A stretch of DNA of 46,989 nt from Candidatus Aminicenantota bacterium (GTDB taxonomy: Bacteria > Acidobacteriota > Aminicenantia > Aminicenantales > Aminicenantaceae): NCBI GenBank assembly GCA_030669305.1, contig DAOVDU010000006.1, positions 1 to 46,989 on the forward strand, given 5' to 3'. Below the pieces are notes generated by a model, which saw only the letters and a list, made by a program, of their open reading frames with translations, ran no database searches and was not told where the DNA came from. Made by a program: the position numbers and the translations under genes. The first letter of the stretch is position 1; each line of letters begins with the position of its first letter. This document shows, in pieces, positions 1 to 46,989 of this stretch.

Positions 1-2
1 CT

Positions 3-102
3 CGTCATTCCCACGAAGCTTGTGCCTGCGGAGGCAGGTAGTGGGAATCCAGTATTTCTGGCTACTTCAGGCTTCTGGATTCCCGCTTCCGCGGGAATGA
101 CG
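3..102. repeat. Palindromic intergenic repeat (CTGGATTCCCGC type)
   Basis: Two nested inverted pairs are visible: CGTCATTCCC (3-12) with GGGAATGACG (93-102), and GGGAATCCAG (43-52) with CTGGATTCCC (75-84). A small side hairpin, CCTGC-GGAG-GCAGG, sits near 25-38. The whole unit can fold into a branched stem. Similar CTGGATTCCCGC palindromes are dispersed in many bacterial genomes as REP/MITE-like elements; that assignment is general knowledge, not tested here. In the rest of the spacer up to the first gene (103-319) I see only the TTTGAG heptamers and a possible promoter. Confidence 0.75.
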
Positions 103-184
103 GTCATCTTTGCGACATCACATAGATGACAGGACACTAGGGTGCTTCCCGTTGCAGATTTGTCAGCTCAAATTTTAACCTAGC

Positions 185-204
185 TTTGAGCTTTGAGTTT
201 TGAG
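185..204. repeat. TTTGAG heptamer repeat
   Basis: TTTGAG occurs three times at an exact 7-nt spacing (185, 192, 199). The same word and spacing recur at 39966-39992. It is one of several heptamer-word arrays found only between genes in this window. Confidence 0.6.
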
Positions 205-240
205 TTAAAAAGGCGGAACAGATTGTAGACGTAATTTTGA

Positions 241-269
241 TTGACTTTCAATTTTTCTTTTGATAAAAG
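241..269 (+). promoter_or_regulatory. Possible sigma70-type promoter for the STAS gene operon
   Basis: TTGACT at 241-246 is followed after 17 nt by TAAAAG at 264-269. The predicted start of transcription lies about 45 nt before the STAS gene. The -10 box is weak, so this is only a candidate. Confidence 0.3.
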
Positions 270-319
270 CTAAATAAGAAGGGAAGATATCTAAAACAAG
301 CGAAAAAAAGGTAAAAAAG

Positions 320-667
320 ATGGAAATAAATGCAAGAGAAAAAAGCAATGTCGTTATTTTTGACATAGAGGGTGAAATCAGAAGATCGGATTTAACTGAT
401 GTGACTCTACATCAACTTGTCAAAGATCAATTGGATGATGGAAAAAGAAACATCCTCCTCAATTTTAGGAATGTTGAATTCATCGACAGCTTTGGAGTGG
501 GAGAGATTTTAGCCAGCTATATTTCTACCCATAATTTAGGGGGAAAGCTGAAGATCGCAAAAATATCGAAAAAACTCTATATCATCTTTCAGGTCACAAT
601 GCTTACAAAAGTCTTTGAAATCTTCGATGATGAAGATGTGGCATTGGATAGCTATTTTAAAGATTAA
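320..667 (+). CDS. STAS-domain anti-sigma factor antagonist (SpoIIAA/RsbV-like)
   Basis: This 115-residue protein is a single STAS domain. Family members bind an anti-sigma kinase when unphosphorylated and release the sigma factor, and are switched off by serine phosphorylation. The motif DSFGVGEIL at residues 56-64 matches the family's DSSGLG phosphorylation loop; the usual phospho-acceptor is retained as S57, while the second serine is replaced by phenylalanine. No cognate serine kinase (RsbW-like) is visible nearby. A PP2C phosphatase of the RsbU type lies three genes downstream on the same strand, which supports a partner-switching role. The gene between them and this one encodes a nucleotide-carrier relative. 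The start ATG has only a weak upstream purine stretch. Confidence 0.88.
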   Translation: MEINAREKSNVVIFDIEGEIRRSDLTDVTLHQLVKDQLDDGKRNILLNFRNVEFIDSFGVGEILASYISTHNLGGKLKIAKISKKLYIIFQVTMLTKVFEIFDDEDVALDSYFKD

Positions 668-702
668 TACTCATTGCAATCCTTTAACACCAGAGTCATT
701 CT

Positions 703-3195
703 ATGGCTAAAAATCGCCCATATAAAATTTTATCGCGTATTATAGAGATCAAACCAGGGGAAAAAAATATCTCCCTCCTCCTCTTTTTTTATTTTTTTCT
801 TATCATGGCCCCATACTACATTATTAAATCTGTTAGAGATGCACAATATTTAATTGTGAAGGGATCGAAGGAACTTCCAATTGCCTACCTGTTAACAGCG
901 TTAATAATGGGATTTTTTGTTGCTTTTTATTCCAAGCTTCAAATCAAGGTTCAAAGACACGTTTTAATAATCTCCAGCCTCATTTTTTTCATTTCTACTT
1001 GTTTCCTTTCAGGATTGTTTTTCATAAAAGAGTTACCTTGGATGCCTCTAGTTTTTTGGATATGGGCGAACATTTTTATCGTAGTCCTTGTGACACAATT
1101 CTGGATATTAGTTAACGATATTTTCAATCCGAGGGAAGCCAAAAGGCTGATCGGATTTTTTGGCAGTGGAGGAATATTGGGAGGTGTTTTTGGCGGATTG
1201 CTGACTGGTTTTTTAGGTTTCAATTCCCCTGACTCTCTTCTTTTTATAGCTACCGGGATACTTATAATCAGTGTTTTTATCGTTAATTATATATTCATTT
1301 GGCAAAGGAAAAGGATATCTACAGAAGATAGAGCCGAGAAAAAAGATGATGAAAACAAGGAGGGAGCACCTAAAGTAGGTTTTAAAGATTGCTTTGATAC
1401 TGTAAGAAGAAATTACTATTTAAAGCTTCTGGCAGCAGTGGTGACAATAACATTTGTTGTGTCAACCTTGATTGATTGGCAGTATAAAAGTGTAATTGAT
1501 ATCAAGATACATGCGAATGATATGACATTCTTTTTTGGATATTTAAATGCAGCAATGTTGGTTTTTCCTTTTTTTGTTCAACTTTTAATGACAAGCAGTC
1601 TTATCAAACGTTTTGGTATCCGTTTTGCAATCATGGTTTATCCTCTGATATTACTCATTTGTTCTTTAGGAATTGCTGCTTCTCCAGGTCTTATATTTGC
1701 TGTCATCATCAAAGGCAGCGATAAAAGCCTTTCTTTTTCCCTAAACCAGTCTGTAAGAGAGCTTCTATATATACCTATCTCATCAGAGCTCAAATACAAA
1801 GCAAAAATATTCATCGATATGTTTCTCACTAGGTTCGCCAAAGTCATCGGAGCATTAATACTTTTGATCTTTTTCTTTCTCAATCTTAACTGGGATGACA
1901 GAGTCCAAGTTGTGAGTGCTATTATCGTTGTTTTTATTTTGGCATGGGCATTCCTTAATCTGAAGGTTAGCAAAGAATACACGAATACTGTAAAACAAAA
2001 ATTAGAGATGAAATGGGAGAGAGCAGATAGATTAGTGGCTGAAAAGGTGGATCTTAATTATACAAAATTGGTCTTTGATACTTTAGAAAGCAAGAATCGA
2101 AGTTCAGTCTTGTATGCTATGCATCTCTTCGATTTGATAAAACAGGATAAACTTAGCTCTGAAGTTAAAAAATTAATCTCTTATAAATTAGATGAAGTAA
2201 GGGTCTCTTCATTGGGTGCGCTTTTTGAGGGTGGGGAAACATCTCTAGGTCCTGAGACTGATGATTATATCAGTGAAGAGGTTTTGGAAAAAGAGGTTAA
2301 AGAAATAATGTCCCTGGACGTTTATCAGAAAGTGATGGAGGACTATTTTGAAAAAGTCTTGGTCGATAAAAGTAAAGAGTCTGAGACAGCGAAGATGGAA
2401 GCGGCCAAAGCCATAGGTATGATGGAATCTCATTCTCCTCTTGCCCAGAAACTTGAAGAATTCCTCCGGGATGAATCGCCGGAGGTGAGCAGATATGCTA
2501 TTGAAAGCGCAGCCAGGCTGAGGAAAAGAGAGCATGTTCCCGCCTTAATCCAGAAGTTACACAGCCCTTTTACCAGGGAAGATGCCAGTGCCGCCCTTGA
2601 AAAATACGGCTCAAGAGTTATTGGTACTCTGGCAGACTATTTAGGAGATTCTGAAGAGGATATTGAATTGCGAAAAGGAGCAGCCTCAGTTTTGGCACGC
2701 ATCGGGACTCAAGAGGCTGCTGATTTCCTTACTTGGGTACTGACAGAAAATAAGGGAGATATAGATATTGAACTCATAGATGCTCTGGATAGGATTCGGT
2801 CCGAAAGACCTGATGTTCAATTCCAAGAAGGGATCGTGACGACTAAAATTGCTGAATTAATAAAGAAACACTTCCATATTCTTATTGATTTTTATGATTC
2901 AAAATTAATGGAGGAAAAGCAAAAGATGAGTGAAAACTTGCCGAAAAATCTGACAGTTTCTTTGATGAATATTTTTAAATTGTTGGGACTCATTTATCCC
3001 CATGAAGATATCAATAAAGCTTATCAGAATAGAAAGACTGGAACAAAGGAATCAATGGCTTATGCAGTGGAGCTTCTTGATAACACTTTGCAGAAAGAGA
3101 TAAAGGATGTCATTTTTCCGCTTGTTGAGGAGCTTTCTCTTGAGGAAAGAGTGAAGAGGTGCCGAGGCCTTTTAAAAGGGTTTCCAATTCTATAG
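703..3195 (+). CDS. NTT/TLC-type (Npt1/Npt2 family) membrane carrier with HEAT-like C-terminus, copy 1
   Basis: The first ~425 of 830 residues are strongly hydrophobic with roughly a dozen membrane segments. The region includes the conserved-looking stretch VTQFWILVNDIFNPREAK (about 130-147) and a glycine-rich GFFGSGGILGGVFGG, as in the ATP/ADP translocase (NTT) family of the MFS superfamily. From about residue 455 the protein is soluble and helical, with HEAT-like repeats clearest at 577-680. NTT carriers of intracellular bacteria import or exchange nucleotides, but free-living relatives fused to HEAT repeats exist and their substrates are mostly unknown. The next gene is a full-length paralogue 9 bp away. 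Position between a STAS protein and an RsbU-like phosphatase suggests a sensory or regulatory use. Nucleotide transport is not shown by the sequence. Confidence 0.8.
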   Translation: MAKNRPYKILSRIIEIKPGEKNISLLLFFYFFLIMAPYYIIKSVRDAQYLIVKGSKELPIAYLLTALIMGFFVAFYSKLQIKVQRHVLIISSLIFFISTCFLSGLFFIKELPWMPLVFWIWANIFIVVLVTQFWILVNDIFNPREAKRLIGFFGSGGILGGVFGGLLTGFLGFNSPDSLLFIATGILIISVFIVNYIFIWQRKRISTEDRAEKKDDENKEGAPKVGFKDCFDTVRRNYYLKLLAAVVTITFVVSTLIDWQYKSVIDIKIHANDMTFFFGYLNAAMLVFPFFVQLLMTSSLIKRFGIRFAIMVYPLILLICSLGIAASPGLIFAVIIKGSDKSLSFSLNQSVRELLYIPISSELKYKAKIFIDMFLTRFAKVIGALILLIFFFLNLNWDDRVQVVSAIIVVFILAWAFLNLKVSKEYTNTVKQKLEMKWERADRLVAEKVDLNYTKLVFDTLESKNRSSVLYAMHLFDLIKQDKLSSEVKKLISYKLDEVRVSSLGALFEGGETSLGPETDDYISEEVLEKEVKEIMSLDVYQKVMEDYFEKVLVDKSKESETAKMEAAKAIGMMESHSPLAQKLEEFLRDESPEVSRYAIESAARLRKREHVPALIQKLHSPFTREDASAALEKYGSRVIGTLADYLGDSEEDIELRKGAASVLARIGTQEAADFLTWVLTENKGDIDIELIDALDRIRSERPDVQFQEGIVTTKIAELIKKHFHILIDFYDSKLMEEKQKMSENLPKNLTVSLMNIFKLLGLIYPHEDINKAYQNRKTGTKESMAYAVELLDNTLQKEIKDVIFPLVEELSLEERVKRCRGLLKGFPIL

Positions 3196-3204
3196 ATTAG
3201 TGGT

Positions 3205-5688
3205 ATGGCAAAGAACCGAGCTCATAAAATTTTATCACGCTTTGTTGATGTTAGACCTGAAGAAACTTCTACTTCAGTGCTGTTGTTTTTTTATTTTTTC
3301 TTGATCACTTCTTCTGCCTACATCATTAAACCTGTCAAAATTTCTCTTTTTCTGCAATGGCTCAAACCTGATGATCTTCCTTATGCCTATCTTTTAACAG
3401 CTCTGCTTATAGGCTTTGTGGTCTCTTTAAACTATAAGTTGTTGCATGTAATGAAGAGAGAGCTATACATATCTATCAGTTTGGCATTTTTTATTTCTAA
3501 TCTGCTCCTATTCTGGCTGCTCTTTAAACTTCAGTGGCCGTGGCTTTCTATGATTTACTGGTTTTGGGCAGATATATTTACTGTAACCTCAGTCACTCAA
3601 TTCTGGATTTTAATCAATGATATCTATAATCCTCGACAAGCAAAAAAATTGGTTGGATTTTTAGTTAGTGGAGGACTTTTGGGTGGAGTTGCAGGATCTC
3701 TTCTTGCCACTTTTTTTGCGAAAAGCTTTGGAACCGAAAATCTGCTTTTAGCTTGCCCTATTTTACTGGCCTTTTGTTTGTTAGTCGTCAAGCTTGTACA
3801 TAAAATCATTCGAATAGAAAAAAGAGAAGAGCCCGAGATATCACCTGAGAAGGTAAAACCAAAAGTTGGATACATCAAGAGTTTCCACTTGTTAAGAAAG
3901 AATCGTCATTTAATGATCATGAGCGGGATTATGGCTACGGCCATTATTGTAACGACTCTAATTGATTTTCAGTTTAATACTATCGTTAAAATGACCTATA
4001 AAAATACAGATTTGAGGACTGCTTTTCTGGGCACTTTTTTTACCGTATTGCTTATTTTTTCCTCTTTGCTTCATATTTTTTTAACCAACCGCATCCTGAA
4101 AAATTTTGGAATCCGTATCGCTCTTGTAATTGCCCCCTTGTTTTTATTGATCGGCGCTGGTGCGATTTTCTTGGTACCTCTAATTCCATTGGTTTATTGG
4201 GCTGTCATCATTAAAGGCACTGACAAAAGCCTAGCTCATTCACTCAGCCAATCTGTCAGGGAGCTGCTGTATATACCAATTCCTCCTGACATTAAGTATA
4301 GAGCGAAAGTATTCATCGATATGTTTGTAAACAAATTTGCTAAAGGCTTAGGAGCTCTTCTTCTTCTTCTGTTTTTTTCAGTCCTGCATTTTACTTTAAA
4401 ACAAATTAGCCTCATCACGATCGTTGTTATCCTTTTTTGGATTCTGTTCAATTTGATGATTACCAGAGAATATGTAAGTATTGTGAAGAAAAACTTGAAG
4501 ATTAAATGGCAAGATGCTGATAAATTTGTAAGTGAGAATATTGATGTTGATATGACAAAGTTGGTCTTTGATACGCTCCAAAGCAAGAAAAGAAGTTCGG
4601 TTTTGTATGCTATGAATCTTTTTGATCTTGTCAAAAGAGAAGGGATGAGCCCTGAACTGAAAAAGATAATCTCATACAAATCTGATGAAATAAGAGCTGG
4701 TTCTATGGATTCACTTCTAGAATTGGATGGAGAAGTATTAATCCCGGAAATTGATGATGTTCTGGAAGATGAGAGCCTTGATACTCAAATTAAGGAAATC
4801 ATGTCCCTGGATGTTTATCAGGAGCTAATGCAGGAAAAGATCGATAGGATAGTAGGGGAAGCAAGCAAGGAGCCAGAGGTTTCCAGGATGGAGGCAGCCA
4901 AGGTCCTGGGAATGATGAAGCCAACCTCAAACCTTATTCATGATCTTAGTAAACTGCTTAGGGATGAATCGCCAGAAGTGGTTAGCTATGCAATTGAGAG
5001 TGCTGGAAGGCTAAAAAAGAGGGAGCTTGTACATCTCATTATTCAACAGTTGAGTAAGCCCACTACTTACCGGGTGGCCAGCAAGGCTTTGGTAGAATAT
5101 GGAGTTAAGATTATAGGGACGTTAAAGGATTATTTGGGGGACTCTGAAGAAGATATTCATATACGAAAAGCCATTCCTGACATCCTGGTCAGAATAGGTT
5201 CTCAAAAAGCAGCGGATTTATTGGCTTTAGAATTAAAAAAGAAGAGAAAAGATGTAGAGGCTGAAATCATCGAAGCTATGTATAAAATGAGATCTAAAAA
5301 CTCGCAACTCCTGTTTCAGAAAAAGATAATATTACCTGAAATAATTCAAAAAATAAAAAAGAGTTACCTGATTTTGATAGAAATGAATGATTTAATGGCA
5401 GATGAAAAAAAAGCGCATTTGGCTACAGATTTAGAGAATAGTTTAGCTCTCTCTCTCAAACATATTTTTGAATTGATAAGTTTAATCTATCCCCGGGAGG
5501 ATATCATTAGGGCCTATCAAAATATTTGTACTGGAACAAAAAAATCAATTGACTATTCTATCGAGCTTCTTGACAACATGTTAAGAAAAGAAATAAAGGA
5601 GGTTCTTCTGCCCTTGATTGATGATATTCCTTTTGAAGATAAAGTCAGGAAATGTAGAAAAATGCTTAAGATTTTAGAAAAAGCTTAA
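3205..5688 (+). CDS. NTT/TLC-type membrane carrier with HEAT-like C-terminus, copy 2
   Basis: This 827-residue protein is a tandem paralogue of the preceding gene, collinear over its whole length. Shared landmarks are VTQFWILINDIYNPRQAK in the membrane half, the junction segment KLVFDTLQSKKRSSVLYAM near 455, and the HEAT-like block with LRDESPEV and DYLGDSEEDI. The charge pattern early in the protein differs: copy 1 has KSVRDAQ where copy 2 has KPVKISL, so the two may not share a substrate. The two copies could form a heterodimer or act at different conditions; this is inference. It starts 9 bp after copy 1 stops, so both are almost certainly cotranscribed. No ribosome-binding site is obvious, which suggests translational coupling. 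Confidence 0.8.
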   Translation: MAKNRAHKILSRFVDVRPEETSTSVLLFFYFFLITSSAYIIKPVKISLFLQWLKPDDLPYAYLLTALLIGFVVSLNYKLLHVMKRELYISISLAFFISNLLLFWLLFKLQWPWLSMIYWFWADIFTVTSVTQFWILINDIYNPRQAKKLVGFLVSGGLLGGVAGSLLATFFAKSFGTENLLLACPILLAFCLLVVKLVHKIIRIEKREEPEISPEKVKPKVGYIKSFHLLRKNRHLMIMSGIMATAIIVTTLIDFQFNTIVKMTYKNTDLRTAFLGTFFTVLLIFSSLLHIFLTNRILKNFGIRIALVIAPLFLLIGAGAIFLVPLIPLVYWAVIIKGTDKSLAHSLSQSVRELLYIPIPPDIKYRAKVFIDMFVNKFAKGLGALLLLLFFSVLHFTLKQISLITIVVILFWILFNLMITREYVSIVKKNLKIKWQDADKFVSENIDVDMTKLVFDTLQSKKRSSVLYAMNLFDLVKREGMSPELKKIISYKSDEIRAGSMDSLLELDGEVLIPEIDDVLEDESLDTQIKEIMSLDVYQELMQEKIDRIVGEASKEPEVSRMEAAKVLGMMKPTSNLIHDLSKLLRDESPEVVSYAIESAGRLKKRELVHLIIQQLSKPTTYRVASKALVEYGVKIIGTLKDYLGDSEEDIHIRKAIPDILVRIGSQKAADLLALELKKKRKDVEAEIIEAMYKMRSKNSQLLFQKKIILPEIIQKIKKSYLILIEMNDLMADEKKAHLATDLENSLALSLKHIFELISLIYPREDIIRAYQNICTGTKKSIDYSIELLDNMLRKEIKEVLLPLIDDIPFEDKVRKCRKMLKILEKA

Positions 5689-5693
5689 TTTTC

Positions 5694-5723
5694 TTGAAAT
5701 CTTCCGCCTTTTAAGATTATAAT
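5694..5723 (+). promoter_or_regulatory. Candidate promoter for the FHA-GAF-PP2C gene
   Basis: TTGAAA at 5694-5699 and a perfect TATAAT at 5718-5723 are separated by 18 nt. The -10 box ends only 17 nt before the ATG at 5741, so the leader would be about 10 nt and has no ribosome-binding site. This would allow the phosphatase to be expressed separately from the carrier genes. Confidence 0.5.
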
Positions 5724-5740
5724 CAAAACAGCGAACTCAG

Positions 5741-7417
5741 ATGCCAATACTTTATGTTTATCCAAAAAAGGGAGAATTTTTTCGTTTTCCTCTCAAAAAG
5801 AAAAAGATATCTGTAGGGAGGTCTGCTGACAATGATATCTCCATTCATGATCCATTTAGTTCAGGGCATCATGCCCTTATTTATCCTTCAGAAACAGGGT
5901 ATGTGGTTCGAGATAACAACAGCAAAAATGGAACTTTTCTGAACGGTAATAAAATTTCTTCTGAGACCGAACTTAATAAAGGAGATGAAATCCTTATCGG
6001 TTCTACAAGAATTATCTTCAATAAGGAACTTTCGACAAATGTTGAAGTCACAGATGGTCCGTCCTCCTCTGCAAATATTAATACCATAATGCATCTTGAA
6101 GAAATTCTGAAGAAGCCTGATATCAGTACAACAATAAAAGCTGCCGCAAAACCTTTTGATATAGAAAGGATTAAATCAGAGCATAGATCTTTCTCCGCCA
6201 TAAGTGAAGTCAGTAAAGCTTTGATTCTTCATATGCCTCTAAACGAACTTTTAGAGCACATCATGGATCTAATTATGGAGAATCTTCCTATGGACAGAGG
6301 AATTATGATGCTGAAAGAAGGCAATCCTGCTCAACTCATTTCAAAAGTAGTTCGTATTAATAACAAGAAGCTTTTAAATCGAAAGATTAAGGTGAGCCAG
6401 AGTATTATCAATATGGCTGTTAATAAACATTCTGCAGTCTTGGCTTCTGATGTCCAAGCTGATCCGCGTTTCAAAGCTCAGGAGAGTATAATTAAATTAA
6501 ACATCCATTCTGCAATGTGTGTTCCTTTATGGAATAATAAGGAGATTATCGGAATCATCTATTCTGACCGAATATCCATTCTTGAGAAATTCTCTGATGA
6601 GGACCTGAGGCTTCTGACTCTTTTGTCCAATTTGGCTGCGGTCAAGATTGAAAATGCTAAACTTATCGACCAATCCATCGAGAAAGAAAAAATGGAAAAG
6701 GAGCTTTCTTTAGCTTCCCAAATTCAGAAAGACTTTCTTCCGAAGGAAAATCCCAGTTGTAAAAACTTTGAGATTGCCGGCAACAACATCCCCTGTTATC
6801 AAGTCGGTGGTGATTATTATGATTTTATCTCTATCGATGCTTCACGCTTGGGGATTATTGTTGCTGATGTTTCTGGGAAAGGAGTGAGTGCTTCCCTTCT
6901 CATGGCCTCTTTGAGGGCCGCTCTTCATTCGGATATCCATCCTCAATACAAATTAGAGAAAATGGCTGCAAAACTGAACGATTTTGTCCACCGGAGTTCT
7001 TCTATCAATAGCTTTATTACGTTTTTCTTTTGTGAATTTGACAAAAAAAGTGGCGAGTTAAGATATATCAATGCCGGACATAACCCTCCATTAATATTCG
7101 ATAAAAAAGGGAAAATCCATCGTTTGGAAAGCTGCGGTTTATGTTTAGGTATGTTTCCTTCTCAAGTTTATGAAGCAAGAAAAGTGACTTTAAATGCAGG
7201 AGATACGGCCGTTATTTTTACAGATGGAATTACTGAAAGCAGGAATAAGGAAAATAAAGATTTCGAAGAGGGAGGACTTATAAAAGCTATACGGAAGCAC
7301 TCCAAATTGTCTGCACAGAAGCTTCTGGAAAAAATATATGAGGAACTCGATTCATTCACTTCTGGTACCGATCAAATGGACGATATGACTCTTGTTATCA
7401 TTAAGAGAGTCTCTTAA
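5741..7417 (+). CDS. FHA-GAF-PP2C (SpoIIE/RsbU-type) serine phosphatase
   Basis: This is a soluble 558-residue, three-domain regulator. An FHA domain (about 22-75) shows the phosphothreonine-binding landmarks VGRS, SGHH and NGTFLNG. A GAF sensor domain spans about 155-305. A PP2C-type phosphatase occupies about 330-556, with metal-binding acidic motifs GGDYYDF (D358), DVSGKG (D376), TDGITE (D495) and DQMDDMT (D547/D548) all intact. Such enzymes dephosphorylate a STAS anti-sigma antagonist, and the STAS gene upstream on the same strand is the obvious candidate substrate. The FHA domain suggests input from a serine/threonine kinase not present in the window. It ends 4 bp from the converging DUF4340 gene. 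Confidence 0.9.
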   Translation: MPILYVYPKKGEFFRFPLKKKKISVGRSADNDISIHDPFSSGHHALIYPSETGYVVRDNNSKNGTFLNGNKISSETELNKGDEILIGSTRIIFNKELSTNVEVTDGPSSSANINTIMHLEEILKKPDISTTIKAAAKPFDIERIKSEHRSFSAISEVSKALILHMPLNELLEHIMDLIMENLPMDRGIMMLKEGNPAQLISKVVRINNKKLLNRKIKVSQSIINMAVNKHSAVLASDVQADPRFKAQESIIKLNIHSAMCVPLWNNKEIIGIIYSDRISILEKFSDEDLRLLTLLSNLAAVKIENAKLIDQSIEKEKMEKELSLASQIQKDFLPKENPSCKNFEIAGNNIPCYQVGGDYYDFISIDASRLGIIVADVSGKGVSASLLMASLRAALHSDIHPQYKLEKMAAKLNDFVHRSSSINSFITFFFCEFDKKSGELRYINAGHNPPLIFDKKGKIHRLESCGLCLGMFPSQVYEARKVTLNAGDTAVIFTDGITESRNKENKDFEEGGLIKAIRKHSKLSAQKLLEKIYEELDSFTSGTDQMDDMTLVIIKRVS

Positions 7418-7421
7418 TGAT

Positions 7422-8825
7422 TTAAAAATATCCGGGAAGGGCTTCGCTCTCAATCAGATTTTTTAACGCCATTAGGTTTTCTTCTTTCATCTTCCAATCT
7501 TTGAGGTCTTTGGGAAATTCTTCAAGAAGGGCTGAATCCACCTTAAAGAGATACTCGAACCTTGTGTTTTTCACCACCACCTGATTTGCTTCTTTATCTT
7601 CTGAACCTATAAGGATTGTGATTTCTTTGACCTTTTCTTCTTCCTCCTCCACCCAGATTTGGACTCTGGCTTGTGGACTATCCAGCCCATAATCTTTTAA
7701 GTTTAAAGGAGGATCTATGAATTCAGTGGCTTCCAGGTTTTCGATCTTCCGGATAAAAGTTTCGATTTTATTCTTGTCAGCCTCCTCTTTATCTTGTGAT
7801 TCAAAATGCCATTTATTTTCCTCATCTTTTACCAATGTCAGGGTTATGTTTCCTTTCTTGATGTGGAGTCTATTGACTTCCCAGGAGTAAAAATTGGCGA
7901 CTTCTTTCTCTCTTAATTCCTCTGCCTTTTTTTCCAGGTCAGAGATGATGGAATCTTCTATTTCAACGATTTTAGGAGAAAGTGAGGTGGTTGCATATAC
8001 TTTTTCATCGTCTTTGTGGATGAAAAAAGTCACTTCCTGGTTTGAAAGAGGTATGGACAGGGAAACTTCATAATCTGCCTGGTCAAGTCCGTAGTTTTTA
8101 ATCTCTTCTTTTGTCTTTTCCTCAGAAACAAACTCCTTTGCCTTTAAATTAGATAGAGAATAAAGGATGTCATTGATCTTGTTGCTCTTGACAAGAGCTT
8201 TGACAGGTTTTTTTAGGAACCATTCTTCTTCTTTTTTTAAAGCCTCCCATTGAATTTTTTTGGCGCTAAGTTTTATGCTTTTTGCCTCATCTGTTTCGAA
8301 TTTGAAAATATCTTTATGCCGAAAATCAAAGACGCTTTTCTCCAGCAGATTTTTGAGTGAACTTGAGAGGAGGACTACCCTTGTCTCATTTTCTCTTTTT
8401 GCAAAGTAGGTATTATCTAAAGGGTTTTCCATGCCAATGAGGATTTTTACCTGCGGTTCTTTGTCTTTGAAGTAGAGGCATATTTCTTTTTTTGGAATGC
8501 CGTATTTTTCCAGGGCTGCTGGTTCTTCATCAACGACTCTTTCGATTCTGAGATCAGCAAACTCCTCAGCTAATTGGTTGACCTCGTATTTATCAGCCTT
8601 AGCTTCAAGCGGTTTAATGATAAGCCATTCTCCTTCAGCATTTTTTTGGAATTCAAGTGTTTCATCCTCTTTCTTGTAGATGATTTTCTGGACACTCTCT
8701 GAAGAAAGGGTAACCAGCTTTTCTTTAGCATGCTCATCGTTTTTGCTTTTGGATTCAAAAAGAAAAATATAAGCCATTAAAACTAAAAAAACGACAAAGA
8801 GAATAATAGTGGTTTTGAATTTCAT
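7422..8825 (-). CDS. DUF4340 domain protein, last gene of the Gld-like ABC operon
   Basis: This 467-residue protein has one N-terminal membrane anchor (about residues 5-24, FKTTIILFVVFLVLMAYIFL). The rest is a charged extracytoplasmic region with repeated segments of the form EKYGIPKKE / KNYGLDQAD / KDYGLDSPQ, each followed by a beta-rich stretch. This internal repetition is typical of DUF4340. Genes of this family usually sit beside GldG-like proteins, as here. The start codon overlaps the stop of the GldG-like gene by 4 bp (ATGA), so translation is coupled. Its molecular role is unknown. It converges on the PP2C gene with a 4-bp gap and no visible terminator. Confidence 0.85.
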   Translation of the reverse strand: MKFKTTIILFVVFLVLMAYIFLFESKSKNDEHAKEKLVTLSSESVQKIIYKKEDETLEFQKNAEGEWLIIKPLEAKADKYEVNQLAEEFADLRIERVVDEEPAALEKYGIPKKEICLYFKDKEPQVKILIGMENPLDNTYFAKRENETRVVLLSSSLKNLLEKSVFDFRHKDIFKFETDEAKSIKLSAKKIQWEALKKEEEWFLKKPVKALVKSNKINDILYSLSNLKAKEFVSEEKTKEEIKNYGLDQADYEVSLSIPLSNQEVTFFIHKDDEKVYATTSLSPKIVEIEDSIISDLEKKAEELREKEVANFYSWEVNRLHIKKGNITLTLVKDEENKWHFESQDKEEADKNKIETFIRKIENLEATEFIDPPLNLKDYGLDSPQARVQIWVEEEEEKVKEITILIGSEDKEANQVVVKNTRFEYLFKVDSALLEEFPKDLKDWKMKEENLMALKNLIESEALPGYF

Positions 8826-10351
8826 AAGGATCTTCTCCTTAGCCAGACTGATATTCCTGTGATGAGTACGACAAGAGGCAGAATAATAAGAGAGACAAAG
8901 AATATCAATCTGCCTTGAGAGGGAGTCAGTTGAATAGTCCGCGGAGAAGAGGTCTTGGGTTGAATGGAGATTAGGTCTTCCTCTTCAGTTAACCAATTAA
9001 CTGTGTTGAGGAAAAAATTTCCATTGCCAGAAAGATTATAGTATCTATTTGTAACAAAATCAGAATCGCCAAAAACAGCCAATCGGCCTTTTGGCTTGGG
9101 TTTGCTTATTTCTTCTTTGGGTTCAATAGTTGCTGCAACAGCAAGAGAAATAGGTCCGGCTTTATCTGTGTCTTTGTTGAATGAAACTTCCATTTGATCG
9201 AGCTGCCTTTCTGACCAGGAATTTTGGCTGCTTTTAGCGAGAACTTCAACAGAGATGCCCTCTGGCTTCTCCTCGGTTGTATCCACTGAGCGTGCGTATG
9301 GGAAGAAGGTGGCATAACGGAATTTTTTTGTGATTTCATGATGCTCGTACTCATTCACTACGGGCATGAAATAATCTCCTCCCAAAAGTCGGGAAACCGT
9401 ATCCACAACTAGATCATCTTCGAGTTTAATTCCAAACTCTTTAAGGTACGATTTAAAACCCGGTGCATTTTCCGGGTCAATCATAAAGAAGACCCTGCCT
9501 CCCTTTTGGATGTAATTTCTTATTGTATCAAGCTCATTCGGAAGAAGGTCTTTCTTTGGTCCGGGAATGACAAGCAGGGCAGAATCTTCGGGAAACGTAT
9601 CAGAGAGAGCTAAGCTTAGCTTTTTGAGTTCGTATCCGAGTTTTTCAAGTTCATCCTTGGCTAATGAGTAACCTCCTTCATCGGTTTCCTCGATGCTTGC
9701 CTCGCCATGGCCTTCGAGAAAGTAGATAGTTTTTTTGCTCTCTCGAGAGATTTTGATGATGGCGTTTGTGATGTCCTCCTCGGACAAGGAAGTGATACGG
9801 CTCTCTTTGTCTCCATATTCGAAAACCATGGTTCCGTCTTCTGAAATCTCATATCTTTTAACTAAGCCTGGATTTTTATCGGGGTCTATGAATTCGAATT
9901 TTATCTTTTTAGAATGGTAGGCGTATATCTTCAAAAGATTTTCCGCCTTGGGAAGGTTAAAATTCCCCTCCAAGAAAAAGCATTTTATTTTAATTTCATT
10001 TTGCAGATTTTTTAAGACTGTCACTGATTGATCAGAAAGGCTGTGGAGTTTAGCTTCGGTAAAATCGAATCTGTAGTGATGCCTTGCAAACACATAATTG
10101 AAAATAACCAGTATTCCTAAGACCAGGATAATGATGAGAAATAAGTTGCTGGAATAAAGAAAAGATTTCCGTTTAAAGCTTTGTTTGAGGAGAGAGAGAT
10201 TGAGAATGATATAGGTCGCCAAGGCTGCAACTCCCAGGATTGCTAAAATAAAAGGAGCTGTTTTTTTATAAGGCCATATTCTGAGTGAGACGAGAGACAG
10301 GAATATCAGGGTTAAAGCTATATAATTTAAATATTTTTTAATTTTTTCCAT
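8822..10351 (-). CDS. GldG-like ABC transporter auxiliary protein
   Basis: The protein has 509 residues. Two or three hydrophobic segments lie in the first ~90 residues, a large soluble domain follows, and there is a terminal membrane helix near the C-terminus (about 478-503) ending in RRRSL. The domain contains YFLEGHGE and FFMIDPENAPG, characteristic of the GldG/ABC-type uncharacterised transport family (PF09822-like). In Bacteroidetes, GldA-GldF-GldG is needed for gliding. In other phyla the same trio is widespread with unknown substrate, so I do not claim gliding here. It lies 3 bp downstream of the permease gene and overlaps the DUF4340 gene by 4 bp. Confidence 0.85.
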   Translation of the reverse strand: MEKIKKYLNYIALTLIFLSLVSLRIWPYKKTAPFILAILGVAALATYIILNLSLLKQSFKRKSFLYSSNLFLIIILVLGILVIFNYVFARHHYRFDFTEAKLHSLSDQSVTVLKNLQNEIKIKCFFLEGNFNLPKAENLLKIYAYHSKKIKFEFIDPDKNPGLVKRYEISEDGTMVFEYGDKESRITSLSEEDITNAIIKISRESKKTIYFLEGHGEASIEETDEGGYSLAKDELEKLGYELKKLSLALSDTFPEDSALLVIPGPKKDLLPNELDTIRNYIQKGGRVFFMIDPENAPGFKSYLKEFGIKLEDDLVVDTVSRLLGGDYFMPVVNEYEHHEITKKFRYATFFPYARSVDTTEEKPEGISVEVLAKSSQNSWSERQLDQMEVSFNKDTDKAGPISLAVAATIEPKEEISKPKPKGRLAVFGDSDFVTNRYYNLSGNGNFFLNTVNWLTEEEDLISIQPKTSSPRTIQLTPSQGRLIFFVSLIILPLVVLITGISVWLRRRSL

Positions 10352-10354
10352 TTT

Positions 10355-11122
10355 TTATCTCCACCTTCGCGATTGGATTATAGTGTGAGTTAAAAAAAGT
10401 CCTAAGAAGCTGAAGCTGAGATAGTAAACAACATCTGTTGTGTCTAAGATTCCTCGAGTCATATCGTCAAAATGCTGAAAATAGGACGCATAATTGAGTA
10501 CATCTTTCCATATTCCTCCTGCGGAGAAGGAGGCCCAGTTCAAAACCCAAAAGAGGAGAAGGGTTCCAAACGTCAAGACAGCCGCGACAATTTGGTTTTC
10601 GGTCAAAGAAGAGAAAAAAATTCCAACAGCCATAAATGCTGCTCCCATGAGGAATAATCCGAGATAACCGCTCAAGATAGGTGAAAGTTCTGGATTTCCA
10701 TAGGCAAAAGTAAAGATAGAAAGAATTCCTGTAAGTAGGAACATTACCAACAAGACAAAAAGAGAGGCAAAGTATTTACCCAGGATAACCTGGTTTATGG
10801 AGATGGGGGCGGTGTAGAGGAGCTCATCTGTTTTCATCTTTTTTTCTTCAGCAAATAGGCGCATTGTTAAAAAAGGAATCATGAAGAGGAGGATTATGCC
10901 AATATTGTGGAAGAGAGGGGAGTAGACCATTTGATTGATGTTTAGCTGCTGGAAGTAATAGGGATTTCTTGACATTTGGAGAGACTGCGAATTAAACCAC
11001 CAGATAAGGCTGTGGAAGAAAAATCCCACTAGAACAAGAAAAACAGTAATTGCCACATAAGCAATAGGAGAAGTGAAATAAGTTTTTATTTCTTTCTTGC
11101 ATATAGCCCAAATATTCTTCAT
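10355..11122 (-). CDS. ABC-2 type permease (GldF-like)
   Basis: This 255-residue membrane protein has about six hydrophobic segments. It begins with the cytoplasmic MKNIWAICKKEIKTYFTSPI, the usual opening of ABC-2 permeases of the GldF/NosY type, and contains the inner motif MRLFAEEKKMKTDELLYTAP, which is typical of GldF. It would form the transmembrane channel for the ATPase encoded immediately upstream; the two genes overlap by 4 bp. The GldG-like gene follows after 3 bp. The transported substrate cannot be told from the sequence. Confidence 0.88.
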   Translation of the reverse strand: MKNIWAICKKEIKTYFTSPIAYVAITVFLVLVGFFFHSLIWWFNSQSLQMSRNPYYFQQLNINQMVYSPLFHNIGIILLFMIPFLTMRLFAEEKKMKTDELLYTAPISINQVILGKYFASLFVLLVMFLLTGILSIFTFAYGNPELSPILSGYLGLFLMGAAFMAVGIFFSSLTENQIVAAVLTFGTLLLFWVLNWASFSAGGIWKDVLNYASYFQHFDDMTRGILDTTDVVYYLSFSFLGLFLTHTIIQSRRWR

Positions 11123-12045
11123 TGGTCAACACCTCCTGAAATAACTTTGAGATAGAGGTCTTCGATGTTCATAGCAAGAGGTCTCATTTCAATAAGACCC
11201 AATTCATTATCAACGATTATTTTTGTGATATCATCTCTTATATCTTTCCCTTTGGTCCACTCAATCTTGAACCCATCGTCTTCAAAGCTTACATTTTCTG
11301 CCCCAGAAATGCTTTCGAAAAGCGAAACCTTTTCTTTTCCGCCCACTCTAAGCCTGATGAAAATTCCTTCTCTTTCTTCATAGGATGCCGTGAGTTTTTC
11401 AAGGGAATCAGAGGCCATGAGTTTTCCCTCATTGATGATGACAACTCCATCACAGGTTTGTGTGACTTCTGCCAGAATATGAGTGGAGAGGATAATCGTG
11501 CGCTTTCCCTTCAGTGATTTTATGAGCTGTCTGATTTCTATGATTTGAGCTGGGTCAAGGCCAGTAGTAGGCTCATCCAGGATGAGAATCTGAGGTTCAT
11601 GGATGAGTGCTTGGGCAAGGCCAACACGCTGCTTGAATCCCCGAGATATATTCTTGATGAGTCTTTTTCGAACAGATTCCAATCCACTGATTTCGATTGT
11701 TCTGTTTACGGCTTCCTTTCTTTTAGATGTTGGGATCTGTTTGATTTCAGAGAAGAAATTCAGATAAGAGGAGACCGTCATTTCAGGGTAGAGAGGAATA
11801 TTTTCTGGAAGATAGCCTGTGATTTTTTTAACTTCATTGGGTTGTTCAAAGACATCGTAATCGGCTACAGTAGCTTTACCATCTGTAGCAGGAAGATAGC
11901 CAGTGAGAATGCGCATGGTTGTTGTCTTGCCTGCCGCATTTGGACCAAGAAGTCCCCATATTTTTCCTTTTTCGACTTTAAAACTTAAGTCTTGGACAGC
12001 CTTTAAATCTCCAAATTTTTTAGTAAGATGTTCGACTTCAATCAT
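11119..12045 (-). CDS. ABC transporter ATP-binding protein (GldA-like)
   Basis: This is a 308-residue ABC ATPase. Walker A is GPNAAGKTT (34-42), the signature region is ISRGFKQR (133-140) in place of LSGGQ, and Walker B with its catalytic glutamate is ILILDEP (153-159). The degenerate signature and a C-terminal extension of ~90 residues are usual in the GldA/NosF subgroup. It powers the adjacent GldF-like permease, with which it overlaps by 4 bp. A GGGAG ribosome-binding site lies about 9 nt before the ATG. Only 22 bp separate it from the upstream argS gene, so argS may be cotranscribed. Confidence 0.9.
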   Translation of the reverse strand: MIEVEHLTKKFGDLKAVQDLSFKVEKGKIWGLLGPNAAGKTTTMRILTGYLPATDGKATVADYDVFEQPNEVKKITGYLPENIPLYPEMTVSSYLNFFSEIKQIPTSKRKEAVNRTIEISGLESVRKRLIKNISRGFKQRVGLAQALIHEPQILILDEPTTGLDPAQIIEIRQLIKSLKGKRTIILSTHILAEVTQTCDGVVIINEGKLMASDSLEKLTASYEEREGIFIRLRVGGKEKVSLFESISGAENVSFEDDGFKIEWTKGKDIRDDITKIIVDNELGLIEMRPLAMNIEDLYLKVISGGVDQ

Positions 12046-12067
12046 TTTTGAACTCCCTGTTTATATT

Positions 12068-14005
12068 TTACATTCGTTCCGGCTGTGGAATTCCCATTAG
12101 CGAAAAAACACATTTAAGGACTTCCTGAATATAATAAATGGTTAATATGCGGATATTCTTAATTCCGATGTTTTTTTCGGATAAAATTGAATACTTGTGA
12201 TAATATGCGTTAAATTTTTGACAGAGGTTAAAAGAGAATTTTGCCAAATGCGAAAACTCAAGGGACCGGATCGAATGAAGTATCTCTTCTTCAAACTGGG
12301 AAGCGTGGAAAACTATGTCCCAGAAATCCACAAGCTCTGATTCAGATAACACATCGAGAGAAATTTCATTAGATGATATTAAAGTAAAGATAGTTTTCTC
12401 GTCAAAACCTTCTCTTTCTTTCAGATTGCGGAATATGCTGTTTATACGAACGAGAGTGTACTGGAGATAGGGCCCTGTTTCTCCTTCAAAACTCAAGGCG
12501 TCTTCAAAGTCAAAAACAATAATAGAATTTCGAGCAAATTTGAGCATGAAATAGCGAAGGGCTCCGCAAGCAATCTTATGCGCTATTTCTGCCTTTTGCT
12601 CCGAGGCGAGCTCCGGATTTCTTTTATTCACTTCGGATAAGGCTTTTTCTTCAAGCCTATCTATCAAGTCATCAGCCTTCACTCCTAATCCTTTTCTTCC
12701 AGAGACTTCAAGAAAGTTCCTTTCCTTGTCTTCATCAGAAATGGTCAGATTAAGCTCCTTCAGGCTTTTTTGAGAGAGAGCGACCATCTCATAGGAGAAA
12801 TGTATGGATTTTTGGGCCTGAACAAGATATTTTAAAGATTTTAAACCCTGTACAACTATTTTTTGAAGATAGGATTGTCTAGTATCTATAACGTTATAAA
12901 CAAGGCTTCCCTTCCCAAATTGAAGGGAATGGGTATTTGGCGTATGGGTCGTAATCCAGATTGTTTTGCCGTTTTCTTTAAAAAGAGGTTCATAATAAAA
13001 ATCTTTCTCCAGGAGGCCGAATTTCCAGAGCTGGTATGCTATGTCTTTTCCTACATAGGTAACTGTTCTATCAGAGCGGACGATGATTTTTTCCTTTTCA
13101 TCTTCTTTTTCAAGTTTCATGACCCAACACCCTTTATTCATACCGTCATTCACAAGGTAGATGGCTTTTTTCTCTTTCAAGAGATAGAAGGCCTTTTTCC
13201 AGAATTTTAAGCCGATAATGCTGCTTTCACGGGGCAGGATGTCGTAGCTAATACCGATTCTTTGCATGGTACGGAGATGTGCTTTGAGGATTCGGTTTGA
13301 GATGTAGCTTGCTATTTCAGCTTCAGGATTATTTCCTTCTTCGATCTGTTTTAGGATTTCGGATCTTCTTTTTTCAGCCTGGGGATTTTTCTCAAGAAAA
13401 GAAAAGACTCGGGTATAGAGGTCCCAACAGTAATAGTCGAATTTTCCCTTGATTTTCTTGATGTCTTCAAGGCTTTTTTTCTCCATGTCCATAAAGCCGA
13501 AGGCAACATCAACGACCTGGACCCCTGTATCATCTATGTAGTTCTGAATTTCAACTTTTTCTCCCTTGTATTTAAGGCATTGTCCCAAGGTATCGCCTAG
13601 AACAGCATTCCTTAAATGGCCGATATGAGCAGCTTTATTAGGGTTGATGTTTGTGTGCTCGATTATTATTTTTTCTTCTTCAGGCACTAGTGAGGATTTA
13701 TTGAGTGATTGGAGCTGTCGAGAGAAGAATTTTTTTCTATTTAAAAAGATGTTTATATAGCCTGGCCCTGCAACATTGATCTTTTCTACTCCTTCGAGAG
13801 AAGAAAGAAAAGGAATTACTTCCAGGGCCAAATCTCTCGGCTTCCTATTCATCTTTTTTGACAGTTGAAAAGGGAACGTCAAGGCTAAATCTCCCATCTT
13901 AAGCTGAGGAGTGTAGGTTATTTCTAGCATTGAAGGTTCAATGGGGTATTCGTTTTTAAGCTTCTCTTTGATATTTTCTTTTATATATTTTTTTAATTTA
14001 ATCAT
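12068..14005 (-). CDS. argS: Arginyl-tRNA synthetase
   Basis: This 645-residue class I synthetase charges tRNA-Arg. It has the N-terminal Add1-type domain, the HIGH signature HIGHLRN (127-133), the downstream motif YIDDTGVQV, and a C-terminal anticodon-binding domain ending in the typical GIPQPERM. The KMSKS lysine loop is replaced by GRKGLGVKADDL, as is common in ArgRS. It is somewhat longer than the usual 550-600 residues. The ATG has no ribosome-binding site, and a perfect TATAAT lies 12 nt before it, so the message may be almost leaderless. It is divergent from gcvT and stands at the head of the Gld-like gene set. Confidence 0.96.
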   Translation of the reverse strand: MIKLKKYIKENIKEKLKNEYPIEPSMLEITYTPQLKMGDLALTFPFQLSKKMNRKPRDLALEVIPFLSSLEGVEKINVAGPGYINIFLNRKKFFSRQLQSLNKSSLVPEEEKIIIEHTNINPNKAAHIGHLRNAVLGDTLGQCLKYKGEKVEIQNYIDDTGVQVVDVAFGFMDMEKKSLEDIKKIKGKFDYYCWDLYTRVFSFLEKNPQAEKRRSEILKQIEEGNNPEAEIASYISNRILKAHLRTMQRIGISYDILPRESSIIGLKFWKKAFYLLKEKKAIYLVNDGMNKGCWVMKLEKEDEKEKIIVRSDRTVTYVGKDIAYQLWKFGLLEKDFYYEPLFKENGKTIWITTHTPNTHSLQFGKGSLVYNVIDTRQSYLQKIVVQGLKSLKYLVQAQKSIHFSYEMVALSQKSLKELNLTISDEDKERNFLEVSGRKGLGVKADDLIDRLEEKALSEVNKRNPELASEQKAEIAHKIACGALRYFMLKFARNSIIVFDFEDALSFEGETGPYLQYTLVRINSIFRNLKEREGFDEKTIFTLISSNEISLDVLSESELVDFWDIVFHASQFEEEILHSIRSLEFSHLAKFSFNLCQKFNAYYHKYSILSEKNIGIKNIRILTIYYIQEVLKCVFSLMGIPQPERM

Positions 14006-14017
14006 AATTGGCTTTTA

Positions 14018-14045
14018 ATTATAGCAGATTTGAATTTATGGGCAA
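14018..14045 (-). promoter_or_regulatory. Candidate argS promoter
   Basis: On the minus strand TTGCCC (14045-14040) precedes TATAAT (14023-14018) by 16 nt. The -10 box ends 12 nt before the argS ATG, which predicts a leader of about 5 nt. The -35 match is weak. Confidence 0.4.
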
Positions 14046-14115
14046 GACTTAGGACAATTTCTCTTGCATCAAGGGGGATTATGTGGTAGTAAATTATTTT
14101 CATGGAAGGACAATC

Positions 14116-15210
14116 ATGAAAAAAACTCGTCTCAATTCCTGTCACAAAAAATTAGGAGCAAAATTGATAGGGTTTTTTGGTTGGGAAATGCCTGTTGAAT
14201 TTTCAGGAATTATTAAGGAACATTTAGCTGTCCGTCAAAAAGCCGGACTATTTGACGTCAGTCACATGGGGGAAATAGTCATTTCTGGCAAACAAGCTCT
14301 TGATTTTGTGCAGTATTTAACACCTAATAACGCTGCCCGCTTAACTCCCAATAAGGCACAGTACTCAGCCTTGACAACTCCTCGGGGAACTTTTATCGAT
14401 GATCTGTTGGTTTACTGCCTGGATGAAGACAGATATTTGTTGGTTGTCAATGCGGCAAATTCTGATAAGGATTATGAATGGGTCATCAGCCATAAGGAGG
14501 GTTTTAACGTTCAGGTAGAAAACAAATGCGATGATTATTCTCAACTTGCCCTACAGGGCCCAAAAGCTATGGAAATCCTACAGCCCCTTACAAAGATAAA
14601 TCTAGAAGAAATGAATATTTTTGGAGTAAGTTGGGGAAATGTCGCAGGCGAGGATACTATTGTTTCCCGAACTGGATACACAGGAGAAGATGGCTTTGAA
14701 ATTTACACTCTCTCTCAGAATCCTGATAAAATCTGGGATGCTATTCTAGAAGAAGGGAAAGCATTTGATGTTCTTCCCGTTGGATTAGGTGCTCGTGATA
14801 CACTTCGATTGGAAGCCAGACTTATGCTTTATGGGAATGATATAGATGAAACGACCACTGTTTTGGAAGCAGACTTGAGCTGGCTCATTAAGTTTAAAAA
14901 AGGAAATTTTTTAGGAAGAGATGCACTTCTTAAACAGAAGGAAGAAGGGATCAAGAGAAAAATTATTGGCTTTGAGATACTAGGTAGAGGTATTGTCCGT
15001 TCTCATTATCATGTCTTCGTAGATGGTGAAAAGGTTTCTGAAGTGAGCTCAGGTTCTTTCTCCCCATTCTTGAAAAAAAGTATTGGTTTGACATATCTCC
15101 CCATTGAACATACGGAGATTGGGACAGAATTCGAGATTGAAATAAGAGGCAATAGAGTCAAAGCTGTAGTCGTTTCTACGCCTTTCTATAAAAGAAACGA
15201 AAAAGCGTAA
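14116..15210 (+). CDS. gcvT: Glycine cleavage system T protein (aminomethyltransferase)
   Basis: GcvT transfers the methylene group from the lipoyl arm of H protein to tetrahydrofolate and releases ammonia. Recognisable family segments are GWEMPVEF near the N-terminus, LFDVSHMGE, SRTGYTGEDGFE and the C-terminal SGSFSPFLKKSIGL. I place the start at ATG 14116 (364 residues), where GGAAGGA lies 5 nt upstream and the protein begins like other GcvTs. A GTG at 14083 with AAGGGGG upstream would add 11 residues and cannot be fully excluded. This is the first gene of a six-gene glycine operon. I see no glycine riboswitch in the short upstream region. Confidence 0.95.
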   Translation: MKKTRLNSCHKKLGAKLIGFFGWEMPVEFSGIIKEHLAVRQKAGLFDVSHMGEIVISGKQALDFVQYLTPNNAARLTPNKAQYSALTTPRGTFIDDLLVYCLDEDRYLLVVNAANSDKDYEWVISHKEGFNVQVENKCDDYSQLALQGPKAMEILQPLTKINLEEMNIFGVSWGNVAGEDTIVSRTGYTGEDGFEIYTLSQNPDKIWDAILEEGKAFDVLPVGLGARDTLRLEARLMLYGNDIDETTTVLEADLSWLIKFKKGNFLGRDALLKQKEEGIKRKIIGFEILGRGIVRSHYHVFVDGEKVSEVSSGSFSPFLKKSIGLTYLPIEHTEIGTEFEIEIRGNRVKAVVVSTPFYKRNEKA

Positions 15211-15233
15211 ATCCGTTTTTCGATTTACGTTTT
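15202..15233 (+). terminator. Stem-loop between gcvT and gcvH
   Basis: A 12-bp stem with one G-T pair forms between 202-213 and 222-233 of this kilobase (15202-15213 with 15222-15233), around CGTAAATC and GATTTACG, with an 8-nt loop. The gcvT stop codon is inside the left arm. TTTACG is repeated again just downstream (CTTTACGATT). No long U-tract follows, so it is more likely a partial terminator or RNA-processing hairpin than a full stop for the operon. Confidence 0.5.
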
Positions 15234-15260
15234 ATGCTTTACGATTTTAGGAGGTTGGAT

Positions 15261-15647
15261 ATGTATTCCGATGACTTTTATTATACGAAAGATCATGAGT
15301 GGGTAAAAATAAAAGGGGATAAAGGCATTGTTGGAATCACAGATTTTGCTCAGAAACAGCTTGGCGATGTGGTCTATGTGGAATTTCCTAAGATCGGAGC
15401 TCAATTAGAATTTCACCAATCTCTTGGAGTGATTGAATCTGTAAAAGCTGTTTCGGATATATATTCTCCAATTTCCGGTGAAGTAATTAAAATCAACGAG
15501 GAATTAAATAACTCTCCAGAACTATTGAACGAGGACCCTCATGGAAAAGGGTGGATTATCCACCTTAAAATAAAAGATAAGGAAGAGCTTGAAAAGCTGA
15601 TGTCCGCATCTGAGTATGAAAAATTTCTCGAAGGACTCGAAGAATAG
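15261..15647 (+). CDS. gcvH: Glycine cleavage system H protein
   Basis: GcvH carries the lipoyl group that shuttles the aminomethyl intermediate between P, T and L proteins. The lipoylation motif ESVKAVSDIYSP is present with the modified lysine at K62. I chose ATG 15261 (128 residues) because AGGAGG lies 6 nt upstream and the protein then begins MYSDDFYYTKDHEWVK as expected; an in-frame ATG at 15234 would add nine unrelated residues. It follows gcvT after a stem-loop and precedes gcvPA. No lipoamide dehydrogenase (L protein) gene is in the window. Confidence 0.95.
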   Translation: MYSDDFYYTKDHEWVKIKGDKGIVGITDFAQKQLGDVVYVEFPKIGAQLEFHQSLGVIESVKAVSDIYSPISGEVIKINEELNNSPELLNEDPHGKGWIIHLKIKDKEELEKLMSASEYEKFLEGLEE

Positions 15648-15681
15648 TTTTTTACGAAATTTGAACGAGGATTATTAATAA

Positions 15682-17028
15682 ATGAACTATATTTCCCTGA
15701 GTGATAGAGATATAAAAGAAATGCTTGCCAAGATTGGTGCCTCTTCACTGGAAGAACTCCTTTGCTCGATTCCAGACGATATAAGATTGAAAAGGGATCT
15801 TAAGTTACCAAAGGCTTTGACTGAACCCGAAATGCTTTATCATTTTGAAGAAACAGCCCGTCGGAACAAATATGCGGAGTATCTCTCCTTTTTAGGAGCT
15901 GGAGCTTATCGCCATGTTGTTCCTTCTATTGTTGATTATTTGAGCAGCAGGGGAGAGTTTTTAAGCCCATATACTCCTTATCAACCCGAAGTAAGTCAGG
16001 GAACCCTGCAGGTTATCTTTGAGTTCCAAACTCTCATCTGTCAGCTTACTGGCATGGATACAGCAAATGCCTCTCTTTATGATGGAGCCTCTGGTGCGGC
16101 CGAAGCAGTTCTAATGGCCTATCGCTTGCAAGGCAGGCGAAAAATATTGGTAGCTAATACGCTCCATCCTCAATACAGAAGGGTTATCAAAACATATACA
16201 AAAAACTTAGATCTTACTATTAGAGAAATAATGTATTCAGAGTCTGGTAGAGTTGATTTTGCGGATTTAAACAAAAAGCTGGATAAGGATACTGCTGCTG
16301 TAGTCATACAATCGCCAAATTTTATGGGAGTCATAGAGGATCTCAAAAAAATTTCAGAATCTGTCCATAACCATCAAGCCCTTTTTTTAGTGGTTGTAGC
16401 AGAGCCTGTCTCACTCGGTATTTTAGAGTCTCCTGGTAAGCTGGGATCTGATATTGTGACAGGAGAAGGCCAATCGTTTGGAATTCCTTTGAGCTTTGGA
16501 GGGCCTTATTTGGGCTTCATGGCATGTGCTAAGGAGTTTATTCGCCAATTACCCGGCAGAATAGTTGGACAGACAAAAGACGTTGAGGGAAACAGAGGAT
16601 TTGTCTTGACTTTCTCTACAAGAGAGCAGCATATAAGACGAGAAAGGGCTACTTCAAACATTTGTACAAATCAAGCTTGGTGTGCGCTAAGAGCTACAAT
16701 ATTCTTGGAAGCTTTAGGGAAGAAAGGATTGAAAGAGCTTGCATGGCAGAATGTTCAGAAAGCTAATTATGCCTTTAATGAAATTATCAGGCTGAAAGGC
16801 GTAGTACCAAAGTTTGACGGGAAAATTTTTAACGAGTTTGTTCTTGAATTTGAAAGACCCTGGCCAGAGATAGATAAATTTCTCAGGAATAAGGGAATCA
16901 TCGGAGGCTTGAGTTTGGAGCAATTTTATCCAGAGCTCATAAATTGTGCTCTGTTCAATGTTACAGAAATGTTTAGAAAAGAGGAGATTGATAGATTAAC
17001 TGAGAGTTTAAAGGACGCATTAAAATAA
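15682..17028 (+). CDS. gcvPA: Glycine dehydrogenase (decarboxylating) subunit 1
   Basis: This 448-residue protein corresponds to the N-terminal half of P protein, as found in organisms with split glycine decarboxylase. Family segments include FLGAGAYRHVVPS, the glutamine-rich QPEVSQGTLQ, YDGASGAAEA, and SFGIPLSFGGPYLGFMA. Together with subunit 2 it decarboxylates glycine in the pyridoxal-phosphate-dependent first step of the cleavage system. Length is normal for the family. It lies between gcvH and gcvPB. The start ATG has GAGG about 12 nt upstream, a rather long spacing. Confidence 0.96.
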   Translation: MNYISLSDRDIKEMLAKIGASSLEELLCSIPDDIRLKRDLKLPKALTEPEMLYHFEETARRNKYAEYLSFLGAGAYRHVVPSIVDYLSSRGEFLSPYTPYQPEVSQGTLQVIFEFQTLICQLTGMDTANASLYDGASGAAEAVLMAYRLQGRRKILVANTLHPQYRRVIKTYTKNLDLTIREIMYSESGRVDFADLNKKLDKDTAAVVIQSPNFMGVIEDLKKISESVHNHQALFLVVVAEPVSLGILESPGKLGSDIVTGEGQSFGIPLSFGGPYLGFMACAKEFIRQLPGRIVGQTKDVEGNRGFVLTFSTREQHIRRERATSNICTNQAWCALRATIFLEALGKKGLKELAWQNVQKANYAFNEIIRLKGVVPKFDGKIFNEFVLEFERPWPEIDKFLRNKGIIGGLSLEQFYPELINCALFNVTEMFRKEEIDRLTESLKDALK

Positions 17029-17075
17029 TGTAGGGACAGATATCATCATCAGACCTAATATGGAAAAATAAGGGA

Positions 17076-18530
17076 ATGATTCGAGAACCATTGATTTTTG
17101 AAATAAGCGATGAGGGGAAAAGGGCATTTTTTCTTCCTGAGCTTGATGTTCCTTCAAAAAAAAACATCCTTAATGGTGTTCCTACCAGGGAGAAGATAGA
17201 AGGATTTCCACAAGTCTCTGAGGTTGAAATAGTCAGGCATTTTACTCGACTCTCCCAGACGAATTACTGTATAGATTTGGGTTTTTATCCTTTAGGTTCG
17301 TGTACCATGAAGTACAACCCCAAGATTAATGAAAAAATTGCTACAATAGAAGGATTTATCTTTTCTCATCCTTTTGCACCTCAGGACTCAGTCCAGGGGA
17401 ATCTTGAAATCCTTAAGACAACAGAGGAGTTCATGGCAGAGATAACCGGAATGGAAGCCTTTTCCCTTCAGCCTTCAGCCGGAGCTCAGGGGGAGTCAGT
17501 GGGAATGATGCTCATCCGGGCTTGTCTTGAAGAAAGGGGAGACCCGAGAAAAACCGTACTCATGCCTGATTCTGCCCATGGTACTAATCCTTCAAGCGCC
17601 CATATCTGTGGTTATCGAGTCCAAGAAATAAAGTCAAATGAGCAGGGAACCGTTGATGTGAATGATTTTGCTAGGACTATGACAGAAGATGTGGCTGCCC
17701 TGATGATCACTAACCCCAATACACTAGGAGTCTTTGAAGCTGATATAAAGAAGATCGCTGAAATTGTTCATTCCAAAGGTGGTTTTGTCTATATGGATGG
17801 GGCCAATATGAATGCTTTGTTAGGGATTTGTAGGCCTGGAGACATGGATGTTGATGTCATCCATCTCAATTTACACAAAACTTTTTCAACGCCCCATGGA
17901 GGTGGTGGGCCTGGATCAGGGCCGGTTGGGGTTAAGCGCGAATTAGAACCTTATCTGCCTGTTCCTGTTATAGAGAGGGGAGAGAATCAATATTATCTTA
18001 ATTTCGATCGCCCCAAGACCATTGGCAGAGTTAGAAGTCACTACGGGAATTTTTTAGTCGTTCTCAAAGCTCTTGCCTATATTTTGTCTTTAGGGCCTAA
18101 AGGATTAAGAAAGGTCTCTGAAATTGCTGTTCTTAATTCTAACTACATACGTAAAAATCTGGAAAAGGAGTATCACCTAGAATACAAGGCCCCGACACTA
18201 CATGAATGTGTTTTTTCAGATAAATTTCAAAAAAAACATGGTGTAGGAAACATCGATATTGCCAAAAGACTTATCGATTTCGGCCTCCATCCTCCTACAA
18301 TGTCTTTCCCTTTGATTGTTCATGGTGCCCTGATGATCGAGCCGACAGAGACGGAGAGTAAGAGGGATCTTGACCTTTTTGTCGATGCCATGAAACAGAT
18401 ATCCAGAGAGGCAAAAGAAAATCCTGAAGTATTAAAATCTGCTCCTCATTCGACATATTTGCGGAGATTGGATGAAACTACAGCTGCTCGAAATCCTATC
18501 TTGAAATGGAACAAAGAAATAGAAGAATAG
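17076..18530 (+). CDS. gcvPB: Glycine dehydrogenase (decarboxylating) subunit 2
   Basis: This 484-residue catalytic subunit of split P protein binds pyridoxal phosphate. The Schiff-base lysine is K268 in [19 protein letters not shown]. Other family marks are [13 protein letters not shown] (72-83) and [13 protein letters not shown] (164-176). The start at 17076 gives the expected opening ending in LPELDVP; the nearby AAGGGA is very close to the ATG, so initiation may be weak or coupled. The 47-bp gap to gcvPA contains no visible element. glyQ follows after 7 bp. Confidence 0.96.
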
Positions 18531-18537
18531 AAATATA

Positions 18538-19386
18538 ATGTCTATTCAAGATTTAATCATAAACCTTCACAAATTCTGGGCTGACCAGGGATGTTATCTT
18601 GCTCAACCCTATGATCTTGAGGTGGGTGCTGGAACGATGACTCCTGATACTTTTTTCAGAGTTCTGGATAAAAGAGCGTGGAAAGTTGCCTATGTTCAGC
18701 CCTCACGAAGGCCGACAGATGGGAGGTACGGAGAAAATCCTCATAGAGTTCAAAAACACTTTCAGTATCAAGTTATTATAAAGCCCTCTCCTCCTGATAT
18801 TCAGCAGATCTACATCGAGAGTTTGGCTTCTCTGGGTATCTGTCTTCAAGATCATGATATTCGTTTCGATGAGGATGACTGGGAATCACCCACTATTGGT
18901 GCGTGGGGAGTGGGGTGGCAGGTTTTGCTGGATGGATTAGAGATAACACAGTTCACTTATTTTCAGCAGGCGGGAGGAATCGACCTTTTTCCGGTTCCTA
19001 TCGAAATAACATACGGCTTGGAAAGATTAGAAATGTTTTTGGAAGGGAAAGATAATATTTATGATCTGAACTGGTCCAAGGATGTTACCTACGGTGATTT
19101 AAGATTTTTTGAAGAAAAAGAGTTCTCTGACTACAACTTCAACCAAGCAGACATTAAGCTGCTTCGGAAATCCTTTACACTGAATGAGAAGGAAGCTCAA
19201 AGGCTCGTCGATAAGGATTTGCTTCTTCCAGCTTACGACATGTGTCTGAAATGCTCCCATTTTTTTAATCTTTTGGATTCTAGGGGAGCAATAAGTGTTA
19301 CAGAAAGAGTCAAGATGATTTCTTATATAAGAAGTCTGGTTAAGCAGATCGCCCAAAAATATATCTCAAGGGAGCCTTTGCCTTGA
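18538..19386 (+). CDS. glyQ: Glycyl-tRNA synthetase alpha subunit
   Basis: This is the 282-residue catalytic alpha chain of the bacterial heterotetrameric glycyl-tRNA synthetase. It contains the characteristic [28 protein letters not shown] and FTYFQQAGG motifs of this class II enzyme. It directly follows gcvPB and overlaps glyS by 4 bp, so glycine breakdown and glycine charging appear to share one transcript. That arrangement may let glycine supply or demand set both, but no regulatory element is visible. Confidence 0.97.
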
Positions 19387-21452
19387 TAGAATTTCTCTTG
19401 GAAATCAACACCGAAGAAATGCCTTCTTCCCATATCAGAACCGCTCTTTCACAGCTCGAGGATAAGTTAAAAAAGGAACTCACTGAGAGAAATGTTGATG
19501 TAGAAAGAATCCAAGCTTTTGGCACTTGTCGCAGGCTGGTTGTTGTGGGTGATTTTGCAGCTAGACAAAAGGATAGAGAAGAAGAAATCATAGGCCCCCC
19601 AAAATCTGTTGCTTTTGAACCAGATGGTTCTCCTTCCCCTGCAGCAAAAGGATTTGCCAGATCGCAGGGGATAAATGTAGAAAAGCTAGAGTTGATAGAA
19701 ACAGAAAAGGGAAAGTATGTTGGATTAAAAAAAATCATGAAAGGAAGCTCCACTCAAGACATTCTCGAAGAGATTCTATCTCAGGTTATTTCTTCTCTTT
19801 CATTTCCTAAGATGATGAGGTGGGGAGAGAATCCTTATAGGTTTTCACGGCCCATAAAGAACATTCTATGCCTGTTTGGACAGGAGTATCTTTCTTTTTC
19901 CATAGATAACATATCCACAAGTGATTTTACAACAGGCCATAAAATATACTTTCCTCAAAAGATCAAGATAAAATCATTCTCTGAGTACAAAGCGATGTTG
20001 AAGAAGAATAAAGTTGTAGTAGACCAGGAGGAAAGACGGGAGATGATATTCAGGCAAATCGAGAGGAAATTGACAACAGTGGATGCTCAGATTTACCCAG
20101 ATGATCAGCTCTTAGAAAAGCTCGTTTATGATGTGGAATATCCTTATGTTTTTCTGGGTGTGTTTCCAGAGGAATATCTGAAATTGCCTTTGGAAATTTT
20201 GAGTACAGCCATGAAAGTGGGACAGAATCTTTTTTCTGTGGTTAGGGGAAAAAAACAGCTTCCTTATTTTTTGGGTGTGGCTGATGCTTTCAGAGATTCC
20301 AAAGCTCTAATCCGAAAAGGAAACGAAAGAGTGCTCAAAGCACGATTGGAAGATGCCAAGTTTTTCTGGGAACAAGATTTAAAGACGACATTAAAAGAGA
20401 AATCGAAAAGATTGAATCAGATTATCTTCCAGGAGGGCCTCGGGAACTACGAGGATAAAGCTCAAAGATTAAAGAAGATAGTTTCTTATTTCGCAGATAA
20501 GCTAGATGAAAAAAAGGAAAAGAAACATATCATTGAAGCTGCCGAGCTGTGCAAGGCTGATCTTCTCACAGAAATGGTGAGAGAATTTCCTTCTCTTCAA
20601 GGAAAAGTAGGTGGGCTTTATGCACGGAAAGAAGGATATCCAATGTCGGTATGGAAAGCCATCCATGAACACTACCAACCTGTAAGCCTGAATGATGCTT
20701 CTCCTTCCACATTGACAGGTGTGATCGTTTCTATAGCTGACAAATTAGATTCTATTGTAGGAGGGCTAGGAATAGGAATTCGAATCTCTGGATCTAAAGA
20801 CCCATTTGGCTTGCGTCGGATTGCTCAGGCTGTTTGCAAGATTATCCTGGACAATAAAATTTCGTTCTCTTTCTCACGACTTTTGGACAAGGTGATAAGT
20901 GTTTACGATGATAAACTCCATGAAGATAAAGTTTTTATTAAAGATTACTGTATGAAGGAATTTTTTATAGACCGCCTTCAATACATTTTTGAAAGTCAAG
21001 GATATAGGTATGATTTAGTTAATGCTGCTCTTGCACCAGGGATAGATAACCTCTATTATTCATATCTCAGGCTGAAGGCCTTGGATAGTCTTAAGGACAG
21101 CCCTCAGTTTGAACCACTCATCCTCATCGCTAAGCGTGTAAACAACATCCTTCTTGGACAGCCACACTATAAAATCAATGAAGAACTCTTTTTAGAAAAG
21201 GAAGAGAGGGAATTGTTTACTACATTTTCCATAATTAAAGAAAACATTCGTTCTATGATTTCAACAGGAGATTTCTCCAAGGCTCAAAGATTTATTTTTC
21301 GGTTGAGATCATCCATTAACAATTTTTTTGACAATGTGCTGGTTATGGTTGATGATAAGAGGATTAGGCGAAATCGTTTGGCTCTTCTTCAGGCAATCAG
21401 CAAACTTTTAATTCAGATTGCTGATTATTCTCGAATAGTCGTTGAGGGATAA
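19383..21452 (+). CDS. glyS: Glycyl-tRNA synthetase beta subunit
   Basis: This 689-residue beta chain is needed for tRNA binding. It starts with the family motif [11 protein letters not shown], and has the HD-like internal segment [19 protein letters not shown] and the C-terminal anticodon-binding region ([10 protein letters not shown]). The start is a TTG at 19383 overlapping the glyQ stop by 4 bp, with AAGGGAG about 8 nt upstream. A start at the next ATG (codon 13) would remove the conserved N-terminus, so TTG is preferred. It ends the glycine operon; the downstream spacer is repeat-rich. Confidence 0.96.
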
Positions 21453-21568
21453 GATAATAAGTCCCAAATTCCAAACATATATTAGTTTAAGGTTTAATGT
21501 TGAAAGTTTAAGGTAAGAATATAAACGGGTTTAAGGTTGAAGGTTTAAGGTTAAAATCAATAATTTAA

Positions 21569-21733
21569 GGCTCATCTCCAAAAGAGTTGGTAGGATCATA
21601 AGGATTCAAGGGGTCAAGGATTCGAGGGTTCGAGTGACGTGGTGAAAAGTTACAAATAGCATAACGTTTGGCAATGGTCCTATGATTTTTGAAGGGTTCG
21701 AACCCTTTGAATCAACTAATCGGGAGAATAACC
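21569..21733 (+). mobile_element. IVS-like repeat element, copy A (internally deleted)
   Basis: The 165-bp unit begins GGCTCATCTCC and ends GGGAGAATAACC, imperfect inverted ends. It aligns with the left ~120 bp and right ~45 bp of copy B at 39577-39892, and differs at few positions. Between the ends it keeps GATTCAAGG/GTTCGAGG words and the start of a reading frame. The central part present in copy B is missing. It is nested within the TTTAAGG palindrome. No transposase is present, so any movement would need outside help; mobility is inferred from the multiple copies. Confidence 0.6.
21639..21692 (+). pseudogene. Remnant of a four-helix-bundle (S23/IVP-type) gene start
   Basis: From the GTG codons at 21639/21642 the frame reads VVKSYK, then a TAG stop, then HNVWQWSY. 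This matches the opening of the minigene in copy B (LKSYKEQNVWQRFY) and of the four-helix-bundle family in general. The rest of the gene is gone. Confidence 0.5.
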
Positions 21734-21960
21734 AAATAAAAACACCTTAAACCTTAAACATTAAACCTTCAACCTGTTTATATCCTTGCCTTAAACATTA
21801 AAATTTAGACCTTAAACTAATTTGTTTGTGAGTGGTGAACATGGGAAATTAGTTAATAATCAAGTAGAAGGGATTTAGGAATCAGAATTTTGTATTCAGA
21901 ACTACCAGAAAAACAAACTAAAAAAAAGTTGAGGGGTTTTTGGAAAGCAAATTTAAATAT

Positions 21961-22404
21961 CTAGCCATCAGTCTCAAATTCATCAGTAAGAGATTTCCCA
22001 AATTCAGACTTTTCTGTTGAAGAAAATTTTTGTTCTAAGGCAATAATTTTGACGAGAGCACCTGGATAATTCTGCCCTTTCTTTTCTCCATAAGGGTTAA
22101 ATTGAATTCCGATTTGGTATTTATAACTTTTTCCGGCGCTTGGAGCTGCCCAACGTACTCGTCCATTAATGACTAAGGGGACTCTCTCGCCAGGAATAGA
22201 TAATTTCAAGTCTATGAGGGCACCAATTTTAAGAGAGCCCTGAGAGAGAAATCGAAGCCCCCCACGGCTCATATCTAAAACAGGACAAAATTCTTCCCCA
22301 TAACTCTCTTTTGTAAAGAGAGGTTTTTTTAGCTTATAATTGACTGTTGCTCCTGGAATTTCAAACCGTATACATGCTCTTTTTTCTATTCCTTCAAACT
22401 CCAT
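21961..22404 (-). CDS. PilZ-domain protein, probable c-di-GMP receptor
   Basis: This 147-residue soluble protein is a single PilZ domain with a short C-terminal tail. The c-di-GMP-binding signature is present: an arginine-rich start, KRACIRFE (R8 and R12), followed by DMSRGG as the (D/N)xSxxG motif. PilZ proteins relay cyclic-di-GMP levels to motility, secretion or polysaccharide systems. Two GGDEF proteins are encoded at 41380-45374, but nothing links them directly. A GGAGG ribosome-binding site lies 7 nt before the ATG. It is isolated, between repeat-rich DNA and the redox locus. Confidence 0.88.
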   Translation of the reverse strand: MEFEGIEKRACIRFEIPGATVNYKLKKPLFTKESYGEEFCPVLDMSRGGLRFLSQGSLKIGALIDLKLSIPGERVPLVINGRVRWAAPSAGKSYKYQIGIQFNPYGEKKGQNYPGALVKIIALEQKFSSTEKSEFGKSLTDEFETDG

Positions 22405-22556
22405 GATAAACCTCCACTTTAGCTCCCCACAAGAGATTATTTATATATCATCGAATAGAATATATCAAATTTGCTTCAAATGTCAAACAACATTACAGTC
22501 TTTTCAGTCTATTCAGTTTTGTGGTTATAATTCGAATTCGAAGCCGAAGGAGACAA

Positions 22557-24215
22557 TTAAAATATGTCAATCATCCTTGCTAATACTGCTTTACCTCTGT
22601 ATTCTGGCAGAAGTATTGGAGCTCTTCTCTCAGGTTTTATTCCAGCTTCTTTAAGCATGTTTACGTATTTTTTCATATGCTCCAACAATAGTTTTCCGTT
22701 CCTTTTAGCTCTTTTCACATATTCTGCAGCATAGATTCCAGATCTCCTTCCAAATACCATACAATCAAGTGTTGAATTTCCCATGAGTCTATTTTTCCCG
22801 TGAACTCCACCAGAAATTTCGCCCGCGACGTATAATCCTTCTACATTTGTTCTTCCTTCAGAATCTGTTTCTACACCTCCGTTTTGATAATGAAGAGTAG
22901 GAAATACAAGAACAGGATCCTTTCGCATGTCGATATCAAATCTGGTGAACATCCTGTGCATTCCAGGAAAAGCATTTTCTATGGTTCCTTCACCATTTTT
23001 AAGTTCAATGAGTGGAGTATCAAGCCAGACACCTCTCATCCCTGTAGGAGTTATAACTCCTTTTTCTCTTATATAACACTCTCTTATAAATGAAGAAGCT
23101 TCGACGTCTCTTGGCTCAAGAGGAAAAACAAACGCTTCTCCGTCTTTATTGACAGGTTGAGCACCCATACTCCTGAGTTTTTCAGTTAAAAGAAGACCTA
23201 TTATCTGTTGTGGATAAGCTGCTCCAGTTGGATGATACTGTACTGTATCCACATCCCTCAGTTTAGCTCCAGCGCGATAAGCTAGAATAACCCCATCGCA
23301 TGTAGCACCATAATGATTTGTGGTTGGGAAACCTCTTATATGTAGTCTCCCAAAGCCACCTGTTGCAAGAATTGTAGCTTTGGCTTTTACAATTATATAG
23401 TCGCCTGTTTCAAAATTCCAAAGGACTGCTCCTGCAACCCTTCCTTTGCCATCTTTAAGAAGCTCAATTGCGGGATAATATTCTAAGCACTGAATTTTCC
23501 TGTTCCTGAACTCATCCCTTATTACTCTCAATTCCTCAAGACCTGTATAATCTCTACAGGAATGCAATCTCTTTCTGCATGTGCCGCCCCCCCATTTTTC
23601 TGTAAACTCTCCATTTTCCTCTATATCAATCATTGCTCCTAATTCGAGAAGCCAGTGCATAATTAAAGGAGCATCTTCGACTAATGCTTTAAGGACATCT
23701 GGCTTGTTAGTAAAATGTCCTCCTCCCATAGCATCTAAGAAATGCATAAGTGGTGAATCATTTGGACGATCTGCGGCCTGAGTCCCTCCCTCAGCCATCA
23801 TTGAATTTGCATCACCATGCCTTAGTTTGTTTGTAAGAAGAATTTTTTCGGGTGGAATACCTTGATTATTTGCCCAGATAGCTGCAGATGTCCCAGCTAA
23901 CCCGCCACCAATTATTAAAATATCTACATTGTAATCAGTTTTGGAAAGATCGATTTCTTCCTCTTCTATGAGAGGATAAGCCTCAATTAGATCCACAACT
24001 TCATTAGGTCCTATATCGCCTTTATTCTGACCTATTGATATTTTTCTTTTACCTCCAGGAGCATAGTCTGGATGGAGCTTGAGCACCTCTTCTCTTTCTT
24101 CTTTACTCATGGCAGGAGGTTCATAGTCTTTTCTCTTCATCCTCGTCTTATTGACTATATCTATAAGCTCACGCAAGTACTCTGGATATCCTCTGATAAA
24201 TTTTATTTCAGTCAT
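22557..24215 (-). CDS. Fumarate reductase/succinate dehydrogenase-type flavoprotein (TfrA-like)
   Basis: This 552-residue FAD protein has the dinucleotide fold IIGGGLAGTSAA (101-112). It keeps the dicarboxylate-site residues of the fumarate reductase family: QYHPTG (326-331), EPRD (367-370), LHYQNGG (441-447) and VHGKNRLMGNS (471-481). At the position of the histidine that usually binds FAD covalently, it has N137 (ANSMMAEGG), so FAD is probably non-covalent. About 95 residues precede the FAD fold, and the usual C-terminal region is shortened. No membrane anchor gene is nearby. The 2Fe-2S/4Fe-4S protein gene lies 14 bp upstream, so the pair resembles a soluble fumarate reductase tied to the Hdr locus. 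A related dehydrogenase with another substrate remains possible. Confidence 0.82.
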   Translation of the reverse strand: MTEIKFIRGYPEYLRELIDIVNKTRMKRKDYEPPAMSKEEREEVLKLHPDYAPGGKRKISIGQNKGDIGPNEVVDLIEAYPLIEEEEIDLSKTDYNVDILIIGGGLAGTSAAIWANNQGIPPEKILLTNKLRHGDANSMMAEGGTQAADRPNDSPLMHFLDAMGGGHFTNKPDVLKALVEDAPLIMHWLLELGAMIDIEENGEFTEKWGGGTCRKRLHSCRDYTGLEELRVIRDEFRNRKIQCLEYYPAIELLKDGKGRVAGAVLWNFETGDYIIVKAKATILATGGFGRLHIRGFPTTNHYGATCDGVILAYRAGAKLRDVDTVQYHPTGAAYPQQIIGLLLTEKLRSMGAQPVNKDGEAFVFPLEPRDVEASSFIRECYIREKGVITPTGMRGVWLDTPLIELKNGEGTIENAFPGMHRMFTRFDIDMRKDPVLVFPTLHYQNGGVETDSEGRTNVEGLYVAGEISGGVHGKNRLMGNSTLDCMVFGRRSGIYAAEYVKRAKRNGKLLLEHMKKYVNMLKEAGIKPERRAPILLPEYRGKAVLARMIDIF

Positions 24216-24229
24216 TTTTCTCTCCTTTA

Positions 24230-24985
24230 TTAATCGGGTTCCCTCTCTCTTTCAGCATACAGTTTTTCAATTTCTTTGATAGAGGCCTTTAGAAGCTTAT
24301 CCCAGGCTTTCTTAAATTTAGCCTTTTCTATCTCTTTTAACCTAATTTTAAGATGATCCGGCTCTTGGCATCCGTACCGTCCATACATTCTTCTTGCTAG
24401 CTGAGCAATATGATATTGGACAAGCTCTGCAGGACATCTTATGGCACAAAGCCCACACTGAATACAATCAAAGGATTCCTGGGCGACTGCCTTAAAATCA
24501 CCTTTGATTGCTTCTTGGATATAATCCATGACCTCGAGATCCTGAGGGCACGCTTTTGTACAAGTATTGCAGGATACACACCTCGCAAGCTCAGGGTAGT
24601 GTTTAAGCAATACACCGACATTGTATTTTTCTTTATTAATATCGTAAATGGCTTTATTTCCTGGTGCAAATGGTATCTGAACCAAAAACATTCCATCCTC
24701 AACCCTTGTTTGGCACGCCATTGCAGTCAGGAGCTTATAATCGCCGGCTTTTCTATAGACTGTGGCACAGGCGCCGCAAAATCCTGCCCTACATCCTGCA
24801 GATCTAACAAACCTATAACCAGCATACTCCATGGCCTGCATAATTGTCAGCCCAGCTGGAACCTTATATGCCTTTCCCATTATGTAGATTGTCACCCAAA
24901 ACTCAATATCCTTTTCGTCAATTCCTGTAGTAACAGACTTATTTGACTCTGCGATTCTGTCCATAATGCTCTTTTTCTCTTTCAA
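24230..24985 (-). CDS. Iron-sulfur protein with one 2Fe-2S and two 4Fe-4S motifs (TfrB N-terminal/SdhB-like)
   Basis: This 251-residue electron-transfer partner of the flavoprotein has 2Fe-2S cysteines C65, C70, C73 and C91. Two complete 4Fe-4S motifs follow: C136-C139-C142-C146 and C174-C177-C180-C184. Ordinary SdhB has a different second and third cluster set (4Fe-4S plus 3Fe-4S). The layout matches the front of methanogen TfrB but lacks its CCG (HdrB-like) domain, which here exists as a separate HdrB gene at the other end of the locus. The start is TTG at 24985, supported by GAGGAGG 5 nt upstream; an ATG at 24964 has no such site. A 168-bp spacer separates it from the upstream oxidoreductase gene. 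Confidence 0.85.
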   Translation of the reverse strand: MKEKKSIMDRIAESNKSVTTGIDEKDIEFWVTIYIMGKAYKVPAGLTIMQAMEYAGYRFVRSAGCRAGFCGACATVYRKAGDYKLLTAMACQTRVEDGMFLVQIPFAPGNKAIYDINKEKYNVGVLLKHYPELARCVSCNTCTKACPQDLEVMDYIQEAIKGDFKAVAQESFDCIQCGLCAIRCPAELVQYHIAQLARRMYGRYGCQEPDHLKIRLKEIEKAKFKKAWDKLLKASIKEIEKLYAEREREPD

Positions 24986-25153
24986 AGTTTCCTCCTCAAA
25001 GAAAGAATCAAAGATCCATGTGCAAAATTACGATGTAGAGGGAAAAATTGTGATTCAAAAAGATAAGGATTTGAATCCCTATGCCGATATTTTGGATCAA
25101 CTGGGGTTAAATTTCCGAATTTTTGAACCGTTTTTTTCATCTTTGAGCTTTTG

Positions 25154-25978
25154 TTAATATTCTTGGGGCAAATTTTTAAGTTGGGCCCATGAATAAACAG
25201 GACCATCTTTACACACATAATGTTTGCCGATGTTACATCTCCCGCATTTGCCGATGCCACATTTCATCTTGTTCTCGACAGTAGTGTAGATTTGTTCATC
25301 TTCAAAACCGAGGTCTTTAAGGGCTTTGATGACAAATTTAATCATTATTGGAGGGCCGCAGGTTACGGTTATGGAATTTTTTGGTGAAGGCTTTTTGTCT
25401 GTAACATTTTGAGGGACAAACCCGACAAACTCTTTCCAGCCTTCTTCCTCCACATCCACTGAAAGAAACACTGTTATTTTCTTCTTAAGCTCTTTTAGCT
25501 CATCATTAAAAACCAGGTCCTTGGATGTTCTGGCTCCATAGATGAGTATGAGGTCTCCATAATCTTCTCTTTTGCCTAAGGCTGTGTTGAGTACGGACCA
25601 GATTGGGGCTAGACCAATTCCCCCTCCAATAAAGACCAAATTTTTCCCTTTCCACTCTTCGATCGGGAAGCCGTTACCATAGGGCCCTCTGATTCCGATG
25701 ACATTTCCAACCTGCATTTCATGAAGGGCAGTAGTGACCCTTCCCATTTTTAGGATGCTGAATTGAAGGTAATCCTTGACGAGAGGAGATGAGGAGATTG
25801 AAATCATTGATTCACCTTTTCCGAGCACCGAAATCATAGCAGACTGTCCGCAACGGTGGGAAAAGTCATTCTTATTGATGAAATGAGTTCTAAAGGATTT
25901 TATAGGCCTTGAACCACCGACTTCTTCTTTTATTTCAATTATTTTGGCAAGTTTTGGGATATAGACGTTATAATCCAT
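25154..25978 (-). CDS. FAD/NAD(P)-binding oxidoreductase subunit (AsrB/HydG/FlxA-like)
   Basis: This 274-residue ferredoxin-NADP reductase-like protein has an FAD-binding half, a glycine-rich GGGIGLAPIWS nucleotide site near residue 118, and CGPPIM toward the end. A PyrK-like C-terminal 2Fe-2S motif is formed by C240, C245, C248 and C256. Such subunits pass electrons between NAD(P)H and iron-sulfur partners in hydrogenases, sulfite reductases and Flx/Hdr complexes. It overlaps the preceding 4Fe-4S gene by 11 bp. No hydrogenase or sulfite reductase catalytic subunit is present, so NAD(P)H supply to the HdrA complex is the best reading. Confidence 0.85.
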   Translation of the reverse strand: MDYNVYIPKLAKIIEIKEEVGGSRPIKSFRTHFINKNDFSHRCGQSAMISVLGKGESMISISSSPLVKDYLQFSILKMGRVTTALHEMQVGNVIGIRGPYGNGFPIEEWKGKNLVFIGGGIGLAPIWSVLNTALGKREDYGDLILIYGARTSKDLVFNDELKELKKKITVFLSVDVEEEGWKEFVGFVPQNVTDKKPSPKNSITVTCGPPIMIKFVIKALKDLGFEDEQIYTTVENKMKCGIGKCGRCNIGKHYVCKDGPVYSWAQLKNLPQEY

Positions 25979-27008
25979 AATCTCTCACCTTATCGAGAAC
26001 TTCTATAATATCTATCCCCACTGGGCATTTGGAGATACACCTTCCACATCCAACACATTGAAAATTCTCGTATAGTTCGACAAAATATTGGAATTTATGT
26101 AAGATTCTCTGCCGTAACCGAGAGGCTTTATCAGGCCTGGGGTTATGTCCTGAAGAATGCATGGTAAAATCAGGAAACTGACAATTATCCCAGGTCCTCA
26201 CCCTTTTCCCTTTGAGAGGGGCAGAGGAAGCGACTTCATCATTGATGTCGAAGCAATGGCATGTGGGACAAAGATAAGTGCATATGCCGCATTGGATACA
26301 GCTTAGAGACTCCTTATCCCAGAAGGGAGTATCAAACATTCCTTTGAGTTTTTTGGGGATTTTTTTTATATCTTTGATTTGCCGTTTGATTTGTATCTCG
26401 GAATTTGCCTGAATCTTTTCTAAATCTTTTTTGTCCATTACTTTTGGTTCTTCAAAACAGTCTTTTGCTAGATTTATGAGTTGATTCCCTTTTTTTGTTA
26501 AAGATTCTATGTAATATTTATCCTCCAAATCCGTCATAAGAATATCAAGCCCGTCTTTTGAATGAGGAGATCCGCCAACAGAGAGACAGAAGCAATCGAA
26601 AGAAGGAGGGATATTGCAAGTAAGCCCGATTAAAATCGTTTGATTCCTTCTTTTCCAATAATAGGGGTCCTCAAAGTCACCTTTAAAAACATTATCAGTC
26701 AAGGTAAGGGCTCTTGCATCACAAGGCCTCACACCAAAGATAATAGCTGGCCTTTCTTCAGGGAGAATCTCTTTGACTTCAAGGCCTTCTTCGTTTGAGG
26801 CTTTAAACTCTAAAAAAATTTCTCTTTGAGGGAAGATAATTTTTTTGGGAGATAAGACAGTATTTGGATAATCTGGTTGAATGCTTTCTGGTATGTCTAT
26901 GATTTCGTAGTTCCAGAGATCGTCATTCTTAACAGGTGCGTAAATTTTATAAGACTCAAGTTTCTTTACCCATTTCGAGAAGGATTTTTTTGTTAGTATT
27001 TTTTCCAT
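25968..27008 (-). CDS. 4Fe-4S electron-transfer subunit (AsrA/HydB-like)
   Basis: This is a 346-residue protein when started at ATG 27008, which has AGGTGA about 5 nt upstream and lies 4 bp after the previous stop. An upstream in-frame start at 27092 would add 28 residues inside the preceding gene and is unlikely. The N-terminal half carries the FGVRPCDARAL segment typical of AsrA/HydB proteins. Two C-terminal ferredoxin motifs, CIQCGICTYLCPTCHC and CVGCGRCISKCPVG, bind iron-sulfur clusters. It probably wires the NAD(P)H subunit to the FrhB-like and MvhD-like proteins of the same operon. Confidence 0.85.
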   Translation of the reverse strand: MEKILTKKSFSKWVKKLESYKIYAPVKNDDLWNYEIIDIPESIQPDYPNTVLSPKKIIFPQREIFLEFKASNEEGLEVKEILPEERPAIIFGVRPCDARALTLTDNVFKGDFEDPYYWKRRNQTILIGLTCNIPPSFDCFCLSVGGSPHSKDGLDILMTDLEDKYYIESLTKKGNQLINLAKDCFEEPKVMDKKDLEKIQANSEIQIKRQIKDIKKIPKKLKGMFDTPFWDKESLSCIQCGICTYLCPTCHCFDINDEVASSAPLKGKRVRTWDNCQFPDFTMHSSGHNPRPDKASRLRQRILHKFQYFVELYENFQCVGCGRCISKCPVGIDIIEVLDKVRDYGL

Positions 27009-27012
27009 AGAA

Positions 27013-28044
27013 TCACCTGATAAAATCTTCTGGGTCTTCGTCCTTAAAGCAAGAAACGAGGGAAGGCTGGTCAGGATCAAATCCGGCATCATAATCGAAA
27101 AGCTCTTTAGCTTCTTTTTCCATTTTTTTGTTCAAGAAGCGGAGAGGAATATCCATAGGACAAACTCTTTCACATTCTCCACAGTCAATGCAGCGGCCCG
27201 CAAGATGAATGGCTCTGACAAAATGATAGACAAAATTCTCTGAAGTGGTAGGGGATTTTTCGACCCATTTTATTCTTTGTGCCTTTTCTTCAGCAGTTGT
27301 GTCTGCTGTAACAGCAAAGTTTATAGTATCCACAACACACTCGTCGCAGTAACACATTGGGCAAACAGATCGGCATGCATAGCAGCGGATACATTTGTCT
27401 AGCTGCTCCTTCCAAAAGCCCCACCTTTTTTCTTTAGATAATGATTCGATTTTTTCTAAGGACTTGAAGCGATTGTCTAATTTTCGATCGACCTTTTCTC
27501 CAAAGAGTATGTCATTGATAACAGGAAAATTAGCCCTGCATTCCAGGCACCTTTCTGCTAGAATCTCATCAGCAGGAACTTTTGACTTTCCATCTAAAGT
27601 AGTGATAATAAAGTTATCTTTTTCGTCATATTCGACTTTTTCGGCTTTTTTCCCATTAAGCTTTTTTAAAAGCTTTTTTTCATCCAGAACGCCAGTGGTT
27701 TCACAAGAGATTCCTAAAACATAAATGTTTTCTCGGTTTATGAATTTTTCTTGAAGCAGGACAATAATGGCTCGACTGTCACAGCCTTTTACAACGATTC
27801 CTACAGGTCTTTCATCCGGGTTCTTTTCTCTCGCTTTTCTTCTTTTTTCATCCACGAGGAAACGAGTGAGGTTATAGACACATGTTGGATCCCATATCAA
27901 ATTCTCAACATCTTCGGGACTTTCGATAAATGCTGGGACTGACATCAAGCCGTTTGTGCTTTTTTTATAACCGATGATGTATTTAACTTTTCCTTCCTTC
28001 AAGATTCTTTTAGCTTCTTTCTTGATGTCTTCGACTTTTACCAT
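27013..28044 (-). CDS. FrhB/FdhB-like iron-sulfur flavoprotein subunit
   Basis: This 343-residue protein opens with KRILKEGKVKYIIGYKK, resembling the beta subunits of F420 hydrogenase and formate dehydrogenase. It has GCDSRAI in the middle and cysteine motifs CLEC, CIRCYACRSVCPMCYC and CIDCGECERVCP. In bacteria such proteins occur in Hdr-linked oxidoreductase sets of the Flx or Fdh type; an F420 substrate is not implied. Its ATG shares one base with the MvhD-like stop (TAATG), so translation is coupled. The AsrA/HydB-like gene follows after 4 bp. Confidence 0.8.
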   Translation of the reverse strand: MVKVEDIKKEAKRILKEGKVKYIIGYKKSTNGLMSVPAFIESPEDVENLIWDPTCVYNLTRFLVDEKRRKAREKNPDERPVGIVVKGCDSRAIIVLLQEKFINRENIYVLGISCETTGVLDEKKLLKKLNGKKAEKVEYDEKDNFIITTLDGKSKVPADEILAERCLECRANFPVINDILFGEKVDRKLDNRFKSLEKIESLSKEKRWGFWKEQLDKCIRCYACRSVCPMCYCDECVVDTINFAVTADTTAEEKAQRIKWVEKSPTTSENFVYHFVRAIHLAGRCIDCGECERVCPMDIPLRFLNKKMEKEAKELFDYDAGFDPDQPSLVSCFKDEDPEDFIR

Positions 28045-28466
28045 TATTGATTTCTCCTCAACTTTGTTTGAGGTCCGAGTGGTTTAATTTCTTTAACAAA
28101 ATCTTTAATTACTTGTGTATACTTTTTTCCTTCTGCTGCTGAGACCCATGACATCTGGAACCGCTGGGGTTCAAGCCCGATAAACTCCAAAAGCTTCTTT
28201 ACTAGAGCTATTCTCCGCCGTGCATAATAGTTCCCTTTTAAATAGTGGCAGTCACCTGGATGGCAGCCTGAGACCAGGACACCATCAGCTCCTTTATTAA
28301 ATGCAGAAAAAATATAAAGAGGGGAGACGCTCCCTGAGCACATGACAGTAATAGGAAGGACATTGGATGGATATTCCATTCGGGAGACACCTGCAAGGTC
28401 ACTTCCAGCCGAAGAACACCACTTGCAGAGGAAAGCAACTATTCTTGGTTCAAATTCATCTGTCAT
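28044..28466 (-). CDS. MvhD/FlxD-like 2Fe-2S subunit
   Basis: This 140-residue protein links an electron-donating module to HdrA in methanogen and bacterial Hdr complexes. Conserved cysteine motifs are CKWCSSAGSDLAG, MCSGSVSP and GCHPGDCHYLKGN, as in MvhD. I placed the start at ATG 28466, which has GGAGG 7 nt upstream and begins 2 bp after hdrA ends. A start at 28484 would add six residues overlapping hdrA. Its position directly after hdrA is the typical order. Confidence 0.92.
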   Translation of the reverse strand: MTDEFEPRIVAFLCKWCSSAGSDLAGVSRMEYPSNVLPITVMCSGSVSPLYIFSAFNKGADGVLVSGCHPGDCHYLKGNYYARRRIALVKKLLEFIGLEPQRFQMSWVSAAEGKKYTQVIKDFVKEIKPLGPQTKLRRNQ

Positions 28467-28468
28467 TA

Positions 28469-30418
28469 TCAGCCTCCGAGGCATGCATTTATCATTTCAT
28501 GAACTTGTAATGGAGTAATATTCTTTACCTGTATGGCTGCTCTTAAACAGGTTGCTGAGCAAGTCCCGCATCCTTCGCACAGGACTTCGTTTACTTCAGC
28601 TTTGCCATTTTTTAAGGAGAGAGCATCATATGGGCAGACATCGACACACATTCCGCAGCCTGTGCAAAGGTTAATGTTGACATTGGCTACTGTTGGAGCA
28701 TGGTAAAGTCTTTCTTGGCATAGGATGGAAATTGCTTTGGCGGCAGCACCGCTCGCTTGAGCCACTGCTTCTGGAATATCCTTGGGCGCTTGGGCAGCTC
28801 CCGCAAGGAACATGCCAGATGTAACACTCTCTACAGGCCTGAGTTTCGGGTGGGCTTCTGCGAGAAAACCATCTTTATCCAACGCAATTTTTAGTTTCCT
28901 AGCTAGTTCCTCTGCTCCATTAGAGGGCCTAGTGGCCATTGCAAGAACAACCATATCAGCATCTATTTCGATATCTTTTCCTATGAGTGTGTCAATACCC
29001 CAGACTTTGAGTTTTTCTTTATCTTCAAAAACTTTTGAGACTTTTCCTCTAAGGTAAAGAACTCCATCTTCTTCTACAGCTCTTTGGACGAATTCCTCAT
29101 AGCCTTTTCCTCCTGACCTGATATCGATATAGAAAACGTAGGCTTGGCCATCATGCACATGATGTTTGTATAGCATGGCATGTTTGGCAGTGTACATGCA
29201 GCATATTTTAGAACAGTATTCACAGTGGAGTTCAGGATCCCGGGAACCCACGCATTGGATAAAAACAACTTCTTTGGGTTCTTTATGGTCTGAAGGCCTG
29301 AGGATTTTTCCCATTGTTGGGCCTGAAGCAGATAATAATCTTTCAAATTGAAGACCGTCCAGGACATCTGGATATTTTCCATACCCGTATTCGGCCATCA
29401 GCTCTTTGTCATATTGATCGTATCCGGACGCAACGATAATCGCTCCTACTTCTTCTTCGATAATTTCAGGTTTCATATCAAAATCAATGGCGTTTGGCTC
29501 ACATACATCTGCACACTTGCCGCAAGCAATGGGAAGAAGGCCAGGACAGGAATTTATGTCAAGTATGTAAGTTGCTGGTATAGCTTGAGGAAAGGGAATG
29601 TAGATTGCCCGGCGTCCTGTCAAACCAAGATCAAATTCATTGGGGACGACTACTGGGCAGACCTTGGTACACTCGTCGCAGAGTGTGCATTTATCTGGAT
29701 CTACATAAGTTGGTTTTTTGAGAATTTTAACTTTAAAATTGCCTATATAGCCAGAGATTTCTTGAACTTCACTGAAGGTCATAAGTTTTATGTTTGGGTG
29801 TTTGGATACTTCCACCATTTTTGGGGTAAGAATACACTGTGAACAATCGAGAGTAGGAAACGTTTCAGACAGCTGGATCATGTGGCCACCGATAGAAGGA
29901 GACCTTTCAACTAAAACGACCTCAAAATCACTGTTGGCTAAGTCTAGTGCAGATTGGATGCCGGCGATTCCACCACCTATAACTAAAGCTCTCCGTGTTA
30001 CAGGGATACTTATTGGGTCTAAAGATTCATTCCGAAGCACTCTCTCCACAGTACTTTTAGAGATTTTAATTGCTTTTTCTGTCGCTTTTTCCATGTCTTT
30101 GTGAACCCAACTGCACTGTTCACGTATATTTGCAATTTCACACTGAAAAGTGTTGAGTCCGGCTGATTTTATGGTATTTCTGAATGTTGTTTCATGAAGA
30201 GTTGGAGAACAGCAAGCAACAACTACTTTATCCAGATTCTTTTCCTTGATAGCATCTATGATGAGGTTCTGACCAGGGTCAGAACACATATAGATATAAT
30301 CTTCTGAGTGGACGACGCCTGGGTGTTTGGAGAGCTCTTCGGTAACCTTCTTGACATCCACTGTTCCCGCGATATTTATACCGCAGTGGCAAACAAAAAC
30401 GCCCGTACGTTTCTTCAT
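28469..30418 (-). CDS. hdrA: Heterodisulfide reductase-type subunit A (electron-bifurcating flavoprotein)
   Basis: HdrA holds the FAD thought to bifurcate electrons between ferredoxin and a disulfide-type acceptor. This 649-residue protein has the N-terminal CHCGINIAGTVD segment, VACCSPTLHE (68-76), an FAD fold VIGGGIAGIQSA (146-157), a ferredoxin motif at C244-C247-C250-C254, CEYCSKICC, and two more ferredoxin motifs (CTGCGMCVDVCP and CEGCGTCSATC) near the C-terminus. Length is typical. The mvhD-like gene follows after 2 bp. An 80-bp gap with GTAAAAC repeats separates it from korC upstream. The HdrB and HdrC partners are 3-4 kb upstream in the same locus rather than adjacent. Confidence 0.95.
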   Translation of the reverse strand: MKKRTGVFVCHCGINIAGTVDVKKVTEELSKHPGVVHSEDYIYMCSDPGQNLIIDAIKEKNLDKVVVACCSPTLHETTFRNTIKSAGLNTFQCEIANIREQCSWVHKDMEKATEKAIKISKSTVERVLRNESLDPISIPVTRRALVIGGGIAGIQSALDLANSDFEVVLVERSPSIGGHMIQLSETFPTLDCSQCILTPKMVEVSKHPNIKLMTFSEVQEISGYIGNFKVKILKKPTYVDPDKCTLCDECTKVCPVVVPNEFDLGLTGRRAIYIPFPQAIPATYILDINSCPGLLPIACGKCADVCEPNAIDFDMKPEIIEEEVGAIIVASGYDQYDKELMAEYGYGKYPDVLDGLQFERLLSASGPTMGKILRPSDHKEPKEVVFIQCVGSRDPELHCEYCSKICCMYTAKHAMLYKHHVHDGQAYVFYIDIRSGGKGYEEFVQRAVEEDGVLYLRGKVSKVFEDKEKLKVWGIDTLIGKDIEIDADMVVLAMATRPSNGAEELARKLKIALDKDGFLAEAHPKLRPVESVTSGMFLAGAAQAPKDIPEAVAQASGAAAKAISILCQERLYHAPTVANVNINLCTGCGMCVDVCPYDALSLKNGKAEVNEVLCEGCGTCSATCLRAAIQVKNITPLQVHEMINACLGG

Positions 30419-30498
30419 TTTTTTTCCTTTAGGATGAAGTTTCTTGCATTTTCTTTTTTTTAACCTAAGGGCTGTTTTAAGAACAAACCCCTTCCGTT

Positions 30499-31059
30499 TT
30501 ACGTTTTACGTTGTTTCTTTTCTTTTAATATTTTCTCTCCGTAGTCGTATCCCATGTCAAAGGCCTTTATATTAAGGTCAAGGAATCTATCAGGGACTAA
30601 ACCTGGGAGTGCTTTTTTCATTGCTTCAGGAGAAACGATCTTTGTTATGGCAGTGAAGAATCCCATCATTACGAGGTTTGCAAAGATGCGGTTTCCCAAC
30701 TCTTCTGCAAACCTGGTTGAAGGGATGGCATACATTTTTATTTTTCCTCGCAGCGGCTTTGGCTTTACTAAGTCCTTGTCAATAATGAGGATTCCGTCAT
30801 TACGAAGCTCTGTCTCGTATTTATCATAGGCTTCCTGTGACATGGAAATAAGGATTTCCGGGATTGTGATGTAAGGATAGAGAACTCTGTCATCAGAGAC
30901 AACGAGCTGAGAGCTACAGGCGCTTCCTCGTGCTTCAGGTCCGAAGCTCTGGGTCATTGTGGAATGTTTATTGTCAAAGAGGGCAAGGGCCTTTCCCGCA
31001 ATAAGGCCACAACGGATAATTCCCTGTCCGCCGAAACCAGAAAACCTAATCTCTGTCAT
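30499..31059 (-). CDS. korC: 2-oxoacid:ferredoxin oxidoreductase gamma subunit (KorC-like)
   Basis: This 186-residue protein starts with RFSGFGGQGIIRCG, the hallmark of the gamma subunit of 2-oxoacid:acceptor oxidoreductases. It completes the four-subunit enzyme with KorD, KorA and KorB encoded upstream. Its start overlaps korB by 14 bp. The final codons and stop fall within CGTAAAACGTAAAACG, a small heptamer repeat, so the extreme C-terminus is repeat-derived. Confidence 0.92.
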   Translation of the reverse strand: MTEIRFSGFGGQGIIRCGLIAGKALALFDNKHSTMTQSFGPEARGSACSSQLVVSDDRVLYPYITIPEILISMSQEAYDKYETELRNDGILIIDKDLVKPKPLRGKIKMYAIPSTRFAEELGNRIFANLVMMGFFTAITKIVSPEAMKKALPGLVPDRFLDLNIKAFDMGYDYGEKILKEKKQRKT

Positions 31060-31927
31060 CGTTTATTCTCCCATATAATACATATTTATCTCCCAAGACC
31101 TTGCCGAGATGTTCGTTCATGGCATCAAGAAAAGTTGGTTTTTCTTTATCTACAAATTTGCCGACAACAAGTTTTCCTTGGTAGCTAATATCAAGTGTTC
31201 TTGTGTCTGCGCCGTGATGGATTTCAGAATTGTCGTAATAGTATTTCAGCAGGTTCAACCCATCACCAAGGCGGTTCCTGCGGGCATACAGTGTTACACA
31301 AGGAGTAATGACTTCGATGAAAGAAAAACCTCGCCTGGAAAGAGCTTCCTGGATTGATTTGGTGACTCTTCTCAGGTGAAGGGCAGTCCATCGAGCGATA
31401 TAAGTTGCACCTGCAGCATCGGCAAGATAAGGAAGGCTAAAAGGAAATTCGAAATTGCCGTAAGGAGCAGTGGAAGCGTTGGCCCCAAGAGGAGTTGTGG
31501 CTGCGACCTGACCTCCTGTCATAGCATAATTGAAGTTATTCACACAGATAATGGTAATATCCATATTTCTCCTAGCTGCATGGATGAAGTGATTTCCTCC
31601 GATTCCTGCGATATCTCCGTCTCCGCTGAATACAACCACATTTAATTCTGGGTTAGCCAGCTTTAATCCTGTTGCAAAAGGAACAGCCCGACCATGAGTG
31701 GTATGGAAAGAATCCAGTTTGACATAGCCTGCAACTCTTCCTGTGCACCCGATTCCAGAAACAACAACAACCTTATCCAAATCGAGTTTGCTTTTTTTCA
31801 AGGCTTCGATAAAGGAGGTAACGACTGTTCCAATTCCGCAGCCAGGACACCAGATGTGAGGGATTCTGTCCATTCTCAACAAGTCTTCTATAGGGTTTTT
31901 TTCTTCCAGTTGATCTTCTTTCTTCAT
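31046..31927 (-). CDS. korB: 2-oxoacid:ferredoxin oxidoreductase beta subunit, thiamine-diphosphate binding (KorB-like)
   Basis: This 293-residue protein binds thiamine diphosphate through GDGDIAGIGG (102-111) and NN at 130-131. Cysteines C27 and C30 (WCPGCG), C61 and a later TPC probably hold a 4Fe-4S cluster. It is the catalytic partner of KorA. It overlaps korA by 4 bp (ATGA) and korC by 14 bp. Gene order D-A-B-C favours a 2-oxoglutarate enzyme (2-oxoglutarate plus CoA to succinyl-CoA, reversible with low-potential ferredoxin), but branched-chain or other 2-oxoacids cannot be excluded from sequence alone. Confidence 0.92.
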   Translation of the reverse strand: MKKEDQLEEKNPIEDLLRMDRIPHIWCPGCGIGTVVTSFIEALKKSKLDLDKVVVVSGIGCTGRVAGYVKLDSFHTTHGRAVPFATGLKLANPELNVVVFSGDGDIAGIGGNHFIHAARRNMDITIICVNNFNYAMTGGQVAATTPLGANASTAPYGNFEFPFSLPYLADAAGATYIARWTALHLRRVTKSIQEALSRRGFSFIEVITPCVTLYARRNRLGDGLNLLKYYYDNSEIHHGADTRTLDISYQGKLVVGKFVDKEKPTFLDAMNEHLGKVLGDKYVLYGRINDDRD

Positions 31928-33090
31928 TTTGCAGCCTCCTTGATGGCATTAAAAATATCATCTGGATTGTGCACCCAGCCTCCACAATGGGGTACATGGA
32001 TAACTTGAGTTTGGCCCCAAGAGCATCGCTCCACTTCTAAGACGACCTGACCGCAATTGATCTCAGGAAAGACAAATGCTTTAATTTTTTTTGCAAGTTC
32101 TTTAATTCGCTTCTCTGGAAAAGGCCAGACAGTAATTAGCCTGAGAGTTCCTACTTTTATCCCGGCTTTTCTTGCTTTTTGTACTGCTTTTATAGCGACT
32201 CTTGATGTAATGCCATAGGAAATGACGATAATTTCAGCGTTGTCTATTTCCTCTTCTTTTAGTTTGATGATTTTATCGGCATTCTTATTGATTTTATCTA
32301 CTAAATGACGGACACAGACATCTTGACATTCTGCATTAATGACTGGATATCCCCGTTCGTCGCGAGTTAATCCAGTTGTATGGAAGCGATATCCGTCGCC
32401 TGCCTTAATCATAAAGGGAACCAAGTCTTTATCAGGCTTGTAAGGGAGATATTTTTCCTTAGGGCCTGTGTACCATTTTCTTTCAACAAGCTCTATCTCT
32501 TCAGCTGGAGGGATGACAACTTTCTCGTGCATATGTCCGATACACTCATCCGTCATTACAAAAGTAGGAACTCGAAACATCTCGGCTAGATTAAAAGCCT
32601 CGATGGTAAGGTCAAAACATTCTTGTGGAGAATCAGGGGAGAGCGCGATTATTTCATAATCGCCATGAGACCCCCATCTGGCCTGCATCATGTCTTGTTG
32701 GCCGGTTAGTGTGGGAAGTCCTGTGGAAGGGCCTCCTCTCTGAACATTGGCGATAACGATAGGAGTTTCCATCATACAGGCTAATCCTATATTTTCCATC
32801 ATCAATGAAAAACCAGGGCCAGAAGTCACAGTCATAACTTTTTTCCCTGCCCAGGAAGCGCCTATCAATGCAGCAATAGAGCCGAGCTCATCTTCCATCT
32901 GTATGAAAACGCCTCCAACAGTGGGAATTCTCTCTGAAAATCTTTCAGCTGTTTCAGTGGAAGGAGTAATAGGATAGCCTGCAAAGAAACGGCATCCAGC
33001 TGCCAGCCCTCCTTCGGCAAGAGAGTGGTCTCCGTCTAAATAATGAGATCCGGTTAAAACTCCCTTAGGGTCTGCTTTCACCTTTTTCAC
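31924..33090 (-). CDS. korA: 2-oxoacid:ferredoxin oxidoreductase alpha subunit (KorA-like)
   Basis: This alpha subunit contains [15 protein letters not shown], the [11 protein letters not shown] region and TSGPGFSLM, all typical of KorA-type proteins. I start it at GTG 33090 (388 residues), which has AAGGAGG about 6 nt upstream; a more distal start at 33174 would add 28 residues overlapping korD and lacking similarity to the family. With this start, it overlaps korD by 26 bp. It forms the active enzyme with KorB and takes part in 2-oxoacid oxidation or reductive carboxylation. Confidence 0.93.
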
Positions 33091-33340
33091 CTTGCTCCTC
33101 CTTTTCCTTGAGGGTGACAAATATGGCAAATTCAGGGCATATAGTCTCACAGAGTTGGCAATAACAGCATTCATCCTCGTTTTTAATGTACGGAGGATGA
33201 TAGCCCTTTATATTAAATTCATCTGACATCTCTAGAACATCTTTTGGGCAGTATTCCACGCAGAATCCACATCCTTTACACCTGTCTTTGTTGATGTGGA
33301 TTTTACCTTTTATTGGTTTTAAATCGCCAAAGTAAACCAT
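33065..33340 (-). CDS. korD: 2-oxoacid:ferredoxin oxidoreductase delta subunit, 2x4Fe-4S ferredoxin (KorD-like)
   Basis: This 91-residue ferredoxin has two 4Fe-4S motifs: C21-C24-C27-C31 and C58-C61-C64-C68 ([12 protein letters not shown]). It carries electrons between the oxidoreductase core and free ferredoxin. The last ~17 residues are charged and are encoded in the overlap with korA. It starts 7 bp after hdrB ends, placing the Kor genes within the Hdr operon. Confidence 0.92.
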
Positions 33341-33347
33341 TTGTCCC

Positions 33348-34226
33348 TCAAATTAATCCTTTTTCCTTTAAAATGGGCTTTGGGTCTATATAGTTAAGAT
33401 CAAACCTTAAGCTTTCCTCGGGGCAGCCCAAGGCGATTGCCAAAAGCTGAGTAAAATAGAGGATAGGGATATTCTTGAATTCTGGATATTTTTGGACTGT
33501 TTCTTTCTGGCGATGATCAAGGTTAAAAGCACAGAGTGGACAGCTGACAGTGACAATCTCAGCGCCCTGTGATTGTGCAGATGTAAGGATATGGTATGTT
33601 CGCTCAGCTATGATTTCAAGATTGTTAACAGTCTGGTAGGCTCCACAGCATTCTGTTTTATACGGAAAATCTATTGAATCTGCTCCCAAAGCAGTCATTA
33701 GATTTTCTAAAATAGTAGGGTTTTCAACATCATCGAGGCCAATTTCTTTAGGGCGTACTAAAAGGCATCCGTAATAATTGGCTACTTTTAAATTTTTTAA
33801 GAGTTTTGTTACTTTTTTGGAAATGTTTTCGAATTTAATTTCATCTCTCAATAACTCTAAAAAATGCAGGATTTTGACATCACCCTCATAGTCTATTTCC
33901 TCCCGATACATAAATTGATTGATTTTATCAAGGCTTTCAGAGTCTGCTTTCACACGTTCGTTAGCTCTTTTCAGGGTATTGTAGCACATGGCACAGAGAG
34001 TCATAACTCTATCAGTATTGGATTCTTTGACTCGAATAAGATTCCGGATAGGAGCTACGTGGTGAATTAAATCATCTGTGGCAAGAGAGAAAACTGTTCC
34101 GCAACAATTCCATCTGGGAAGTTCTTCAACTTCCACTCCGATGGAATTTAAAGAACATAAGGCTGATTCTTCAAAATTTTTTGCATTGTTTTTAAGAGTG
34201 CAACCAGGATAATAGCATATTTTCAT
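33348..34226 (-). CDS. hdrB: Heterodisulfide reductase-type subunit B (two CCG domains)
   Basis: This 292-residue protein has the two cysteine-rich CCG units that bind non-cubane 4Fe-4S clusters in HdrB. Unit one is C9 (YYPGC), C41-C42 (CCG) and C78/C81. Unit two is C153 (YYGC), C193-C194 (CCG) and C229/C232. The clusters reduce a disulfide in methanogens; in bacteria the acceptor may be DsrC-like or another thiol protein, or electrons may pass to a dehydrogenase. It lies 53 bp after hdrC and 7 bp before korD. Confidence 0.93.
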
Positions 34227-34279
34227 TATGATTCCTTGGATTTTTAGGATTAAGAATGTTATATATCATAGTACAGAAT

Positions 34280-34687
34280 TTACGATGTGAATTTCCTCAT
34301 ACTGCTAACCATTGCTATAGGAGGGAGTTTTGTTTTTTCTTCGTCTGAAAGCTCTTCAATCTTGAGATAGTCCTCTCTTTTGCGCAACAGAATTTGGCGA
34401 ATAGCTTCGATGACTTCAGCAATGTTGATACCTTTGGGGCATCGGGCATTACAGGTCATGCAGGAGGCACAAATCCAGATTGACTTCGACTGTAAGAGTT
34501 CATCCTTGAGGCCAAGCTGAGCATAACGGATAATTTGATTGGGAAGGATATCCATCTGAGAGACTGCAGGGCAGCCTGCGGAACATTTGCCGCATTGATA
34601 ACAAGCAAGAAGATTTTGGCCGCTTAACTCCTGGACTTTGGCCACAAAAGGGTCCTTGATTTTTCTTTGGGATATATTGATTCGCAT
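34280..34687 (-). CDS. hdrC: Heterodisulfide reductase-type subunit C
   Basis: This 135-residue protein with two 4Fe-4S motifs, C29-C32-C35-C39 and C73-C76-C79-C83, is the wire between HdrA and HdrB. It is the first gene of the minus-strand redox locus. A fair promoter lies about 76 nt upstream. There are no membrane segments, so a soluble cytoplasmic HdrABC complex is expected, unlike HdrDE. Confidence 0.92.
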   Translation of the reverse strand: MRINISQRKIKDPFVAKVQELSGQNLLACYQCGKCSAGCPAVSQMDILPNQIIRYAQLGLKDELLQSKSIWICASCMTCNARCPKGINIAEVIEAIRQILLRKREDYLKIEELSDEEKTKLPPIAMVSSMRKFTS

Positions 34688-34763
34688 TTGAATTACTCTT
34701 TAATATAGTGATTTCTATAATCTATAGATACTATAGGATTTATAAAGGAAAAAACTACATTAC

Positions 34764-34792
34764 AGTAAAACATAATAGAAAAAATCTGTCAA
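34764..34792 (-). promoter_or_regulatory. Candidate promoter of the Hdr-Kor redox locus
   Basis: On the minus strand a perfect TTGACA (34792-34787) precedes TTTACT (34769-34764) by 17 nt, about 76 nt before the hdrC start. The -10 box matches consensus at four of six positions. Confidence 0.35.
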
Positions 34793-34831
34793 GAATATTC
34801 CAAAAAAATTTCAATTGCCAAAATCACAAAA

Positions 34832-35030
34832 CAAATTAGTTTAAGGTTTAAAGTTTAAGGTTCAAGGTATTCATATTTTTCATACAGTTCCATAAACATT
34901 AAACACTCAATCTTAAACCAATTTCCACTCTTACCTTAAACATTTAACATTCAACCTTAAACCAAAATAGGTTTCAGTCATTGAGATTTTGGTGCTTGTT
35001 TGGTATTTGGAAATTGTAATTTGGATTTTT
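34832..35030. repeat. TTTAAGG-family dispersed repeat
   Basis: This starts CAAATTAGTTTAAGG, as does the outer end of the palindrome at 21481-21822. It contains self-complementary TTTAAGG/CCTTAAA words. The segment from about 34895 to 35027 is nearly identical to the reverse complement of 46751-46883, including CCTATTTTGGTTTAAGG read on the minus strand. The spacer 34688-35154 holds this repeat, the promoter and the AACAGATT tandem, with no gene visible. Confidence 0.8.
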
Positions 35031-35120
35031 GTAACACTATGGGAATTACTTATTCAATTAGAAATCCATTATCCACACAATTCGGATAGGAGCCAAAAAA
35101 TTTAAGGTACTTAACGGAAC

Positions 35121-35152
35121 AACAGATTAACAGATTAACAGATTAACAGATT
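35121..35152. repeat. Tandem AACAGATT x4
   Basis: Four perfect 8-nt copies end 2 bp before the stop codon of the minus-strand membrane protein. The reverse-complement word AATCTGTT reappears in the palindrome at 45511-45624. Confidence 0.9.
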
Positions 35153-35154
35153 TC

Positions 35155-37290
35155 TTATTTTCTTTTTAGTCCAAGTAGGAGAAAAATAAAACAAGAGGAG
35201 TTTAAGAGAAAAATATATCGCAGGAGCAGAGAAAGCCCTACTATCGGGATAAGAAAAGAGGATGCGGCGAGTGCTCCAAGAAAAGAGCCCAAAAGGTCTA
35301 AACCATAACCCAAACCATAGTTCTTTCTTTCCTGCAAAAAAAGATGATTGGAAACGACAAATAGATCTCCTCCTAAAAAGCCCATGGCAAGTAGAAAAAT
35401 AAAGAATAAAAATTCTGAGGGGTGAGCTTCCAGTGCAACGTTGAGAAGAAAGAGAAGGAGAACAAACCCAAACTGGATGAGAAGAATTTGTCTAAAGTCA
35501 ATTTTCCTCCTTTTTTTTCCATAAAAGGAACCTAAACACAGCCCGATCATGAAAGAAGCAAAAAGAAGAGCTATTCTATTGTAGAGGTAACCGAAGAAAG
35601 TTTGAAAGGAGATGATCATGATTATTTCGACCACTATTGTAGTGAATCCCATTACTGTAAGAGGTACAAGGTAGAAAGATGATTTTTTTCGCTTAAGCCC
35701 CAGGATAGATAGTAAAGCAATAAACAGAATTAGAGGAAAACCGAGCAACCAGAAAGAGCCAATTTTGGAGAAGAAGGAAAAAATCTTTGTCTCTAATCCT
35801 TTAAACTGTGTGCTCCAGAGTACAGAATTGTAGAAATAGGTTATGGGAGTTAAATCAAGGTTTAATACTTTTTTTCCTGAAATTATCCTTTCTTTTAAAA
35901 ATTCAATTCTACGTGGATTGAGGCGAGAGAAAAGGAGCTCGGGACTAACATAAAGGTTTTCAAGGCTTAGGCGTTCAATTTTTTGGCTGATTTCTTCAAA
36001 ATTCAAAGGAACAAGATTGGAAGATGCCAAGAAGATGTTTGTATCTCCAGGGACGACTTCAATCACAGGAAATACTTCTTTAAGAGTATGATAAAGCGAT
36101 GCAAGGAAGTTTTGCAGTTCAGGACTGATATAATTCTCAGCAGAAGAGATTCGGAAAGAGAAAATTCCTTGCCTGGTCATCTTTTCTTTGACTGTGAGAA
36201 AAAATTCTTTGGTGTAAAAACGGTTTATCTGAGCAGTTGCTGGATCAGGGAGATTAAGGATGATAATGTCGTATATTTTTTTTGTTTTGTTTAAAAAAGC
36301 CCTTCCGTCCTGATAGAAAATGTGGATTCGTTTGTTGTGAAAATACTTTTTTCCTTCTTTAGGGAGATATTGGAGAGAGAATCGGATTATTTCGGGGTCA
36401 AGCTCAACATAATCCACTTCAGTCTGAGGATATTTTAAAATTTGCTCCAGGCTTCCTCCAGCTCCTCCTCCTACCAGTAGCACATTGCTCGCGCTCGGAT
36501 TTTGCAAGAGGGCAAAATGGACAGATTCCTCTGATGAAGCTAAATCTGGGTAAGAATATATCAAAAGGCTGTTATTGAAGAGAGAGACCTGCTCTTCTGT
36601 TTTAAGTACCTGAAGTTTACCATAAGGAGTGTCTTTACTCTGAACGAGATGAAAAGGTTTCCAGTAAAGTTTTTGGGTGGGAAAATCAAAGGCAAAGAAA
36701 GTTGCGAGGAAGACAATAGTGAAGATGAGAAGAAGTACTTGTTTCCTTTTCCCGATTGAAAAGAAAATGATGAGAGAAATAAATACCCCGACAATGGATG
36801 TGGCCTGCCAGTTTGAAAAAATAGGAATCAGTAAAAAATAGACAGCTAGACCTGCTGTTGATGCCCCGATAGATTCCAGTAGATAAACTTGAGTAAGATT
36901 CCCTTTTAAAAAGTAAGCATTGAATACAAAAAGTATTCCCAGGGGAAAGCTAATAAAAAAGGATAATACCAGGCTAGAGATCAGCATTGGAATCGTTCCT
37001 GTAATTTCTCCAGGAAGGATTTTTAAGAAAAAACGTGAAAATCTGAGACAGATAAGGCAAAAATGAAACATAAGAATAATGGCATAATAGGCTTGAGGAA
37101 ATCTTATAAGGTTAAACTTTAATTTTGATGCAAAAATACTTCCCACACCACCCCATAGAAGCCATGTGGCAAGGAGGAGGCCAAACGTGATTTCGTTTCC
37201 ATAGAAATGGACAGAAAACTCTCTCAGAAGAAATATTTGAAAGGAAAGGGCTAAAAATCCCAACAAGAAAGGGGGAATCCATTTATTCAA
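35155..37290 (-). CDS. Membrane protein with central spermidine-synthase-like domain
   Basis: This 711-residue protein has a membrane N-terminus (about 5-205, several helices), a soluble methyltransferase-fold domain (about 215-400) and a second membrane region (about 510-705). The central domain shows GGGAGG (274-279), ELDPEII (296-302), QDGRAF (327-332) and NLPDP (346-350). In true spermidine synthases the corresponding motifs are GGGDGG and DSSDP, so two acidic residues that handle substrate are changed and polyamine synthesis is doubtful. Such fused proteins are common but uncharacterised. The start is a TTG at 37290 with AAGGAG 5 nt upstream. It may belong with the radical SAM gene, but a hairpin repeat separates them. 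Confidence 0.82.
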   Translation of the reverse strand: MNKWIPPFLLGFLALSFQIFLLREFSVHFYGNEITFGLLLATWLLWGGVGSIFASKLKFNLIRFPQAYYAIILMFHFCLICLRFSRFFLKILPGEITGTIPMLISSLVLSFFISFPLGILFVFNAYFLKGNLTQVYLLESIGASTAGLAVYFLLIPIFSNWQATSIVGVFISLIIFFSIGKRKQVLLLIFTIVFLATFFAFDFPTQKLYWKPFHLVQSKDTPYGKLQVLKTEEQVSLFNNSLLIYSYPDLASSEESVHFALLQNPSASNVLLVGGGAGGSLEQILKYPQTEVDYVELDPEIIRFSLQYLPKEGKKYFHNKRIHIFYQDGRAFLNKTKKIYDIIILNLPDPATAQINRFYTKEFFLTVKEKMTRQGIFSFRISSAENYISPELQNFLASLYHTLKEVFPVIEVVPGDTNIFLASSNLVPLNFEEISQKIERLSLENLYVSPELLFSRLNPRRIEFLKERIISGKKVLNLDLTPITYFYNSVLWSTQFKGLETKIFSFFSKIGSFWLLGFPLILFIALLSILGLKRKKSSFYLVPLTVMGFTTIVVEIIMIISFQTFFGYLYNRIALLFASFMIGLCLGSFYGKKRRKIDFRQILLIQFGFVLLLFLLNVALEAHPSEFLFFIFLLAMGFLGGDLFVVSNHLFLQERKNYGLGYGLDLLGSFLGALAASSFLIPIVGLSLLLRYIFLLNSSCFIFLLLGLKRK

Positions 37291-37318
37291 ACTGGCTCCT
37301 TTCTATACTGTAAAAGAA

Positions 37319-37389
37319 GAGTGAGGAGTAAGGAGTAAGGAGTAAACAGGAATAAAAATATATTACTCCTCACTCCTCACTCCTTACTT
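37319..37389. repeat. GAGTAAG-word hairpin
   Basis: The left arm (37319-37345, GTGAGGAGTAAGGAG...) pairs with the right arm (37364-37389) around an 18-nt AT-rich loop. The few mismatches are A/G changes that G-U pairs would tolerate. It lies between two minus-strand genes and could act as a terminator or processing site for the radical SAM transcript. Confidence 0.8.
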
Positions 37390-37394
37390 AGTCT

Positions 37395-38516
37395 TCAGGT
37401 CCAAACTCCTGGAATAATATGATTGCAATATTTACATCTCCCGTCCTTTAAATTGTTTTTCTGAATCTGATAGCCTCTTCTCTCTATAACTATTTTCTTG
37501 CAGTTGGGACAGAAAGTGTTTTCGGCCATATGCCCGGGGACATTTCCTATGTAGACATAATGAATTCCTTCTTCAAGAGCAATGTCTCGAACTTTTATTA
37601 GTGTTGATATAGGCGTTGGAGGAAGATTTTTCATAAGATACATGGGATGGAAGCGGGAAAAATGAAGCGGGATGTCAGGCCCGACCTCTCTCAATATCCA
37701 CTTGCACATTTTCCGGATTTCCTTAGTGCTATCGTTAAGTGTTGGAATGACTAGATAAACAATTTCGAGCCAAACATTGCTCGTCGCAACTATTTTTATA
37801 GCCTCAAGAACAGGCTGTAGTTCCCCTCTGACATAATTTGTGTAAAATTTCTGGGAGAAAGCTTTTAAATCTATTTTTATGCTGTCCACAACTTCAATCA
37901 ACTTTTCGAGAGGCTCAGGGTTTATATGCCCTCCAGTAATGACAACATTTTTAATGCCTTTTTTGCGTGCTTCTTTAGAAGTGTCAACCATGTATTCATA
38001 AAAGACAATAGGCTCGGAGTAGGTATAAGCAATTACAGGGCAGTTGTTTTTTTTGGCTGATTTTACGACTGAGTCAGGAGGAAAGTCTATATGATGAATC
38101 TGTTCAGGCCTTACTTGGGAGATCTCCCAATTCTGGCAGAACTTGCAGTTCACATTACACCCAGCTGTAGCAATGGATAGAGCTTGGCTTTTTGGGAGGA
38201 AGTGAAAGAGAGGTTTTTTTTCTATAGGATCGACATGTATAGAACAGGCTTTTCCATAGACCAGTGTGTAATATGTCCCGCCTATGTTTTCTCTAACGCC
38301 ACAGTAACCTCTTTCTTTATCACCCAGTTTGCAGAAACGGGGGCACAGAACACATTCAATTTCCCTATCCGGGTGCTTTTTGTAGAAGAGAGCTTCGACC
38401 TTGGAAAGATTTGCCTTCTCTTGGAAAGCATGCATATCTATGAGTAAAGAGGACATTCCGGAACAGGCTAAAATACTGGCACCTCCAGTTGTTTTGAAAA
38501 ATTGTCGTCGATTCAT
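37395..38516 (-). CDS. AmmeMemoRadiSam-system radical SAM enzyme with Tat-like signal
   Basis: This 373-residue radical SAM protein has the 4Fe-4S/SAM motif C120-x3-C124-x2-C127 (GCNVNCKFCQNW). It also has the family's N-terminal cysteine set ECVLCPRFC (54-62) plus YCGVRE, and a C-terminal zinc-like FCPNC...CKYC motif. It is close to pyruvate-formate-lyase-activating-type enzymes, with unknown substrate. The N-terminus, NRRQFFKTTGGASILACSG, looks like a twin-arginine signal, which would place an iron-sulfur SAM enzyme outside the cytoplasm or make this a degenerate leftover. The AMMECR1 and Memo partners that name the system are absent from the window. The DUF362 gene lies 37 bp upstream. Confidence 0.88.
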   Translation of the reverse strand: MNRRQFFKTTGGASILACSGMSSLLIDMHAFQEKANLSKVEALFYKKHPDREIECVLCPRFCKLGDKERGYCGVRENIGGTYYTLVYGKACSIHVDPIEKKPLFHFLPKSQALSIATAGCNVNCKFCQNWEISQVRPEQIHHIDFPPDSVVKSAKKNNCPVIAYTYSEPIVFYEYMVDTSKEARKKGIKNVVITGGHINPEPLEKLIEVVDSIKIDLKAFSQKFYTNYVRGELQPVLEAIKIVATSNVWLEIVYLVIPTLNDSTKEIRKMCKWILREVGPDIPLHFSRFHPMYLMKNLPPTPISTLIKVRDIALEEGIHYVYIGNVPGHMAENTFCPNCKKIVIERRGYQIQKNNLKDGRCKYCNHIIPGVWT

Positions 38517-38524
38517 TTTTTTCT

Positions 38525-38553
38525 CTTTACTCCTTACTCCTCACTCCTTACTT
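38525..38553. repeat. ACTCCTT-word repeat, single arm
   Basis: CTTTACTCCTTACTCCTCAC fills the gap between the radical SAM gene and the DUF362 gene and is the same word family as the hairpin at 37319-37389. On the coding strand it reads AAGGAGT, which resembles a ribosome-binding site 13 nt before the radical SAM start. Confidence 0.75.
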
Positions 38554-39540
38554 TCAAATTTCCTCCTCAATAATTTCAATCTCGTCCATATTTGCTTTTC
38601 CTAATCTCATTTTCTCGGCAGTTTTTAAATAGATAGGTTCCCTTTTTTCTTCTTTCAAGGAAGGAATGCCATGCTTGGCTCTCAGCTTTTCAATGATCTG
38701 CCATCCCACAAAATCAGCAGCTACTGGGTCCAGACCAAAAATTAGGGTTTCACATTTTTCTGCCCATTTAGAGTGGTAGGAGGGGCCTCGGTGGTATTGA
38801 ACGATTAGACCGTCCAGGATGGAAATTTTATGTTTTTTCTTGATATAAATCGTATCGAAAAGTTCAGCCACAAAGGGATTACAATTAGAATCATGGTATT
38901 TGTTTGGGTTATGGATGGCTCCGAAATAGTTCTTCATGCTTGCAGTCACTCCAGCCAAGCCGTGATCTTTTAGAACCGCCAGGCTGATAGAAGAAGTTAT
39001 AAAGTCAGATTGGATCGAGGAGAAAAGACTTCCTATGTTAAGATGTGATATAAGTTTACTATTGTAGCCAACACCCTGCGTATCTGTTCCCAAAATCTTA
39101 ATGCTGTTGCGATTAATATTTATGCGATATTTTGCATTCTTTAATTCGCGGTTGGTGCGGTCCCAGATAATGATGTTTTTTTGATGGATTCCGCAATCTT
39201 CTAAAAATTTTGCTAAAGATAGAGGGATCTCTGGGCGTGTAGAGAGCATTTTTCCGCTCAGTGTATTGATTTTTATTCCGACTCTGTCCCTTTCATTAAA
39301 AAGGATGCGAAGGCTTTCCTTCAAGTTTCTTTGTCCTGTTAAGATGCAAAGTCCTCGATTAAACATATGTATGAGTTTCTTTTGGTTTACTTCATCCCGT
39401 GTTAGGACTCCTTTTGCTTTGATAATGACGACTTTTGACCTGGACATTACAGTTAAAAAGTACTCCTCATTTAGATCTATGTCAAGATTAGCAAGACAAC
39501 ATATGGAGTTTAAACCGATTCCATAAATTTGACAACGCAT
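38554..39540 (-). CDS. DUF362 domain protein
   Basis: This 328-residue protein of the DUF362 family is recognised by KVVIIKAKG near the N-terminus, DRVGIKINTLSG, the central SLAVLKDHGLAGVTASMKNYFGA and DPVAADFVGW near the end. DUF362 proteins are often encoded beside iron-sulfur or radical SAM proteins, as here; the function is unknown. The first ~30 residues (GIGLNSICCLANL) are mildly hydrophobic and could be a decayed signal peptide. An alternative start at ATG 39447 would begin just before the conserved part, but neither start has a convincing ribosome-binding site. Confidence 0.8.
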   Translation of the reverse strand: MRCQIYGIGLNSICCLANLDIDLNEEYFLTVMSRSKVVIIKAKGVLTRDEVNQKKLIHMFNRGLCILTGQRNLKESLRILFNERDRVGIKINTLSGKMLSTRPEIPLSLAKFLEDCGIHQKNIIIWDRTNRELKNAKYRININRNSIKILGTDTQGVGYNSKLISHLNIGSLFSSIQSDFITSSISLAVLKDHGLAGVTASMKNYFGAIHNPNKYHDSNCNPFVAELFDTIYIKKKHKISILDGLIVQYHRGPSYHSKWAEKCETLIFGLDPVAADFVGWQIIEKLRAKHGIPSLKEEKREPIYLKTAEKMRLGKANMDEIEIIEEEI

Positions 39541-39576
39541 TCTAGAAAAACCTTTGAGGGAATAATTAAAATTTGT

Positions 39577-39892
39577 GGCTCTTCTCCAAAAGAGTTGGTA
39601 GGATCATAAGGATTCAAGGGGTCAAGGGGTCAGGGGTTCGAGTGACGTGCTGAAAAGTTACAAAGAGCAGAACGTTTGGCAAAGGTTCTATCAGCTATGT
39701 TTAGAAATTTACAAAATAACAAAAAGATTCCCTAATGGGTGTTATATTGAGACTGGTAAATTAGAGATACTACAGGAGGGGATAGGAGAGGTTGAGAGGA
39801 TGCTCAAAGCACTTCGTTAGAAAGAAAAGCACTTGACCCCTTGAATCCTTGAATCCTCGAACCCTTTGCATCAACTAATCGGGAGAAGAACC
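39577..39892 (+). mobile_element. IVS-like repeat element, copy B, with four-helix-bundle minigene
   Basis: This 316-bp unit begins GGCTCTTCTCC and ends GGGAGAAGAACC, imperfect inverted ends. Inside each end are complementary arrays: GATTCAAGGGGTCAAGGGG on the left and CCCCTTGAATCCTTGAATCC on the right, so the whole can fold into a long stem. The loop carries a reading frame for a shortened four-helix-bundle protein. Copies A (21569) and C (46920) share the ends. No transposase is present. The spacer 39541-40068 holds only this, a candidate promoter and a TTTGAG array. Confidence 0.7.
39647..39820 (+). pseudogene. Internally deleted four-helix-bundle (S23/IVP-type) protein gene
   Basis: A GTG-started frame of 57 codons ends at TAG 39820. 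Its first half reads SYKEQNVWQRFYQLCLEIYK, then ITKRFP, the usual first helix of the family. It then passes straight to IETGKLEILQEGIGEVERM and LKALR, the usual C-terminal helix. Full-length members have about 115-125 residues, so the middle two helices are missing without a frame break. It is either a decayed gene or a selected minigene; without expression data I call it a pseudogene. Confidence 0.65.
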
Positions 39893-39922
39893 AAATTTGT
39901 TATATAATTAGATAAAGTATCG

Positions 39923-39951
39923 TTGATTGAGTTTTTGCATTATATTATATA
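39923..39951 (+). promoter_or_regulatory. Candidate promoter for the DUF6599-like gene
   Basis: TTGATT at 39923-39928 and TATATA at 39946-39951 are separated by 17 nt in an AT-rich stretch. The start codon is ~115 nt downstream, and the TTTGAG array lies in the leader. Confidence 0.3.
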
Positions 39952-39965
39952 TTCTCTTCACAAGT

Positions 39966-39992
39966 TTTGAGATTTGAGATTTGAGTTTTGAG
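39966..39992. repeat. TTTGAG heptamer array x4
   Basis: TTTGAG is repeated four times at exact 7-nt spacing (39966, 39973, 39980, 39987), matching the array at 185-204. It lies in the leader of the DUF6599-like gene. Confidence 0.75.
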
Positions 39993-40068
39993 TTATTCTG
40001 ATAACAAAGCATTGTAAAAAAAGGTTTTAAAGACTAATATAGTTGAAAATTAAAATGGAGTATTCATA

Positions 40069-40986
40069 ATGAAAATTTTAATGGCTGGAAAAAATGTTAA
40101 AATATTTCTGGCGGTTATTCTTTGTGGTTCTTTTTTATGTGTAAATAGTATCCTTACAGAGGGGAAAAATGATTCAGCCCTCGGCTTCCTTTTACCTGAT
40201 ATAGCTTCGTGGAAACCTGCTGAATCGCCACAAAATTATTTTCCTGAGAATCTTTTTGAGTATATAAACGGAGCTGCGGAGATATACCTCGCTTATGATT
40301 TCAAAGAGTTGATCGTTGCTCAATATGAAAGGAGGGATTCTGAATTCAATGTTGCCGTAGAGATCTATGACATGGGGAATGGAAAGAATTCTTTCGGCAT
40401 CTACAGTGTTGAGCGCTATCCTGATAATAAATTTATCTCTGTTGGAACCCAAGGATATTTAGAAGATGAGGCATTAAACTTTCTGGTCGGCAAATATTAT
40501 ATCAAGCTTCTTTGTTTCGACTGTAACGGGAACTCTGATGACTATCTGAAGCTCTTTGCTCAGGAAATTGTGAAAAAGGTTAAAGATAAAGACGCTTTTC
40601 CTGTTCTTTTAAAAGCCTTTCCTAAGGAGGGACTGATTCCAAATACTGAAAAGTTTTTTTTGCGCAATTTCATGGGCTATGATTTTCTACACGATGGCTA
40701 TTTAGCTATTTATCGGCTCGAAAACCTTGATTTTGACTGTTTTCTGATTGAGGGTGAGAGTGAAGAAAAAACAAAACAAATGTTAAGACAATATCTGGAT
40801 GCAAAGAATAAGGAGAATATTCAGGAAATTCCTATGGGGTATTGTTTTGAAGACCGTTACTACCACAATATTTATATAGCAAGAGTTGGGAATTATATCT
40901 GTGGAGTGATGAAAATTGAGGAAGGCTTTAAAGAAGTAGGGGAGAGGTATTTGAAAACATTGATTCAGAATTTGAGAAATATTTAA
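40069..40986 (+). CDS. Secreted DUF6599-like protein
   Basis: This 305-residue protein has an N-terminal export signal (hydrophobic FLAVILCGSFLCVNSI, residues 12-27). The mature part contains LFEYINGAAEIYLAYDF followed by a beta-rich region with YDMGNGKNSFGIYS. That opening and the NGAAE motif resemble the DUF6599 family of Acidobacteria-related bacteria, from memory of the family and not from a search. The function is unknown; an extracytoplasmic location is likely. It converges on the Hpt gene with a 15-bp gap. Confidence 0.65.
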   Translation: MKILMAGKNVKIFLAVILCGSFLCVNSILTEGKNDSALGFLLPDIASWKPAESPQNYFPENLFEYINGAAEIYLAYDFKELIVAQYERRDSEFNVAVEIYDMGNGKNSFGIYSVERYPDNKFISVGTQGYLEDEALNFLVGKYYIKLLCFDCNGNSDDYLKLFAQEIVKKVKDKDAFPVLLKAFPKEGLIPNTEKFFLRNFMGYDFLHDGYLAIYRLENLDFDCFLIEGESEEKTKQMLRQYLDAKNKENIQEIPMGYCFEDRYYHNIYIARVGNYICGVMKIEEGFKEVGERYLKTLIQNLRNI

Positions 40987-41001
40987 TTTGGAATTTATGT
41001 T

Positions 41002-41352
41002 CTAATTATTTTTTAACAGAAATTCATTTAATTGTCTGAACTCTTGGTCTAAAAGAGTTAAAGCTTTTTTTGCTTTCTCAATATTTTTTTCTTTTCCGGC
41101 CATTTCCATTTGATAAGAGGCTTCTTGAAGTGAAGGTAGGCTTAAATTTCCAGATGAGCCTTTTAAACTATGTCCAATCTCTTTAACCTGATCAAGATTT
41201 TCTTGTTCAACAGCTTTTTGAAGCTGGACGAATTTTTCTCCAAAATCTTCGATATAAAGATCAATGAGTTCTTTAAGAAAGGATGCATCCCCGCCTACTC
41301 TTTCCAGGGCAGAGGAATAATCAATGATTTTTGAATTTTGTTCATTTCTCAT
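41002..41352 (-). CDS. Histidine phosphotransfer (Hpt) protein
   Basis: This 116-residue protein is a single Hpt domain. The phospho-accepting histidine is H61 in EIGHSLKGSSGNL, the canonical HxLKGxxxxLG-type motif. Hpt proteins pass phosphate between the receiver domain of a hybrid kinase and a response regulator. It is the last gene of a four-gene minus-strand set with a hybrid kinase and two REC-GGDEF proteins, giving all parts of a phosphorelay in one place. It follows the REC-GGDEF gene after 27 bp. Confidence 0.9.
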   Translation of the reverse strand: MRNEQNSKIIDYSSALERVGGDASFLKELIDLYIEDFGEKFVQLQKAVEQENLDQVKEIGHSLKGSSGNLSLPSLQEASYQMEMAGKEKNIEKAKKALTLLDQEFRQLNEFLLKNN

Positions 41353-41379
41353 TTTTTGAACTCTTATCTTATTAACTCA

Positions 41380-42267
41380 TCAATTGGTAACAATACAATT
41401 CCGTCCCTTATTTTTTGCTTTATATAGTGCATTATCACTAGCTTTTATTAGTTCTTCAGCAGAAATATCTGGAATGGTTTCTGTTGAGACGGCACCAATG
41501 CTGATTGTAACACTCATAGGACCTGTTTCAGTCTTTATTTTTCGGTCACAGACAAAGTGGCGAATGCGGTCTGCGATTTTTTTTACATTGGACAAAGTGC
41601 AATTTGGAAGAATCATGAGCAGTTCATCCCCGCCGTATCGGCCAATTTCATCATATTTACGTGTATTTTTTTTCAAACGAGAAGATATCTTTTGCAAAAC
41701 AGAATCGCCGCAGAGATGTCCGTATGTGTCATTGATTTTTTTAAAATTATCGATATCGAGCATGATAATAGCAACAGGTTTATTTTCTCTATGACTGCGA
41801 TGAATTTCTTTATCTAGGGTTCGGAGAATACTCCTTCGGTTCCAGAGCTTTGTCAAGCTGTCTCTATTTGCCAGCCTTTCAAGCTCATTTGTAAGCTCGA
41901 TGATTCGTTTACCAGTATTAAGGCGAGCTTTCAATTCAAGGTATTTAAAAGGTTTAGTGATATAATCATCAGCTCCGGCATTAAAGCCTTCAATAATATC
42001 TTCTTGGCGGTCTTTTGATGTGAGTAGGATTATATATAGATATTTTTCTTTCTTTTCTTGGCGAATTTTTCGGCAGAGTTCAACTCCTTCAATCTCAGGC
42101 ATCATCCAGTCAAGAATAGCCAGGCTTATTTTTTTATCGTCTTGAATAACTTGCCAGGCTTCTTCACCATTTTTTGTGATAACAACCTCATACCCCCATT
42201 TTGTCATATTTCTTTTTAAAATTTTGGAAGATACGGGGTCATCTTCTGCAATGAGTACCTTTATCAT
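41380..42267 (-). CDS. REC-GGDEF response regulator, probable diguanylate cyclase
   Basis: This 295-residue protein has an N-terminal receiver domain (phospho-acceptor D53 in LAILDWMMP) and a C-terminal GGDEF domain. The active-site motif is GGDEL (212-216). An inhibitory I-site, RKYD (203-206), lies five residues before it, so product feedback is expected. The enzyme would make cyclic di-GMP from GTP when phosphorylated, probably by the hybrid kinase encoded 15 bp upstream, via the Hpt protein. It resembles PleD/WspR-type regulators. Confidence 0.93.
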   Translation of the reverse strand: MIKVLIAEDDPVSSKILKRNMTKWGYEVVITKNGEEAWQVIQDDKKISLAILDWMMPEIEGVELCRKIRQEKKEKYLYIILLTSKDRQEDIIEGFNAGADDYITKPFKYLELKARLNTGKRIIELTNELERLANRDSLTKLWNRRSILRTLDKEIHRSHRENKPVAIIMLDIDNFKKINDTYGHLCGDSVLQKISSRLKKNTRKYDEIGRYGGDELLMILPNCTLSNVKKIADRIRHFVCDRKIKTETGPMSVTISIGAVSTETIPDISAEELIKASDNALYKAKNKGRNCIVTN

Positions 42268-42282
42268 TTTTATCTCAATTCC

Positions 42283-44352
42283 TCAGAATTCAATTTTTTT
42301 TGATGTTAAATATTCACTTTGAGCCCTCTTTTTTTTGGTGGCTACGTGCTCTATCAAATTCAAGAGTCTGTCAGCTTTAAGTGGCTTAGAGATATAATCA
42401 TCCATGCCGGCTTCTATACACCGTTCCCGATCACCTATCATAGCGTGGGCAGTCATTGCAATAATCGGGATATGAGCGCCGGTTTTTTTCTCCTTTTCTC
42501 TAATGACAGCAGTGGCCTCGAAGCCATCCATTTTTGGCATCTGCACATCCATCAGGATAAGATCAAAAATGTCACTTTCCAAAGCCTCTAATACTTCTTT
42601 TCCATCACAGGATCCTGTGACTTGGTGCCCTTGCTTTTCAAGGATGAAGAACGCCAATTTTCGGTTAACAATGTTGTCCTCAGCAACAAGAATACGATAG
42701 GCTCCATGGGCGGCTTTTGATGGTTGTCTGTCTGTTAGAGGTTCGGGTTCTTCTTTAGGAGCGATCCCAAGAACTAGGTTTATAGCATCCTGAAGCTCGG
42801 ATAGCTTAATAGGCTTTACAAGATGTGCTGAAACTCCCAGTTTTTGCCAGGGATTAGCATCGCTGTGATTTGTACCAGAAGTGAGCATCATAATTGTGGA
42901 CTTGGCTATGTCAGGATTTTGTTTGATGTAATCTGCGAGCATGAAGCTGTCCATTCCAGGCATAAATGCGTCAAGGAGGATTATGGAAAAAGGAGTACCT
43001 GATGTTTTGGCTTGATCTATGAGAGACAATGCTTCCCCACCACTCTCTGCTTCTGCAGGCTTCAAATTCCAGTTTAATAACATTTCTTTGAGGATATGTC
43101 TGTTGCTTGTGTTATCATCCACCACCAGGACTGGGAGACCCTTGAAATCTAGAAGTTCCGCATGCCCTAGCTTCTGTTCTGAATGCTTCTGCAAGTCGAA
43201 ACTTATAGAAACATGAAATTTACTCCCCTTCCCTTCTTCGCTCTCAACCCAGATTCGTCCACCCATTAGCTCGACTAACTGAGATGATATTGCCAGACCA
43301 AGCCCTGTTCCGCCATATTTACGGGTCATGGAGCCATCTGCTTGGGCAAAGACGTCAAATATCACTTGGCGTTTGGAAGCAGGGATGCCTATTCCTGTAT
43401 CACTTACAGTAAAGCGGAGGCAGACATCTTCATCTGTCTTTGACTCTTCTTGTACATGGACAACTACTTCACCTTTTTCAGTGAATTTAATGGAGTTGCT
43501 GATGAGGTTATTAAGGATCTGGCGCAGACGTTTGGAATCACCTATGATATTGTATGATATATGAGGTGGAATGTTGCATAAGAATTCAAGTTTCTTCTTA
43601 TGAGCTTGGAAGGCAAGTGAAGAAACAGTATCATAAATAAAATCTTGCAGGTTAAAACTTGTAGACTCAAGCTCGAGCTTTCTAGCTTCTATCTTGGAAA
43701 AGTCAAGAATGTCGTTGATTAAGGCCATCATGGATTCAGCTGACGACTTTATTCCTTCAAGATATTCTCGCTGTTCAGGGGTCAGCTCGGTCTTGAGAGC
43801 TAATTCTGTCATTCCTATGATACCATTCATAGGTGTTCGAATTTCATGGCTCATGTTAGCAAGGAACTCACTTTTGGCGCCATCAGCAGTCTGAGCTTCT
43901 TTTTTGGCATGAATAAGTTCAGTCACATCTATCAGGTTGAGTATGATTCCATCATATTGTTCTTTATGGTAAATAGGTTGAAGACGAATAATTGTCTCTA
44001 TACCATGTAAGGATTTTTGTAAAATTATTGGTGGAGAATGAGAGTTTTGTTTGAAATTTACTATATTTTTTTTTAGTTCTTCGAATGATAGACCAAAATA
44101 GAAATCCCAGAGAGTCTTTCCTATAATTTCTGGCCTCTTCCTGTTAACAAACTTCAGGAAATAATCATTTACTTCCACAATGCGATCTTCTTTGTCAGCG
44201 AAGATTACGCCTTCTTCCATGCCAGAGATCATCGCTGAAAGTTTTGCTGTTTCTTTCTGAATAGCTTCCTCAGCCTTCTTGCGTTCTGGGATTTCTCTGC
44301 GAACTTCAAGACCTTCTAACAATTCTTCTTTTTTATCTTTTTCTTGTTGCAT
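42283..44352 (-). CDS. Soluble hybrid sensor histidine kinase (PAS-HisKA-HATPase-REC-REC)
   Basis: This 689-residue kinase has no membrane segment. A PAS domain (about 36-145) is followed by a HisKA domain with H169 in SHEIRTPMN. The ATPase domain has an N box [10 protein letters not shown] (281-290), DTGIGIP (318-324) and GGTGLGLA (347-354). Two receivers follow: the first with D461 ([10 protein letters not shown]) and the second with D602 ([11 protein letters not shown]). The arrangement is BarA/TorS-like and needs an Hpt protein, which is encoded two genes away. It senses an unknown cytoplasmic signal via PAS and likely drives the two GGDEF proteins. Confidence 0.93.
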
Positions 44353-44387
44353 TCTATGCTCTGAGGATAAAATGAGTATTCAGATTT

Positions 44388-45374
44388 TTATTCATTTTGT
44401 TTGGGGGAATTCGCAAGAACGATACGATTTCGTCCCTCCTTTTTAGCTAAATAAAGCGCTTTGTCACTGACCTGAACAAGATATTTTCCTGATGCATTAA
44501 GATAGGTTTCGGAAGAAGCGCAGCCGAGGCTGATAGTGACTTTTAAATCGCCTGCCTCTGTGTATACTTCATCTTGGCTTACAGAAAGACATAGGCGTTC
44601 TCCGATTTGCTTGACGTTGACCTCGTTGCAGTTGGGGATAACGACAAGCATTTCATCTCCTCCATAGCGACCAATTTTATCTCCTCCATAGCGACCAATC
44701 TTATCGTATGTTCTGAGAGTTTTTTCTAGACGACTGGCCACTTCAATAAGTACACTATCTCCGACCAGATGGCCATAGGAGTCATTAATTTGCTTAAAAT
44801 AATCAATGTCAGCCATGATAACTCCAGTTGACTGATTGTCTCTTTTCCCACGTTCTAGTTCCTCACCAAGAAACTCTAAGATTTTGTTATGGTTCCATAT
44901 TTTCGTCAGGCTATCGTAACTTGCTAGTTTAATCCGTTCTTCTTCAAGTTTGATGATACGCTCGCCATTCTGAAGCCTTACTTTCAGCTCTTGGAAGCTA
45001 AAAGGTTTGGTCATATAATCATCAGCACCTGTTGATAGTCCTTGAATGATGTCATCCTGCTTATCCCTGCCTGTGAGCAAAATAATATAAACATATTTTG
45101 ACTTTTTATCTTGATATTCCTGACGAATTTTCCTGGAAAGCTCAACTCCATTCATTCCTGGCATCATCCAGTCTAAGATAGCCAAGTGGATTTTATCTTT
45201 TTTTGCAATTTGCCAAGCTTCTTCACCATCTCTTGCTACGACAACTTTATAACCCCATTCTTTAATACTCTTCTCTAAGGCTTTGCAAGAGATTAAATCA
45301 TCTTCAGCAATGAGAACTTTCATAGCATTGTGCTTTTTCTTGAGTCCGTTTTCTTGACTGGTTTTATACTCCAT
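44388..45374 (-). CDS. REC-GGDEF response regulator with duplicated GGD motif
   Basis: This 328-residue protein has a receiver domain (D68 in LAILDWMMPGMNG) followed by a GGDEF domain. An 8-residue tandem duplication, KIGRYGGD-KIGRYGGD, precedes EM, giving GGD at 230-232 and the complete GGDEM at 238-242. The I-site RTYD (221-224) is now 13 instead of 5 residues from the complete motif. Catalysis or product inhibition may be altered. A start at ATG 45323 (MKVLIAEDD) is an alternative that matches the sister protein; neither has a clear ribosome-binding site. It is the first gene of the phosphorelay set. Confidence 0.9.
   Translation of the reverse strand: MEYKTSQENGLKKKHNAMKVLIAEDDLISCKALEKSIKEWGYKVVVARDGEEAWQIAKKDKIHLAILDWMMPGMNGVELSRKIRQEYQDKKSKYVYIILLTGRDKQDDIIQGLSTGADDYMTKPFSFQELKVRLQNGERIIKLEEERIKLASYDSLTKIWNHNKILEFLGEELERGKRDNQSTGVIMADIDYFKQINDSYGHLVGDSVLIEVASRLEKTLRTYDKIGRYGGDKIGRYGGDEMLVVIPNCNEVNVKQIGERLCLSVSQDEVYTEAGDLKVTISLGCASSETYLNASGKYLVQVSDKALYLAKKEGRNRIVLANSPKQNE
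44655..44702. repeat. 24-bp tandem duplication inside the GGDEF region
   Basis: Two adjacent 24-bp units, 44655-44678 and 44679-44702, differ at one base. They encode the duplicated KIGRYGGD of the REC-GGDEF protein. The near identity suggests a recent event. Confidence 0.95.
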
Positions 45375-45510
45375 TATAATTCCATGATTATTAAAGTAAT
45401 TTTAATCTTAATTTTAAACAATACAGGAAAAGGGTCAATCGTCTTTTCAGGTGATTATAGGGGTGATATTTACATCAAGTTTATCACCTTTTACGGGGAG
45501 AATTTCTAAT

Positions 45511-45624
45511 CGGTTAGTATGTTTATCAGTTAATCTGTTAGTCTGTTATTTTAATTAAAATATTTAACAGACAAACTGACTGACGGATTAACTAAATAAC
45601 TGATCAGATAAACCAGATAAACCG
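45511..45624. repeat. AATCTGTT-word palindrome
   Basis: Imperfect arms run from CGGTT (45511) to AACCG (45624). The core TCTGTTA (45542-45548) pairs with TAACAGA (45565-45571) around an AT-rich loop. Words such as CAGTTAATCTGTTAGTCTG on the left recur in reverse complement on the right. It occupies the spacer 45375-45694 between two divergent genes; no gene is visible in that spacer. Confidence 0.7.
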
Positions 45625-45644
45625 AACAAACTGAAATTATGCTT

Positions 45645-45673
45645 TTGATTTCAGCTTTAAATATGATTATAAT
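45645..45673 (+). promoter_or_regulatory. Promoter of the AI-2E family gene
   Basis: TTGATT (45645-45650), 17 nt, then a perfect TATAAT (45668-45673). The start codon is 21 nt past the -10 box, so the leader would be about 15 nt with no ribosome-binding site. Confidence 0.6.
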
Positions 45674-45694
45674 GATTAAAACTAAAATAATTCA

Positions 45695-46717
45695 ATGAAT
45701 GGAAATAAAGTAATCACTGCCTGTCTCATTATTATTGTTGTTTTTATCGGAGGTGTAGTTTTATGGCTTGCTAAACCTGTTCTTTTTCCATTTTTTTTAG
45801 CCATCTTTCTTTCCTTTATGCTCTCTCCAGTCTTAGATTTTTTAACCCGTTTAAAAATCCCCAAGGTAGTTTCTATTATTTTGATTCTCATAGTAAGTTT
45901 TTTAGTAATTTACCTTCTAGGAGCTCTTTTCTATTCTAGCGGGAAAACTTTTGCCTCTGGATTTTCAAAATATGAACAAAATATCAGCTCGATCTTAACC
46001 TCTATTCAGGAAAAATTTAAGCTTTCGCGCCTTGAATGGGAACCTTTTAACTGGGTTGAACAACTTGATTTGAGCAGGATAGGAAGCTTTCTTCTTTCCT
46101 CTCTTGGACCTTTTTTCGCTTTTATCTCAAATCTTTTCTTGATTTTCATATTTCTTATTTTCATTTTGGCCGGCCGAGGAAGGGCAAAAGCGAAAATAAA
46201 AAACTCATTTAGTGATGCTAGAGCCTTGAAGATTAGCGATGTTCTCCAGAATATTGATTATCAAATTCAAAGATATTTGGCCATTAAAACTGTAGTCAGC
46301 TTATTCACCGGAATTTTCACTACAATAATCCTCCTGCTTTTTGGTGTAGATTTTGCTATTGTTTTCGGTTTTCTTACATTCCTTCTGAATTACATCCCTA
46401 ATATTGGTTCCATCATCGCTACCGCTTTTCCTGTAGCTATCGCTGTGTTTCAATTTGAAACACTGTGGCAAGCTTTATGGATTCTTATTATCTTGATTTC
46501 TATTCAGATGATCATGGGTAATTTCATTGAACCGAGGGTGATAGGCAAAGGCTTAGGGCTAAGTCCTCTGGTTGTTCTTTTTTTTCTCTTTTTCTGGGGA
46601 TGGTTGTGGGGAATCCCAGGGATGATTTTGGCAGTCCCTATAGCAGCTGTCATCAAGATTGTCTGTAGCAATATTTCTGAGTTGAATTTTATCGCTGTGT
46701 TTATGAGTAAAAGCTAA
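45695..46717 (+). CDS. AI-2E/PerM family transporter
   Basis: This 340-residue membrane protein has about seven or eight hydrophobic helices. The family profile is clear: KPVLFPFFLAIFLSFMLSPV at the N-terminus, FGFLTFLLNYIPNIGSIIAT in the middle and GLGLSPLVVLFFLFFWGWLWG toward the C-terminus. Members include the AI-2 exporter TqsA and sodium/proton antiporters, so the substrate is not known. It stands alone with its own good promoter, divergent from the phosphorelay operon. Confidence 0.92.
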   Translation: MNGNKVITACLIIIVVFIGGVVLWLAKPVLFPFFLAIFLSFMLSPVLDFLTRLKIPKVVSIILILIVSFLVIYLLGALFYSSGKTFASGFSKYEQNISSILTSIQEKFKLSRLEWEPFNWVEQLDLSRIGSFLLSSLGPFFAFISNLFLIFIFLIFILAGRGRAKAKIKNSFSDARALKISDVLQNIDYQIQRYLAIKTVVSLFTGIFTTIILLLFGVDFAIVFGFLTFLLNYIPNIGSIIATAFPVAIAVFQFETLWQALWILIILISIQMIMGNFIEPRVIGKGLGLSPLVVLFFLFFWGWLWGIPGMILAVPIAAVIKIVCSNISELNFIAVFMSKS

Positions 46718-46750
46718 AGAAGCACGACTTTCTAGACTGGCCTAAAGACT

Positions 46751-46883
46751 AAATTCCAAATTACAATTTCCAAGTACCAAATAAGCACCAAAATCTCAAT
46801 GACCGAAACCTATTTTGGTTTAAGGTTGAATGTTTAATGTTTAAGGCAAGAATAGAGACTGGTTTAGGGTTGAATGTTTAATG
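46751..46883. repeat. TTTAAGG-family dispersed repeat, inverted copy
   Basis: This matches the reverse complement of about 34895-35027 almost throughout, including CCAAATTACAATTTCC, AGCACCAAAATCTCAATGAC and TTTTGGTTTAAGGTTGAATG. It lies after the AI-2E family gene and just before copy C of the IVS-like element. Confidence 0.85.
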
Positions 46884-46919
46884 CAAAAAATATTCCTTTA
46901 AGGATTAATAATAAAATAA

Positions 46920-46989
46920 GGTTCTTCTCCCAATTAGTTGATGCAAAGGGTTCGAGGATTCAAGGGTTCAAGGATTCAAGTGTTTTTTT
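46920..46989 (-). mobile_element. IVS-like repeat element, copy C (cut by window end)
   Basis: GGTTCTTCTCC at 46920 and the following ~60 bases (TTAGTTGATGCAAAGGGTTCGAGG, then GATTCAAG words) are the reverse complement of the right end of copy B at 39577-39892. The copy is therefore inverted, and any four-helix-bundle frame would lie on the minus strand beyond the window. Confidence 0.7.

Follow-up and report, generated by a model that had tools for sequence, protein, structure and literature searches.

The three related units in the window (the whole stretch of 46,989 nucleotides that was analysed, contig C78) are, judged from their sequence, very probably copies of a non-autonomous ISL3-ended transposable element of the MITE/MIC type. 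The cargo of this family is an S23 (PF05635) gene located between inverted arms of 8-nt repeats (AAGGATTC, AAGGGGTC and others), and the composite element was seen in two distant bacterial groups, homologous end to end.

Three units in the window

The first-pass annotation had described three units with GG(C/T)TC(T/A)TCTCC ends and inner words able to pair; each was found at the coordinates it gave, and the ends and pairing words were seen. All three are intergenic. The window contains no rRNA, and no Rfam family was matched within it.

Copy B (39577..39892, + strand) is a whole ISL3-ended element of 316 bp with an S23 remnant, as defined by a DNA search of the genome and read-out of its flanks. 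The flanks are identical over 8 bp (AAATTTGT, at 39569..39576 on the left and 39893..39900 on the right), forming a perfect target site duplication (TSD). Its terminal inverted repeats (TIRs), GGCTCTTCTCCAAAAGAGTTGGT on the left (39577..39599, + strand) and GGTTCTTCTCCCGATTAGTTGAT on the right (39870..39892, in the minus-strand reading), match the ends of ISL3 IS elements. Inside them, the predicted fold delimits a left inner arm of approximately four octamer units (AAGGATTC AAGGGGTC AAGGGGTC AGGGGTTC GAG; 39608..39642, + strand) and a right inner arm in which the octamer units are inverted (39832..39866, - strand). The S23 remnant (39647..39820, + strand), which was compared with a longer copy from the same genome (C50a) and with locus L163 described below, retains 57 codons in frame and lacks the core, about half of the protein.

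Copy A (21569..21733, + strand) is a complete 165-bp deletion derivative that sits between the arms of another palindrome, of TTTAAGG type (left arm 21472..21555, + strand; right arm 21747..21830, - strand). Copy C (46920..46989, - strand) is a right end alone, cut by the end of the contig.

Further repeats are present in the window. ORF-less palindromes of the TTTAAGG type at 34840-34962, 21472-21830 and 46815-46883 make up a second dispersed repeat family, and 34897-35032 and 46748-46883 have a 136-nt inverted stretch in common (90%). Inverted arms of an AGGAGTA 7-mer at 37319-37356 and 38516-38552 enclose a 373-codon ORF (37395-38516). These arms resemble those of the S23 cassettes described below, but the enclosed ORF is unrelated to S23 and longer.

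Copies in the draft genome

The genome to which the window belongs (G000) is a 2.06 Mb draft in 122 contigs, 91% complete. It was searched in full at the DNA level with copy B as the query, and the flanks of the matches were then read. Matches were found at about 34 places, far above chance, and comprise 19 complete and 15 partial copies, which bears out the view that the element is dispersed and has further copies elsewhere in the genome. Among the partial copies, 13 are cut by contig ends, where some pieces may be two halves of one copy, and 2 are one-ended. Insertion of a copy in the genome's own 23S rRNA gene was set aside as a reading, as the draft assembly contains no 23S gene.

Boundaries are fixed, as had been predicted, and consist of 23-nt imperfect TIRs and AT-rich 8-bp TSDs. 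All 19 complete copies begin with GG(A/C)TC(A/T)TCTCC, and nearly all finish with GGAGAAGAACC or a single-base variant of it. Read directly, the left end (GGCTCATCTCCAAAAGAGTTGGT) and the right end (GGTTCTTCTCCCAATTAGTTGAT) agree at 17 of 23 positions, as imperfect inverted repeats. Complete copies fall into size classes of 481 nt (C50a), 342 nt (C26a), 316 nt (copy B), 214-248 nt and 156-165 nt, and those of 156-248 nt are the majority. One reading frame is kept to a greater extent in the larger copies, so that the short copies seem to have arisen by deletion.

A perfect 8-bp match between the two flanks was found for 7 of the 19 complete copies, compared with 1.5% of mismatched left-right pairs. 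Agreement at 7 or more of 8 positions was found for 10 of 19, a count reached in none of 20,000 permutations; the other 9 have no clear TSD. No perfect flank match of 9 bp or longer occurs among the 19. For six of the 19 copies, the site is the space between the arms of another intergenic palindrome; this is true of 1 of 328 random positions (Fisher P 8e-8).

Origin of the outer ends

The TIR pattern was searched in 119 genomes (G000 and relatives), with the pattern read backwards as a control. It is present in 17 genomes, and the control gave 0 matches in each genome. For G000, there are 24 forward and 23 reverse matches (47 in total; control 0). ISL3 transposases (PF01610, profile search) were found in 33 of the 119. 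One of the loci examined, L093, is a 1342-bp IS bounded by TIRs GGATCATCTCCCGATTAGTTGGT and GGTTCTTCTCCCATTTAGTTGGT with TSD ACATTTAA. L090 and L096 are like it, with the same TIRs and an ISL3-family transposase, and in L088, L125 and L128 the TIR is seen at the retained transposase-side end. The same TIR and 8-bp TSD also bound MITEs with other cargo (L124, L130 and L143, in genomes G014 and G062).

The units in G000 hold no transposase gene and are multicopy, and their TIRs are common to IS elements of related genomes that carry an ISL3 transposase; the units therefore appear to be non-autonomous ISL3-ended elements. On sequence grounds, the assignment of the outer ends to the ISL3 class can be regarded as settled, and the earlier reading of them as the ends of an rRNA intervening sequence (IVS) gives way to that of ISL3-family transposon ends with 8-bp TSDs. 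The TSDs point to a DDE transposase that would work in trans. The remark that no transposase is present is correct for the element itself; related genomes, however, hold IS that pair these ends with a transposase.

The G000 draft (91% complete) yielded no transposase with matching ends, and no matching TIR was found near the ISL3 gene detected in G140, a Desulfatiglandales genome discussed below. Because neither genome shows an ISL3 transposase with matching ends, the mobilising enzyme is postulated from related genomes. The only ISL3 gene of G000, in L067, was rejected as the source since its TIR is different (GGTTCTCTTCCATATTGTGTGGGTAAT). This gene lies in a 1328-bp IS (L067 937-2264, G000:C43) with TSD TTTTAATT, which occupies the loop of a TTAGTCGG palindrome; TSD length and kind of target are those of the family, and copy C89b is placed in the same way.

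Other cargo, including GGAATCC-type palindromes, accompanies the same ISL3 TIR in L084 and L133 (G009) and in L130 and L143 (G062). G009 has 48 TIR matches, many of them at contig ends.

The S23 gene and its decay

C50a matches PF05635 with 127.1 bits (curated cut-off 33.8) in a profile match that includes one in-frame TAG, and its S23 gene has a frameshift at the end. The match confirms the prediction that an S23-type gene for a four-helix bundle lies inside the element, and the gene between the common ends is nearly full-length, though broken by the TAG and the frameshift.

The first-pass annotation also proposed a frame shared by copies A and B. This is correct for copy B, where the frame (GTG start, VLKSYKEQNVWQRFYQLCLEIYKITKRFPNGCYIETGKLEILQEGIGEVERMLKALR*) spans 57 codons and, through an in-frame loss of the core, joins both ends of the S23 protein. 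It fails for copy A, which has no usable frame because it halts after six codons (VVKSYK*).

No intact S23 protein is predicted among the family copies of G000, all of which are broken. Because only broken S23 genes are present here, and most complete copies are without most of the gene, S23 does not appear to be needed in cis for the element to jump. The closest solved structure to the S23 family is 2GSC (XCC0516; E 1e-25), for which a homopentamer built from four-helix bundles is reported (PMC4990558). L149 (G036:C249), a copy with a nested left-end duplication, has an S23 frame that is still open where the contig ends.

Relatives in Desulfobacterota and selection on S23

Among 80 S23 loci (L163-L242) taken from genomes of many phyla, the TIRs of the family were found in only 3, L163 (Desulfosarcina), L205 (Desulfatiglandales) and L165 (Desulfobacteraceae). 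The right side of L165 falls beyond the contig end, and L205 has TIRs on both sides of a frame-broken S23 gene (L327). L163, 489 bp long, is an intact TIR-arm-S23-arm-TIR composite whose S23 frame is open, and C50a aligns with it from first to last base (491 nt, 72% identity).

G140, the genome that contains L205, has 130 TIR matches (64+66), and elements were described in the stretches of it that were read. The S23 frame is open in L331 (564 bp, perfect TSD ATATTTGA), in L332 (581 bp, perfect TSD) and in L329, which is without a clear TSD. The derivatives L330 and L333-L337 are shorter, and several of them have TSDs that match perfectly or at 7 of 8 positions.

Pairwise comparison of the three open G140 copies gave dS of 0.23-0.30, dN of 0.03-0.08 and dN/dS of 0.15-0.29, with an excess of synonymous changes (P 0.0001-0.003), and dN/dS is 0.18 over 60 codons for C50a and its counterpart in G036. 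As estimated from aligned codons, these low ratios thus show S23 to be under purifying selection in mobile lineages elsewhere, in a small sample of three copies from one genome and one 60-codon pair, and the values may reflect selection on the source lineage before the copies spread.

Tandem-repeat arms at S23 loci across phyla

A local inverted-repeat score was computed for the flanks of 77 of the 80 S23 loci and, as controls, of 67 other ORFs in the same stretches. A score of at least 15 was obtained for 52 of 77 S23 loci and 3 of 67 control ORFs (Fisher P 3e-16), and a score of at least 25 for 13 S23 loci and no controls. The arms are tandem repeats, with a best lag of 7 or 14 in 36 of the 52, of 8, 15 or 16 in 15, and another value in 1; shuffled arms give a flat lag signal. 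The repeat unit changes from locus to locus. Orientation to the gene is fixed; on the sense strand, 48 loci have a G-rich upstream arm and 3 a C-rich one. Three further S23 genes of G000 are also near such arms, although for one of them, L065, the automatic arm score is not above shuffles. Arms are absent at the S23 loci L145, L146, L148, L152, L153 and L156 of relatives. No rRNA was found beside free S23 loci at the 60 loci scanned.

Many cassettes lie between co-directional genes, such as sdhA and sdhB, gmk and nadD, or a thiolase and an acyl-CoA dehydrogenase gene (named by inspection of the encoded proteins). Cassettes in operon spacers include L170, L181, L188, L221, L227, L174 and L196; L185, L191, L226 and L211; and L199, L218 and L228. 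The gmk-nadD spacer holds a cassette in five genomes, is short and without one in G124, G131, G133, G130, G134, G129 and G136, and in G125, G126 and G123 contains short ORF-less stretches that have the look of inverted repeats. At a second spacer, one position is held by two dissimilar S23 clades with different arms. As two clades occur at one spacer, and spacers are empty in relatives (Flavobacteriia), free cassettes do come and go. Four different S23 genes (L144, L155, L158 and L160) with differing flanking repeat units are found on one 6-kb contig (G037:C51).

The chances are evenly balanced that mobile hairpin cassettes built around S23 form a widespread but unrecognised class, with inverted arms of 7- or 8-nt units that change fast yet remain matched, located between operon genes in many phyla. 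The IVSs of rRNA would then be members that landed in rRNA, and the window family a lineage that gained ISL3 ends and became a DNA transposon.

Folding and the resemblance to rRNA intervening sequences

An end-to-end fold is predicted for copy B (316 nt; z -5.5). Predicted folds of this kind (z -5.5 and -6.5) consist of a long stem with the S23 ORF, or its remains, in the loop. Because inverted repeats alone predict such a fold, it says nothing on RNA. The suggestion that an RNA of the element is processed is unsupported, as mismatches between arms show no preference for G-U over A-C (60 wobble-type and 72 A-C type); selection on the arms as RNA, sought as a G-U excess, was thus rejected by this test.

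The likeness to IVSs noted in the first-pass annotation is partly right, since an S23 ORF does lie beside stem arms of short tandem repeats. However, spread as an IVS does not fit the ISL3 ends, and movement would be DNA transposition from those ends because TIRs and TSDs are present. The 23S rRNA IVS of Coxiella is reported to contain tandem heptamers (GACAGAT) upstream of its S23 ORF, with an RNase III cut at the first heptamer repeat (PMC4990558). As read in that paper, the heptamers are the best evidence for an architecture that IVSs and S23 cassettes may have in common. They also favour the idea that selection on a folded sense-strand RNA, from which the S23 message would be cut by an RNase III-type step like that in rRNA, keeps the inner arms complementary, and the placement of cassettes between co-directional operon genes and the fixed orientation of the arms agree with it. 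Set against this are the unbiased mismatches and the fact that template switching in the palindrome, a copying of arms at the DNA level, explains inverted units equally well. Selection on RNA is possible rather than probable, and because G-U and A-C mismatches are about equal, the arms may stay alike by DNA template switching instead.

Spread and persistence of the element

Under the preferred reading of a non-autonomous ISL3-ended element, an ISL3 transposase acting in trans would recognise the TIRs, and the element would have inserted into AT-rich 8-bp targets, often the spacers of other intergenic palindromes. The S23 gene of the family has decayed in G000, where shorter deletion derivatives form most complete copies. 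More tentatively, S23 while intact may help the element to persist. Its pentamer could bind the hairpin arms of the element, either in RNA or in extruded DNA, which would make the element less costly to its host or shield the hairpin. This role in persistence through arm binding, most likely as a pentamer, is rated somewhat short of an even chance.

It is unlikely that S23 is a neutral passenger, caught by chance within ISL3 ends, and that the element is an ordinary MITE with a meaningless frame. Recurrence of the composite in two distant groups with end-to-end homology, and the dN/dS of 0.15-0.29 of the open G140 copies and the C50a/G036 pair, argue against it, even though every family S23 copy in G000 is broken, the commonest complete forms are without most of the gene, and MITEs with matching TIRs carry unrelated cargo. 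A still less probable alternative, and a very improbable one, is a self-moving IVS-like element in which the S23 protein or the RNA or DNA hairpin drives spread without a transposase. Cassettes without TIRs at 77 of the 80 S23 loci in many phyla and at three further loci in G000 would suit it, as would the Flavobacteriia cassettes that fill operon spacers empty in relatives and the two unrelated S23 clades at one spacer. However, the window family has the TIRs and 8-bp TSDs common to ISL3 elements and multiplied in G000 although each of its S23 copies is broken. Chance palindromes or an assembly artefact, which the 13 copies cut by contig ends and the tendency of draft assemblies to collapse short repeats might suggest, are refuted by the 19 complete copies in differing flanking DNA, the TSD statistics and the presence of the same element in independently assembled genomes.

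Comparison with known systems

S23 has so far been known chiefly as a protein of inserts in bacterial rRNA, and questions about where rRNA IVSs come from, how they move and what their protein does date back to their first description. An S23 gene between identifiable transposon ends, with TSDs and signs of selection, makes the spread and role of S23 testable. Transposition of rRNA IVSs was suggested earlier, but with no transposon in hand (PMC4990558). In the IVSs of 23S rRNA with an S23 ORF (Coxiella, Leptospira), as in the window family, the ORF is in the loop of a long stem, and in Coxiella heptamer repeats adjoin it (PMC4990558). The family differs in being outside rRNA and in having transposon ends and TSDs, and RNase III cutting is known for the IVS side only.

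ISL3-family insertion sequences share with the family TIRs of 22-24 nt beginning with GG and an 8-bp TSD. The family is without a transposase and measures approximately 156-580 bp, whereas the IS are about 1340 bp. MITEs and MICs are short, have IS ends and direct repeats but no transposase, and are moved in trans, and in a MIC the cargo is a gene that does not encode a transposase. MIC231 of Bacillus cereus is an example of a MIC, as cited in PMC6542083. The window family resembles them in its short length, IS ends, direct repeats and lack of a transposase, and differs in its passenger, a gene for an S23/IVS protein inside its own octamer-armed hairpin, and in its ISL3-type ends and relatives in two distant bacterial groups. 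The literature searched yielded no MIC with an S23 gene, and on S23 combined with tandem repeats or ISL3 ends it offered the Coxiella heptamers alone, a weak negative as few subscription journals were covered. The element is thus an ISL3-ended MIC/MITE with a passenger new to the literature searched.

Free-standing S23 genes, annotated as four helix bundle protein genes, encode the same protein family, and about two-thirds of the sample have inverted 7/8-nt tandem-repeat arms. Most differ from the window family in lacking ISL3 TIRs, which L163, L165 and L205 alone among the 80 possess. The 7/8-nt armed cassettes could help annotators to assign many 'four helix bundle protein' genes to elements instead of to the host, and this broader pattern may prove a larger discovery than the window family itself.
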